A DNA stretch of 64,000 nt from Thuidium tamariscinum (lineage: Eukaryota; Streptophyta; Bryopsida; Hypnales; Thuidiaceae), in contig OX344757.2 in NCBI GenBank assembly GCA_947034885.2, positions 5,890,001 to 5,954,000 of the forward strand, written 5' to 3'. The translations under genes and the position numbers were made by a program. The notes beneath the pieces were generated by a model. It ran no database searches. It was given only the letters and a program-made list of their open reading frames with translations, and was not told the DNA's origin. Position 1 is the first letter of the stretch. Every line of letters starts with the position of its first letter. Positions 1 to 64,000 of the stretch are shown here, in pieces.

Positions 1-1039
1 GAAGAATTTGAGGCGGACTCTTCATTTGAAAAAATGACCTCAACATCTAAGAAATCCAAGACACAAGGGCGTACTCCTCTATAATGAGAAACATTACTTG
101 TATCGCCATTAACTTCAAATGTTGTAGCCATCATTTTTGTATAAATAGGCAAGTCAAAAGACTTTTTAGGACTTGGAAAAAAAGTCAAGTCTTCTAAGAA
201 AAGAAACATTGGATTGAGCTTCATCACTCATAAATCTGAAACAAACAATGCAATTTAGTCAAAGATATATATGCATCATTAACAAAGAGAATTAAGAATT
301 GTAAAGTTCATTTATGTATTGAATCTAAATTTTTTCTTGATTGGTTCTACAATGCTGATGTAATTATCGAGGTCAACAAACTCTTACGCTATTGATGCTG
401 CAAGAGTTGCCATTAATACTAGGGTATGTATAAGTGGCTTAAAGACATTTAAAAATAAGGCTTTGTTATCTTCAATAGCAACAATATGACAACGAAAAAT
501 CCAATAAGCATGAATGAAGGCATCTGAAAAATAAAATGTATTATGTATACTACAAGGGAAACTACATCACATTTGACAACAATTTTGACAAAATTTTATC
601 AACTCTGCTATAGATTAGGAGTACTTATTTTGAACACTTTTTTGATAGGATTATGTCAATTTGGTTGTCAATTTGGATAAAGATACACATCAACAAGTCT
701 TCCTGTCACTCTTTTGCTTCCGTGAATTTTTTTCTTTGTTAACGTTTTTTTTTCACGTCACTTATTCCAAAAAATTAATTTTCAAAGATTTAATAAAATA
801 ATTTAAATAATGGCTTGAAAAAAAATTAGATGAAATTTTGTCAAATGAATGACAAATTTTTAGATGAAATACTTTTAGATGATTAAAAATTTTAATTTTT
901 TTTAATCAACTTTCAAGAATGTTGACCAAAACAAATTAAGGTCATGGAGTTAATTATTCACTAAATTGTTTTACTTCATAAACCATTTTTATTTTGTAAA
1001 ATAAATAGAGAAAAGAAGCTCATTATATATTCATATAGA
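1..1039. other. AT-rich intergenic DNA, nothing recognised
   Basis: This stretch is strongly AT-rich with frequent short A and T runs. I see no long open frame, no splice-linked coding signal and no clear terminal repeats. It may be decayed transposon sequence. Confidence 0.5.
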
Positions 1040-1570
1040 GGTAGGAGGTTGACCAACCCACATGGGATATATAAATTTTTGAAGTTGTGAGAGCTCATAG
1101 TTAAGTTAAAAGTCCAAGATTTTATATTAAAATTAGGATTTTAGACCTCATTTAAGCATAGTAGAATGTATTTTTTCAAAAACATTTGAATTAAGCCTAG
1201 TTAAAATACAAATTGGAGTTTCAAGTTCAAAAATCCATTTGACATTTCAAATTTTCAATCAAAAGCTATGGAAAGATTTCAAAGAAGAAGTTTGAAAAAA
1301 TATAATAAGATCAATTTCAAACACTTCTTTGAAATTCCATAACTTTTGATTGAAAATTTGAAATGTCAAATGGATTTTTGAACTTCAAACTTCAATTCAT
1401 ATTCTAATTAGTCTCAGTTCAAATGTTTTTTAAAAAAGACATTTTACTTAAAATGCTTAAATGAGGTTTGAAATCCTAGTTTTAATACAAAATTTTGGGT
1501 TTTTAACTTAACTATGAGCTCTCACAACTTTAAGAATTCATATATCCTATGGATTGGTTGACCTCCTACC
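1040..1570. mobile_element. Foldback (MITE-like) element, ~530 bp
   Basis: The left half is the reverse complement of the right half over about 250 bp per side. The ends read GGTAGGAGGTTGACC and its complement, and the centre lies near 1300. Blocks such as GAGCTCATAGTTAAGTTAAA and AAATTTGAAATGTCAAATGG recur inverted. Arm identity looks like 80-90 percent. There is no coding capacity. I could not find a convincing target-site duplication, so the superfamily is open. Confidence 0.7.
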
Positions 1571-2223
1571 ACTTCAAATATATAGAGGAAGCTTTAATAC
1601 TTCCCTATAAACAAGTAATGCTAAATTGTTAATGATGATTAGGTGATGATGATTGGTTGATGATTGCAATGACATTTTGTATTTAAAATAAAAATCATAT
1701 GTAAAATCTTGTTGGATTTCTAAGAAGACATTAACCTTGTTTGTCAAAATTGATTGAAAAATTGACAAGAATTTAACAAAAATTTGACAAACATTGCACT
1801 ATTAACTGTATTGACAAAATGCCAACTTTCAAAAGTTGTAGTTGTTATTTCGGACATTAAGTTGTCATTTGGAACACTTTTTTGTCAAATTTTTTATAGA
1901 TTAGGGCCCATTTTCTTTGTAGTGGCCTAGAGAATGTGACAAAAAATAAAGATTTAAATATTTTTTTTAAAAATTGAAAAAATTGTTTTAAGAAATCACT
2001 TGTATTTGTAGTGGCATCCAAAATAACATTACTAAGCAGTGTGTATAACATTATCAACATATTGAAAAGTATAGAGTTCTTTTTATTGAGCTCCCCGCCA
2101 AGGACGATCACCATCTATGATCAAATCATTGTTGTAAAAATAATTAATTGTACAAAATACCATCTTTCTCCACATCAACTTCACGAGATATAAAATCAAG
2201 AATCTATTGAAATGGAAACTTAG

Positions 2224-2493
2224 CACTACAAGAAACCCTTGTTTTGGGTGACAAACCCTCATTTCTTATGACGGATTTTAGGTGATGTCAATGTTGACAA
2301 CCCAAAAATTCTATGTAAACAAAAATGTCCAATGTAACATCAATGTTGATAGTCCAATATTTTTATGTTAACATTGATGTTACATTGCTTATTTTTTTTG
2401 ACATAAAATTTTTGGATTGTCAACATTGACATCACCTAAAATCCATCATAAAAAATTAGGTTTTGTCACCAAAGACAAGGGTTTCTTATAGTG
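2224..2493. mobile_element. CACTA-type MITE (270 bp)
   Basis: The ends are CACTACAAGAAACCCTTGT on the left and its near-complement ending in TAGTG on the right. A 3-bp duplication, TAG, flanks both sides (2221-2223 and 2494-2496). The CACTA start, 3-bp duplication and lack of coding sequence fit a non-autonomous CACTA (CMC/EnSpm) element. The interior is also self-complementary, so a transcript would fold into a long hairpin. Confidence 0.82.
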
Positions 2494-2529
2494 TAGGTGG
2501 TGGGTGTGAGCCTCCAATTTGTCACTAGA

Positions 2530-3975
2530 GATTCATTGTTTTGTTTTTTTATTTTTTGAAAAATATAGTGTGTAAAATAGTACAACAAGTTCAAAAAAGA
2601 GTGTAATACCAAAATAGATATGTTAAAAACCAATATAGTATTTAATCATATTTTAAGTGTTTTTATCCATATAGATGTAAGTCTGACTTGTAAATAAGTT
2701 AGAAACCACTGAAACGTAAATAAAATTCATTTTTGATAGATTTACCTAAAATAGCACCACCTATCATATACGTAATGAAGTTGATTAAATAGGTTCGAGA
2801 AAACTTGGTGAGAATCCTAAAGCCTAGTTTCTTAGATAGGTTTCAAATTTCCAATCAATTTCTATTTTTCGTTGAAACCCCATCATAAGTTTGAAGGTTT
2901 GAAAAAGATGGTGACAGATTAATAAATGGAATTTACATTTGAAAGACAATGTTTTTTAAGTTAAATTTACGCTAGAAGCTCAACCGCAAAGTCACTTTGC
3001 TAAGATTCTTCTCTATGTGAAAGATTCTCCAAACTTCGATAATTAAAAGATGGCACGGGATTTTACTTTCTTTTGACAAGTGTGTAGAACTTAGATTTAA
3101 ATTTACACATCTTTTGTGGGATTTTATGGGAAGTTCTTCAAAAAATTTGAAATTTTTGATACTCAAAAGATGCCTTATTAGATGGTCAACCGCTTTAACT
3201 TTCAACGAGAAATTTCTAGAAATTATTTAGGTTGTGGTAAAATCTCATTAAAAATTAGAGTATAATTTTTTATGTTTTTAAAAAGATTCAACAAGTTTCA
3301 AGACATTCTAATAGTCAAAAGTATTCAAGATGAAGGACTTCTCACTGAATTAGCAAAATTAAAGATTATGATGAAAATTGACAGTCATTTCGAAATTTTT
3401 TGAATTTGGAATGAGACTCAAGTTTGGTTTTTTTTCTTACTCCTTTATACCTACTAAAGACCCTAAGCTAATTATTTCTTATAGAAAAAATCAAATTTCA
3501 AAAATCAAATTTTTATTTTTTTTGGTAGTCAAATTAGCATTGAAATTCATTGAATTTTTGGCAGACGAAGTAGAGAAAGGGGGTTCTTTCACACTAAAAA
3601 TGACCTTGTGAAGCCAATGACACAATTTGTTTGTGATTTGAAATTAATGTCGAGAAGTCAAAAAATGATTTAATATAGAAAATCAAAATTGGTTAAATTA
3701 AGATGAAAATCCTAGGTGATAAGATTACTACATGAAATTGAGAGGTGGTAGGTGCCCTTTGAAGAATATAAATGAATACCCATTTATTTCTTAAATCACC
3801 TATTGTAAGCATTTCTTTGTATATTAACATGTTGGTTCATTAATTTGGAGTTTTTACTAAGTTTAAGCCAAGATCCTAAAATGTGTGTATTTTGAAGCAT
3901 TTCAAGCTTCTATTTTGTATCTTTGTTGAAACTTTGAAGGACTTTGGGGTCCCTTCAACACCCCTAGTGTTTTTT
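2530..3975 (+). repeat. Interspersed repeat R1, copy A
   Basis: About 1.4 kb that can be aligned by eye along its length with 7520-8940. Shared landmarks in order are: TTTTTGATAGATTTA, a GTGTAGAACTTAGATTTA block, AAGTTTCAAGACATT, ACCTACTAAAGA, TGGCACAATTTGTTTGTGATTTG, and a final block in which GAAGGA is followed by TTGGGTCCCTTCAA. No coding frame is conserved between copies. It could be an LTR or other non-coding part of a larger old element; the class is not determined. Confidence 0.65.
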
Positions 3976-6900
3976 TAATTTTATTTTGTGAATTAATCCT
4001 CATTGTAGTAACGTGTTGAAGTGCTTATAAGTTGAACTAATCTTTGTATTTACTTATATAAAGATTGATGTTATACTAATCCGTTTATTTTTTTGTATTT
4101 AAGTTGTCTCATTTGAGATGGCGAAGTTTTGACCTGATGTAGTTTGAATTGTGTAGAATTTTTTCCATATTCAAAAATATGGCAAAATTTTGAACCTCCT
4201 TTTATTCATTTCTATGTGATTAGATCATTTGAACTTAATTAGTGAAAATTTGGTTCAAATGTCATTTCTTTATGTTGTTATTCATTTAGAATCGAGCCAA
4301 AAGTGTATTTAGATTGTTAAAACGAGGCAGTAGTACAAATTTGAGTTTGTAATCTTATAGTAGAAGTCAAGAGTTTTAAAATAAAATAAAATACTAAAGA
4401 ATTGGAGTTGTAGCATATATGTGGGTTTAGATTCTAATAGAAGAGGTTGAGAGCTTTCTAAAAATATAAAATACAAAGAATTCCAAGTTGATTTAAGTAA
4501 GCTATGAGCGGATGAAGTTTTAAGCATTAATTAACAATTAAAACTTTATTTATGTATAATTTTTACTAGGAAGGTCTAATTTGCAAGTTCCTTATCAATT
4601 TAGAAAGTTAAGATTAGCTTCTTTAAGAAAAAATATTTAAAATTTAAGAATAGTAATGTGTCAAAAATTAAACCAAGAGTTAAAGCACGTTGAAAAAAAA
4701 TTTAGTTGATAGAATTAAAAATTAATAACTCAAAGTATAGAAACTAACATCTTTTATCTCATCACTCTTTCTCTCATTAGCCCACACTACAATAAAAAAA
4801 AGCAATTAAGTTCGAGGACTCAATTTATAAAACAATAGAATTGTAATTGAAGATTTTTGTTGAAATTATATAAATTAGTTAGGGAAGAAGAAGAAAATCT
4901 TAGAGATTTGATTTCAGCCATACAACAAACACTTAATGATATGATAGATTATGATAGGAAAATGAATCTAGTCTTTTCTAGTTTGTGTACAAAATTCAAA
5001 AAAGAATTGTTTTAATAGTGTAAAAAGGAAAAGAAAAAGAGTTAAATAAAAGATAGACTAAGATGGACAAGCTATAAGAATTTGCATTTTCAAGCTATGA
5101 AAAAAAAGTTACAAAGAGCTTCAAAAGATAGAAAATGAAAAAAATTGACAAGACGTATATCACAATGCCTTAAAAGAACTACAAAACAAAGTAAATTTTT
5201 GAATTCTTCAAAAGTTATTGAATTTTAAAGTAAGCTAATTGTATTTAAAGACCCGAATTAGAAGTATAAGTCAGAGTAGTTAGATCAAGTTTTCCCCTGG
5301 TTTTTGAGTTACAATAGTTTAAAACTATTCTATAGCTTTCCAAAAACATATTACACTTAAAATTTGAATTCAAAATAAGAAAGCTAGAGTTGAAAAAAAT
5401 TTGGAGAGTATAACGGATGAAAAATAGATAAAATGTCAAAAGTTGAAATAAATTGAGTATAATTAAGAAAAGTAAAATTTAAAAATCAAAGGTAAAAGGA
5501 AAACCTAATTTCACATTATCAAGTAGAAGAAAAGTAAGAATGAAATTTGAAACACCAATTAGATGTCAAACTTCATCCACCCATAACTTTCACTAGGAAA
5601 GTTCATTTGAGTTGAATTTTATATTTTTAGAAAAGAAAAAAATTCATGTGTAAGGATATTATGTTAGTTTTTGTTTAACTCTACTTCGATCAAAAATCTA
5701 CCATGACCTTATTAAAGGCCAAAAGGGTAATTTAAAGCAAATTTGGGTTAATTCAATTCATTTTTGTGGATTGAACTATTTAAGAAATAAACATAATCCA
5801 TTTCTAAAAAGACATCTAGTAGACCAATGTTTAGACACCTGAACAAAACAAAATTGAAAAATAAATTAAAAAACCTAGTTGGATGAGGTTGATTATCAAG
5901 GGTTGGTAATTAATTGCTCATAGTGGAATAAAAATAATCTTTTTTACTAATAGAGTAATCTTGAATTGCTTAATTTGCATCACAAAATCCAATAAAAATA
6001 ATAACTCAAATAATTCTTATTTTTGCCTTTAAAATAAAGAGACCAAAAACTCTCATCGTTTTTTTCAAGTTGGTGATGTTTGTTAAATATAATTGATTTA
6101 CACCCTACCAATGAAGCTACTTCTCAAAAGAATATGCATTAGTATGTTGCAAAAGCATCTTTTTTATTGTGAGCTTTTAAGGGTAAAGGATATTAAAGAT
6201 GTCATCATCATGAAGATGTATATTATCAAAATTAAATACAAATTGTAACTTAGAGTTCAATAAGAAATTCCACAAAGGAATGTTGGATTTAAGTCACTCA
6301 CTTCAATTACCAAAAAACCCTCTAGCATATTTACCAAGATAAGATTAAAGCTGAGGTGCATGTCCACCTACTTGTGATAGAATTTTTTTTAATGCATTTT
6401 ATAAATAAATAAAAGATATTGATTAGTTATAATAAAGGATAGACATATAAATAAAAAATGTAGAGGTAAAAAAATTAATATAATTTTCCATATCTTTTTG
6501 CACAAAATCAAAATGCAATTATAATCTATAAAAGAGACACTAGTTATGCCATTGAGAATCAAATCTATACTCATATTCAAGAAGAACTTGGCTAGTTGGT
6601 GACATCAATAATTAATATTTGTCTCCATTAATCTTTGAAGAGGTGTGCAAGTTTGTTATTCACTTAATTGAGTGTAATGAGATGCTATGAATATATTGCT
6701 CGTTGGTTGCATGTTTATAACCAATGTGCTCTCTACTGATGAGGAAGGGGCATCCACATTAGATATTTTTTTCTTCATCTTCTTTAAAGTCTCTTTCGTT
6801 GTAACCTTTGTAGCGGACTTTCTTTTTTTTCTTCTCATGCAACTACCTTCTCTACAATTTTTTATTATTTTTTATTTTCTTTTAGTCTTCTTCAAATTAC

Positions 6901-7519
6901 TTGTGATTTGCATTTTCCTTAGCACTCTCCTCCAAGCCAACATACTCATCTACAAAACCCTCTGAAGATGCAAGAAAGTGAAGACATTGTTGATATGCAA
7001 CTTTAGATGGTAGTGTGAATGATGGATCACATTCCAAATACCATTTGCAACCATGAAGATGTGCAATGGTATAGATCTTTATCTAGTAAGGAGAGAACAT
7101 ATACTTGGGAGATCAATTATTTGTCTATGTATTCATGAAAGGGGGAAAATTGTGCTAAGAGATGACTTTTTTTTTGTACAACTCCAACTTGAAGTACCTA
7201 AGTCGGGACCTAAGTTTAGTTCAAAAATAATTAAGAATAAATAATAAAAATAATAATCCTTAAATTATTCAATGATTTTATATTTGAAGACAATATGTTT
7301 TGTTATATTATCAGATTCAGAAAACTTTGGGAAAGAGTCTTCTTCCTTAAAAGGTTCTTTCTTTTAAGCTCATTTTCAAGAGCTTGTTTCTAAATACGTA
7401 TACACCATTTTTTGATGTAATTTTATTCAATCAAAGTCTACAAAGGGCTTATCATGTCGATTGTCACATTGTCCCTAGTTGATATTATGTCTACTATAGG
7501 ATGAGCTTTTAATTCATCA
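3976..7519. other. AT-rich intergenic DNA with one diffuse R1-linked segment
   Basis: I find no gene here. The part from about 4490 to 5640 carries the motif GGATGAAGTT (about 4510) and its complement AACTTCATCC (about 5572). It shows faint reverse-complement similarity to 12040-12400, for example GACCCGAATTAGAAGT at about 5250 against ACTTCTAATTCGGGTC at about 12370. The rest shows no recognisable structure. Confidence 0.45.
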
Positions 7520-8940
7520 TCTGAGACTCACCATTTTTTTTTGTCAATTTTTGTAAAATATATTGTGCAAATTGCAAAAAATACAAAAAGCTTCCAAAAT
7601 AATGTAAAATCAAAATACACATGTTACATATCAATGTAGTATTTGCTCACATTTTAAATGTTTTTACCTATTTAGGTTCAAATCCCATTGTAAATAGGTT
7701 AAAAATTATTAAAATCTAAATAAAACCTATTTTTGATAGATTTATTTAGAATATCATAATTTATCGTGCATGTGATAAAGTTGGCTAAAATAGGTTCAAG
7801 AGAATTGATGAGAATTTTAAATCTCAATTCTTCAGATAGGTTTCAAGTTCCCTATCAAATTTCACTTTTTGTAGAAACTCTATTTTTAACTTGTAGATTT
7901 GGAAAACATAGCAACAAACCAATGAAGAGAACCTATGGATGAAGGACAATGTTATTGAAATAAATTCATACTAAGAATTCAATGACAAAGTTGCTTTGTT
8001 AAGATTCCTTTTTGTGTAAAAGAATTTCTTGACTTCAATAATTAACATAGGATTTAAGTCTCTTTCAACAATTGTGTAGAACTTAGATTTAGGCTACACA
8101 TATTTTGTAGGATTCTATAGGAGGTCTTTCAAAAGTTTTGAAATTTTTTAATACTTAAAAGATGTTTTTATAAAGAGTCAACCACTACAACCTTCAATGG
8201 GAAAATCTATAAATTACTCAAATTGCGATAAAAATCTCATTAAAGATCAGAGTAATTTTTTTATATTAATAAAAGGCTCTAAAAAGTTTCAAGACATTTC
8301 GATAGCCAAAAATATCCAATTGAAGGGATTTTTACCAAATTGATTTTTTTTATAATGGGAGTTAATTCGTATTTCGGTTGCTCTCAAAATCGCAATGGGA
8401 CTTAATTTAGGTATCTTTTGATTTTCTTATACTTACTCAAGATCTTAAGCTATTTACTTTTCATAAAAAAATCAAACTCTAAAAGTTGAATTTTTATCCT
8501 TTTTGATAGTTAAGTTGGTACTAGAATTCATTCAAATTTTGGCAAATGAAAAAGAGGTTTGGAACTTGTTAGGACAAAAAATGGCTTTTTGAAGACAATG
8601 GCACAATTTGTTTGTGATTTGGAGTTAATCTCCAAAAATTAAAAATGACTTAGCTTAAAAAGTAAAAATTAGTTCAATTTGGATAAAAATTTTAAGTGAT
8701 AAGATTACCATATAAGAATGAGAGGAGGTGAATGCCCATGGAAGAGTATGTATGGGCACCCATTTCTCTCTCAAAACACCCTTTGTAGCCATTTTTTAGC
8801 ATACCAATATGTTGATTTATTAATTTGAAATTTTTTGCCAATTTTGAATCAAGATATTAAAACATGTGTATTTTGGAGCATTTCAAACTCTTATTTTGTG
8901 TCTTTGTTGAAATTTTGAAGGATTTTGGGTCCCTTCAAGT
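7520..8940 (+). repeat. Interspersed repeat R1, copy B
   Basis: Second direct copy of R1, about 5 kb downstream of copy A and in the same orientation, with the same landmarks in the same order. Divergence from copy A looks like 20-25 percent with small gaps, so this is an old duplication or two old insertions. It ends near the shared block TTGGGTCCCTTCAA. No reading frame is conserved. Confidence 0.65.
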
Positions 8941-10499
8941 TTTGCTAATCTTTGTATGTTTATTGAAGTTTTTAGTATCACTGGTAGAAAATCTGTCCGA
9001 TTTTGTTATTTTGTTTGCGTTGATAATCAATAAATTTTTATTAATGAATAGATATATGTTAATCATCAATATAATCAAAACAACAATACCAAACAAATTT
9101 TCTACTATTGTATACTTATTGAGGATTTTTTTGTGGTTTTTTAAGTTTTCAAACACTCATATTAACTCAGATTTCTTTATTTGTGACTGCCAATGTTGCT
9201 TAGGAAAGGCTTTTAGTTCTTATTTTTAAGTATTTGTTAAGTTTTTTTGAAAGTTTATTAACCATTATACTAATCTTAAAAGTATACTTTCTTTAGTATT
9301 AGTAACATTTGCCGCTTAAGGAAGCCATATGGTGTTGTTTTGAACTCCAAAAATTAGATTTTGAATCAAAATCACGGTTGGCAATTGTGGCCACACTTTT
9401 ATTTTTGTTTGATTTTTATGACAAATCCAAAACTTAAAGTTTCAAAAATTCTTCACACATTCTTAACATTCCAACACCATAGCCATCTCTCTCTCCAAAA
9501 CATTGCAAAACACCTCAAAGCAAGAATGAGAGAGAAAGGAGGGAATTAAGAAGATTAAGGTGACGGAATCCTCACCCGTGAAGCAATTTACATTAAAAAC
9601 TAATTTTCAAAGAATAACACTATAGAGTTTAATTCTTATTCCTGGGGATTGACCTTTGTAAATTAAAAATCAATTTCTTTAGAATCCTACTATTGAATTT
9701 TGTTCTTGTTCTTTAGGAATGCTCTATATTTTTTGGTAGTTAGTTATTAATTTGATTCTTAAGGAGTTTGGATTTTGTTGGTTTTGTTTTATTAGGCCTA
9801 ATAAGCCTAAAGAAAAACAACAAATTGACAACCAATTTATTTAAGAATTAAGGAAAATTTAAAAATTAATTAAGTTTAAAGATTAATTAAATTTGAAAAG
9901 ATTTGGATATAATTTTTGATTTCCATTGATAAGCCCAACGAAAAAGGACGAAATTGACAATCAATTTCTTCAATAATTAAAGAAATTTAAAAAATTAATA
10001 AGATTCAAAAGGATTTGGTTAGGTTTTTAGGTTTTTTACTAATTAATTTCCATAAAAATTTGAAAAGGGAAAAAACAATAACAAAAATTAGTCAATTAGC
10101 TAGAATTTTCAATTGATTTTCAAACTAAAATAGATTTATCTGTTAGGAATTATATTAGATTAAATGAATTAGCGATATTTTCTCATTACCGGGGAATTAC
10201 GGATTATAAAGAGGAAATACACAGTTAATTCAAATCTATATAACCATTAGAAGACGTGATTAAAATTATTCATTACTTGAAATGCACTCTTTGAATACCC
10301 AAATAAAAGAAGTACTTGATTAAATATAGAACTCATGTAATAGATTTAAACTAAAGGGTGGAACTAGAATCGCTCAAACATAATAATGAGTCTGAAGGAG
10401 CCACATTAGGTTAGGTATTCTCAAATAGGAGAATCTAGGGTGAGATTTCATTTTCCCATAGCATTGAAGAGAATACGAGATAAATACTAATAATGAAAT
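8941..10499. other. AT-rich intergenic DNA with degenerate short tandem repeats
   Basis: Two loosely repeated passages are visible. Around 9590-9720 a block ending in TTTAATTCTTATTCCTGG recurs as TTTTGTTCTTGTTCTTTAGG. Around 9790-10020 the text on AAATTGACAACCAATTT recurs as AAATTGACAATCAATTT about 135 bp later. No gene is seen. Confidence 0.4.
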
Positions 10500-11260
10500 T
10501 ACAAGTATTTAGTGATTCCTTATTTTCTGGCATATGCAGTAGAGATGTGAATTTACATCCACATGGGAAGATTCTATGAGAGGTTCCCTTTGAAGTTTGA
10601 GAAATTTTCAATATTTATTGGTCATTTTTTCAAGTAGTCAACCATGGCAATTCTTGCGTGGAAATTCGTAAGAATATCCCGGGGTGTGTTAAAATCCTAT
10701 TAAAAATTCAATTAGGTTGTCTTATACCAACAAAGCACTTCCTGAAGTTTTATGACATTTCGATAGGCAAAAGACCCCGAACCGGCGAACTCCCCTGACC
10801 ATTAGCATATTAATTGACGGTATTGAAAGTTGACCGGTGTAGTAGGAGCATACGACATCAGATTTAGGCTTACTTAAGGTCAATTCCTTCCTCCCTCTCT
10901 ACCTACTAAAGAACTTAGTGAAGGAAGTGGATCTAAAAGACTCAAACATAAAAATTGAGATTTTTCCTCAACTTGAATTCCAACCTATATTAGGTTTTGT
11001 TGAGTTTTAGAGCATAATTTTAGGATTTAGGGATCGCATATTTGATAATTATGGCGTTCTGGATCTGATGGTACAATCCGTTTGTGATTTGGAATTAAAT
11101 TGCAAAAGTTAGCATTTGGGGATAGTACACATTGATGAAAATGGAGTTTAGGGCCCCCTAATGTGAAATTAGAAGATTGAGTGCCCAATATCTATGGGAA
11201 ACACATTGAGAACATGTAGAGAATTTTGAAAGCACATAAGAGCAGGATACATCTCTTAAA
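10500..11260 (+). repeat. Interspersed repeat R1, copy C (partial)
   Basis: Matches the middle of copies A and B (a GGGAAGATTCTATG block, GACATTTCGATAGGCAAAAG, ACCTACTAAAGA, CAATCCGTTTGTGATTTGGA). It is closest to copy D, sharing GGAGCATACGACATC, which A and B lack. C and D therefore form a subgroup. It is partial relative to A and B. Confidence 0.6.
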
Positions 11261-11360
11261 ACAAGAAAATGTAAGTCCAAGTGCTTGGATATAAGTAAAT
11301 TTGATTTTCAAGTAAAAAATTGGTGGAAATACATGGGAACAAGTCCCATGTGAGAACTTG

Positions 11361-11581
11361 TAGATTTTGAGAAGAAAAAAGTAAATAGATTACAAGTTCT
11401 TGTAAAAGATAGGTGGAATTCGAATTCTATATTCAAATTTCATAGATCCTAAATAGATAATTAGATTTTGTAGATTTTGAGAAGAAAAAAAATAAGTAGA
11501 TTACAAGTTCTTATAAAAGATAGGTGGAATTTGAATTCTATATTTAAATTTCATAGATCCTAAATAGATAATTAGATTTTG
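11361..11581. repeat. Tandem duplication, two ~110-bp units
   Basis: A unit beginning TAGATTTTGAGAAGAAAAAA at 11361 is repeated from 11471 with only a few differences. The copies sit head to tail. High identity suggests a recent duplication by slippage or unequal exchange. Confidence 0.85.
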
Positions 11582-11659
11582 GAAGTGGTCACCTGTATGA
11601 CCAAACTTTATTTTTTCATTTATTTTTTCTTAGTAAATTAAAAGGGGATCAATGCTATT

Positions 11660-11690
11660 TTTGGGTATAAAAAGGGAGGCCAATATTCCC
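11660..11690 (+). promoter_or_regulatory. Possible TATA box of an old element
   Basis: GGGTATAAAAAGGG is a good TATA-box match about 50-60 bp before a CT-rich stretch and ACACTCGATTATCC. No downstream host gene is seen, so if it is functional it most likely belonged to a mobile element. Weak call. Confidence 0.2.
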
Positions 11691-12049
11691 TCATTTTTTT
11701 CCTTTCTCTCACTTTTGTGAACACTCGATTATCCACTCGTAGCAAATGAGTTAATATAATTAGGTTTTTATTTTTAAACTCTTGAATTGAGTGTTTATAA
11801 GTTAATTCATTGTGCCTTTCAAGAAATGAATCTTTATATGGTTTGTAAGTGTTTAGGAGTTAAAATAATTTTAATTTATCCTAAATTAGATTTTTAGTGA
11901 CTTTCTTAGCCTTGAACAAGGCCGCTGTGATTATCTAGTTAGGTATTGCTCAAACTAAAGTTCAATGCATATTCTTATAGATAATTTTCTATTCATTCCA
12001 GAATAGTAAGACTCAATTTATTTGAACTATTTTAGCAAAAGTTATGAAT

Positions 12050-12090
12050 GGATGAAGTTTGACAGTTAATTAGTACTTCAAACTTCATCC
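12050..12090. repeat. Short palindrome GGATGAAGTTTGA..TCAAACTTCATCC
   Basis: A 13-bp perfect inverted repeat with a 15-nt spacer. A related palindrome with 10-bp arms occurs at 14595-14635, and single arms at about 4510 and 5572. The motif is repeatedly tied to R1-rich sequence. Confidence 0.6.
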
Positions 12091-12679
12091 ATGGTTTTCT
12101 ACCACTTGATAAACTAAAATTAGGAATTTTTTTTGCTTAAAAGTGTTTTTATTTATTTACTTATCAACTTTACTCTACTTCTTATACTTTTACTTTTTCT
12201 AACTACTTTTCATCCATTCTAATGCCCAAACTTCATCTAGACCTATCTTACTCATTTGAAGTCCAAATTTCAAATTTAATATACTTTTAGAAAGTTAAAA
12301 GAAATTCCCATGCCATTATTATTCTATATATAAGAAAAAGAATCTTATCTTCAACTATTGAATCACACTTCTAATTCGGGTCTGCTAATAAGATTGTCCT
12401 ATTTTGAAATTGTCTAAATTACAAATGTTTTAGATCCTTACCTCAATGAATGAAATAATTTTCATATTATTGTAAATGTGTTTCCAAATTTCTTTGTTTT
12501 TCATGGTTGGAACTCATTTCATATTTTTGTTCATCGCTTAAAGATGAAAATTCCCTATAGCTTATATATCTAATTCCTATTTTTTTCCTATTTTTTTTAT
12601 TACAATTATATTATTGTACTACAAGTCAACAGTTTGGAAAATGCTACAATATTGCTTTTAAAATACTTAATCCTTATCT

Positions 12680-12955
12680 CCTACAAATCAATTATCTTTC
12701 TATCTCTAATTAATGGTTGGCATTGAACTTCTAATCCTCTTTTCTCTTCAACTTAATACTTTTTTATTCTAATGTTTCTTCTTTTCTCAAACTTCTCTCT
12801 TTCTAATCCTCTTTTCTTCCTCCTAATTTATTTCAATTTATTTCTAATTTCTCCAACTCTTCTTTCAGACTCTTAGAATTATCCTTCTTCTAATTTTCTT
12901 CTATTTCTCCTTCCTCTCCGTTTCCTTCTTCTATTTTATTTTGTCTAATATGTTA
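12680..12955. repeat. Pyrimidine-rich tract
   Basis: Nearly all C and T on the plus strand, with recurring CTTCTAATCCTCTTTTCTTC-type words. A similar but looser tract lies at about 15110-15480. It is a low-complexity or degenerate microsatellite region with no coding signal. Confidence 0.6.
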
Positions 12956-13539
12956 AAAAAAATTTTAAAATCCAATTTATGTTTAAGGAGGGGGTAATTA
13001 AGCCCCCTTCCTAGCTTCAACCAAGGTCTAGTTGGTTGTCTGGCTTGGACGAGCTGGTCCGCCAGATCTGCCTGCCTAGTTGAATTGAGTGCTTGATCAA
13101 ATTGGTTGGCCTAGTAGGCTAATTTTTTAAATTAATATTTAATATTTAATTTTAATTGAAAATAATAATAATAATATTTTTTAAACTCTTCTTTTTATAC
13201 ACAAAGTTGTTTTTTAAAAACAAACCAAAATCTTTCAGCCTACAAAAAACCATATTTTTAACACCAAAAGAAACTAGTACTCCCCACAATGAATAAAAAT
13301 TCACGAGGATTTCCCCTTAGTTCAAAGCTTTGTTGTAAGAGGGAGAAATACAAAATTTTAAACAACTTCAACTAATGAAAAATCAAAGCTTTGCCATGGT
13401 TTAATTAGAACTTATCCTCTTCTAATACGAAGGTTGTAATGAAGATTTGAGTTGTACTTGATATGTTCCCAACCAAAGGATGACACAAACTATTAAACAC
13501 CTGAAAAAATGAAAGAATGACCAAGAGCATGTATCTTGA

Positions 13540-14120
13540 ATGTCATCATTGTATAGTTCAAAATTTAAGAGACTAACCCCTATTCTATTTGAACAGACCA
13601 AAACCAAAGTTCAATATACTCAGGTTTCAAATTTATCGCAGACAAAGTTTGATGAGGCTATTGAAGATGATAGTGAATTTTGTAGTAACTTGACATTTAT
13701 TGTCAATGATTTTAGTAACAAGTTCCTTAAAGATAAGGATCATAATTCCTATACTTTTGACATTTAGACTTTAGTTCAGGATGAAAATGGCAAACTGACT
13801 TCAAAGAAAATTAATTTTACAAGTGGTGGGGGAGAATTCTTTCTTGCTTCTTATAAAGTATATGTGAACTTCAACGCTTGTGATGGAATTGTTGAGATGA
13901 TATAGTGAAGAAGATCAAACTTTCATAGTACCATCATATCTATTATTGCTTCCGAGTATACAATGATTGACACTTCGACACAAGTGAACAAGGATTTAGT
14001 TCAATGAATGAAGACATTGATTCATGTGAGAGAAAATGTAGGGCTTTCTATTGACAGTAGAATCCGTGGTATTCAGGAAATTTTTTACTCCAGACTTCAA
14101 AAAACAAAATAGATTTATAG
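13540..14120 (+). pseudogene. Possible decayed coding remnant, origin unknown
   Basis: Translation gives more protein-like text than the surrounding DNA, with mixed polar and hydrophobic residues such as KFDEAIEDDSEF and later VNFNACDGIVEM, and local GC content is slightly raised. It does not resemble a family I recognise. It is interrupted, has no start or splice signals I can defend, and lies among repeats, so a decayed mobile-element gene is more likely than a host gene. Confidence 0.2.
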
Positions 14121-14594
14121 AGTTTAGAGTAGTGGGATTTATAGTTTATTTACTATTTATATGACAATATTTTAGTACTTTATTTTAGTCTTCTAGACGA
14201 TGCTATCTATGAATTCTGTCTAATATATAAATAGATATTTGTCATCATATGTGAGCGTTTTTTTATTCACCCTTGATAAAAAAGGAAACACAACCAGATT
14301 CTTTTAATTTGTTATGGTTTTTAATCTATAAGTACTGTAATGGTTGTTTATTGTGCCTTTTAAGCAATGAATCTTTTTAACTTTTAAATATACTCAAAGT
14401 ATGCAAAAACTTAATTAAATATACTTCAAAATGCAAAATATCATGCGATTAACTTTTACAATCGAGCCGTTGAAGTTATTTTACTAAATTTAGGTAAGAC
14501 TAAATCTAATTATCCTATCTTGTAGAGGATTAATTTATCTTTTCATAACTATAAAATTCAACCTAAGAAGACATTCTTATGAAAAGTTATGAGC

Positions 14595-14635
14595 GGATGA
14601 AGTTAAACCGCTAATGGGTTTTTCAAACTTCATCC
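14595..14635. repeat. Short palindrome GGATGAAGTT..AACTTCATCC
   Basis: Second palindrome of the type at 12050-12090, again preceded by GTTATGA. The arms are 10 bp with a 21-nt spacer. Confidence 0.6.
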
Positions 14636-14639
14636 CCTA

Positions 14640-16479
14640 ATTACTCCTAATCTACAATTCTAAATTTAGTGTTTATTTCGGTTTTGAATTCTAATTATTA
14701 GCCTTATTCTATTTTATTAAACTTGTTTCAAAGTTTAAAGACTTATCTAGTTTTCGTCCAAATTTATTACTAAACTTCATCTATTTTTATTTTTCTTATT
14801 TTAAATTGAATTTTTATGTGTGATGTATTTTTAGAAACCTCTAAGCTAATTTTATGGGGTTTTTAGTCTAAAAATAAAAATAGAAATCGCTTTCATACTC
14901 GGAAGTGTACTTCTAGTTCAGCTACTTGATCTAAATGATAAACTTTGAACATCCAAAAGAAATAGAAAAAGTTAAGATCATACCTCGGGATTTACATCAT
15001 TGGAAAGGTTGTTGTGCACTCTTTCAAATTCCCCATCATTCACCATCTTCCTTACACCCTTAGGTGTTTTGCCCATGGCTTGAAGGTGACTTTTTAATAC
15101 AAATTTGAGGTTTAAACTTCTAACTATTTCTTTTTTATTTCTATTTTACTTCTTTTTCTTCAACACTATTCTCCCTCTATTGTTGTATTCAAATCATTGA
15201 CTTTAATATAATAATTGACCCTTGAAGATCTAAAGTCAATTATTGTTCTATTTTCTTTTTTTAATGGTTTAAACTTATCTTATCAACTTCTAATAACATC
15301 TTAACTTCTCAATGAACTCTTCATCTCCTTCACTTGTTCTTTGAGGTTGTTTAAACTCCTTTTACTTGACTTGAGAGATTCTAATTTGATTCATATTTCT
15401 CTTCTATGTTGAGACTTTCAATTAGTAATGAAAACATTGCGAATTGGGAACTTCTCAACTTCCTACCTTCTAATTGTGATCCTTACTACTCTTTGTGATG
15501 CTAATTTATTTCTAATTTTTTTTCAATTTGTGTTATTTAGTTAATCACTACTATAATATGAAATTTAGTTTTTCCTTGGCTTTCTATTTAGTATTTTCGA
15601 ATTTGTATGAATTAGGACTTTAATCGGTTATAAAATCAAATTATGCAATCAAGAATCTAAATCATCCAATTTTAATTGCAATTAATTCAGCTCGTAGCAA
15701 GTTCAGTCGCAGCAGTTCAGCTCGCATCAAGTCAGTTTAAGCTCACAAGCCAAGCAAGCCAGGCAATACAGTCTGCGACCATTTTTATTCAGTTACAGCC
15801 ATGTTGATGCCTTTGCCACGTTTTATTGATACCTTGCTACGACCGATTGATATCTGTGAACTTGAGGGGTTCTCAAAAGGCTCCTTGTTCGTTTGGAGGA
15901 CCTAGAAAGCATGAGTCAATGATTGCTTGAAAGTCCGGGCTACCAAACCTGTTTTTTAATACGGATTTTTAATTTTTGAAGGAATTTAGAACATCAAGAG
16001 TTGTTTTTTTCTCAACAATTAATTGCATATTAAATTATAATACAAAATTGACACTTAAAGCACTAGGTTTTGAGGCTAAACTTTGAGGAAATTCTCAATA
16101 TTTGGAGAACTAAACTTGAGAATTAATTGTAAGAAAGTCAAAGCTTTGCCGTATTTTTTTTAACTCCCAAAATTTTAAATATAAAAAATTATAGCTTCGC
16201 TGTATGTTTTGAGAATACTATAGAACTCTTCTAACTTCCAAACAATCAAAGTCAAAGCTTTGCTGTGATACAAAAAACAAGAAGAATATGGACAACCATG
16301 AGGGAAATTAACTTGTTAGTAAACAATAAGTTACTAAATGTTAATGCTAAAATAACTTAAACAATGCTAAAGAGTTTTTTCAAGTGACATCGCTAGTCAT
16401 AGAAGACGAAAACTCTGAAATTAATACGAAGTTAATTCAAAACACCTATAAAACGTCAACAAAATACAAGAACTCTGCA
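14640..16479. other. Intergenic DNA with short clustered repeats
   Basis: There is no gene. The motif TCAAAGCTTTG recurs at about 16137 and 16250, and also at about 13320 and 13383. Around 15690-15760 a GC-richer patch repeats the words CAGCTCG and AGCAAGTTCAGTCG. It lies next to R1 copy D and may be part of the same larger old element. Confidence 0.4.
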
Positions 16480-17460
16480 AAACATCATCCAAACTTCAAA
16501 TAACCTAGGAGAAATGTCACACGAAGATAGCTAAGCTTAAAGGGACCCCAAGTCCTTCAAGAAAGCTCCAAAAACAACAACAAAGGAGCTTGAAATGCTC
16601 CAAAAACAAGGTTATTTAGCAACATGATCTAAATGGCCAAAATTCAACTAAATGGACTCAAATGAAAACAAGACAATTCAAAATGAATCTAAGGGGTGAG
16701 AAGAGAGGGAAATGAGTGCCCTTCTATACTCTTCTAAGGGCACTCACCCCCCCCTCTCTTCCTGCATAATAATCTTGTCACTTAAGATTTTCATCCTAAT
16801 TTTTTAAATTTTTATTTTCTACGCTGGTCCTACGCGGTAACTTTTAGAGAAATACTCCAATTTGAAAATGGATTGCGCCAATGACTTCAAAAATCCATTT
16901 TTAGCTTCGAAGACCTCTTACCCCCTTTTTCTATTTCAAAAATGTCATAGATTATATTAATGACTATAATTAATCTAAGGTAAAAATTTCAAATGATAGA
17001 TTTTTTTATTTTAATCTAAAAATAACTAGCATAGGCTCTTAGGTAGGTCCAAGAGAGTTAGAAAAGACCCTAAGTTTGCTTCATTCCGATGTCGTATGCT
17101 CCCAAAACGCCGATAAAGCTCGTGGTTAATCGTTCATTTAACTGGTGTTAAAAAATCTTCTTAATTCTAGCACCTCCCGCTATCGGAATGTTGTGAAACT
17201 TGTCGGAGAGCTTTATGATGATAAAAAAACTACTGTAATTTTTAGTGAGATTTTATCGCACTCATGGTAATTTCCACAATTTTACTATGTCAGATTTAAG
17301 CGATTGACTACTCGGCAAAAGATCTTAGGATGATCCAGAAAAACCAAGACTTTTGAGGGAACCTCTCATGGAGTTCTTCAAGCTATGTGAAATCTCTAAT
17401 TATACCTTGCACATGTGAAAAAGGAGTAAAAAATCTCACTACCTCCTTCAATTTCTAATG
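16480..17460 (-). repeat. Interspersed repeat R1, copy D (inverted, partial)
   Basis: The reverse complement matches copy C and, more weakly, A and B. Plus-strand landmarks are GGGACCCCAAGTCCTTC (complement of the R1 end block), CACTTAAGATTTTCATCC, GATGTCGTATGCTCC (complement of the C/D-specific block) and TCGGAATGTTGTGAAACTTG. It stands in inverted orientation to the other three copies. Confidence 0.6.
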
Positions 17461-18525
17461 AATAGGGAATCTTCTACAATTGCAGGAATCTTGGTGCGAC
17501 GATTGCTCCGTTAGACTCCTGGCACGACTTCCATTTTAAATCACCTTATTTATGCTATAGATGTCTTTCAATGCTCCAATTTTGAGTTTCTTCACTTGCA
17601 GGCTAATGATTGGGGTTTCCATTATTTCTTCGATGGAATGGGAAAACTGAAACCTTTCTTTGGGAATCTAAATTATGATTCTCACATAACTCTCTCAGAC
17701 TAAAATAGTCCTTTTTTTATCTCATTGCACAATAGGTGTAGAGAATTGGGCATTTTCTACTATTACAATTTTATATACAAAAGATGGATTTTTATCCTAT
17801 TTACATACGAGTTTTCATTGGATATGTAAAGAATTAAGTTTAAAGTGACTAAAAAGGATATTGGTATGTACAACTTAGATTTAGGTCTAGTACCTAATTC
17901 TAGCTCTTTAACACCTAAAACTACATTCAAAAACTTACAAATAAACAAAAAATAACAATTGAGTCCTAGTTGACAAAATTAGGACTCACACCATGGTATA
18001 GATTTAAAGATTATTTTGCCTCTATTTTATTGTTACTAATTTTCTTTGTTGTATGCTAAAGGATGTGTGCATTTTTTGATGTGAAGATGACATAAATGTT
18101 CTTTAAAAAGTTAAAAATATCAAAAATAGGAATATAAATGTTATTATATAAAACAACCAACTCTTGTAATATACATTATTTGTAAATATGAAAGAATTAA
18201 AAATATACCTTTATGTTATGTACCATGGTTGCTTGTAGAGTTTTGTATAAAGTGAAGTGGAGGACCATTATATAGAACCTACTTCCAAGGCTTACTTAAA
18301 AAAAGATATTTTAAAAAACCTAATAAAATCAATTATAATCACTTTATTAGAATTTGGATTAATAATAATTTCTAGTTCAACCTTTTAATTTGAGTATTTT
18401 TTTGTTAATCTTCTTAATCCTAAGAGGTTAATGACTCAAAAAAATGAATTTATTTAGGTAAGCCTATATTATAATTTTGAATATAACCATTTTTTTTATT
18501 TAATTCAAAGCATGAAAATAGAAGA
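17461..18525. other. Intergenic DNA, no gene recognised
   Basis: A part around 17490-17760 has slightly higher GC and a protein-like plus-strand translation (for example NDWGFHYFFDGMGKLKPFFG), but no family match and no splice structure, so I do not call a gene. From 17760 on it is plain AT-rich DNA. Confidence 0.35.
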
Positions 18526-18528
18526 TTA

Positions 18529-19727
18529 GGGCATGTTCCCACCCGGAGTTAGTAACCAACGTGCTGTGCCATGTGACAACGCTGGTTAAAAAAATAAGGT
18601 TCCGGTTCACACGGAGTACTGAATGAACTAGGCTTTCGTCACATTAGTTTTGTGCGGAAGCTAAAGGTATTCCCACTACTTACTTGTGTGGCACTACGGA
18701 CCGAAGAGGTAGGAGAAAGAGCTATAGGTGTTCCCACCGGCAACATTTCGCTAAAGCCAGTAGTGGTGGATCCTTGCAGATCTCGGAAACTATATCCAAA
18801 GAAATGTACTCGGCATTGGAAGCGGACAAGACCAAGTTAGTGCGCTTCCAATTCATGTGATCGACATTGATGCAAGGGCAATTGCAAAACAATTTAGCTG
18901 AATTCATTGTCAGTGGTTGTAGAGCAACACTTGAGTTGCCGTTGGATGTAGTGCGTGCTTCAAGTCATTCTTCTCGACTTTTTTCAGAGTTTAGTGGCGG
19001 ATTCAGTCGAAGGAGAGCAGAGGAGTTTTCATCGCATTCTATGCGACTGCTATTGGGCTGGGACTTCGACACTGCCGTAGGAGAATTGCACGACGCCTCT
19101 CTCGCAGGTACTTGCTTCTCGTGAAAGTCTTGTGAGGGCAACTTCAACTGATTGATTGAGGGTTTCGTTTTCAGACATGTACATGCTAATGTGCTCAATC
19201 GATGCTCTATTTAAGTAAAGCCAGAAGTTGCTCTCATCATAAAAGAGTGAAGGAAATTTTGAAAGCAACGATTCATATGAAAATCAGATGAACAAATTAG
19301 CTGATCCTACCAAGAATTTGAGGGCAACTTTGAATTCCTCTGTCGCTGTGCAGTGTGCACTTACTTCACCATCAGTTCTCTTCTTCACACTGTGGAACTT
19401 CACTAAGAAGCTTGCGGATTCTTCCGTGCGAGGTGAAACTGCAATTACGCTAACTGCAGCTTAGACCTGCAAGTAATTACCAACGCCTCAACAGGCCTCA
19501 AATCTACGCAAACTCTACATTTACGGAGTGCAAGTGGCGGTCACTGTTCACCTTGTGGGCCAACCTCGCAACCACCTTAATGGCACTAATGCTCATTTCA
19601 CAAACTAGCCAACTCATCTGCCATGTAGGCTCGGCACCTGCTTATACCCTCTGGTGGGAATGCCCATTATTTTTGGCGTCCCTACCTACTCTTACTGAGC
19701 CTCATACCTTCTGGTGGGAACATGCCT
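18529..19727. mobile_element. Non-autonomous PIF/Harbinger-like element (1199 bp)
   Basis: The left end GGGCATGTTCCCACC (18529-18543) is mirrored by GGTGGGAACATGCCT (19713-19727), 14 of 15 bases matching. The 3-bp sequence TTA flanks both ends (18526-18528 and 19728-19730). TTA duplications with a GG(G)CATGTT start are typical of PIF/Harbinger elements. Terminal-like words recur inside (GGTATTCCCAC at about 18667, GGTGTTCCCACC at about 18727, GGTGGGAATGCCC at about 19654), giving subterminal repeats. The interior is markedly GC-richer than the flanks. No transposase domain is visible, so it is a deletion or capture derivative. Confidence 0.75.
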
Positions 19728-19730
19728 TTA

Positions 19731-21880
19731 GAAATATATCTTTGTCTATTATTTTTAGTTTTGGAAAAATTAAGAAATTAAGAAATTTATTGAAATTTCA
19801 AGATTGTTACAATAGAACCTAAATAATAGAAAAAAAATTGGGATATTTTTTTCATTTAATATAAAGATCAATCACAAATTTTGAAAAAATTTGATTGTTC
19901 ATTCAAATTTCAATATAGCACGAAAATTCCTTATTTTTTCAAAGCAAACTATAATTATGTAAATCTATTCAATCCTACTATTTTTAAAATTTACAATAAT
20001 TTGAAGGCTTTATCAAATTTCAAGTAAAAAAATAATAAAAATAGGAAATAGACTTTGCCATTATCGTTTGGAATAAGAAATGTTTTACCCTAGAGGATGA
20101 ATTTGTAATTTCATTGTCATTATAAGCCATTGAAAAAAAAATGGCATAATTTACCTTTTCCAAATTTTCAATGGAAAATTCTTAGTAGGTTAAAAAAAAT
20201 CTTAGTATTTTATAAATTAGGATCTAATAGAGTAAGAAATTAACATACTTCTTCTATTCACCAATTTTCTCTATTTTGGTGCAAGAAAAATTCAAAGCTT
20301 CTTTAAGGAATGTAGCATAGTAGGAAAAGGAAGAAAACATAATCTTTTTCTAATAAAGAAATTAGTGGAGATTGATGAAAAATATGTTTTTTGACATTTA
20401 TAGTCTGCACTGGTTGTTATAACAATCTCATTATTAGAATTAAGGCATTGAAATTCCATCTTTAGATATAAATATTAGTAATGAATTGTTTTCCTTGTAT
20501 TTTAAATCTACATTTATAATTTTTATATTTAATTTTTAATTTTTTATATTTATTTTCTAAAAGAGTATTTATGTAGATCTCAACTTAATCCTTCAACATC
20601 AAAACTTTTGAATCATAGTATAAAATTTAAAGCTATCAAGATTGAAAACTTTATAATGAAGTTAGGCAAGGTGCTAAGAGAAAAATTTCATTTACTTTGA
20701 ATGCTTATTATCTATACATTTATTTACAAAAAATTCTAAAGTTTATTTTACATATTTTCATATTTCTTTTATGTAAGATCCTATATTTCTCTGTACAAAA
20801 TAAACAAATGTTTTTTTTTTTTTAATTCTTTGCATTGGAAGTGGCAAACTTTAGTGATTTTTGACAAAAAATTTATTGGAACACTTAGATATCAAGGTAA
20901 AACCAATATAAAATCTATAATCCAATCTTCTTTCCTATGGAACCACCCTAATTCAAATCCAATAGTAAGGTCATTTGGTCATTAAATGACCAATTGTAAT
21001 TTAAATACGTTGCACTAAGTCATTTTTGAATAGATCCTTTCAAAATTTTGACAAAAGGTATAAACACATAGCTTAAATGTAGGAATATAATTGTTTTATA
21101 ATTGAGTTCCAAATCAACTATTTTATTTTTTGTAGTTTTTTAGGCAAGTCAAGAAACTCTAGTTAGTACTAATTTGTAGAACTTACCATTCTTCTACCTC
21201 TTAAATTTGGTGAACATATAACTTATATGAAATTGAATGGAAGAAGTCCAAAATAACTCTACATAGTACAAAATGCCATTGAAGGAAAGGATGGAATTTG
21301 ATGTTCTAATAGGGTATGTATGGACCAAAAATATATATTTTTCAAATCTTAAATAATCTAATCTTTTAATTTGCTTAAACAAAATCTCTAAAAACAATTC
21401 TTTGCATTTTCATGGTAATATACTACAACTTTGTAAACTTAAATTTGAATTAATATATAATGTCTTCTCCTAAAAATTAATATCTTTTACTACTTATGCT
21501 AAAATTATGCATGCACCTTTGGTTCTTTTAGTAAATGGTTATAGAATTGGCCAATGTTCCTTATTAAATTTCAAAACTTCAAAATGAGATCAACACAGTA
21601 GATTGAAATTGTCATTTGAATTCATTAGAGAAGACCTTTTGGGAACTTGGACTTCTATCTAGGTAGAAGTAGGATATTAAAAAATTAGCCAACACATTAT
21701 TCAAAGGTGTTTTAATTTAGATTCAAATATTTATGGTCTAGTAAATGAGTGGTTTGCTTTTCTGAGTTGGAAACTTTGAATATTTATAGAAGTTTCCACT
21801 TTTACTAGTTAAGTAAGACTACTCTCAACTTTTTTATTGATAAAAGTACACATATATAAAAAACAAATACAATTCAAAAA
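19731..21880. other. AT-rich intergenic DNA, nothing recognised
   Basis: No gene, no clear terminal repeats and no duplicated blocks noticed. It may include decayed parts of the Ty1/copia relic whose recognisable piece begins at 21881. Confidence 0.4.
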
Positions 21881-22008
21881 TTGGTCTCTAAGCTAGTCCA
21901 CCTTTTGATGAAATATCAAGGTGGCTCTAGATTAATTTATCATAGTAAAGACTATAGTATCAATGGATTCTTTGATTCCAATTGGCCTTTTATCACGAGA
22001 AAAGAACC
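21881..22008 (+). mobile_element. Ty1/copia retrotransposon relic (RNase H region), split by a hAT insertion
   Basis: The plus-strand translation contains LLMKYQGGSRLIYHSKD followed by INGFFDSNW. This is the shape of the copia reverse transcriptase/RNase H junction (the RYLKGT.. block, then a GY.DADW-like block). The similarity stops at the hAT insertion at 22009-22016 and flanking relic sequence resumes after 25774. It is an old, broken copy with no recognisable ends. Confidence 0.45.
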
Positions 22009-22016
22009 CTTAACAA

Positions 22017-22570
22017 CAGGGATGACGGGACATCCGGACGTCCATGGGACGTGGACACTACCCCTCTGACGTCTTTTGACATTTGAAATTTTTTTTGACA
22101 TACGTCCAACGGACGGGCGACCGGACAGCCATGCGGACGGCCTTTTAGTAAGACGAAAGGCGGACGGGTAGTCGGTCGGACTACGGACGGGAGGTGGGAT
22201 AGCGGTCGGTCGAGTTGCGGACAGGCGGTCAGTCAGACTGCGGACGGAAGGCGGGACGGCGGTCGGTCGAAGTGCGGATGGGCGGACAAATTGCGGACAG
22301 CAAACCGGTCCATTGGTAGGAAGTGCGGACGGCAACTCCACGCATCCGCCCGCCTTGCTGTCCGAAGTCTACAATCCGCACTCCGTCCGCAGTCTGCAGT
22401 CCGTCCGCTGTCCGCAGTCCATCTACAGTTTCTCCGCTTGTCTGTCCTAGATCCGCCCGCCTTGGAAGGGCCATCCAATTGGAGTCCATCTGTGAGCCCT
22501 AGCCGTCCGCCCTACCCGTTTGCATCGTCGGGGCCGTCCGAGCATCGTTCCTTCGGGGGACTATTTGGAG
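22017..22570. repeat. Left subterminal CGGAC array of the hAT element
   Basis: Dozens of CGGAC or GTCCG words occur in about 550 bp, often as GCGGACGG. Orientation is mainly CGGAC up to about 22330 and mainly GTCCG from there on, so the array is itself roughly palindromic. GC content is far above the surrounding AT-rich DNA. The overlapping open frames here are by-products of the repeated motif. Confidence 0.85.
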
Positions 22571-22639
22571 TTCGGGCAAGCTCCAATCAATTGATTTTTG
22601 GTGACTTCTTTGGAAACTTTCTTACAAAATAGGAAAATT

Positions 22640-23110
22640 GATTACCTTTGTGGAAATATAATTTTTATTTCAATACGTGACCCAATGCAAATGTTACTCC
22701 ACGAAAAGCTCCAATTTATTCCCGGTGGGAAGTACAATAAATCCACAGAATTTTGAAATTATATTTGAAATTTTTTTTTTCTTATAGATTACATTTTCTT
22801 CTATGTGAAAAGCTTTGATTCATTCCGCTTGGATTAGTTATATGAAAGTTATGAACAATCTTGTTTTGGGGGAAGTTTGAGCATCTTTTTGAAAAAATAA
22901 TTTGTAGGATGCATTTCTAATAGCAATTTTGACAATTTTTTAGAGAAAATTGTTTGACAAGCTTAAATTGGCTTACTCAAACAGTCTCACCATCGCAATG
23001 AATGTGTTTTGATTCCATCTTAGAGGTTTAGGGTTTAGTTTTCTTTTCAATCTCGGATCTACTTCTACTTAATAATTTTTAAAAGAATGAAAATCAAACA
23101 TTTTTGTTTT
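22640..23110 (+). repeat. Interspersed repeat S, copy 1 (inside the hAT element)
   Basis: Shares blocks with 29455-29860: an ATGTGAAAAGCTTTGATTCATTCC-like passage, ATGGACAATCTTGTTTT-like text, a CTCACCAT..AAT passage, and an end near CTAGACTACCAACTGAATT. It has been captured within the hAT element or was present before its ends formed. Confidence 0.55.
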
Positions 23111-24730
23111 AATTTTTTTTCCTAGACTACCAACTGAATTTTTCTACCCAAAAAATTGGAAAAATGAAAGCTCAACTATTTTCAATTTGAAATAAAGGAT
23201 TTAGGCAATCAAAAAAGTGTAGAAAAATCCCCAAGAGTTCAATGATTCTAAAAATTTCCACATAGTTGCTTCTTACCATCTTAAACATATGTAAAAAAAT
23301 TTGCAAAATTTCACACATCCAATCAAAATTTGTGCCTAATTTTGTCAACTGTGACTAATGTGACTAATACTCCCCAAGGGCATTAGTCACATTAGTCACA
23401 ATTTGCCCAAATCTCCCTAATTACGTGCCTTCTCCAATTTGGAATTGTCCCAAAACTTACCAATACTTGGAAAAGGTCCCAACAAAGCACCTCATGAAAA
23501 AAAATTGAAAAAATAAAAGCCCAACTATTTTCAATTTGAAATAATGAGTTAAATCAATAAAACAATTGTAGAAAAATCCCCAAGTATCCAATGATCCTAG
23601 AAACTTCCACATAGTTGCTTCTTACCATTTTAAACATATATAGAAAGTCTTGAAAGTTTTTACAAACCCAATCAAAAGTTGCGCCCAACTTAATGGATTG
23701 TGACTAATACCCTTTGAGGGCATTAGTCACATTAGTCACAATCCACTAAATTGGGCACAACTTTTGATTGGATTTGTAAAAACTTTCAAGACTTTCTATA
23801 TATGTTTAAAATGGTAAGAAGCAACTATGTGGAAGTTTCTAGGATCATTGGATACTTGGGGATTTTTCTACAATTGTTTTATTGATTTAACTCATTATTT
23901 CAAATTGAAAATAGTTGGGCTTTTATTTTTTCAATTTTTTTTCATGAGGTGCTTTGTTGGGACCTTTTCCAAGTATTGGTAAGTTTTGGGACAATTCCAA
24001 ATTGGAGAAGGCACGTAATTAGGGAGATTTGGGCAAATTGTGACTAATGTGACTAATGCCCTTGGGGGGTATTAGTCACATTAGTCACAGTTGACAAAAT
24101 TAGGCACAAATTTTGATTGGATGTGTGAAATTTTGCAAATTTTTTTACATATGTTTAAGATGGTAAGAAGCAACTATGTGGAAATTTTTAGAATCATTGA
24201 ACACTTTGGGATTTTTCTACAATTTTTTGATTGCCTAAACCCTTTATTCCAAATTGAAAATGGTTGGGCTTTTATTTTTCCAATTTTTTTTGATGAAGTG
24301 CTTCTTGGGGACTTGTTTCAAGGATTGGGAAGTTTTGGGACAATTTCAAATTGGAGAAGGCACGTAATTAGGAGATTTGGGCAATTGTGATTGATGTGAC
24401 TAATGACTTTTAAGAACATTAGTCACAATTGACTAGATTTGGCACAACTATTGTGTGTGTTTGAGAATTTTTTCAAGACTTTTTATGTGTATTTTAGATA
24501 ATAAAAGGCACATATGTGAAAATTTCTAGAAGTGTTAGACCCTTTGGGATTTTTCTACTATTTTTTGATTGATTTAGCTTCTTATTTTAAAATGAATATG
24601 GTTGGGCTTTGATTTTTTCAAATTTTTTTGACAAGGTGCTTGTAAGGGACATGTTTCAAGGATTGGGAAGTTTTGGGACAATTTCATATTAGAGAAGGCA
24701 TGAGATTAGGGGAATCGGGCAATTGTGACT
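23110..24730. repeat. Inverted and direct array of five ~340-bp units
   Basis: Two units read on the minus strand (about 23110-23390 and 23390-23715) and three on the plus strand (about 23720-24055, 24055-24395 and 24395-24730). Together they make a large palindrome centred near 23720. Each unit has CAACTATGTGGAA, GGGATTTTTCTAC, TTGGGCTTT and GAGAAGGCA blocks. Unit borders carry a small hairpin built from GTGACTAATGTGACTAAT and its complement around 23350, 23710, 24050 and 24390. The inner pair is nearly identical; the outer plus-strand unit is the most diverged. Confidence 0.85.
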
Positions 24731-25204
24731 TCTCAAAAACTTCCATTTCTTTTGTTGAATATCAATTTTAAGATTTTTGAAATGCACAAGAAATAGTGAC
24801 AAAATTAAATCTCCTCAATTGTGTCATATTTCTTACATTTTTGTATCAAAGTTGTTATTTTTGCCCTATCACCCGTGTTGTTGCCGCCATGAAGATGCTA
24901 GAAGGAGAGTTTAAAGATGGTATGGCGGCCATGGGGAAAGCTTGCAGCTACCACGGTGGCAACTTTCTCATTAATTTAGCCCTTTGACTTGCCAAAATAC
25001 GGAATCCAATGTCCAAGCTGGGCCGGCAAGGTCCCCTGTAGAAATGGAAATTCTGGCGGGGTAGAGCCAAAATTGAGAGGCCCCGCACCTCTAAATCTTG
25101 GTTTACAGTGTTGTTGGGGATTAACTTTTGCTCGGCTGCTCAAAAATTGGTTGGCAGGGGCGTTTGAGCAGGCTACAGGAGATGCTCTTAGAATCCTAAG
25201 CCAA

Positions 25205-25766
25205 AAGCCCTAAACGTGCGGACAAGAGAATCCCACACTTCAGTGCGCGGACGGCGCCGTCTCCATTGGCCGTCCGCCCGTCCGCTCTAACCGCTCATCC
25301 GTCTCCCTAGTCCCTGTCCGCAATCCCAACCACCCGTCCGCCCGTCGCCCATCTACAATTCCGTCCGCCCGTCCGCAGTCCCGACCCCCCGTCCGCCCAT
25401 CGCCTTGTCCGCAATTCCGTCCACTACTTCGTCTGCGCATCCGTCCGTCTGCAGTTCCGACCGTCTGCGGACGGGCGGTCGAGACTGCGGACGGGCGGAT
25501 GCGCGGATAGTCTCATTCCATAGTCTAGCCCCATAGTCTTGTTCATCCATTCGCCTATTTGCCCGTCGGACGGTGTCGTCCGTTGCTCCGTCCGCAGTCC
25601 CGACCGCCAATCCGCCCGTCCGAAGTTCCGTCCGTGCGTCTGCTTGACTGCTTCTGACGGATGCCGTCCGTTAGTCGCCGAGGACTACATCCACAGCGTC
25701 CACTGCGTTCGGACGTCCGGATTTTGGACGTAATTTTGCCTTGGACGTTGCAATTTGTCAACCCTG
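25205..25766. repeat. Right subterminal CGGAC array of the hAT element
   Basis: GC-rich run of CCGTCCGC/GTCCG words, with a short inverted stretch of GCGGACGGGCGG at about 25470-25500, ending in the hAT terminus. It mirrors the left array in composition and spacing but not base for base. Confidence 0.85.
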
Positions 25767-25774
25767 CTTAACAA

Positions 25775-26160
25775 ATATGTATTGTAGTACGGAAAACAAA
25801 TTATTCCATATGTTTTGAATCAGATTCTTTATAGAATTAGCCCTGGTACAGAACTCCTATATTATATGGCCATGATTGTAATTACTCTTAATTCATTTTA
25901 ATCTATCCTCAAAGTATATAATTTGGTTTCATGTAGGAAATTCTTGTATCTCTTCTAATAAGGAATCCAAAAATGTAATTATATATACAAAGTGAATATT
26001 TTTTAGGACAATAATAGAAATAAAAATCTAATTATATGATTTTTTAAGTCATATATCATAGACCAAGCTACTTGAATTTAGAGTTTTTTTAATAAAAATT
26101 TAATTTTAATTATAGAGAACTTTTTGTTTGGATTTTAAAAATCTATGTATAGGTGTTTCA
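25775..26160 (+). other. AT-rich DNA after the hAT insertion
   Basis: This is the right flank of the insertion. By position it should be the continuation of the Ty1/copia relic, but I cannot see a clear domain in it. Confidence 0.3.
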
Positions 26161-26162
26161 AT

Positions 26163-26249
<87 letters not shown>
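26161..26249. repeat. Compound microsatellite (AC)n(AT)n
   Basis: A run of TA, then about eleven AC repeats, then more than 25 AT repeats without interruption. Length is likely polymorphic. Confidence 0.97.
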
Positions 26250-26252
<3 letters not shown>

Positions 26253-28716
26253 AATACCAATGATCTTTGCATATAATACAAGAGTTGTGTATCCAAGAGA
26301 ATTAGTTTCAAATTTTGGTAGTTGAAAGGCAATGTTTACTAAAACCAATGATTTGTGCTTTTTTTTTGTTATTAGTACATTGAAGAAAAGAACATGTGCC
26401 TTTGCTTATGATTTCCTCAAAACTATAGTTACTTGTAGAGCATAGAACCTTAATTCTTGACAAACATTTGAAGCTATGTATAAATTTTTCAAATTCCTAC
26501 TCATTAATGTTTGTATAGTTTTGAATTTTATAAAAGGTTTGCAAATTTGGTCAAAATAGGTAGGCTTCTAAAATAGAACTCCTAAAATACTGTCCTGATA
26601 AGACAAATTGAGCAAAAGAAAAAGCAAATAGTAAGAAATAAAGGCATACAAATTACATAGAATCTATATAGAAAACATCTAGTAAGAAGGTAGTTATTAT
26701 ATGAGCCTAAGAATATAAGCCCATGTGCCAAAAAGACTAGACACCTAAAATATAGGTGCCCATATTATAGGAACTTTTATAATTATAATAAAAAATGATA
26801 TGTTATATGTTTTTTTATAAGCGCCTTCAATGGTTGAATTATGTCTACTTATATACATGCTTGAGGCTCACATGCTTGCATTTTCATTCTTACATACTAG
26901 CATTGTTGCATCTAGGAACAAGTTTGCCCAAATTGAGAAGGAAGACACTTTGTAATTATAGGTGAATATTCTAGTCAAGGAAGAAGTGGTTACATAATAG
27001 GTTCTAACTTTGATATAGATGAGACATTGATCATTTTGATAGATATTAAATTGCATCTTGTAGAATACATGGCAATGGAGACAAAGGACCTACATGATGA
27101 ATGTTTGGAAAATGATTTGAAATGTGTTGGACAAGTAGATCATATTTAGTTGTTTACTTTTGACCATTTAGTGGTAGCCTGGTAGGCATTTAGATATACT
27201 TGCATATGAAGCACAAAGTAACATGCCTTCTATGAAGTGTGGAGTAAAAAATGTATAAGATTTTTATGAAGTAATTGAAAAGTTTGGAGCAATTTGATGA
27301 ATGTGTATAGAGGTATTTCTCCTACAAAGGATGAATGATGTTTTGAAAAATCTACTTCCGTCCCCCTCTTCCCCTCCAATATTTTAGATTTTAGATGGCA
27401 TACAAGCCAATTACAATGTCGTGCTCTCCAAGTACAAAAATGTCTAATTTTGTGTCTAATTCTAATAATCTTGTACAATCACTATCTTGTAAGAATTCAA
27501 GCTTGTTAGTCAAAATGTTGATGTCTTATTTAGAGGACAATGTCAATTGTGGGTGTGTATATGTCGTTGAATATCTTGTATATTATATACCACACTTCAA
27601 CATACCCTTATAGTCTTGTGGGAATATGGTCCAAATTAGTATTTCCTATTGAATAATTTAATGAAGCAATAAAAAATAATTTACAATGTTTTCAAAAATA
27701 GAATTATTACAAGTACATTTGTAAAATTTTGAGCTCCTAAAGAGTCCTTCAAAAATTGGCATGCAAATGGCTATCTATTAAAGATTAGAAATGATAGCTT
27801 GATTACAAAAACATGCATATAATTGTGTTGCTACTTCATATGAATTTCAAGAAATACCCATAAACTAATCAAACAAATAATTCATTTATAGTATCAAGGA
27901 CCTAAATGACACAAGTATCTAATGTCTTATTATCCAATAAGAAGCATCTTATTGTGCAAACATCATGAGCATTGAGTATTTATAATATTTTTAAAGTAAA
28001 GAATTTGTTCAAATTATTAATGACTCAAATGACAAGAAGAACTCAATGTTTTGTTGTTCCCAAAGGAAGTATTTTGTTGTGAAAACATTACAAGGCATTA
28101 GTACTTAGTTGCACCAAACTCATTCTATATAACATACCAAATATTCCCTCAATGTAAAGTATTTAGAATTTGAGTGACAAAAAGTAAAGAATGACGTATT
28201 GTTTAGTAAAAGGCATGTAGTTCTCTAAACATGCATTTCTATAAACAAAGTTTTTAAATATTTTTCTCATTTGAAATCCTAGTGTAGAGATGATTGATTT
28301 AGATTTCCATAGACTTGCAGAAAAGTATTTGAGAAACTGTAAAGACAAAGAATAGCAACTTTATGAGGTTTTATTTAGCTTCAAAGTATTATTGATAGGA
28401 TAATTTTGTGCCCTAGGAATTCTAATGTTGAACTATAGTATTTATTTTGAGATTTGTATGCATTATTTATAAGTGGTTTTACTATAAAGTTAAACCCTTG
28501 AAGGACCATTGTCCCTTTAAGGGACAAGTGGGGTTTTAGATAGGTATCAATAGGTTGAAATTTGATCCTATTTTCTTAAATTTTTTTGTAAAGACAGAAA
28601 ATTTGATTAGCTTGATTAGAATATAATTTTTTCTTCAATCTTCACCTAGGAACAGAAGCTATGCCCAAATAAGCTCAAAACTAGGTAGCAAAAAAACTTT
28701 CAAATTCTGAGTCTTA
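26250..28716. other. AT-rich intergenic DNA with faint ~130-bp tandem pattern
   Basis: No gene. At about 27870-28330 three loosely similar blocks follow each other, each with a word like ACTCAA(A)TGACA and then AAGAATGTCTTATT- or AACTCAATGTTTTGTT-like text. The remainder has no evident structure. Confidence 0.35.
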
Positions 28717-29446
28717 GGGTCATTGCAAGAAACACTGGTCCTATTTGACGTGACAATGCAAACCAGTTTTTTGTTGTCCACTAAAACTTTTGGAGATTTA
28801 GTCCAATGAACATGAAATTTTTATTGAACATACCTAACTTAAAGATGATTAGATCTCTTATTTTTCAAAAATTAAAAAAATCATTCTATATTTAAAAATC
28901 ATTTTCGTTGAGTTGTCATAAGGTCTAGTTTATGGTTTCTACTACATTTGCAGTGCCGAAATTTAGTGATTTGAAGACAAAACTTTCATATTCTATTTTT
29001 ACAGGTGTAAAACCTTCAACTTCCAAATGAAATCTAAAAAATAATATGTTATTTTATGTCCTCCACATGAGTACAAATTTTTTTCCATTTCACACAATTT
29101 TTGAATATTGATGATGGTTCTAAGATCATTCTTTTGGTCAAATGTCATCAACATTAATTATCCTCAAATGGCCAATTATAAGTTTAAAAAAAATTTATTT
29201 TCCTATTTTCTACAAATTAAAATGTATAAATACTAATTTTCATGAGATTTTGTACTTTTCTAGTTTTCCTATTTAGAGATTTTTCCTATACTTTTCCTTT
29301 CTAGGGTACCTTCTTCTTAAAGGTTTATATATGAAATATGTTTTTCACTTTTTTTAAAACTTTTTTTTCTAATTTTAAAGTACCCCCGAAAAAAAGTATT
29401 GTTGAAAATGCTACGCTTTTTGCACGGTGTTTCTTGCAACAACCCC
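28717..29446. mobile_element. TTGCAAGAAACAC-family element, copy 1 (730 bp)
   Basis: The left end GGGTCATTGCAAGAAACACT and the complement of the right end, GGGGTTGTTGCAAGAAACAC, form inverted repeats. TTA flanks both sides (28714-28716 and 29447-29449). The TTA duplication suggests a PIF/Harbinger-like MITE, though the ends differ from the 18.5-kb element. Internal blocks (ATGTTATTTTATGTCCTCCA, AAGATCATTCTTTTGGT) recur in 59675-60759. No coding sequence. Confidence 0.7.
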
Positions 29447-29454
29447 TTAAGAAA

Positions 29455-29860
29455 AATTAAAAATTCTTTAATAGATTGTATTTTGTCTACATGAAAAGAT
29501 TTGATTGATTCCATTTGAATTTGTTATAAAAAAGATATGGACAATCTTGTTTTTGGGGCAATTTGATAATGTTCCAGAAAAGTTAATTTATAGGAATCAA
29601 TTTTGAATGCGATTTTTAGAATTTTTCAAAAATAAACAAATTCACATGGTTTATTTTCTTGCTTAAATAATCTCACCATAAGGATTATTTCATTTTTATT
29701 TAATCTTAGAGATACCAATTACTTAACTTTTCCTTCTATTTCATATATGTTTCTCTTTAACAATTTTTTGAAGAATAAAAACTCAGTATTCTTGTCCTTT
29801 TTGTCCCCTAGATTATCAACTGAATTATATACCTCAAAGATATAAAGCCCAAAATCTTGT
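29455..29860 (+). repeat. Interspersed repeat S, copy 2
   Basis: Begins almost directly after the 28717-29446 element and matches 22640-23110 along most of its length. A third, inverted copy lies next to the 59675-60759 palindrome, so S and the TTGCAAGAAACAC family may have travelled as one unit. Confidence 0.5.
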
Positions 29861-30379
29861 AATGCAAAAAATTAAAGTTAAGAAGGTTCAAAGTCAATTA
29901 ATCCAATTTTATGATGTGCTAAAAAACTTGTTTTTTTCACTTTTTATCTAGAAACCTTGTAATTATTATAGTGGAAAATTTTAAATTTTTTTCATGCTTT
30001 CATACTAGTAAGATGTAAGACTCTACGGTTAGATGTGCAAAAAAAAAAATTAGTTTTTGACTTTTTTGTAATCTTTGCTAAAAAAATGGTAGTTTTAAAT
30101 GTGTTTTTGTAGAAAGAAGGCCTTGGTCCTTTTGGAGTTAATGTCGTATCGCTAGCAATGTCATTCTTTAGAGTTTCAATGATTTTGTACTAATGTAGAA
30201 GGACAAAAAAAGTATTTTTTTATCCGTTTCTTCTCCCTTGACCTTTTACAAAGGATAGTAAAGAGTACCTAATTTATTCTGTAGTCTTTAGAGTAATTAC
30301 TTCTCCTGAATAAGAAATTAGTCAAAGAAACACATTCCAACATATAGCATATACAATGTATTTTGGGAAGTTGTTATTC

Positions 30380-30854
30380 CATTAGAAAATACTTGAACCC
30401 AAAAAGAGGCCGCTTTGTAATGCAAAAATTTGGGTGGAAAGAGCCTTCACAACTTACTAATTAGGCCAAGAATTCTATGATAAATTCAAAAATTAGTCAT
30501 CATTACTCAATCCATCTCCATGATCTCATGAATTAGTGGGTGGGAAGAGCTTCTAAATTCACTAATTGGCCAAGAATTGCACTATGAATTCAAAAATTCA
30601 CCATCATTATGCAATATAACTTCAAGATATTATAAATCTCATGATGATTTCCTCATGAAGGATGGAGTACATGCCAAGTGGTAGTTGTCTCATGATGGTT
30701 TCTTCATGAAGGATGGAGCACATGCCAAGTGGTGGGTGTAATGCCACATATGATTGCTTCCATACTCATGCAATTACATCCAATTACATCCAATTAGTGC
30801 TAAAATTGGTAAGAAAACTCGAGGCCTCTTTTTGGGTTCAATTCTTTTCTAATG
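30380..30854. mobile_element. MITE-like element with 32-bp inverted ends and internal tandem repeats (475 bp)
   Basis: CATTAGAAAATACTTGAACC at the left and the complement CATTAGAAAAGAATTGAACC at the right continue into CCAAAAAGAGGCC on both sides, about 29 of 32 bases matching. Inside are two loose ~100-bp repeats (30440-30620) and a direct repeat of ~54 bp with the word GAAGGATGGAG (30655-30735). No duplication at the ends is clear. Confidence 0.65.
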
Positions 30855-31547
30855 ATTGCTCTAAATGTGAAATTTCTTCACAAAAGAATTATTTTTCGAA
30901 TTTGAGCCCAACTAATTAAATGAATGTTGTTTATTCTAGTCTCATTTTGAAAAGTTTTGAAAAGTTTGTAATATTCAAATTTTTTGCAATTAGAGCTTTG
31001 GATAAATTTTTGATGTCTCCTATATTTTAATAATATGAAGTTTTGAAATGGCATGGGATTTTAGTCATTAAATTTTTTGAAATGGCACAGGATTTTAGTT
31101 CACACCATTACATTTATCCTTGTAATTTACACCCGTGTAGTAATTTATATATTTTTTGAACTAATTTTTCTATTTGATATGATTTTTCTTCAATTTTTCT
31201 TAAATAAAATTCATAATAATCAGTTTTGGTCAAAAAACTATAAAAATTTCTTGAAGTGAAGATAAGTAGCTTCATCTCTAAAGAATAGATATAAATAATT
31301 CATATATAATAGTTCGTAAATGGCAAGAGATTAACCGATCACTTTGAGGCTCAAATTCAACGGTTATAGGCCTACTTTTGAAGAGTTTATTGTTGGGCAA
31401 GTATCACTCCTAGGATATGAGCCTCATAATTATGTGGTGAAGCATTGAAAGAAGTGCAATTGTAGCCGTTGTTAGAGATAATGTCCTTTCCTCATGTAGT
31501 GAATTGCCCAAAACAACTATGTTTCAAAAAAACGTAGTTTAAGGTCT

Positions 31548-31607
31548 TATTTGTTAAAATGAGACAATTTACACATTTTGAGACTTTATCCTGAAGCAAT
31601 TTTAGTC

Positions 31608-31645
<38 letters not shown>

Positions 31646-31733
31646 CTCAACTTCTCAAAAAGACTAAAAATTAAAAAATTATGACCAATCTAAGATAAAA
31701 TTGAGACAACACCTTGTCTCCATATAACAAATA
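31548..31733. mobile_element. Mutator-like MITE with 9-bp target duplication (186 bp)
   Basis: Terminal inverted repeats TATTTGTTAAAATGAGACA and its partner (16 of 19 bases matching). A perfect 9-bp direct duplication, TTAAGGTCT, lies at 31539-31547 and 31734-31742. A 9-bp duplication is the usual mark of Mutator-like elements. An internal (TA)n run sits at 31615-31643. No coding sequence. Confidence 0.75.
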
Positions 31734-32189
31734 TTAAGGTCTTGTTTGGTCCTTTAGGGGTTAGTACTTAATTTTCAGCTACGAAGAACTCTTCTCATTT
31801 CATAGAGATTTACCAAGATTTGTATGTATATATTTTGAACAATCATTTAGATGGGTTCCTAATTTGCACATGCCTTATGATTTGGAATTATTCTTTATAT
31901 TTGTTTGCAAGAGATTATGGTTAAATAAATTTTAGCTAATCAATCATTTTCCCATCTACAAATTGGAATTCACAAATCAATAGTAAAAGTAAGGAAAATC
32001 ATTAATTGAATGAAAATTTAATTTTTGAATATGTACTTCAAAATTACTTCTCTCTAGACAACTATGACAGATTTTGTTGGTGCCACTTCATTGAAAACAC
32101 TTAAAAAGAAGGATTGTTGATGGGTTCTAAATTGTATTTGCTTTGTTCTCTCCCATGAAATCTAACATTCAAGAATGTAAAGTTCAATC

Positions 32190-32392
32190 CACTACAAGAG
32201 AAAGGGGTGTTTTAAGTAGTGTCCTAGACATTCCGTCTTTTAAGTAATGTCTTTTAAGTAAGGTTTTAAGTAAAATTTTACTAAAAAGACAGTCTTTTTA
32301 GTAAAATTTTACTTAAAACCTTACTTAAAAGACATTACTTAAAAGACGGAATGTCTAGGACACTACTTAAAACACCCCTTTCTCTTGTAGTG
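32190..32392. mobile_element. CACTA-type MITE (203 bp), strong hairpin
   Basis: Starts CACTACAAGAGAAAGGGGTG and ends with its complement. The arms are almost perfectly complementary for about 100 bp per side, centred near 32291. Flanking triplets are ATC and ATT, so the 3-bp duplication has one mismatch or is not original. The terminal sequence is close to the element at 2224-2493. Confidence 0.78.
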
Positions 32393-32559
32393 ATTATATA
32401 AACTACAAAAGTATAGTGAGATGACTAATGGCCATTGACAGAGCTGGGTACTAGGAATTAAGGTCTTAATCAGTGCTAAGTTTTTTCATCAAGTTTGCTC
32501 AATCATGTGCAAACAAATTATGATAATACTAAAATGAAGCAAATTCTAACTAATTGCTT

Positions 32560-33235
32560 CAGTTGCCATCATGGTATTACTATGGCAAAAGTCAATTCCA
32601 ACTGAAGGAGCTCTCTCTGCAAGAAGAATCTGGAAGGATACTCAAAGGCTCTAGTTGAGGAAGTTTTTGCAACTATGAACACCAAAATTTTATATTGACC
32701 TATTGGTCAAGTTGTAGTTCGTGTATCTTTGGAAGCGTTAACTTCTTACATTTCAAGTATTTGTTTATTGAAACATAGAATGATCATGGTTTCAAATGAA
32801 GGTCTCGTCTATTCAGTGACCACCTTAATTTGAGGTTTGCATTGCATGTAGAAGTAAGAGGGTTGTGGCTGCTATTGAAGTCCGGTCCACTCGTAGTGAA
32901 AGACGGGCTTTGACAATTTTAGGTTCTCATAGAATTGAATTGATGCTAGCTCATGAGTTTTGCATTTTCAAGGTGACATACAAGAATTTACAAGTCCTTG
33001 AGTGGCAAAGTTCATGAGATTGTCCTTGAAGGAGCTCAAACATACAAAGAACTGAGTGACTATGCAAGCTCTTCTAGTGCACAAATGAAGTACAATCAGC
33101 ATGCATACTGATCGCACAACGACACAGAAGGGGATCGAATCGCTTGCTTCAACCATGCAGGCTTCTTTGAAGTTAATATTGATTTCAACATGTTCATTCT
33201 TTTTTCTCTGCAATGAAATTACGTTTCATTCGTTT
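32560..33235 (+). pseudogene. Possible gene remnant, unrecognised
   Basis: GC content is higher than in the neighbours, and the translated text is protein-like in short pieces (for example KALVEEVFATMNTKIL and VVVRVSLEALTSYISS). I do not recognise the family. No continuous frame or splice sites support a working gene. It may be a host pseudogene or decayed mobile-element gene. Confidence 0.2.
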
Positions 33236-34413
33236 CAAAACACAACAAAATATGTTCATTGAAAGCAATAGTAATATTTAATTAACGCATGAGTGATAAT
33301 TTAAGTCATGATGCATCTATTTGTGCAATGAGGGAGTACTCTTTACTACAATTCTAACAAAATGTATGGTTTGGAGAAGTCATTAATTTTTAGTATATAT
33401 ATATGTTCAAGCTTCTCTGTCAGTCAAAGTTTGTTAATGTTTTCTTAGATTTATTTGGTAGCCAAAATTTGTATGATTATTAGGTCGAATTGTAAATCTT
33501 GAAAGTAGCATGTTTCACATCTACCAACATTTCTTAAATTACAAGAGATTGAATCTTTCTTCGCACATTGGATAATTATTTCAAAATTATTTGTTAATTA
33601 ACATTTTAGAGTTTTGTACACCATCCATCAAGCTTCATTATAGATTTCAAATATCAAATTCATGTCAATGTGACCAATTGATTTCCATAAACTATCAAAA
33701 TCCATCACTCTACATTCAGACCCACTTTAGCCTCAAAAATCTAACTTCCAAATCTATTCCTTTTTTGACGAACTCACTACCTCAAATACCAACAACAAGT
33801 AACATGTCAATCTTTTATTGGTGATTGAATATGTATTAAGAGCCATTAAATATTGTGGACTCCACTTATGAGCAGCTTCATGATTTTAGTGGCACGAGAC
33901 AATTCGTAAGTTTTCAATAATCACAATATTAATTGTCAAATCTTATACATTTATTTCAATTTTATTTGTGATATAAGTACAAACACCTAAAAAATAGGTG
34001 TACTACAAATCCGGGTCTTTAATTTTTTATAAAAAGTAATATAGACTAGGAAGAATATCTCTAAGTATCTAAGTGTTGTAATATATTTATATTCCTAGTA
34101 GTATCTTGTAGTCTGAATTATTCAACGGATCAATAGGTAGACAAGTATACAAGGGGCCGAGCTATACTGCAATACCATTTTTCTGAGAACTTGAGAATGA
34201 CAATTTTTAAGCAACCATTTGTGGTTCTTTTTAGACTCCATCTTTTTTGGTCTTGCTTAGTTCTTCATATATGTTTCCACAAAATGTCAAGTGTCTTGCA
34301 GATGGCAAATGTGTACTATTTAACTAAAGTTAGGATGTGTTTTGATTCAACAAAAGTAGAAGTGCTAGTTTTTCTTGTCGTCTTCATGTGTTTGCAAAAT
34401 TCTTTTAGTCATT
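33236..34413. other. AT-rich intergenic DNA, nothing recognised
   Basis: No open frame with family resemblance and no paired terminal repeats noticed. Confidence 0.4.
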
Positions 34414-34725
34414 ATGGCAAATTTTGTTAAAATGGCAGTATTCCATTAGTTTGACACTTTTTATAGTTCAGACCACGTGATTTGAAATCCACATTTTTCA
34501 TAGATGTTTGAAATCTATTAATGTTGTAGATGTTGGAAATCTATACCTATCCAAGATGTTTCACACCGTGCGATCTAAAATCAAAATCTGTCATAGATTT
34601 TGGAAATCTATATGTACCCTACATGTATGAAAATCTATATCCATCCTAGATACTAGTTTTTTGTTCAGATTGTGTGGTTTGAAAAATGGCATTTGGAATA
34701 CTACCATTTTAACTAAATTTGCCAT
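34414..34725. mobile_element. MITE-like element with 32-bp inverted ends (312 bp)
   Basis: The left arm starts ATGGCAAATTTTGTTAAAAT and goes on to GGCAGTATTCCA; the right end is its complement, 30 of 32 bases matching. The interior repeats a phrase like TAGATnTTnGAAATCTAT about four times (34500-34650). No clear target duplication. Confidence 0.7.
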
Positions 34726-34959
34726 TCACGTTTGTCTTGGGATGAAGTCTTTGAATTCTTGTTCCTTGTTTCTCCACAAACCAAGTGTTATGAGGTTGAA
34801 CTAAACATGGAATCATACAAAATTAATGAAATTGAATTTTGTGTTTGCAATTCTTATTGGAATGTTTTTTACTCCATGTTTTTTCCTCAAGCCTTAATTG
34901 AAGTAGGAAATAGAAAATAGAAAACTCCATTTTGGACAGGGTGTCAAATAAGAAGAAAA

Positions 34960-35335
34960 TCAATCTATAGAAGAATATAAGGAAAAACAATAGGGAGTTG
35001 ATAAAGAATTGCAAATTAATCCTAAAAAATTGGTGAAAGAAAACAAAACAGAAGTCAAAATTAACCCAAAATCCAATATAGTATAAAATCCAAATAAATT
35101 ATAGAAGAGAAAAAAAAGGAATGTAAATGAAAACATTATCCAAAATAGAATTAAACCCAAAGAAAGTCTTTGAGGAAAAAAATAGGGAGTATATTATGAA
35201 AACAATATCCAAAATAGCGTTAAATTGAAACAAATTTAAAATCTCCAAAGGAAAGAAATAGTGAGTAGAAATGAAAACAAAAACCAAATTAGCAGTAAAT
35301 CCAAACAAAGTATCCAATGAAAAAAATTAAGGAAT
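34960..35335. repeat. Purine-rich degenerate tandem array (~75-bp period)
   Basis: About five head-to-tail units share GAAAACAnTATCCAAAATAG, TTAAACCCAAA and a GGAAAAAAATAGGGAGT-like block. Open frames on the minus strand here (Phe/Tyr/Leu-rich) arise from the repeat. Confidence 0.7.
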
Positions 35336-35576
35336 AAATAAACTCACAACCCTAAGTACCTTCACTTAAAACCTAGGGTGTGGAAAAGATAAGAATATTT
35401 TTTACAAATATTTTCTTCTATCCCACTTGCCTTAATCCCACCTGCACTTATTTTCCAACAATTTTCTTATTTAAATTTGTCCTTCTTAGATGAAAAATTG
35501 GGAGAAAGAATATATAACTCTAATACTTCATCCCTAAAATTAGAAGGAAATGGTACATGAATTCAGAATTGCCAAA

Positions 35577-36299
35577 GGATGATTGCATGAAACACTTGAC
35601 TGTCCTATTTTGTGTCACACATTGCATGCTGATTTGTTTTTTGGCCATAACTTTTGTGTCTTAGCTCCAATTGATTCAATATTTGTAGGAAAGGTATTCG
35701 TAAATATCATAATCCTTCCTTAATTTTTTCATAATTTTCAAAAATATTTTATTGTCCAAAAATAGATCCCAATTGGATGTCATACTTCATAGTTTAGGGT
35801 TTTTTAGTACTGGGCTATACCTTTTTTTAATGATTTTAACATGAAATTTAAATGAGATGGTCTTCTAGTAGACTTATAGGTCTTTAGAAAAGGAATTTTA
35901 AAAAAAGTTGATTTTATGAGGTGTGGAGGTCTACAAAGTGAGTTCCCTTCTGCTTGTATTTTGAAACATATAAAGTATTGTTTTGGTGGATTTTTTGTGA
36001 ATTACCATTTCCATAAAGTTGTTGCAAATGGAAAATTTTTATTTTTTGAAAATATATATTTTTACTATTTTTCCCTAATTAAAACATGAAGGTATGTATT
36101 TTCAGGAGGTTTGGCACTTTTCAAGTTCTCCTTCTTAGAGAATTTTTCTATCCATTTCCTTTGGTGAAAACCTTCATCTTAGAGGTATATACATTATTCA
36201 TATTTTTCAAATTTAAAAAAATAATTTTCTAATTTTAAAGTACTCCTGGAAAAATCAGCCAAACGCAACAAAAGTGGCAGGTGTTTCTTGCAATCACCC
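35577..36299. mobile_element. TTGCAAGAAACAC-family element, copy 2 (~723 bp)
   Basis: The left end GGATGATTGCATGAAACAC and the complement of the right end, GGGTGATTGCAAGAAACACC, match the ends of 28717-29446, and the length is nearly the same. TAA follows the right end; AAA precedes the left end. It is more diverged than copy 1. Confidence 0.6.
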
Positions 36300-39200
36300 T
36301 AAAAACCTCTAGAAGAGATTGAGATGTCTACCACACTTATATGCAATAGTTAGCTCACTTTAATCCTGAGGTTGTATTTTCATCCACTCCATGTCCTCTT
36401 TTATTCCTATTCTTAGGGAATTCCTAATCATATGAGACATGTCAACTTTAGCTTCTTCTACCCTTGATTGCAAAGGACAACAACTTTATTTTTAAAAACG
36501 ACAAGATGTATTTCCTTTCGTGCAAGAATATGTAGAAGCCCCATGTTCACTTCACTAAATCTTACAAAATAGACAACAAGGAAAGGAATTCCTAAAAAGA
36601 ATATCCAATTTTGTGTCTATAGAAGGGAAGAATTACTAGTAAAGGGGATGAAATGGAGAAATAGAAAACCAACATGAATGAAGAAGAGACCCTTCAATGC
36701 AAAGTAGAAAATATATAGGAAACAAATACAATTACTACTACTAGAGTACTAGTATGTGTAGGTTTTTGACAAGCAAGATATTTGTCTTTGAACCCATTAC
36801 TTTGGATTTTAAAATTATACATTGATAGAAAACAAGTTTTTTCTAAAATTTTTTACCAAACTTCTTGTACAATTTTTTTATAAAATTTGACAAGAACCTA
36901 GGCAAACATTGAGGTCCATTTATCTTCTCTTAGAGGTAACTGGATACCAATGCTACCTAAATCCATGGTCCTCTTTACATTGAGGTTTTTTTTAATAACG
37001 GAGGGTCCCTTCTATTACAATCGCTATGGGTTATATTCTTACAAACAAGTGCATTCCAAATTCTTGAGTCAAATGATACTGAACATGAACTTCAAGGCTT
37101 TCATTCATCTTTACAAAAAAATTGGGGTATAAAGGGGATTAATGCTTGTTTTATTGGTCCACAAGAGAATATATAAAGTCTATTTAAAATTTCTCTACCA
37201 GTCCAACTGCAGTCTAAATGGTATTTGATTCAACTAGTCAAGATATTTAAATACAGTAGTCACAAAATAATAGGGGGTAATATACTTGAAACATGAAAAA
37301 GGTCTTATGCTTTGCTTTCACATGAAGAACTCATAGAATAATATTAAGCACTAAAATTTGCACAACTGATGACAAAAAATGAATTATTAAATCTTCAAGT
37401 CCTAAATCCTAAACGCAATCCACGATTGTAGGATCCACGGTCATAGGTCACAATTCTTATTATAAATTGTAATTTTCCAAAAACATATGGAAAAAATTGC
37501 AAAGTAAACCCTAAACCACCAAAAAAACAAAATAAAAAGGTTCTCAAGCTCTATGCTCACAAGCTCCATGCTCACAACTCACAAGCTTACGGCTCCAAGC
37601 TTGCATGCTAGCATCATTGGGTGTTTTTCTAGGTGTTTGCATTAGGGAGTTGGATTGTCGTGAGTTGTTTTACCTTATACACACCCAAAACTTTGTATAC
37701 TACAATTACAAACTACAAATAGAATTTATACATAGTTGATTTATATCCTAAATTAAACAATAACAAACTTTCTTTAAATGACTACTAGGCAATTTTTGAC
37801 CTTCAACCCTATATTCACACAAAAGTGCATTTAAGGTCTAAGAAATTTGAAATAACCTAAAAGAACTTGACTATCCTTTCTAGAGACTATATTGCTTGCA
37901 AAACATTATCTCCTAAAGATCCAAATGTAAGTTTGTTGTATGTAAGAAATCTTTGATAGGTTCTTGTGAAGTCAATTTTTTGTCAAATGTTTTTATAGAA
38001 TTCTAGCACATGTTATGGACTCATACCTCTTAAATAGTATAAATAAATTTTTTTATTTTGATGAGGTGCCTAGATCAAAAGACATCCTACTCCAAATTTT
38101 TGGGTAGCTTAGGCAATTTTTGCCAAATTCCTCCAATAATTTGAAATTTGGCAAGTATGTTATGTTTCCAAAAAACAATCACATGTGGTAAGAAAATCAC
38201 TTTACAAGGAGTCTTAGTTTGTTGGCCCTATCTAGTAAGGTTAGATAACAAAATATTCTCTTAGTTTGAAACATAGTAATCTTTCACTCTATTAGGTCAA
38301 AGTCTTTAAAAAAAATTCCACGCATTTTTATAGTAGTTTAGAACAATTGATTTTTTTCTCAGTCCCCTAAGAAATGAATTTTTTTCCCAATTTTTGTCTA
38401 AAGTGAGCTTCAATTCTTTTGAAGTTATCTAAAGCAATCACATCAACAACTAAGGTTTTATAAGTAATCTACTTGAATCAAATAGGAAGTCTAATTTATA
38501 AGATAAAGTTAAGCCCATATAAAAGGTTATTTAACTTTTGTCCAATATATAAATACAAGGAGAAAAAAATGGTTTCGATTTTGTTTTGTTTTTAAAAATT
38601 TAGAAATTTTTTTTAGAAATTTTTTTTGTAATTTTTTTTTGTAACTGCACATCCCTATGTAGACAAGCAACCTTGTATAAGATCCAAATTTCTTCTAATG
38701 TCCATCTTGAAACTACATTGCATCCAACTATTCAAATACCTTTCTTTAGTTTTACTATCCAAAAAAATATTCAAAATTTTATTGAATTCTTATATATGCT
38801 CTAGCAAAAGGACAATTCTTTTGTTTTTAATTAGAATCAATCCTATTCATAGTTTAAAATATAGTCAATAGTTATATATTCATTATTAGTGTCAAGTCAA
38901 TGTGTTTCAAAATCAACTATTTGAATTTCTGTAGAGAAATATAGAAAAAACTCTAAAATAGTGCCATTTCAATATTAAATTCAGTCAATAATTGAAACAT
39001 TGCTAAAAAGTTGATAATCAATAAAAAAAGGAAAATTATGATGAATGTTCTTAAATCTATTTATTCAATGAATGTCCTTCATGCTTGACTTTTCCTCTTT
39101 TGCATGTCCTAGTTTGTTGAAGAACGTTTTGATGGAGAACGCGTTGATATAGTAATAATTCCCACCTACAACCCAAAAAAGTTTACACAATACCCTATTA

Positions 39201-40900
39201 AAAACAAAAGAGATGATCATGATGGTTTATGTATGTATAATTTATCTATGAAGTATCATCCAAAAATAATTGATTTACTATATCAATGCATAGGATACTA
39301 AGTTGCCAAAGTCATACTATTTTAAATTTGCAAAGGCTAAAATATTATTAGTGGCATATGTTGTTAGGTAGTTTATAAACCTCAAAATCTTGCAAATAAT
39401 TTGCTAAAATTAATAAGAAGACATAACAAATTCTAGATTTTTTTCTCCAAAGTCAAATTAAAGTGCAAAACATAATGGAATTTCTTCCCAATTTTTTTTC
39501 CAAAGTAAAATTAAAGTAAAAATTATAATGGAATTTCTTCTAGATTTTTTTTTCCAAAGTCAAGTTAAAGTGCAATGCATAACAAAATTGCTTGTAGCTT
39601 GCAAATAATTTGCTAAATATAATAAGAAGGCATACCAAATTTGGGTAAGAATTTTTAAGCCCCTTTCAAACCTTTTGTTGTCATGGATGTTTGGAAGAAA
39701 CACTTCTCTTTTCTAATTATTGGGGCATGAATTGTTTTTTTGGAATAACTTTGGGAGAAATGATCAAATCAATTTGAGTTTTGAAAAAATGTTGGAAAGG
39801 AATTGAAAATCTTATATAAAAAAGGCCACAAAAATATTGGGATGAAAACAAATAATTTGAATAGTACCCTCCAATCAAGAAAAAAAAGAGGTTGTAATAA
39901 TGTTTTAAAACAAAACTAATAATAATTTGATAAAATTGAAAAGTGGGGTCTTCAAACAAAGAAATACAAAATGTAAGTGAATGTTTCTTTAAATAAAAAA
40001 CCTTCATCTAATACAAGACTCTACATAATATTTCCTTGCCAATGAACTTCTAAGAACTCAAAAGTTAACTTTATACTTTAACATCTCTTCAAAGGGGGTG
40101 ATAGTTTCTAATTTCTTTTTCTGAATTTTCATTATCTTCGTCACAAAGTACTTGATAATACTATGATAGAGTGACCTATAACCGATAAAATAAGCACATC
40201 TGGAGTCTGGACATGATTTAGGCAAGTGCAAGGGAAAGCAAATATTTTCAGAGGTGCATTGATAGAAATGATGAACATAATAAAAAAATTTGTAATTTTA
40301 TCTCTTGAATTGAAATTACTATGAATTTTGAAAGGCAAAAGTTGGGCTTGACCTATAACCAACATCTAGAGTCATCCAATTTCCATCATTCAAGAATATT
40401 TTCCCACTAATTACTTCTTACATTTAAGCTCGCTTATGTGTCATTAACTTATTGGTCCAAGCCTTGAAAAAGTACAAAGATACACACTCCAAGGAGAAAA
40501 TGGAAATCCATTTCCAATCTCGTTTCAATCTTGTTTGGAATAGGGTACTGTATTTATTGTTGATGGGGCGTGTGTCAAGAATGGGTCCCTCTACTATACC
40601 GGTAACAATACTCATGTGAAATGGCTTAGCCCATAGGTCACCTAGAGGACACTTGTCATTTTTATTTTACATCTGGTTCTAATGAATGGCGTAGATTTAC
40701 GTAGCAGTACTACACCTAAGGTGGTTTGTAGTGCTCACAACAATCTCCAGTACTATGGCGCAAAATGACATTTTGTAGAGCTATTATATAAATGTTTCTT
40801 TTAACAACCCTCTCAGACTTGGATGAATAAGATTCACCTCTCCAGTTGGTGTAATTGCCGCTATTGTTTGGACCATTTTGCTTCGTGTGGCTTTTCTAAC
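36300..40900. other. AT-rich intergenic DNA, no gene recognised
   Basis: No convincing coding signal. Around 37545-37610 the phrase CTCACAAGCT recurs several times. Around 39420-39600 three loosely similar ~70-bp blocks contain TTTTTTTCCAAAGTCAA. GC content begins to rise after about 40.4 kb toward the gene island. Confidence 0.4.
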
Positions 40901-40993
40901 TAGTGGCACGCTTTCAAGACTCAGCGATCCAGATGATAATTTACAACCTACAGTGCATTAATAATTTCCAACACAATTGAGTTAGCCCGTAAG

Positions 40994-43900
40994 TTAACGT
41001 CCTTGAATCCAAACCCAAGATAAGACTGGGCTAAACTCAATCGCCGTACCTGCAGATGTCCAAGCAGCAGCGGCTACATGCTTGAGACAAGGCAGCCTCT
41101 CAATTGACGAGCGCTGCAGCTCTAACGATATGGTGCTTCGAGGGGTTCCGACCTGAACTTGATCTTGCACGCTCATCAGCTCAGTTTGCAAGTCCCGTCG
41201 CAATTTTTCTTGAATCTAAAGAACGTGACCATGAATGCCTTAAAAAAGCATCACGAGTGTTCCTGCAGGTCTTCTAGTTTGCTATCGACTTCAACCCTCA
41301 AAGATTCTGACCATATGACGACACAACGGAAGAGAGAGCCTCAAAAATGTTTTCACGTAGAGGTCATGTAACTTAGAAGCCAATGGGAACCAAAACATTA
41401 GTTAAGACATTCATTTACAGCACCTGGCATGCCGCTTCGGCTGGGTAGTCGCGTTCCATTACTAGGCATCCATTTCCGTGCATTGACAGCAGATATAAAT
41501 CATCAGACCTGGGTTGAATAATACCAAGGCGATGGTTGAAATTGCGAAAATGACCAGAATGAGAGATTCGTAATCATGAATTATATTTTCATTTCTCGAA
41601 TCTGTCACAGAAGGATAAGACTTACAGAGGAACCACAGCTTCCAGTGGGCAAGTGCATGGTTGCCACGCCAGCTGCACAATTTCTGAACCCTGAGCAGCA
41701 ATCTCGAACACGCCCAGGCCATGTAGCTTCTCAACCACCTGGTTGAACAGAACTTCCAAAGTTTGGACTAAATTGTCGCACGCAGATCAAGCACAGAATT
41801 CCCCTTCTCAAGTGTTAAACTGATCAAGTGATAAACCAGTACCAGAAAACGACAAGCTAGGATTTTCAAACCCTGCCCACACATCGGAACGAGAGGGTCT
41901 GGTACCAGTAAAGTTCCTCTAGATACTGGAATCAAAGCCGTCACGCAGCCTTCCCCTGGTGTGACAAAGGAAGCCAGGTTCTGTATATTAATTCGAGAAC
42001 TGGTGGACCATGTGGAAGCAAGTCCGCCATGCTTAAAAGGTGTCCGTGGAACTCCAAGACTGTCTTCTGTCGTCGCTGTCGCCGTGGCACTTGGTCCCTC
42101 CTCATCTTCATCACCTTCAGCTTGTTGATCAAGGTCCTCTTGCACTCCTGCGACTGTTCCGTTAGCGTGTCTTTTATCAAGTGTAGTTCATCATTCAAAC
42201 AATATGGAAAGCAAACAGGGGAAAAAAAAGAAGTCACAAAGATTACTTGACTGACAAAGAACAAGGAAGAAGTGGAAGCATACCGGGAAAAGGGAGGAAA
42301 GGTGCGTCTAAGGCAGCTGCAACCGAAGGCACTACCAGCATGCAGGCCTCAGAGGCTCCGACAAACGCGTATAGAAGCTCAACCTTTCCGTGAAATCCCA
42401 ACGCCAATAAAGAGCCTCTCGGAGCATCTGAACCAATCTGAGGTGCAACCGAGTCACTACTTCCGTCTCTGTTATCAAACACAGAAAGTTCCATCAAAGT
42501 TTAGGGTTAGCCGCAACATAGTCTATCGCATTGAAGATGTAGTCAAAAGACTAAGACCCAGTTTGGTATCGGTGCATCACGTTCTCTGTACAAGAAAAAT
42601 ACATTCGGCCTTTCACTACATGAGACAGAATTCTGGATAAAGTAGGAATGGAGGTTGGCAACCAGTTCACATACGTGCAACACTGGCTCCAATGTTTGCC
42701 TGCATGCTCCAGACATAGTAAAATGTCTACCAACCAAGGATCATCACGAGGTAAAGATTCCAAACTACACATGGAGCAGGGCGAGGGAGTGAAAGACTTG
42801 CTGGGAGTATCCAATGTGCATATGGAGTGACAAGGTTGATCCAAATGGTGCAAGCCCAACAAGCGCAGCTCATATTTGACCTCCTTCTCGCCTACATCGT
42901 TCCGATGAACCTACGTCAGTGTAATCCTTGCAATATTTGTATTTGGTTTCTTAATCTCTTATTTACAAAACTTGAAAGCAGCATTACATTCATAGCAAAA
43001 AATGTCCGACATGTAAGCTTGCCAGAAAAGTAGTATAATTACGATCAGATTCAGCAAACACGTCTGCAACCAGAGAACAGGAGAGTGAGAAATGGGATCT
43101 CACTCGCGTAATTGACTTGAAGATCAAGAAAGGAAAGAAGGCCACTCGATTTCTGCTCATCCATCAACTGACCTGACACTACCAAGCATTCCACTGATTC
43201 TGCATTCTGGTCACGTAGCATTTTAAAATTTTATCAAGCTGGTGTTCAATAATATTCGACAACATAAAGAAATCAACAAGAAATTTCATTCGATTAATCG
43301 GTTGTCAATCATGAGAAAAGAACTCCCAGAGCTTACCTGGCTGCAAATTGTGTAGGGCAGCTGCAGCGCGGTCAGCACTATTGGAAAATGGTTGCATTCC
43401 AACTCCACTACCAGCAACTTCCCAAGAAATCAAAAGGAGACTACCATCAGTGGCCTGAAATAGCGGATGATAACATAATTGGGGGGGAAAAAAACTTTCC
43501 TCACACCTAGACATTCTTGCTCCAATTCGTTTCGAGTGAATTGTAAACAGTCGCAACAAGGCACAACATGAACTTTGTAATGAGACTAGAGTCTTGGAAA
43601 AATGATAGGAAACCCTTACCTGTAACATGGTCTCTTCGTGCACAATATGAAGACTCGATGAAACGGCATCCTGAAACCAGCAGCAGGAATATACACTGAG
43701 AAATCGGCAAATTCATGAGTAAGGAATTCCGCAAGGATGTAGTGTAAGTTTTGTCATCCAATGCGGCAGATCATTTTCACCAAAGTATGCACTTCACACG
43801 AAGGGCTTCAATAAAATACGGAGTACCAAATATACTTTGTACTATCGAATGTGTACATGCAGGAGCTAGGAATCAAATAATGCTCACAATAGAGGTAAAT

Positions 43901-46900
43901 GCAATGCATCTGCTACTCTTATGGTAAGCCACATGCATAGCGGTGCCCTCAACTTTCAAGACTTTCCATCTGCACGAAAATCATAAGGTATTACAACTTA
44001 CAATTACTAATTTCTCACAGAAGAGTATGAAGAGCAATCATATTGTAATTACAGCGGATGCCAGGACAAGCAAGCCAGATGTACCTTAACTTGATAGAGA
44101 GATCCAAGTGCCCACACAATAATTTTCCATCCTTTGTTGCTCCAAAAAGACTAAATGGGTGCTCCTCTGTGTGCAATCTGTCATTTCTTGCCTAAGTTGG
44201 TTTCGATAGACCAGAAAATAACCAAATCAATTTTATTAAGAATACCATTATGTTTGTTAAAATAAAGGTGTTTGTTAAAAGAAACGACTTCGTTGAAATC
44301 TCTTAAAACTAGGATTGATATGTACAAATCTGAGGTTTTCGGTCGGGATACTGAAACTGTTATTTACTTTAACTCAGTTTCAGTACCCCAACTGAAAACC
44401 TCAGATTCGTGTACCAATCCACGTGTTAAGAGCTTTGGCAGCTGACCGTCCTAATTTATATGCAGAGCTCTTTGCGCTTGATCGTCAAAATTTTGGCTCT
44501 CTGAAATTTGCCATTTCAACGAATATGACCATAGTGCCTAATATTTTAACGTTTCGCAGTACTCTAAGTATCCAGACACAATAGCGACGACCTTAAGACT
44601 CGAAAGAAAATAAAGTTGTGCAGAAACTCTAAGAAGTTCAAAACTAGAAGAGGGAGAACTTTGTTACAGGAAATGGAAGGTTGAGAAACAGTCACAATCG
44701 GGATATGGGAGAAAAGAAATACTTCGTCAATTGGGGAACAAAATGTGACTGGCAATGCAACACCACAGCATGTAAATCTTGTAGACGCTGTGGCAGCAGT
44801 ACTAAACTGCGTTCGCTCCAGATGTACAGGCACTCTTCATCATTCTCGGAACTAGAGTTCACAGTTTGATTGCTTATTCCTCCATCTCCACAACCGTTGA
44901 AACACCCAAACTCCATATGAGTTATGATTTTTCCCACCCTGATAATTCTTCCATGTCGAAGCGTATACTGCGGCACCTTAAAGTGCTCGCTTTCCAAGGT
45001 CGATTTATTATTAGCCTGTAGTTTTGAAGGAATGGTACCCATATTTCTTATTCTCCTCAGCATCCTCTTACTCTCCCCTGCCACCTCATCCACTGCTGAC
45101 GGGAGATTTTCCAAATTAGTAGCATCCTCGTTCCCAATCCCGCTAGAGCTACTCTTTAAGTCCGACAGCCTGTAGTACACAAGATTACCGTCTGCAGTGC
45201 CAGCGAATATGTGGTCGATCATAGCAAACCGGCCCAGTGCAACTGAAAGAACTGGTGCCGTGCAGGCGTCCATAGTGACCAGCTCTTCCTATAAAACCAC
45301 ATCCTTATTCTAGAGTCTCGCAAGGATCAAAATCAAAACAACGGAAATGATCGAACGGAAACAACAAGCAAAAGAAACTCTCACAGATTTCTATCCCCTG
45401 CAAACATAGCGAGGGTCGCACAGACATTAATGCTAAAAGAGGGTGGCACTTGGTTTGAGAGGGTACATTACTTATCGAAATTCATCAGGCATCTAACTTA
45501 GCACCCATAATTATTGATTAAAATAAATTGAGTTGTGCCAGAGGAGGGAAGAAGTAAACAAGAGAAGTGAACAGACCAGGTTCGGCCAAGATAGTAAATG
45601 GACCGAATTGGAAGTCCATTGAGCGATAACCACAACAAGCTCTCTGGCGATTGTGTGGAGGCAAGAATTCCCCACGTGGCACAATCCGAGCGCAGACACC
45701 TGCATCAATCAAAATCATCATGCACAATAGAGTTCACTCTGATCAGACTCAGTGAGGGCACTAATACTGTATACTGTATGAGCACCTCCCTCCAACAATT
45801 TGATAATCGTCAAGGGAAGAAGTTCACACTAGGTAACTTTCTAGTTTGGACGTGGAAGCCAAGGAGATGAAGGCTACTCACTCATCTCAAATATTATGAG
45901 GTATTAATTTCATGATAATCAAATGTTCATCCGATGCCTATTAGTTATCAAATCAAACAACCTTGAGCCAATTCCAGAGAAATGCTGAATCGATGTAATG
46001 TTCATACAATTCTCTAAAACAACATTAAAGTAACATCCCGTCATTGGGTTTGATATATTGTTCGACTGACAACTAGTAAGTTGATGTTCGTATTACCATT
46101 ACTTTCATACCACCTTAACATTGGCATAATGTACACTATGAAATAAGATTAGTAATACCTGATGGGGGCGTTCAGAGCTAGCAATAGTATGCGGCACTCC
46201 AAAGCAATCCATCTCCACACTGTGAACAGCTGCGCCACTCACCAGCAATGCTCCCTCGGGTGCGAGAGCCGCGTGATGAATCTTTTCAGAGCCCCTGCGG
46301 TTTCGCGGAGAATCAGGAGGTGGGAAAGGAAGTTTCCATTCCGCTCGTAAATCTCTTGAACTGCTGTCGTTGCCCAGAACTCTGAGAGAGGTTTCCGTAA
46401 TCTAAAAGCAGGAACAATCAATCCATCAGACAGGCGAATGCAAAGGATTCAAACAGTTCTTAGTCCCCATTAAGATTTATACATAAACTAGCAATCTTCT
46501 CCAAAAATCTCAGAACGATAAGGAGTAAACTGCTGACATCTTCTTCCGTCCTGCGGGCCGTCCTGCACCACCATGCAATAAGATTCGCTGCACTTTTAAG
46601 GGAAAATTAAAGAGCAAGAACCTGCGGGCCGAGCATCTACATGCTATTCTTGTCATATTTCTCTACTGTCACACGATCTTAACACAACTCAAAATCAATG
46701 GATGGGGTATACCTGAGTGAACCACCCTCCGGGTAGAGCTGAAAGTGCCAGTGTACATTGTCGTCGGTCAAGTCCTTGCATGAAGTGGTCTTCAGTCTTC
46801 GTTCCGTTGATATTTATGACTTCACTAACATGCTGTTCAGACACAAGATTGCAGTCATCTACACTCTGAACGATCACAGAAAACCTAACTTTCTTTCAAG

Positions 46901-49900
46901 ACTTATCCCTATTCAATCACTTGAAAATGCAATTAGATTCACAGTCGGTTTTCCCAAATATCTGTCTGGCTCGTGAATGGTTCAAAAGAAGCCAATGTAT
47001 TCCTCAAACTCATTAAGGTCCTGTCTTAAAATACGACTTTTGAGGGATAAGTCAACTTACTGCTATAGGATACGAAACCAATATGTATGTGTGGAACTCT
47101 GATCCCCAAAATTCACAAAAAGGCAGCAACTGAGGCAATCCCCGTACCTAGGAGTTCCAAAAGAAGAGGAACATATATATCACATCGACGCGAACCAAAG
47201 GAAAGTTGAGTCAGCAAAAAATATCAAAAACACATATCATGAAAAGGATCAATATTGAAGAACACCATATAAAAGCAAACATAACTACAGACGTACAGGA
47301 GTAAAAAGAAGTTCCTTACATCAGCTTCCATGATTGTGTCAACATGAAAAGTCGCCATGAGACTCCCTCTGCAATGATAAATCACCGTTATCGATTCAGT
47401 CACTTCAAATATTCAAGAAAATGCTTTCTGCATATAAAATCTTTAAATCTTTAAACTTATCATATAAGAATTTAGTACTTTCGCAGTGTAGAGGCTGGCG
47501 AACTTCCGCATGCTAAAAGCAGAAATGAATCAGGACTGTGAATCGCCTCTTTAACGAGGACAACATCTCTAACAGGGGCCAGACTATCTAGATATGAACT
47601 TGATTCTACTGCCAAATTTTTCCCGGACCACTTGTCTCCATAATCAACAGGAGAACCTTCAATTGATTCTGCAATGCAACATTTGGTGCTTTAAGAATCG
47701 ATCACCAGTGGCTTGCCACCCCTGCGTAAACAATTGATTCGTTGAAGCATCCTCAACAAAATGCACAGCGAAATTCATTATTTCTTAAATATTGATATAG
47801 TGAAACACTATCTAAGAAATACTGCAGACTACCGCCTGTCGAATATACGTGAATACCTGCAGGAGTGCGTATTAATTTAAACAGCTGCGAATCGCCACCT
47901 TGGCCCGAAGCGAAGATAGTAGTGCCTCCAAAATGTTGTTTTCTCATCACATGTAGTAGTATCTGGTCCAATAAATCGAGACGCTCAAATGAAAACTAAT
48001 AATCTTCACTATACTCACTAAGCTCTCACCACTTATATCGTGCGCACTATCTTCCCTGGTTCTTCCCCAATCTATAGAACTACGTGCATTTGTATTCGCA
48101 GTAGGACCATTACTGAAGTGAACATGTTGATGATGTTATTGTAAATATCCATTTCAAGAAAGTATATAAGAGCTATCTTTACGCATTCTGAAAACAGACT
48201 TTAGAGCAAGTTAAAAGAACATTTCCCCAACATCAGCATGGAATGTCTACAGGAACTGTGGAACGTCTACTTAAATTTTTGAACTGAAGCAGGAGAGTTA
48301 AGCTGAAATATCAGCGGAGTCAATTTTCAAGAGGAAGATAGCGGAGATGAGGCAGACGTACCCTCGCAGGAGGTAGCGGGCTGTTTAGGACTATTTTCGA
48401 GATGATATTCGACTCCCAGATACTGAGATCCAGGATGTGAAGGCCTCCAGCATCATCACCTAAAACCTAGAATTCACGTCAGGCAGATATTCCATAGTTT
48501 CGTGTAAGCTGCACTTCTCTCGAGACATTGAAAACTGAGCACCTCTGTTATTTCATGCATGCTTGCGAGTTGATTTCAAAACCTACATCAAGAAAAGTTA
48601 TGACGTACTCCACAATGATCAGACGTGAAGTCACTTGAAGTTGAAAGAGAACAATCATATGTTGTTCAATAACTCGACGGTTAGGAGCATAAGAAGATTA
48701 CCAAGCGATTTTGAGGAAGACTAATCCAACAAGTGGGAAGGCCATCCAGGTGCAAAGGTAAGGAAGCCCTTCGTCCTCCAGATTCTACAAACATCATACC
48801 AGCACTGGACACCACTAGAACTCCTGATCCAGGGTTCAACCCTGTTTCCAGTATACCACTTTTGATTCCAACGTCTGCAAGATTCCCCGCCAAGGACCAG
48901 GGGAGTAACAGTGATGTACTGGGATTCAGATTCCTGGTAGAGGACATTACGAGCAATCGTGAGAATATCCAAATCCGAACTTACTAAATTTCAGCTTGGC
49001 ATGACGAAGTCAGTAATACAAGTCAAGGCTTGCCAATTCCATTCAAACCCTAAAAGGTCAGAGACGAGTACCTAATCTCCCATGGACCAGGTTGAAGCTG
49101 AAATGTGGTTAAATCCAAAACCATACACTGCAACCTCAAACTATGATAAATAAAACCTGCGGAACGAATCATGTCACGTTTACAGGTCAAAATTTGTTTG
49201 TATTCACTACTTGTTCTACGTAGCCGCACCATGTGGCAGAAATGGAGGTAGTCAGTTGATGACATATTACCCTGTTGAGAAGATAATAACACCAAGAGTG
49301 GACGTCCCTTGACGTCTAAAGCTCCATATCGAGCTCCTTCATTCGCACCAAGAAAGGCTAGGTCTCGGATAACAAAAGGGTTGACGATTGCTACCATAGG
49401 AGGACCAGGGATGGAATTATCCTTTGGTAAAGGAACAAAGTGGAGGTTGAGCCTCGGTGTCAAGGATGGTTTTAAGGGCCAAACGCCGCACTCCTTTAAC
49501 ATCGTTGTATAGGCCGAGATCCACTCCACACATAAAATTCCAAGCATGCCTTCATACAAGCTCATCGCTACAAGAGCGAGTCCTTCAACCTGCAGCAATT
49601 TGGCAATCGTGTAGAATAGTGCAGAAGCACCAAGAAATTTCTCTGCATATTACTTAAAAATATAGCTTTACTACCGAACAGAGAATGGTGGAACTGTACA
49701 ACAAAAGAGAGGCATGAGATGCAACGAGAATAAGTCAGCAAGGACCCTTAGAGGTTTCTGTGTGATTAAGACTGGTTTCACACCTTCGATGTCTTCCCAT
49801 GTTCAGCTTCATTCGATGAAAGCGGCCTTTGCGAGGATGATCTTCTGGGAAGATACAATGGGCAGGAGAATAGGGGCGAACTCGGCAGAGCTTCAGAGGG

Positions 49901-51190
49901 AAGTTCGGGACTGAGATGAACTGTTATTGGCCCAGATTCTCGTACCTCTGACAGGGTTTCATTCCACTCGCAGACCATCAACCCACCTGAACCATCAGTC
50001 ACCTGCTACCACATGAACAATAGTCAAGAATCCAGTATATCGTATAGAGGAAAAATGCGACAATGATAATGCAACTATCATTAAAAAAACTAGATATTAA
50101 TAAGCTGCTCGCACGAGTTTTTGAATGATTAGATACCGGAAGAAGAATTTCTAAGAATTAGGCTTTGGGACAAACCCCTAAAAGCATGTAGAATGATGAA
50201 CAATAGCCAGCGTAAGGTTTTCCAGGACTCATTCCATTCTCACCAACCCGTGTTTGTGATAAGGAAGTAAAATCACCAGGAGGAGGTCAAGATGCAGAGG
50301 AGTCGAATCTGCATCCTGGCAGCTGAACATAAACTTGGAAGTTTCCAGCACACAGCATTGAGAAACTGGTCTCTCAAGCTCTCCACTGATCACCTTCCTT
50401 TGCCGCTGTTCATCCACCTCCCACACCTCCATAGCCACCTGCTCGCCAGAAGACCACCCCCTCCACATTTCAGGACTTTTAGCAATTTCTTAAAAGTCAA
50501 TTTCGCATTCAAGATAGGCAAGCTGAATTCATTTGAGAACTGCACACATTGGATCATTTAAACTGCAGATACTTCCATCAATAGAGCCACAGATATTCAC
50601 GAACAAGTTCATGAAAGTATCGCACTGAATACTCTTCGTCGAGATTGCCATCAGGGATTCATACTCGAGAAACGCAAACTGAATTCAATTAAGAACTACA
50701 CGGCATAAAAAACAAGCCCTGCAGTAATTTTTACCATATAGATATTCACGAACAAGCTCATGAAAGCATTGCACTGAATACTCTTCGTCAAGATTGGCAT
50801 TAGGGTTTCATACTCGAAAAACACAAACTGAACTCAATTGAGAATTACGCGTCTTAAATCATAAACATTGCAATAATCTTCAGTAGAGCCATAGGGATTC
50901 ACTAACCAGTTCATTCTAGGCTGGCATTGAACAATCTTCGAAAAGCTACCTGTAGGGTTTGTAAAATTCTACACAAGCAGAAATTATTTTTTCTAACAGA
51001 TCTTGAGAGATGAATTAGTCATTGAAAAAACCTCCTTAAAGATGACGAGCTGGAGCACACGTGGATCTGTGAAGCGAGCAACGGCAGCCGCCGTAACAAG
51101 GCTCGTCGCCTGCAATCTTCTGTAGAGAATGCTTGTTTGGGGAGATTTTGGAGGTTCCTGTACCCCTTCGACTCTTCTTCGTCGCGCCAT
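40994..51190 (-). CDS. CPSF-A/DDB1-family beta-propeller protein (MMS1_N and CPSF_A regions), multi-exon
   Basis: Family members (DDB1, SF3b130, CPSF160) are three-propeller scaffolds in nuclear ubiquitin-ligase, splicing or 3'-end complexes; which branch this is cannot be decided here. Exons in transcript order: 51190-51032, 50438-50244, 50002-49784, 49589-49072, 48933-48702, 48466-48362, 48112-48019, 47962-47857, 47668-47479, 47368-47320, 47147-47061, 46865-46713, 46401-46159, 45699-45577, 45288-44723, 44177-44085, 43969-43888, 43670-43620, 43454-43337, 43199-43117. Less certain: ~42880-42740, 42468-42336, ~42150-41860, 41767-41626 and ~41310-40994. Nearly all of the first twenty join in phase with GT..AG. 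Telling matches to DDB1: VLGDDAGGLHIL, ASGQGGDSQLFKL, LAPVRDVVLV, ELVVVIAQWTSNSVHLL, HIFAGTADGNLVYYRL. The start is the first ATG in frame (MARRRR). The frame into 48112-48019 and the 3' exons are unresolved. Expected length is about 1,400 residues, longer than DDB1, with an acidic insert (EGDEDEEG) near the C-terminus. Confidence 0.8.
44301..44431. other. Intronic hairpin, miRNA-precursor-like
   Basis: Two arms (44301-44359 and 44375-44431), about 58 nt each and roughly 80 percent complementary, are separated by a 15-nt loop. It lies within the intron 44178-44722 of the CPSF-A-family gene. The best-paired stretch includes AATCTGAGGTTTTC on one arm and its complement on the other. Size and shape fit a plant miRNA foldback, but a decayed MITE would look the same. 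I do not recognise the arm sequences as a known miRNA. Confidence 0.4.
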
Positions 51191-51520
51191 CCGCGACACG
51201 ACGGTATAGACCAAAATATTACAGAAATTGATAGGATCAAGGACATTACTAATCTTTGCTAAAATCCACTGTAGCTGAAATTCTTGGGATCGTTGGTGAC
51301 AGTTACAATGTCCTGACAATGGGAAGCGCAGCAGACAAAGAACAGAGACTCCTTAACATTCATCTACGATGGATGAATGTCGTCCATCTATCAATATCAG
51401 GGAACTCTGTTCATCCACGGAAATGGAGGCGTTCACATACTAATAACGTAATAAATAATAAAGCCATGACCTAGATCTAACTCTTCACTTCTCTAAAGTA
51501 GAAGTTAAAATTTCCATCAT

Positions 51521-51796
51521 TGGGAGCACATTCGAAATCACTTTGCAAAGGTACCAAAAAAAAAGTCAAATTTAGACATTGAACAAAGAAGGTAAATTAT
51601 TTCATAAGTTAGCTAAAAGATAATAAAAATTGTGAAACCAATTGGAGTGAAACATGCATTTGTATTCGTGATTTGCCAAGTCTTTTATATTGTTTGTCTT
51701 TTAGCTAACTCTGAAGTGCTTTACTTCCATTGTTCAATGTCTAAATTTGACCCTTTTTTTTTGGTACCTATACAAGTGATTTCAAATGTGCTTCCA
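51521..51796. mobile_element. Foldback MITE-like element upstream of the CPSF-A-family gene (276 bp)
   Basis: The left end TGGGAGCACATTCGAAATCA and the complement of the right end, TGGAAGCACATTTGAAATCA, continue as inverted arms of about 100 bp (GGTACC, TTAGACATTGAACAA and AGTTAGCTAAAAGA are shared). It lies 331 bp upstream of the start codon, so it may sit in the promoter. No clear target duplication. Confidence 0.7.
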
Positions 51797-51799
51797 GTG

Positions 51800-53290
51800 A
51801 AAAATATTCAAGTTCCACTTATAAACCAATAAAACTTTGGAAGTTCATTTAGAGGGGCCTATTCCAACATACAATTTTGGTTGTGTATTAGTGACAATGA
51901 TCTTTGTCCCTAAATTTCTTAGGCACCACAATTTGATATTGGCTAAAATTTGAAGTTAAATAAAATCTTACCATGATTTTATTTATAATCTTTATTCCAA
52001 ATGAATTCCTTTGAAAGTCTATTTTCAACCTCAAAAATACAATTCTAGAAAAAAAAAAAAAAAACTATTTGAGATTTTGTACAAAGGTACCCATTGCAAA
52101 TCTTGACTTCCTAGTGTTAAAGGGATTCTAGAAATGAGCCTCAAAAATCCTAAGCCTGTGGGACAAAATTCACATTAGAAATTCCTTATATTTTTGTAGA
52201 GAGATTTGGTGAAGCCACAAGTTGATTTACGCTTATCACATCTTTCAACATTATATTTTTTCATAACCTCACTTTTGGATTTGATATGTAAAAGAAAGTT
52301 GATAGACTTCAAATCATTTTTATTATTTAAACACCCTAATGATTTTTCAATCCATGCATCATATGATTTTATATGTTTTTCATATATCATCCATAACATC
52401 TCTAGTTTTGATTAGTACACTTACAATTCTTAAAATGATGATGAAATTTATTGGAACTTTGATTTTCTATTTAATTTAGAGTAAATTCCTAGAAACTCAA
52501 AAAACACCTTTGACATATAGAAATTATTGTATCAATGTAGGGAGTTTAGAATTATTAAATTTTCTAAGATAGTTGCAATTAATTAAGTGGAAGTTCCTTC
52601 AATACCTAAATGGAATGGAAATCCAATGGTGACTTTGAAAAATGTGGAGATTCATTATTGACTATGTAATCAATTATATTGAATATTGGCACAATTGATC
52701 TAAGAATAGTTATGCAATTGCCCTAGCAAATTGTCTAATTTTTAAAAAAAATTAGAGTTATGAAATGTATTTTATAGTCTTATAAATGGTCATATCTTTG
52801 CATATATTTTGGGTCAATCTATCTAATTTACTAAAACACATGAGATTAGGTAGAAATATGTTCAAATATCAAGACATGACCATATACATAGGTCAAGGTT
52901 TCTTTCTTTAAAGAATGAAGTAGAAAGTGAAGGAAATGGATACCATACAATACAATAGAGATTGAAGGTTACCTACACAAAGTCACTATTCCTTCATAAG
53001 ATCAATTTACTTACACATACACATCATTTTCTTTGTAAAAACCAAAATATAGTGTTTTCAAATTCAATGATGTATAAACAATTTACTAATTTTTTTAGTG
53101 ATGAATATTATTTTAAAAAGATACATTTCCACCTTGACAACTAGTTTGTAAGCATGTGAGCGTAGAGCTTAGAAAATTTGAAGAGGCATTAAAAAACCTA
53201 ATTGTCTTTGTAAAAATAGACTCCATCTTAAAATTTAGATAAATTTTTTTATTTTTAATAAATTTTAGTACTTACTATCATGAACCTATA
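51800..53290. other. AT-rich intergenic DNA
   Basis: No gene. An A-run of about 16 lies at 52049. A minus-strand stretch at about 52175-52420 faintly resembles the copia RNase H region (CDKRKSTCGF) but is too weak to call. Confidence 0.35.
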
Positions 53291-53484
53291 ACTATGGACC
53301 TATTACCATGGTTATATTGAATTTGAAAGAAAATTCTCATTTTCAATTTTAGTTAGAAGAATACATTATGCTTAGCATTATAAAGATAAAGAACTTTTCA
53401 ATTTTACTTAGAAGAATGCATTACAAAGATCAAGAATTCAATTGATATGAAAGATGAATGGAGATGAAATTAATTTTGTATAGA

Positions 53485-53990
53485 ATATTAGTTGATCATT
53501 GTCCTATAATAATGTAGATGTTCTTAGGGCTCAAGAAAAGGTACCAATAATTTTCTATTAATGTATTGTTATTGAAGTTATTTAAATTTTAGGAAAAAAA
53601 ATTGTTGATAAGGATCTTTGCTACACAATATTTTATTTTGGTTGATCATTATCTTGTAGCATTATAAGTCTTCTCAAGGCCAATAGGACAGTATCAATTA
53701 TTCCTTCTTCATTTGCAAGTCCATGGACTTATTTAAATTTTGTTTATAAGATTTCATTATATGTAGAAAAAATTTAACTGCACCAAATTTCATCTTGTTT
53801 ATAATTATCTTATAGTAGTGTAGCTCTTCTCAAAAGCCAATAAGGATACCTACACTTTTGTCTTAATGTATCAATAATTGAACTTGTTAAGATTTTAGAA
53901 GAAAAATATTTAGTTTATAGGGATTAATTTTGTAAAGAATGAACTTAGTTATATAAGATTGTTGATTAGTTGATCATTATTTTCTTATGG
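53485..53990. repeat. Degenerate tandem array, ~165-bp period
   Basis: Three to four blocks each contain GTTGATCATT(G/A)TC, a GTAG..TTCTTCTCAAG(G/A)CCAATA-like passage, and a TATTTAAATTTT passage. Identity between blocks is low. Confidence 0.5.
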
Positions 53991-54113
53991 TACCTATTGG
54001 AAGATCCACTTCTTTTTTGATTTGATGATTTACTTCCTTCTTGTTTCTAGGTACTCGTCAATACTGAAAAGATGATTGAGTGTTTTTTAATAAGTTGCTT
54101 ATTGGACTTTTCT

Positions 54114-54307
54114 AGATTTTTGTGATTACTCCCTTCCATCTTGCTTCTTAGTACCTCTCGGTGCCAAGGGGAGTCCTATGTCTACAGCCAAAATTTTTAA
54201 AAATAATAATAATAATACTTTATTTATTTTTGGTTGCAGCCTTGGAACTCCCCTCAATGCCAAGAGGTACTAAGAAACAAGATGGAGGGGACTTATCACG
54301 AAAATCT
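54114..54307. repeat. Hairpin with ~65-bp arms
   Basis: The left arm starts AGATTTTTGTGATTACTCCC and contains TTCCATCTTGCTTCTTAGTA; the right arm is its near complement ending TCACGAAAATCT. The spacer is about 65 nt and AT-rich. It may be a small MITE nested in the surrounding element. Confidence 0.65.
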
Positions 54308-54710
54308 AAATCTAAATATATTAACCTCATTTGATTTTAAAAGAATCCTAATTAGTCACCAAATTTTTTTCTTCTTAAAATCTAGCAAAGTATAATAAAT
54401 GACACAACAAGGTTGCTCAAGGGACCATGGTAATAGGTCCACAATAATAGGCACTAAATTTACTAAACTAAAGTTAATAAAATTTGGTCAATAATTTTAA
54501 ATGGAATCTATAAAAAAATTGTACACTCACAAGCTCATAGGTTCACAAGATCACATTCACAGACTCATACAATAGCAACCTTGGTTTGTCAATTAACCCC
54601 TAAGTAATGTCGGCACCATTCTATGGCATTTGGCTGACTTTGTAGGGTCATAAGAAGACCTCAACAATAGTTTTTTCATTCACTTCTTTTTTAATGACCT
54701 TTCATATTGA

Positions 54711-55281
54711 GTTGTAAAGAGTCTCCAATTGAGATGTCTTCTATACTATACAAATAAATTTAGATTCTTTTGACGAAAATTGATTTTTATGAAAATTTTT
54801 GAAGAAAAAGTGAAGAAAAAATCATATCAAATAGAAAATTATCTCAAAAATTTTGAAAATTTCACCATGAGTGAACATTGTAGTGACAAACATTATGGTA
54901 GAAACTCAATTTCCATGTACTTCTTTAAATAGGATGTAGTGGACATTAAAAATGAAATCAAAGTTCAAAATAGAATAAAATATTCAATTTTTAGAATTTT
55001 TCCAAAATTTCAATTGGTATAGAAATTAGAGTAGAGGAACTTCATTTCATTAGTTGGGCTCAAACTCAAAAAATGTCATTTTGAAGGAGAAATTTTAGAT
55101 TTAGTCAATTTCTCAAAATACACTAAAATATCAAATTTTTCCATTTGTTTTCTCTAATTACTTGTCAACTACATGAAAACAAACATTAGTGAGACTCAAA
55201 ACTCAATTTTTAGTCTGAAATTTTCTTATAAATTTTTTAGAGTTGTAAAGAGTCTCCAATTGAGATGTCTTCTATATTATA
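54711..55281. repeat. Pair of 40-bp direct repeats, 531 bp apart
   Basis: GTTGTAAAGAGTCTCCAATT followed by GAGATGTCTTCTATA occurs at 54711-54750 and again at 55242-55281 with one difference. No terminal structure lies around them, so the cause of the duplication is unclear. Confidence 0.8.
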
Positions 55282-56468
55282 TTTTTTGTAAAGTATAGAA
55301 GACATACTTTCATCTCTGAAAAATTTATAAAAAAATTTCAAACATATTTGGTTCTAAAATGGTAACAACCTAAAGATGGGCAAGGAGGTTTCAAACCCGT
55401 GGTGATAGGTCTATCCTTAAACCCCTAAACGTCACTAGAAGAATAGTAAAAATTGAAGAGTTTGATAGGTAAAATGAAATAATTTGAAATTTCCTTGATT
55501 ACTCAAGATTTTACTGTAGGATTTTGAAATCAATTGGTTGATGAATGTGATTGTGCGACTTTTAAGAAAATTCACCATGGTGATATTGAGATTATAACAT
55601 TTGATCAACACGATATTTAAATCCTCAATATCTAAAGAACATCCCCTGTGATGTTCAAGGATTAAGGGTTAAGCACACTCTTTTTTAAGAAAGTCATTAA
55701 TTTTCCATAATGAGTGAATGTGTGCAGTACTATTCAATAAAAATAAACTCAAACAACTTCCTAAAAAAATTGGATGAAAAGATATGTTTTTTCATCTTGT
55801 AGACTTAGGTAAAGTCATCTTATTGGCATTTTACATCTTTAGTATTGGTAGTGTATCAAAGTTAATCTCTCAAGGTTTAAAAACTTTTTGGCAATGGAAG
55901 CTCTTAATAAATTCTACCTTTTGGGGGTTTTTTTGGACATGGATGAGCTTGAAATTTTAATTTTAACCATACAAAAGTAAAGACTATTTTGTTTAGGGGC
56001 AGGGAAAACTGACCCCCTTGCTCAGCCACTTGGGTGAAACGCTATAATTTTTTATTTTTACACAAATTTTTTTTGCAAATTTTGAATTCATATTTGCGAT
56101 CAGAGACTACAAATTAGTGAGGGGGTGAAGAAAGTAGGGGTGATTATAGCCCAAACTAGGGGGCTTTTTGTTTTGATTGCACCTCTAGTAAAACATGGTA
56201 AGGCCGAGCGAGGGGGCCAATCCACCCAAATCCTTGTTTAGTATGCATGGAATTAATTGTAGAAATAATTGACTATTGCATTTTTAGATTATAACAATTT
56301 TGGATTATCAACTTTATAGGCAAAAAATTTCAACTTTTGGTGGGAGAGATAAATTATCTATATGGTCCAAATTTTTTTATTAGTATCTAAGGCAAACATA
56401 GTCATTTTTAGTTTTAAAAAAGAAAAGAAAAAAAGGTTCTTTCAAATTTGTACACATTTTCAAACAAA
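55282..56468. other. AT-rich intergenic DNA, nothing recognised
   Basis: No gene. A GC-richer patch at about 55990-56230 holds the words GGGGGC and GCTCAGCCACTTGGGTG, but no coding pattern or paired ends. Confidence 0.4.
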
Positions 56469-56654
56469 CACTAGAAGAAAACTTCGTTAGTAATCAACAA
56501 AACACGTGGGCTGAAATGCGTTGAGTTCCATGTTTATAGCACAAAAAACTGCGTTGGAATGCGTTGGAACGCAGTTTTTTGCACTAGAAATGTGGAACTC
56601 AACGCATTTCAACCCACGCGTTTTGCTGATTACTAACGCAGTTTTCTTCTAGTG
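56469..56654. mobile_element. CACTA-type MITE (186 bp), strong hairpin
   Basis: Starts CACTAGAAGAAAACTTCGTT and ends with its near complement. The arms are close to fully complementary for about 90 bp. AAA flanks both ends (56466-56468 and 56655-56657). The end sequence is related to the elements at 2224 and 32190 (CACTA.AAGA). Confidence 0.82.
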
Positions 56655-56891
56655 AAAAGAGTAGAAAGATAAAACAAATCAAACTCAATATTATTTGAAG
56701 AGCATTTTAAAAATTTGGAATCATTCTAATTATTTTTTGTTTTTAATTACACTAGATTGAACCTTGTAATTTTAAAATTTCTAAGAAATGAAAATTTGAA
56801 AAAAAATCTAGATCCAAATTTTTTTGAATACAATAAAGACTAGAAAGTTTCAAAAAAATGCCTCTTTCTCCATTTGGCTACTATTCCTTTC

Positions 56892-58781
56892 ACAACAACA
56901 CTAGAGTATGAGCAGAGAGTGACGAGCAATGAGCATTGAGCGGCAAGCGTTTAGACTTGAACGCTCATTAAGATCATTTTTACTAAAAATAGACATGTCA
57001 GTCATAAATAGTGATGTTAGATCCAAAAATAGTAATGTCAAAACTACCAAAATAAAAATTACTAAAAATAAAAATTTCAAAAAATCAATTTATTGCTAGA
57101 ACATGTTTAATTTAAGGTAGTTATTTAGCACTCAAATGTTGTAGGTAGGGCCAAGAATAATAGCCTAACATCTCTCACAACATGAAAGGTAGTACAATTG
57201 AAGTAATGTACAAATGAATTTCATCCATGTCATAGGTTCATTCTTTTGAAATAATTGGAAAATACATTCAAATATTCAATTAACAGAAAAAAATAATGTA
57301 GCAAACAACTCATCGGATCTAGGGAGACATTTCTTTCTTCAAATTTTGGGGTTATTTTAAATGTAATTTAAAAGGTACAAAAAATTCAAAATTACTTTTT
57401 GGTAAGAAAAAAAAATTTATTAATTAATTTTTTGGTCAAAATTTATTTAAACCCATAAAATAAAATTCATTTTTTTTCAATCAACAAATGGCTCCGAAGA
57501 TCCAAAGAGAAATTTCTTGTTGCTAGAAACACCTTCCCTCTATTCATTTAGATAATCTTTAAATTTAAATTAAATTTGATTTTAATTTATTTTTTAATAT
57601 TTCAAAAATATTTTTTAAGATAAATAAAATAATTTAGTTCAAAGCTCCTCGAAATCCGAGGAGCCTTTGTTGAGCTCCAAAAAGCCTTCTTTTAGCGCAA
57701 CCGGACCTGAAGTCTTAAAGAACTTTAAGCCTTTGTATGCCCCCGAAACAACTTTTCTTGGCACCTAAAATAGGTTCTTCGGAACTGAGGAGGCTTCTCT
57801 TGGTAGTTAGCACTAGCAAGAAGAGGCTCCTCGGAAACCGAGAAGCCTTTGTTGAGCTCCGAAAAACCTTCTACTATCACGAACGGACCTTTTTAAAGGA
57901 CTTGAAGCCTTTGCATACCCTTGAAACAACTTTTATTGGCACCCAAAATGGGCTCCTCAGAACCAAGGAGGCTTCTCTTGGTAGTTAGCACTAGCAAGGA
58001 AAGGCTCCTCAGAATCCAAGGAGCCCTCATTAAAATTTTAAATTTTTTTTTCTTGGCACCCAAAATGGGCTCCTCAGAACCAAGGAGGCTTCCCTTAGTA
58101 GTTAGCACTAGCAAGGGGAGGCTCCTCGGAATCCGAGGAGCCCTCATTAAAAAAAAAAATTTTAAATTTGAATTATTTTTTGAAAAAGATAATTGAATTT
58201 TTTTAATAGTAGTTTAAATTTCCTCCAAATTAATGTGGGAAAGGTGCCTTTAGTAATGAAAAATTGCTTCTTGAATCCAAAGAGCCATCTATATTATTAT
58301 TATTTTTTTATTATTTTTCAAAATACAAATTTTCTTTTGAAAAAAATAATTATAAAATTTTAAATATAAAATTTAAATTTAAATAAACTCCCAAATTAAT
58401 TAAGGGAGGGTCTTTTGGTAACTTCTTTATCTTTAGTTAAAGGTACTTGAACATCAATCTTTATCCTAAACAACTAAATTTTTTATCCCATTCAATATAC
58501 ATTTATCATTTAATGAAATGAACAATAGATGTATTTCATCCATCAAAGCCAACTACAATTTTTTTTATTAAAATCTATTCATCCCCATTCATCTCCATTC
58601 ATCATCTTTAAACTCATTTATAACCATAAACGTATACTCTTAACCACGGATGTAGGCATCTTATGGTGAAAAGTTTTAAATTTTTTACAAGATTTTAAAA
58701 AATCGGTCACACTTCAATGCTCATTGCTTGTCGCTCAATGCTCAACGCTTGTCGCTCCTTGCTCATACTTTAGGAACCCTG
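56892..58781. mobile_element. Non-autonomous hAT transposon 2 (1890 bp)
   Basis: The right end is ..ATACTTTAGGAACCCTG, that is CAGGG.. when read inward. The left end is ACAACAACACTAGAGTATGA, less well kept. Both run into an imperfect ~45-bp inverted repeat rich in GAGCG/GAGCA words. The 8-bp duplication TTCCTTTC lies at 56884-56891 and 58782-58789; an extra matching A makes the border uncertain by one base. The internal tandem array is listed separately. No transposase is seen. Confidence 0.82.
57643..58141. repeat. Tandem array with palindromic boxes inside hAT 2
   Basis: Units of about 180 bp start at ~57643 and ~57827, with a shortened unit of ~115 bp at ~58006. Borders are marked by the palindrome GGCTCCTCGGAATCCGAGGA or variants. 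Shared text includes CTTCTCTTGGTAGTTAGCAC and TTGGCACCCAAAATGGGCTC. The open frames on both strands are by-products of the repeat. Confidence 0.85.
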
Positions 58782-58789
58782 TTCCTTTC

Positions 58790-59674
58790 ATTAGAAAAAA
58801 ATGATCTAGACTACATTTTCTAAATAAATTTTTAAGTACTTCTTACATTGCAATTTTGAAAATTAGAATATATAACTTATTAGTTATTACCCTACAAGAT
58901 CCTAGTTTAGAAACTATAGAGATTTGTTTCACCTTACTGAGAATTAGCCATAGAAAATTTGAAAAAGATACATTTTATCTTTTTAGTTCTTTAGTGGTTA
59001 ATTCTTAAATGCTGAAGCAAACATTTTGAGTCCAATGGATGACAAAGAATCTTTTCTTATAAGACAGAATTGCAATTATTCATCCTAGATATTAAAGGCG
59101 GAAAAGGGAGATCTTCTATGGTACTTTGACTTCCAATGAGTATTTTTGGCTTATTTAAAGTAGATGTCACTTAGTATCAAAATGCGTGATTTCCATGGCC
59201 ACTAATTTGTCGTTCAAGGATTAACCCCTAAAGGACTAAGGCCATTATTCTATCAAAAAACTCTCAAAACTATCATTTTTATTGCATTTATTCAAGAAAA
59301 CAAAAAAAACATTTTTTTAAGAATTTAATTGTAGGATCTTGAATTCAATTTGACTGAAATCATGTATGAAAAATTATATAAGTTTGACTAGATATAGATT
59401 GAAAGATATAAGCATTATACATTGGAAAAACAAGTTTTTTTGGAACTATGGTCTACAATTTAAGATGACTTTGACCACCATTTGTGGAAAAAAATTGCAC
59501 TATAGAATTTGCTCTTACAATTTTTTGTATAAGATAATTTAGTTGAGAATTTAGGAAAAAAATTTCACAAAAAAAACACTTGAATTCCATTCTTTAAAAA
59601 AATATTAAGTAGAAAAAGATCCAAGATTGAAAAGAAAACTAAATGGTCAATAGCTCTAAGATGGGATTGTTCAA
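58790..59674. other. AT-rich intergenic DNA, nothing recognised
   Basis: No open frame with family resemblance and no terminal repeats noticed. Confidence 0.4.
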
Positions 59675-60759
59675 TCGTTGCAAGAAACACCGTCCATTTT
59701 CCGTAGCGTTTTGCAAAACTGGCTTTTGTCCAAGCTATAACTTTTGAGTTTTAAGCCCAACGCCAAAAACAAAAAATATATTTCTAAATGTTTTGATTGA
59801 AATTGTATCACTTATTTTTCAGAAATTTTCAAAAATAATTTTATATTTAAAAGTCAATTTCTCTAATTTGTCACACTTTCAATGTTTTTTGTTTTTTGTA
59901 CCAAAAAGTATCCAAATTTAATTATTTAGGAAAGAAATTTTGGTGGTCTATTCCTACACTAATTGGACATGTCCCATGGGAGGGGCATAAAAAAATACAT
60001 TATTTTATGTCCTCCATGTTTGTCCAAATAGGCCAAAACAAAGGGTCCATTGCGCGCACACTTCTAAACATAGAAGATGGATTGAAGATCATTCTTTTGG
60101 TGAAATCTCATCACTATAATGTCCTTACAAATGGCCAATTTTTAGATTTTTTTAGTTCACTATAAATATTTAATTAAAAATACAAACGTTGAAATACTCC
60201 TTTTTTGGGACATGTAGAGTTTTGGCCAAAAAAGGAGTATTTCAACGTTTGTATTTTTAATTAAATATTTATAGTGAACTAAAAAAATCTAAAAATTGGC
60301 CATTTGTAAGGACATTATAGTGATGAGATTTCACCAAAAGAATGATCTTCAATCCATCTTCTATGTTTAGAAGTGTGCGCGCAATGGACCCTTTGTTTTG
60401 GCCTATTTGGACAAACATGGAGGACATAAAATAATGTATTTTTTTATGCCCCTCCCATGGGACATGTCCAATTAGTGTAGGAATAGACCACCAAAATTTC
60501 TTTCCTAAATAATTAAATTTGGATACTTTTTGGTACAAAAAACAAAAAACATTGAAAGTGTGACAAATTAGAGAAATTGACTTTTAAATATAAAATTATT
60601 TTTGAAAATTTCTGAAAAATAAGTGATACAATTTCAATCAAAACATTTAGAAATATATTTTTTGTTTTTGGCGTTGGGCTTAAAACTCAAAAGTTATAGC
60701 TTGGACAAAAGCCAGTTTTGCAAAACGCTACGGAAAATGGACGGTGTTTCTTGCAACGA
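59675..60759. mobile_element. Near-perfect palindrome, 534-bp arms, of the TTGCAAGAAACAC family
   Basis: Arms 59675-60208 and 60226-60759 appear identical in reverse complement around a 17-nt loop; an 89-codon open frame is exactly repeated on opposite strands. The ends TCGTTGCAAGAAACACCG and the internal blocks place it with 28717-29446, but both arms correspond to the same side of that element, so it is a head-to-head inverted duplication. The 9-bp word GGGATTGTT also occurs inverted just outside both arms. The frame has no known domain and is probably not a gene. Confidence 0.9.
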
Positions 60760-60829
60760 CCCTGAAACACAACAATCCCAACAGAAAGGTTGCTCTAGAA
60801 AGTAAACATAACCTTGTTCAAACATTTTT

Positions 60830-61090
60830 TTTGAAAAATTGTAAAAATTGCATTAAGAAATGAATTGCTTAAGTTAATTTTTCAAGAAGATGTTTAGATT
60901 GACTCCAAAACAAGATTTTCCATAACTTTGTTATTACTAGTCCAAATAGAATGAATCTAAGCTTCACATGTAGACAAAAATATATCATTTCAAGAAAAAA
61001 AGGTTAATTTTAATTGACTTTTTGAAAAAAAATTTATTGCCTACTGAGTGAAAATTTGGGCTTTTTGTGGTATAACTTTTAACCCCAGTC
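60830..61090 (-). repeat. Interspersed repeat S, copy 3 (inverted, partial)
   Basis: The reverse complement shares TTTGTCTACATG.GAA and an ATGGA.AATCTTGTTTTGG-like passage with 29475-29560 and 22785-22880. It again lies close to a TTGCAAGAAACAC-family element. Confidence 0.45.
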
Positions 61091-61499
61091 TCCAATTGAA
61101 ATATTCCCACAAAATTAATCAATTTTTCTATCTTATGAGAAAGTTTCAAAAAGTTTCTCCAAAAATTGAAGTCATAGAAACCTATTCAAAATCCATTTTG
61201 TCTTTGAAAGGAACAATAGTCCTTTAGAGATTAATTCTATAAGGATGCAGTCCCCCAATGAGCAAGGTAGTCTCCAAAATTCTCCAAGTAGTAGACCAAT
61301 CAGTGCACTCTCTTTATCTACAATCAACAGTGAAGTCATTTATCACACCATTCTGGTCCACAGCATCCTTACAAGGTCAAGGATTGAAAACTTTTTGTGA
61401 ATCCCCGTTTAATTGAAAATTGTCCATGTCTATCAAGAAAAAGAAAGAAACATAACAAAAGAAACAAAAAAACTTTTTGTGAATTCTCAGAAGCAGACT

Positions 61500-62602
61500 A
61501 CCAGACCAAGAAAAAATTTCTCCAAATTTCTCTAGAATGGATAGCCTCATCCAATTTCGTGGAACCACTCGAGTGAAGAAGGACGGCAGTTAGAGAAAGG
61601 CTGCCGTGGGTAACAACATGATGAAAGCCCCAAATCAAAAGCTTCACTTGGACTCCAAGGCACTGATGATGACAAGCAACAGCAATACCATTACAACGAC
61701 AACTGAAAGTCTGCAACCGCAAAGCTTCCATGTCGCTTACATTCCTGTCGACCCACTACATCACGTCATGCAAAAGCTGCCGCATCCCAACTGAAAGCAA
61801 AACGGTGAGCAGGAATTCAAACGACAATACATCCCATTCGAAGCTAGAAAGCACCGACATGCATCCTCATCACTCACCCCCAAAAGAGTGAGGTGCCGCC
61901 AGTTTAAAAGTGGGGTCATCAATTACAAATTGCTTTAGATCTTCAGGAGTCACAGAAATTCTAAGAATTATAGCACTACCCCATCCTCAAATCTATCCAG
62001 AGAATACTCACACAGCAACGCTCTAGACATCTTTGTCTCACAGAACATAAGCATATATTCTTAACAAAGCTCTCAGTCGCCAGAATCGCAGCCCGGGGGA
62101 AAATTCTCTGCAAAAAAACGCGTCCATTCTTGGGTTACGGTCCTTCCAAGAATCTCATACGCAAGGCAGGCGGTGAAGCACACGCCGCTGTTGCAATTCT
62201 CGGGCCGAAGTCCACTGCAGTCGCCATGGAGAATTGTGGAAATGGCTGTTTGAGATGCAGCACAGATGAATGTGAAGTGACGGATTAGGAAGCCCCAAAC
62301 GGCTTTTCAGGAGTCTCAAATCTAATGCCACTCGATTTCGGTTCCACGACGACTGCCTCCCTGCCTGCCGGGCGGCCTGCCGGGCGGCCTCCCGAGCTTT
62401 CGTTCGTGCCATGCTGCAGGCTATGTCCAGACAGAGAGATCTCTCGAAGGATCGCTTAACTCTCGGCACCTGGGTGGAGACCTGTAGTTTGGTTTTGTGC
62501 TCTCGGAGAGCTCAAAACGCGGGCGACAGTGGCGTCGTCCGCAGTTCATCACTCTCTTGTCAGATTACAACAACACTAGGTTGCGTATGCAGGGGTTCCC
62601 GT
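61500..62602 (-). other. GC-richer region downstream of the MYB gene, probable 3' UTR and flank
   Basis: Composition matches the gene island rather than the AT-rich DNA, beginning at about 61.5 kb. A minus-strand open frame at 62155-62469 (104 codons, with an ARQAARQAGRQ run from a CTGCCGGGCGG repeat) shows no family resemblance and is probably in the untranslated part. I see no clear poly(A) site. Confidence 0.4.
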
Positions 62603-63970
62603 TCAGATGAGATCCAAGAGCGTCGCCAGTCTTTGCAGCTCCTGCGATTGGTGATGGAGATGAAAGTCCCCGGGGAAAATCCCACCGTGGGGGTTTAGAT
62701 TTATGGTGGGAGTTGCAGCAGCAGCGAACATGGACTCAGGCGCCGGTTGTGGGTTAAGTTCTGTGTCCATAGCCCAAGAATCTAGCCCTTGAATCTCCGA
62801 CTGGACAAATGCCCCAAACACGTCGTTACTCTCTCCGATGTGCTCATTGTTCGGAGAACTCTGCATGATGTACGAGTCCCATTCGTTCAGAAGCTCACTC
62901 GGTGAGCTGCTCGGCTTGATGCATTTCCAAAGCTCGGCTTGGGGGAAGGATGGCGCGGTGGTGAGCTTGCGAACAATCTCGTGCTGGGGTTCGGACGGAC
63001 AATCCTTCTCCGCAGTGACCGTGCTCCCCGAATTCGACTGGTCGGAGATCGTGGACTCGGTGTCGACGTCGGATTTGAGGAGCACCAGCTGTGGACCTTC
63101 CTTGCTCTGGAACATCTTCAGCTGCGGTTTCGGACCCTTGGGCTGACGCACTTTCGGGGCAGGCGCCTCGATTTTCGGACTGGGTTTCTTTTTCGGCACA
63201 GAGGAGTTGGAGACATCGTCGCACGAGTCGCCGTCGTCGTTGTCGTCGCCGTCGTCGACTCCTGTGGGGCTATCTTTCGATTCTAACGGTAAGTGCGTCG
63301 TCGGATCCAGGCCCTGGCTGCGCAGCCGCTTCTTCAGACGCGTGTTCCAGTAGTTCTTGATTTCATTGTCCGTGCGGCCTGGTAGCTGCGCCGCGATTCG
63401 TGACCATCTGAGCCAAACCCAAACCCAAACCCTCAAACAACTTAGAAACACACTTGACGCCCAACTCTTACTAGACACAAGCTCTAGATAGTTACATACC
63501 AAAGACACCACGTATTGCAAAGTCCATGAAAGATGAGAAACTTCGGACGGAGAATGTCAATAATTACGGAAATGGTGACACTCACCGGTTGCCCAGAGTC
63601 GCATGAAGGTCAAGGATGAGATTCTCCTCCGCCTCGGTGAAAATCCCGCGCTTGAGGTCTGGTCGCAAGTAGTTCGTCCATCGGAGACGACAGCTCTTCC
63701 CGCAACGCAACAACCCTAGAGAATCGCATCCCCAAACACCCATTCAGCAACACACAAACGCAAACACAACCATTCCTGCCCTCCTCAAGAAAAAATTCTG
63801 CGAAAGACAACCACGAATTTCCTCCCTGACTACTCACCTGCCAGTTTGGGAATCGCTCTCCAACAGCAGATGCCGTTGGTGGTGATGTACGACACCAGCT
63901 TCCCATCTTCTTCGGCCGTCCATGGCCCTCGCTTGAGTCCCACTTTCTCACAGCATGGTTTCCTCCCCAT
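62603..63970 (-). CDS. R2R3-MYB transcription factor (355 aa), three exons
   Basis: Nuclear DNA-binding regulator. Exons: 63970-63838, 63715-63586 and 63407-62603, joined at GT..AG in phase at the two positions usual for plant R2R3-MYBs. It begins [17 protein letters not shown]. Repeat R2 has W17, W37 and W57; R3 has F70, W89 and W108, the normal pattern with the first R3 tryptophan replaced. The recognition-helix regions read [20 protein letters not shown] and [20 protein letters not shown]. The [17 protein letters not shown] text resembles the Arabidopsis MYB20/40/42/43/85/99 group, several of which act in secondary-wall or lignin control; this is a resemblance, not proof of role. The tail has an acidic run at 139-152, then a Lys/Pro-rich part, and ends LATLLDLI. 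I see no bHLH-interaction motif in R3. The promoter lies beyond the window. Confidence 0.96.
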
Positions 63971-64000
63971 GCCGGCCAAGCTTCCAGCGCTTCCACCTAC

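Follow-up and report, generated by a model that had tools for sequence, protein, structure and literature searches.

Ac/Ds and other plant hAT transposons have CAGGG-type ends, 8-bp target-site duplications (TSDs) and short subterminal motifs, and we know of neither hairpin-bordered inverted arrays nor giant multi-gene relatives among them. Foldback elements with repetitive arms are, to our knowledge, known mainly from Drosophila, where Galileo and Tetris have P-superfamily ends and 7-bp TSDs. According to the accessible portions of the reports on Galileo, its long inverted repeats are internally repetitive and vary in repeat number, with ~210-bp tandem repeats inside the terminal inverted repeat (TIR), and recombination and conversion between them have been proposed (PMC3688188, PMC3573991). 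Tetris, a foldback transposon of Drosophila virilis, is described in the accessible part of its report as non-autonomous, modular and rearranged, with ~220-bp tandem repeats within its inverted repeats and ends common with the MITE DAIBAM (PMC4079207). In plants, there are MULEs with multiple tandem TIRs, in which subterminal sequence is duplicated and amplified with its duplication (PMC3310237, accessible portion).

We analyzed a 64,000-nucleotide stretch of Thuidium tamariscinum DNA (the window, C9:5890001-5954000) and searched the genome (363 Mb, 19 contigs) for related copies. An LHCB-type protein had its best structure matches in the multi-domain chains 9vfj_2 and 9vfj_11, followed by 8htu and 7xqp; these last two are moss structures, which tentatively fits a moss host. 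End families, TIR and TSD delimit a non-autonomous hAT element in the window, with the following parts:

22009..22016, no strand: left target-site duplication CTTAACAA
22017..25766, plus strand: non-autonomous hAT element, 3,750 bp
22017..22570 (inner limit approximate), plus strand: GC-rich left subterminal region
22980..23135, minus strand: remnant resembling the interior of a 45.5-kb relative (76.7%, 159-column alignment, E 4e-27)
25180..25766 (inner limit approximate), plus strand: GC-rich right subterminal region
25767..25774, no strand: right target-site duplication CTTAACAA

We assign the element to hAT because of its ends and its TSD. It begins with CAGGGATGACGGG on the left and CAGGGTTGACAAAT on the right (reverse complement), the outermost letters being CAGGG...CCCTG; its short terminal inverted repeats (CAGGGATGAC / CAGGGTTGAC) have the C/TAGGG motif, which we take to be the hAT type; and a perfect copy of the 8-bp CTTAACAA flanks each side. 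As this TSD shows, the element jumped in as one unit, and the repeat array that had been placed inside a hAT element does lie between these ends. The first ~175–190 bp of the left subterminal region are also found in MITE-like, array-free copies. The remnant aligns to 37184-37342 of the stretch containing the 45.5-kb relative, and interiors of a sister family (family B; the window element belongs to family A) match it too. There was no ORF of 150 aa within 22017-25766. At least 150 hAT C-terminal domains were counted in the genome. We found no transposase with the window's own end type; the transposase loci L025 and L026 showed no such ends. A search with PF14372 gave no match, and its control was equally silent. 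Elsewhere in the window, we observed a 111-bp tandem repeat in two copies (11358-11581, 94% matches), tandem repeats of 178 and 117 bp in overlapping rows (57644-58152), a region of elevated G+C (41000-51000, 0.39–0.46) whose two ORFs of more than 150 aa had no Pfam match, and an ORF with a Myb DNA-binding domain in a G+C-rich stretch (62603-63520).

The array occupies 23150-24723 and consists of five units of a ~349-bp repeat in the polarity - - + + +:

23150..23358, minus strand: unit U1, partial (209 of 305 nt)
23403..23707, minus strand: unit U2, type d
23732..24036, plus strand: unit U3, type c
24081..24385, plus strand: unit U4, type e
24419..24723, plus strand: unit U5, type f
23150..24289, no strand: large palindrome, 1,140 bp

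The initial annotation had described two inverted and three direct units, and all five could be mapped in these orientations, U1 only in part. It had also described a palindrome over 1 kb long; this measures 1,140 bp, with arms of 559 nt each (23150-23708 and 23731-24289) that are 98% complementary and separated by a gap of 22 nt. The left edge of the annotated span had to be moved from 23110 to 23150. The direct repeat family starts at 23699, 24048 and 24386, and its members match the reference at 84% and 74%. The body of a unit is ~305 bp long and is flanked by ATTAGTCACATTAGTCAC and GTGACTAATGTGACTAAT, and abutting units therefore form a palindrome of four GTGACTAAT motifs, seen as a hairpin at each internal border:

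23347..23403, no strand: border hairpin 1
23687..23755, no strand: border hairpin 2, at the centre of the palindrome, with three of the four GTGACTAAT copies
24036..24092, no strand: border hairpin 3, 23-bp stem
24383..24439, no strand: border hairpin 4, degenerate

All four border hairpins beat 200 of 200 shuffles in folding, with z values from -5.1 to -11.6. The annotated hairpin at every border is found at the four internal borders (about 23347, 23694, 24036 and 24383) and at neither outer edge; the right edge shows no more than a TTGTGAC stub, and the left edge no hairpin at all. The regular unit-plus-hairpin layout is present in the window and recurs in other copies. It had been called not standard for hAT interiors, and in agreement with this, no hairpin-bordered hAT array appeared among the open-access literature matches listed, in the portions that are accessible.

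Relative to the systems outlined above, the window element has the CAGGG-type ends, 8-bp TSD and short subterminal motifs of Ac/Ds and other plant hATs, in place of P-superfamily ends and a 7-bp TSD. Its closest known analogues are Tetris and Galileo, and it is a member of neither, because it belongs to another superfamily, has another TSD and carries its array elsewhere. Similar to Tetris, it is non-autonomous, modular and rearranged, it has tandem repeats within inverted repeats, and its ends are common with a short form, here MITE-like and 554 bp long. Unlike Tetris, it is a plant element with hAT ends and an 8-bp TSD, its array is interior, and its unit borders carry the four-motif palindrome; whereas long inverted repeats form the ends of foldback elements, the large palindrome lies internally, at 1134-2273 of 3750. 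Galileo resembles it in long, internally repetitive inverted repeats with varying repeat number and differs in superfamily, in transposase and in having its tandem repeats inside the TIR. MULEs differ in superfamily as well, and in them whole TIRs are duplicated, in contrast to the short internal unit with border palindromes seen here. We conclude that the array is probably the rearranged, satellite-like interior of a non-autonomous, foldback-like hAT element.

A different reading is that the array is a source of hairpin RNA, with read-through double-stranded RNA diced to siRNAs that silence the hAT family, or with the locus exapted as a microRNA gene. As the initial annotation anticipated, the RNA of 23150-24289 is predicted to fold as one near-perfect stem (-908 kcal/mol, a value without shuffles at such length), and the palindromic layout is seen again in other copies. 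Small-RNA silencing via such double-stranded RNA is possible. However, Rfam at gathering scores gave no match in the window, and the stems bear no mark of selection for pairing. Among 55 hairpins, 32 of them distinct, 551 of 576 stem cells were paired and 25 were changed; none of these changes was compensated, with a search pattern that tolerated three changes per arm and so limited the changes visible. Selection for RNA pairing is therefore unsupported, and a hairpin-RNA source is, in our estimate, an unlikely account of the array. Because stem changes are never compensated, a conserved DNA motif is favoured over a selected RNA hairpin.

The hairpin motif is not a chance feature: we counted 678 genomic occurrences of the exact 18-mer and 0 of its reversed control. 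Comparing families A and B, identity is 99.3% and 93.4% in the 18-nt stems but 58.3% in the unit body, and 0 of 283 body windows reached the mean identity of the stems. This comparison used 12 and 26 units of the two families, and its stem identity is raised because the 18 of 56 units without recognisable stems were dropped. It seems that sequence, rather than pairing as such, is held in the stems, and the conserved palindrome is most likely a putative protein-bound DNA site or a preferred break or recombination point.

If protein-bound, the palindromes could be transposase-binding arrays that raise mobility. The strong conservation of the four-motif sequence fits this idea, and there are precedents in the accessible parts of two reports: the TIR tandem repeats of Galileo bind a THAP domain (PMC3688188), and the BED domains of Hermes cooperatively bind a quasi-palindromic pair of subterminal repeats (PMC10368747). 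Binding has been shown for the Galileo repeats, whereas the window palindrome is a putative binding site. Against this idea, the window array is central, more than 1 kb from both ends, and two array-free copies with the window's ends, L023 (554 bp) and L022, have TSDs of 8/8 each, as the array-free 45.5-kb copy has its own. Since the short copies and the 45.5-kb copy do without the array, it is dispensable for mobility, and we consider a mobility-raising role for the palindromes quite unlikely. L022 (C7:8317363-8320706), a MITE-like hAT copy, contains a nested insertion with the ends CACTAGTAGAAAA / TTTTCTGCTAGTG, presumably CACTA-like by its end motif.

We determined how far the array has spread by using one unit as query. 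This gave at least 136 matches in at least 38 clusters, at least 23 of which had three or more units; both orientations were present in at least 21 of the 38. Cluster counts are lower bounds, 40 of 75 first-look candidates having been scored. Minus units precede plus units in 20 of 21 two-orientation clusters, the remaining one (on C7) being a double array, and the commonest unit order is ---+++ (7 of 21). We read five of the 23 larger A-type clusters, namely the window, L010, L020, L024 and L021. Their TSDs match at 8/8 in the window, L010 and L024 and at 7/8 in L021; no TSD was found for L020. Long palindromes in general are prone to misassembly, and the initial annotation had named an assembly error as what would overturn the array. 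The same unit types, however, are found in places whose flanks and TSDs differ, and because the array recurs at independent sites (L010, L024 and L021 with TSDs of their own), we regard an assembly artefact as hardly credible.

Each unit might instead be a small mobile element, its terminal inverted repeats forming the hairpins of a tandem MITE array, as the 18-bp inverted repeats flanking every unit body could suggest. Yet the spacer between units is variable and is itself partly complementary, and the search for free-standing single units proposed in the initial annotation found few candidates. Single matches made up 13 of the 38 clusters. Eleven of these are 151–166 nt long, the kind produced by family-B arrays, and two are near full length (C4:15135832, at 71%, and C5:20126641, 27 kb from an array). 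Spacer variation and the single matches both disfavour a tandem MITE array, which we judge very improbable. A rearranged interior of a foldback-like hAT element remains our preferred reading, and comparison between copies bears directly on the rearrangement.

The number of units and the orientation of the array centre vary among copies, whose unit types are recognisable from one copy to the next. For types c, d, e and f, identity between counterparts across the window, L010, L020 and L024 is 96–100%. Between types, c/d and e diverge by ~15%, f and the others by 20–26%, and c and d by 1–5%; types a, b and e are mutually 91–97% alike, so these three labels rest on few sites. The unit order is a- b- c- d+ e+ f+ in L020 and L024, a- d- c+ b+ e+ f+ in L010, and a'- d- c+ e+ f+ in the window, where b is absent. 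Because c and d, and likewise b and e, are so close, the flip was checked separately by spacer and by fixed differences. In the window and L010 the central hairpin has ACCCTTTGAGGGC as its spacer, whereas L020, L024 and L021 have the reverse complement of this sequence there. Fixed differences that agree with the inverted order number four for c/d and seven for b/e, and those that agree with the other groupings we tried number 0 and 0. The flip therefore sets two copies against three, among the 5 of 23 larger clusters read. Recombination between inverted units would be its simplest cause. In addition, L021 (C7:13810240-13815489) has two inverted five-unit arrays that form a 4.8-kb palindrome (arms 97%) within one element with a 7/8 TSD.

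The family-B unit is 346 bp long and ~67–73% identical to the window unit over its first 151 nt. It is carried by hAT elements of 6.8–9.2 kb with ends like CAGGG[T/C]TGTGCGGAC, and end pairs of this size had a TSD in 9 of 9 cases checked (five 8/8, four 7/8). We also noted small end pairs on C11 at 5696166-5703301 and 7410811-7419410. All five wholly read family-B elements have an array by each end, in opposite polarity, and in three of them the arrays sit within inverted arms of 2.3–2.4 kb; the arms start about 0.5–1.1 kb inward of the element ends. In a tree of the loop-proximal arm part, left and right arms were sisters in five of five elements (support 97-100/94-100). Arm identity within elements was 99.9, 99.8, 98.4, 98.0 and 94.8%, and between elements at most 97.7%. 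L005+L006 is the exception, its arms being 94.8% identical to each other and up to 95.1% to those of others; the tree still pairs them. That the arms of one element pair points to arm-to-arm conversion or to repeated re-formation. We also tried deriving the window array from two subterminal arrays simply brought together by an internal deletion, and this was rejected for its polarity conflict, because family B runs + + ... - - and the window - - + + +. The C1 loci retrieved by the 18-mer form 13 groups (L012 and L013 counted as one). hAT ends with TSD were present in seven, including one A copy and a 28.4-kb pair, and were not found in the other six (L001+L002, L003, L004, L007, L011 and L020).

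Family-B ends also bound much larger stretches. Four of the seven large pairs examined have a TSD and span 23–54 kb: one on C4 of 45.5 kb (GAACAAGC, 8/8) and three with 7/8, on C2 (53.8 kb), C11 (23.1 kb, 10004387-10027451) and C1 (28.4 kb). No matching TSD flanks the large pairs on C8, on C1 (65 kb) and on C7 (23.3 kb, 28332082-28355406). We characterized two of these elements:

C4:17755600-17801300 (L053-L057, 45,701-base stretch): 45.5-kb hAT element, perfect TSD
C1:34825738-34854107 (L012+L030+L031+L013): 28.4-kb element, family-B ends, 7/8 TSD

In the 45.5-kb copy, ORF matches to DUF659 and Dimer_Tnp_hAT exceed the Pfam cut-offs, BED, RING-like and kinase matches fall short of them, and several ORFs have no Pfam match; at L032, a related kinase ORF scores above the cut-off and a RING-like match below. 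Two ORFs of this element have at least 130 and at least 100 genome matches. The GTGACTAAT motif is absent from it. All six large pairs checked, including C4, contain the RING-adjoining and the kinase-like ORF, and the 28.4-kb pair is not among the matches listed for these ORFs. A transposase within TSD-bounded ends was demonstrated for the C4 pair only. In a related lineage, kinase, RING region and transposase occur in constant order and spacing (15 loci picked by eye among the matches listed). The 28.4-kb element has arrays at both ends and is collinear with the 45.5-kb element in several stretches; six of its ORFs gave no Pfam match at E 0.01. The basic giant size may be about 23 kb, and longer copies may contain nested insertions.

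All five small family-B elements are assembled from separate stretches related to the 45.5-kb copy at 70–93% identity (left end 63-567, 15.6–16.2 kb, 35.6–37.8 kb and right end). Because of this mosaic, family B appears to have arisen from giant hAT elements by deletion and rearrangement, with a relative of the 45.5-kb copy as its presumed source. The window element is tied to the giant group by one 159-column match (76.7%) plus weaker scraps. A broader proposal, which we regard as plausible rather than probable, is that there is an abundant class of giant (~23–54 kb) multi-gene hATs carrying a hAT transposase together with one RING-like and one kinase-like gene, and that the arrays of their foldback-like derivatives flip and convert unit by unit round the four-motif palindrome, which would act in cis as a specific DNA site. 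Among the open-access literature matches listed, in their accessible text, we saw no plant hAT of giant, multi-gene type, and in that of one review (PMC6431247) the whole word 'hAT' is absent.

As a mechanism for the rearranged foldback-like element, we infer that direct duplication built the array and that an inverted duplication created the palindrome before the copies spread. Later recombination and conversion between inverted units would have flipped and homogenised segments, with the border palindrome marking the putative bound site or preferred break point. The element would be mobilised in trans by a hAT transposase, a likely source of which is the giant hAT lineage.

A foldback architecture in a plant hAT suggests convergence with the Drosophila elements, and its natural copies let flips and conversion be counted. 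The conserved palindrome is a concrete candidate for a DNA-binding test. Giant multi-gene hATs, if confirmed, would extend what is known of the superfamily in size and gene content and would explain the origin of some of its non-autonomous forms.
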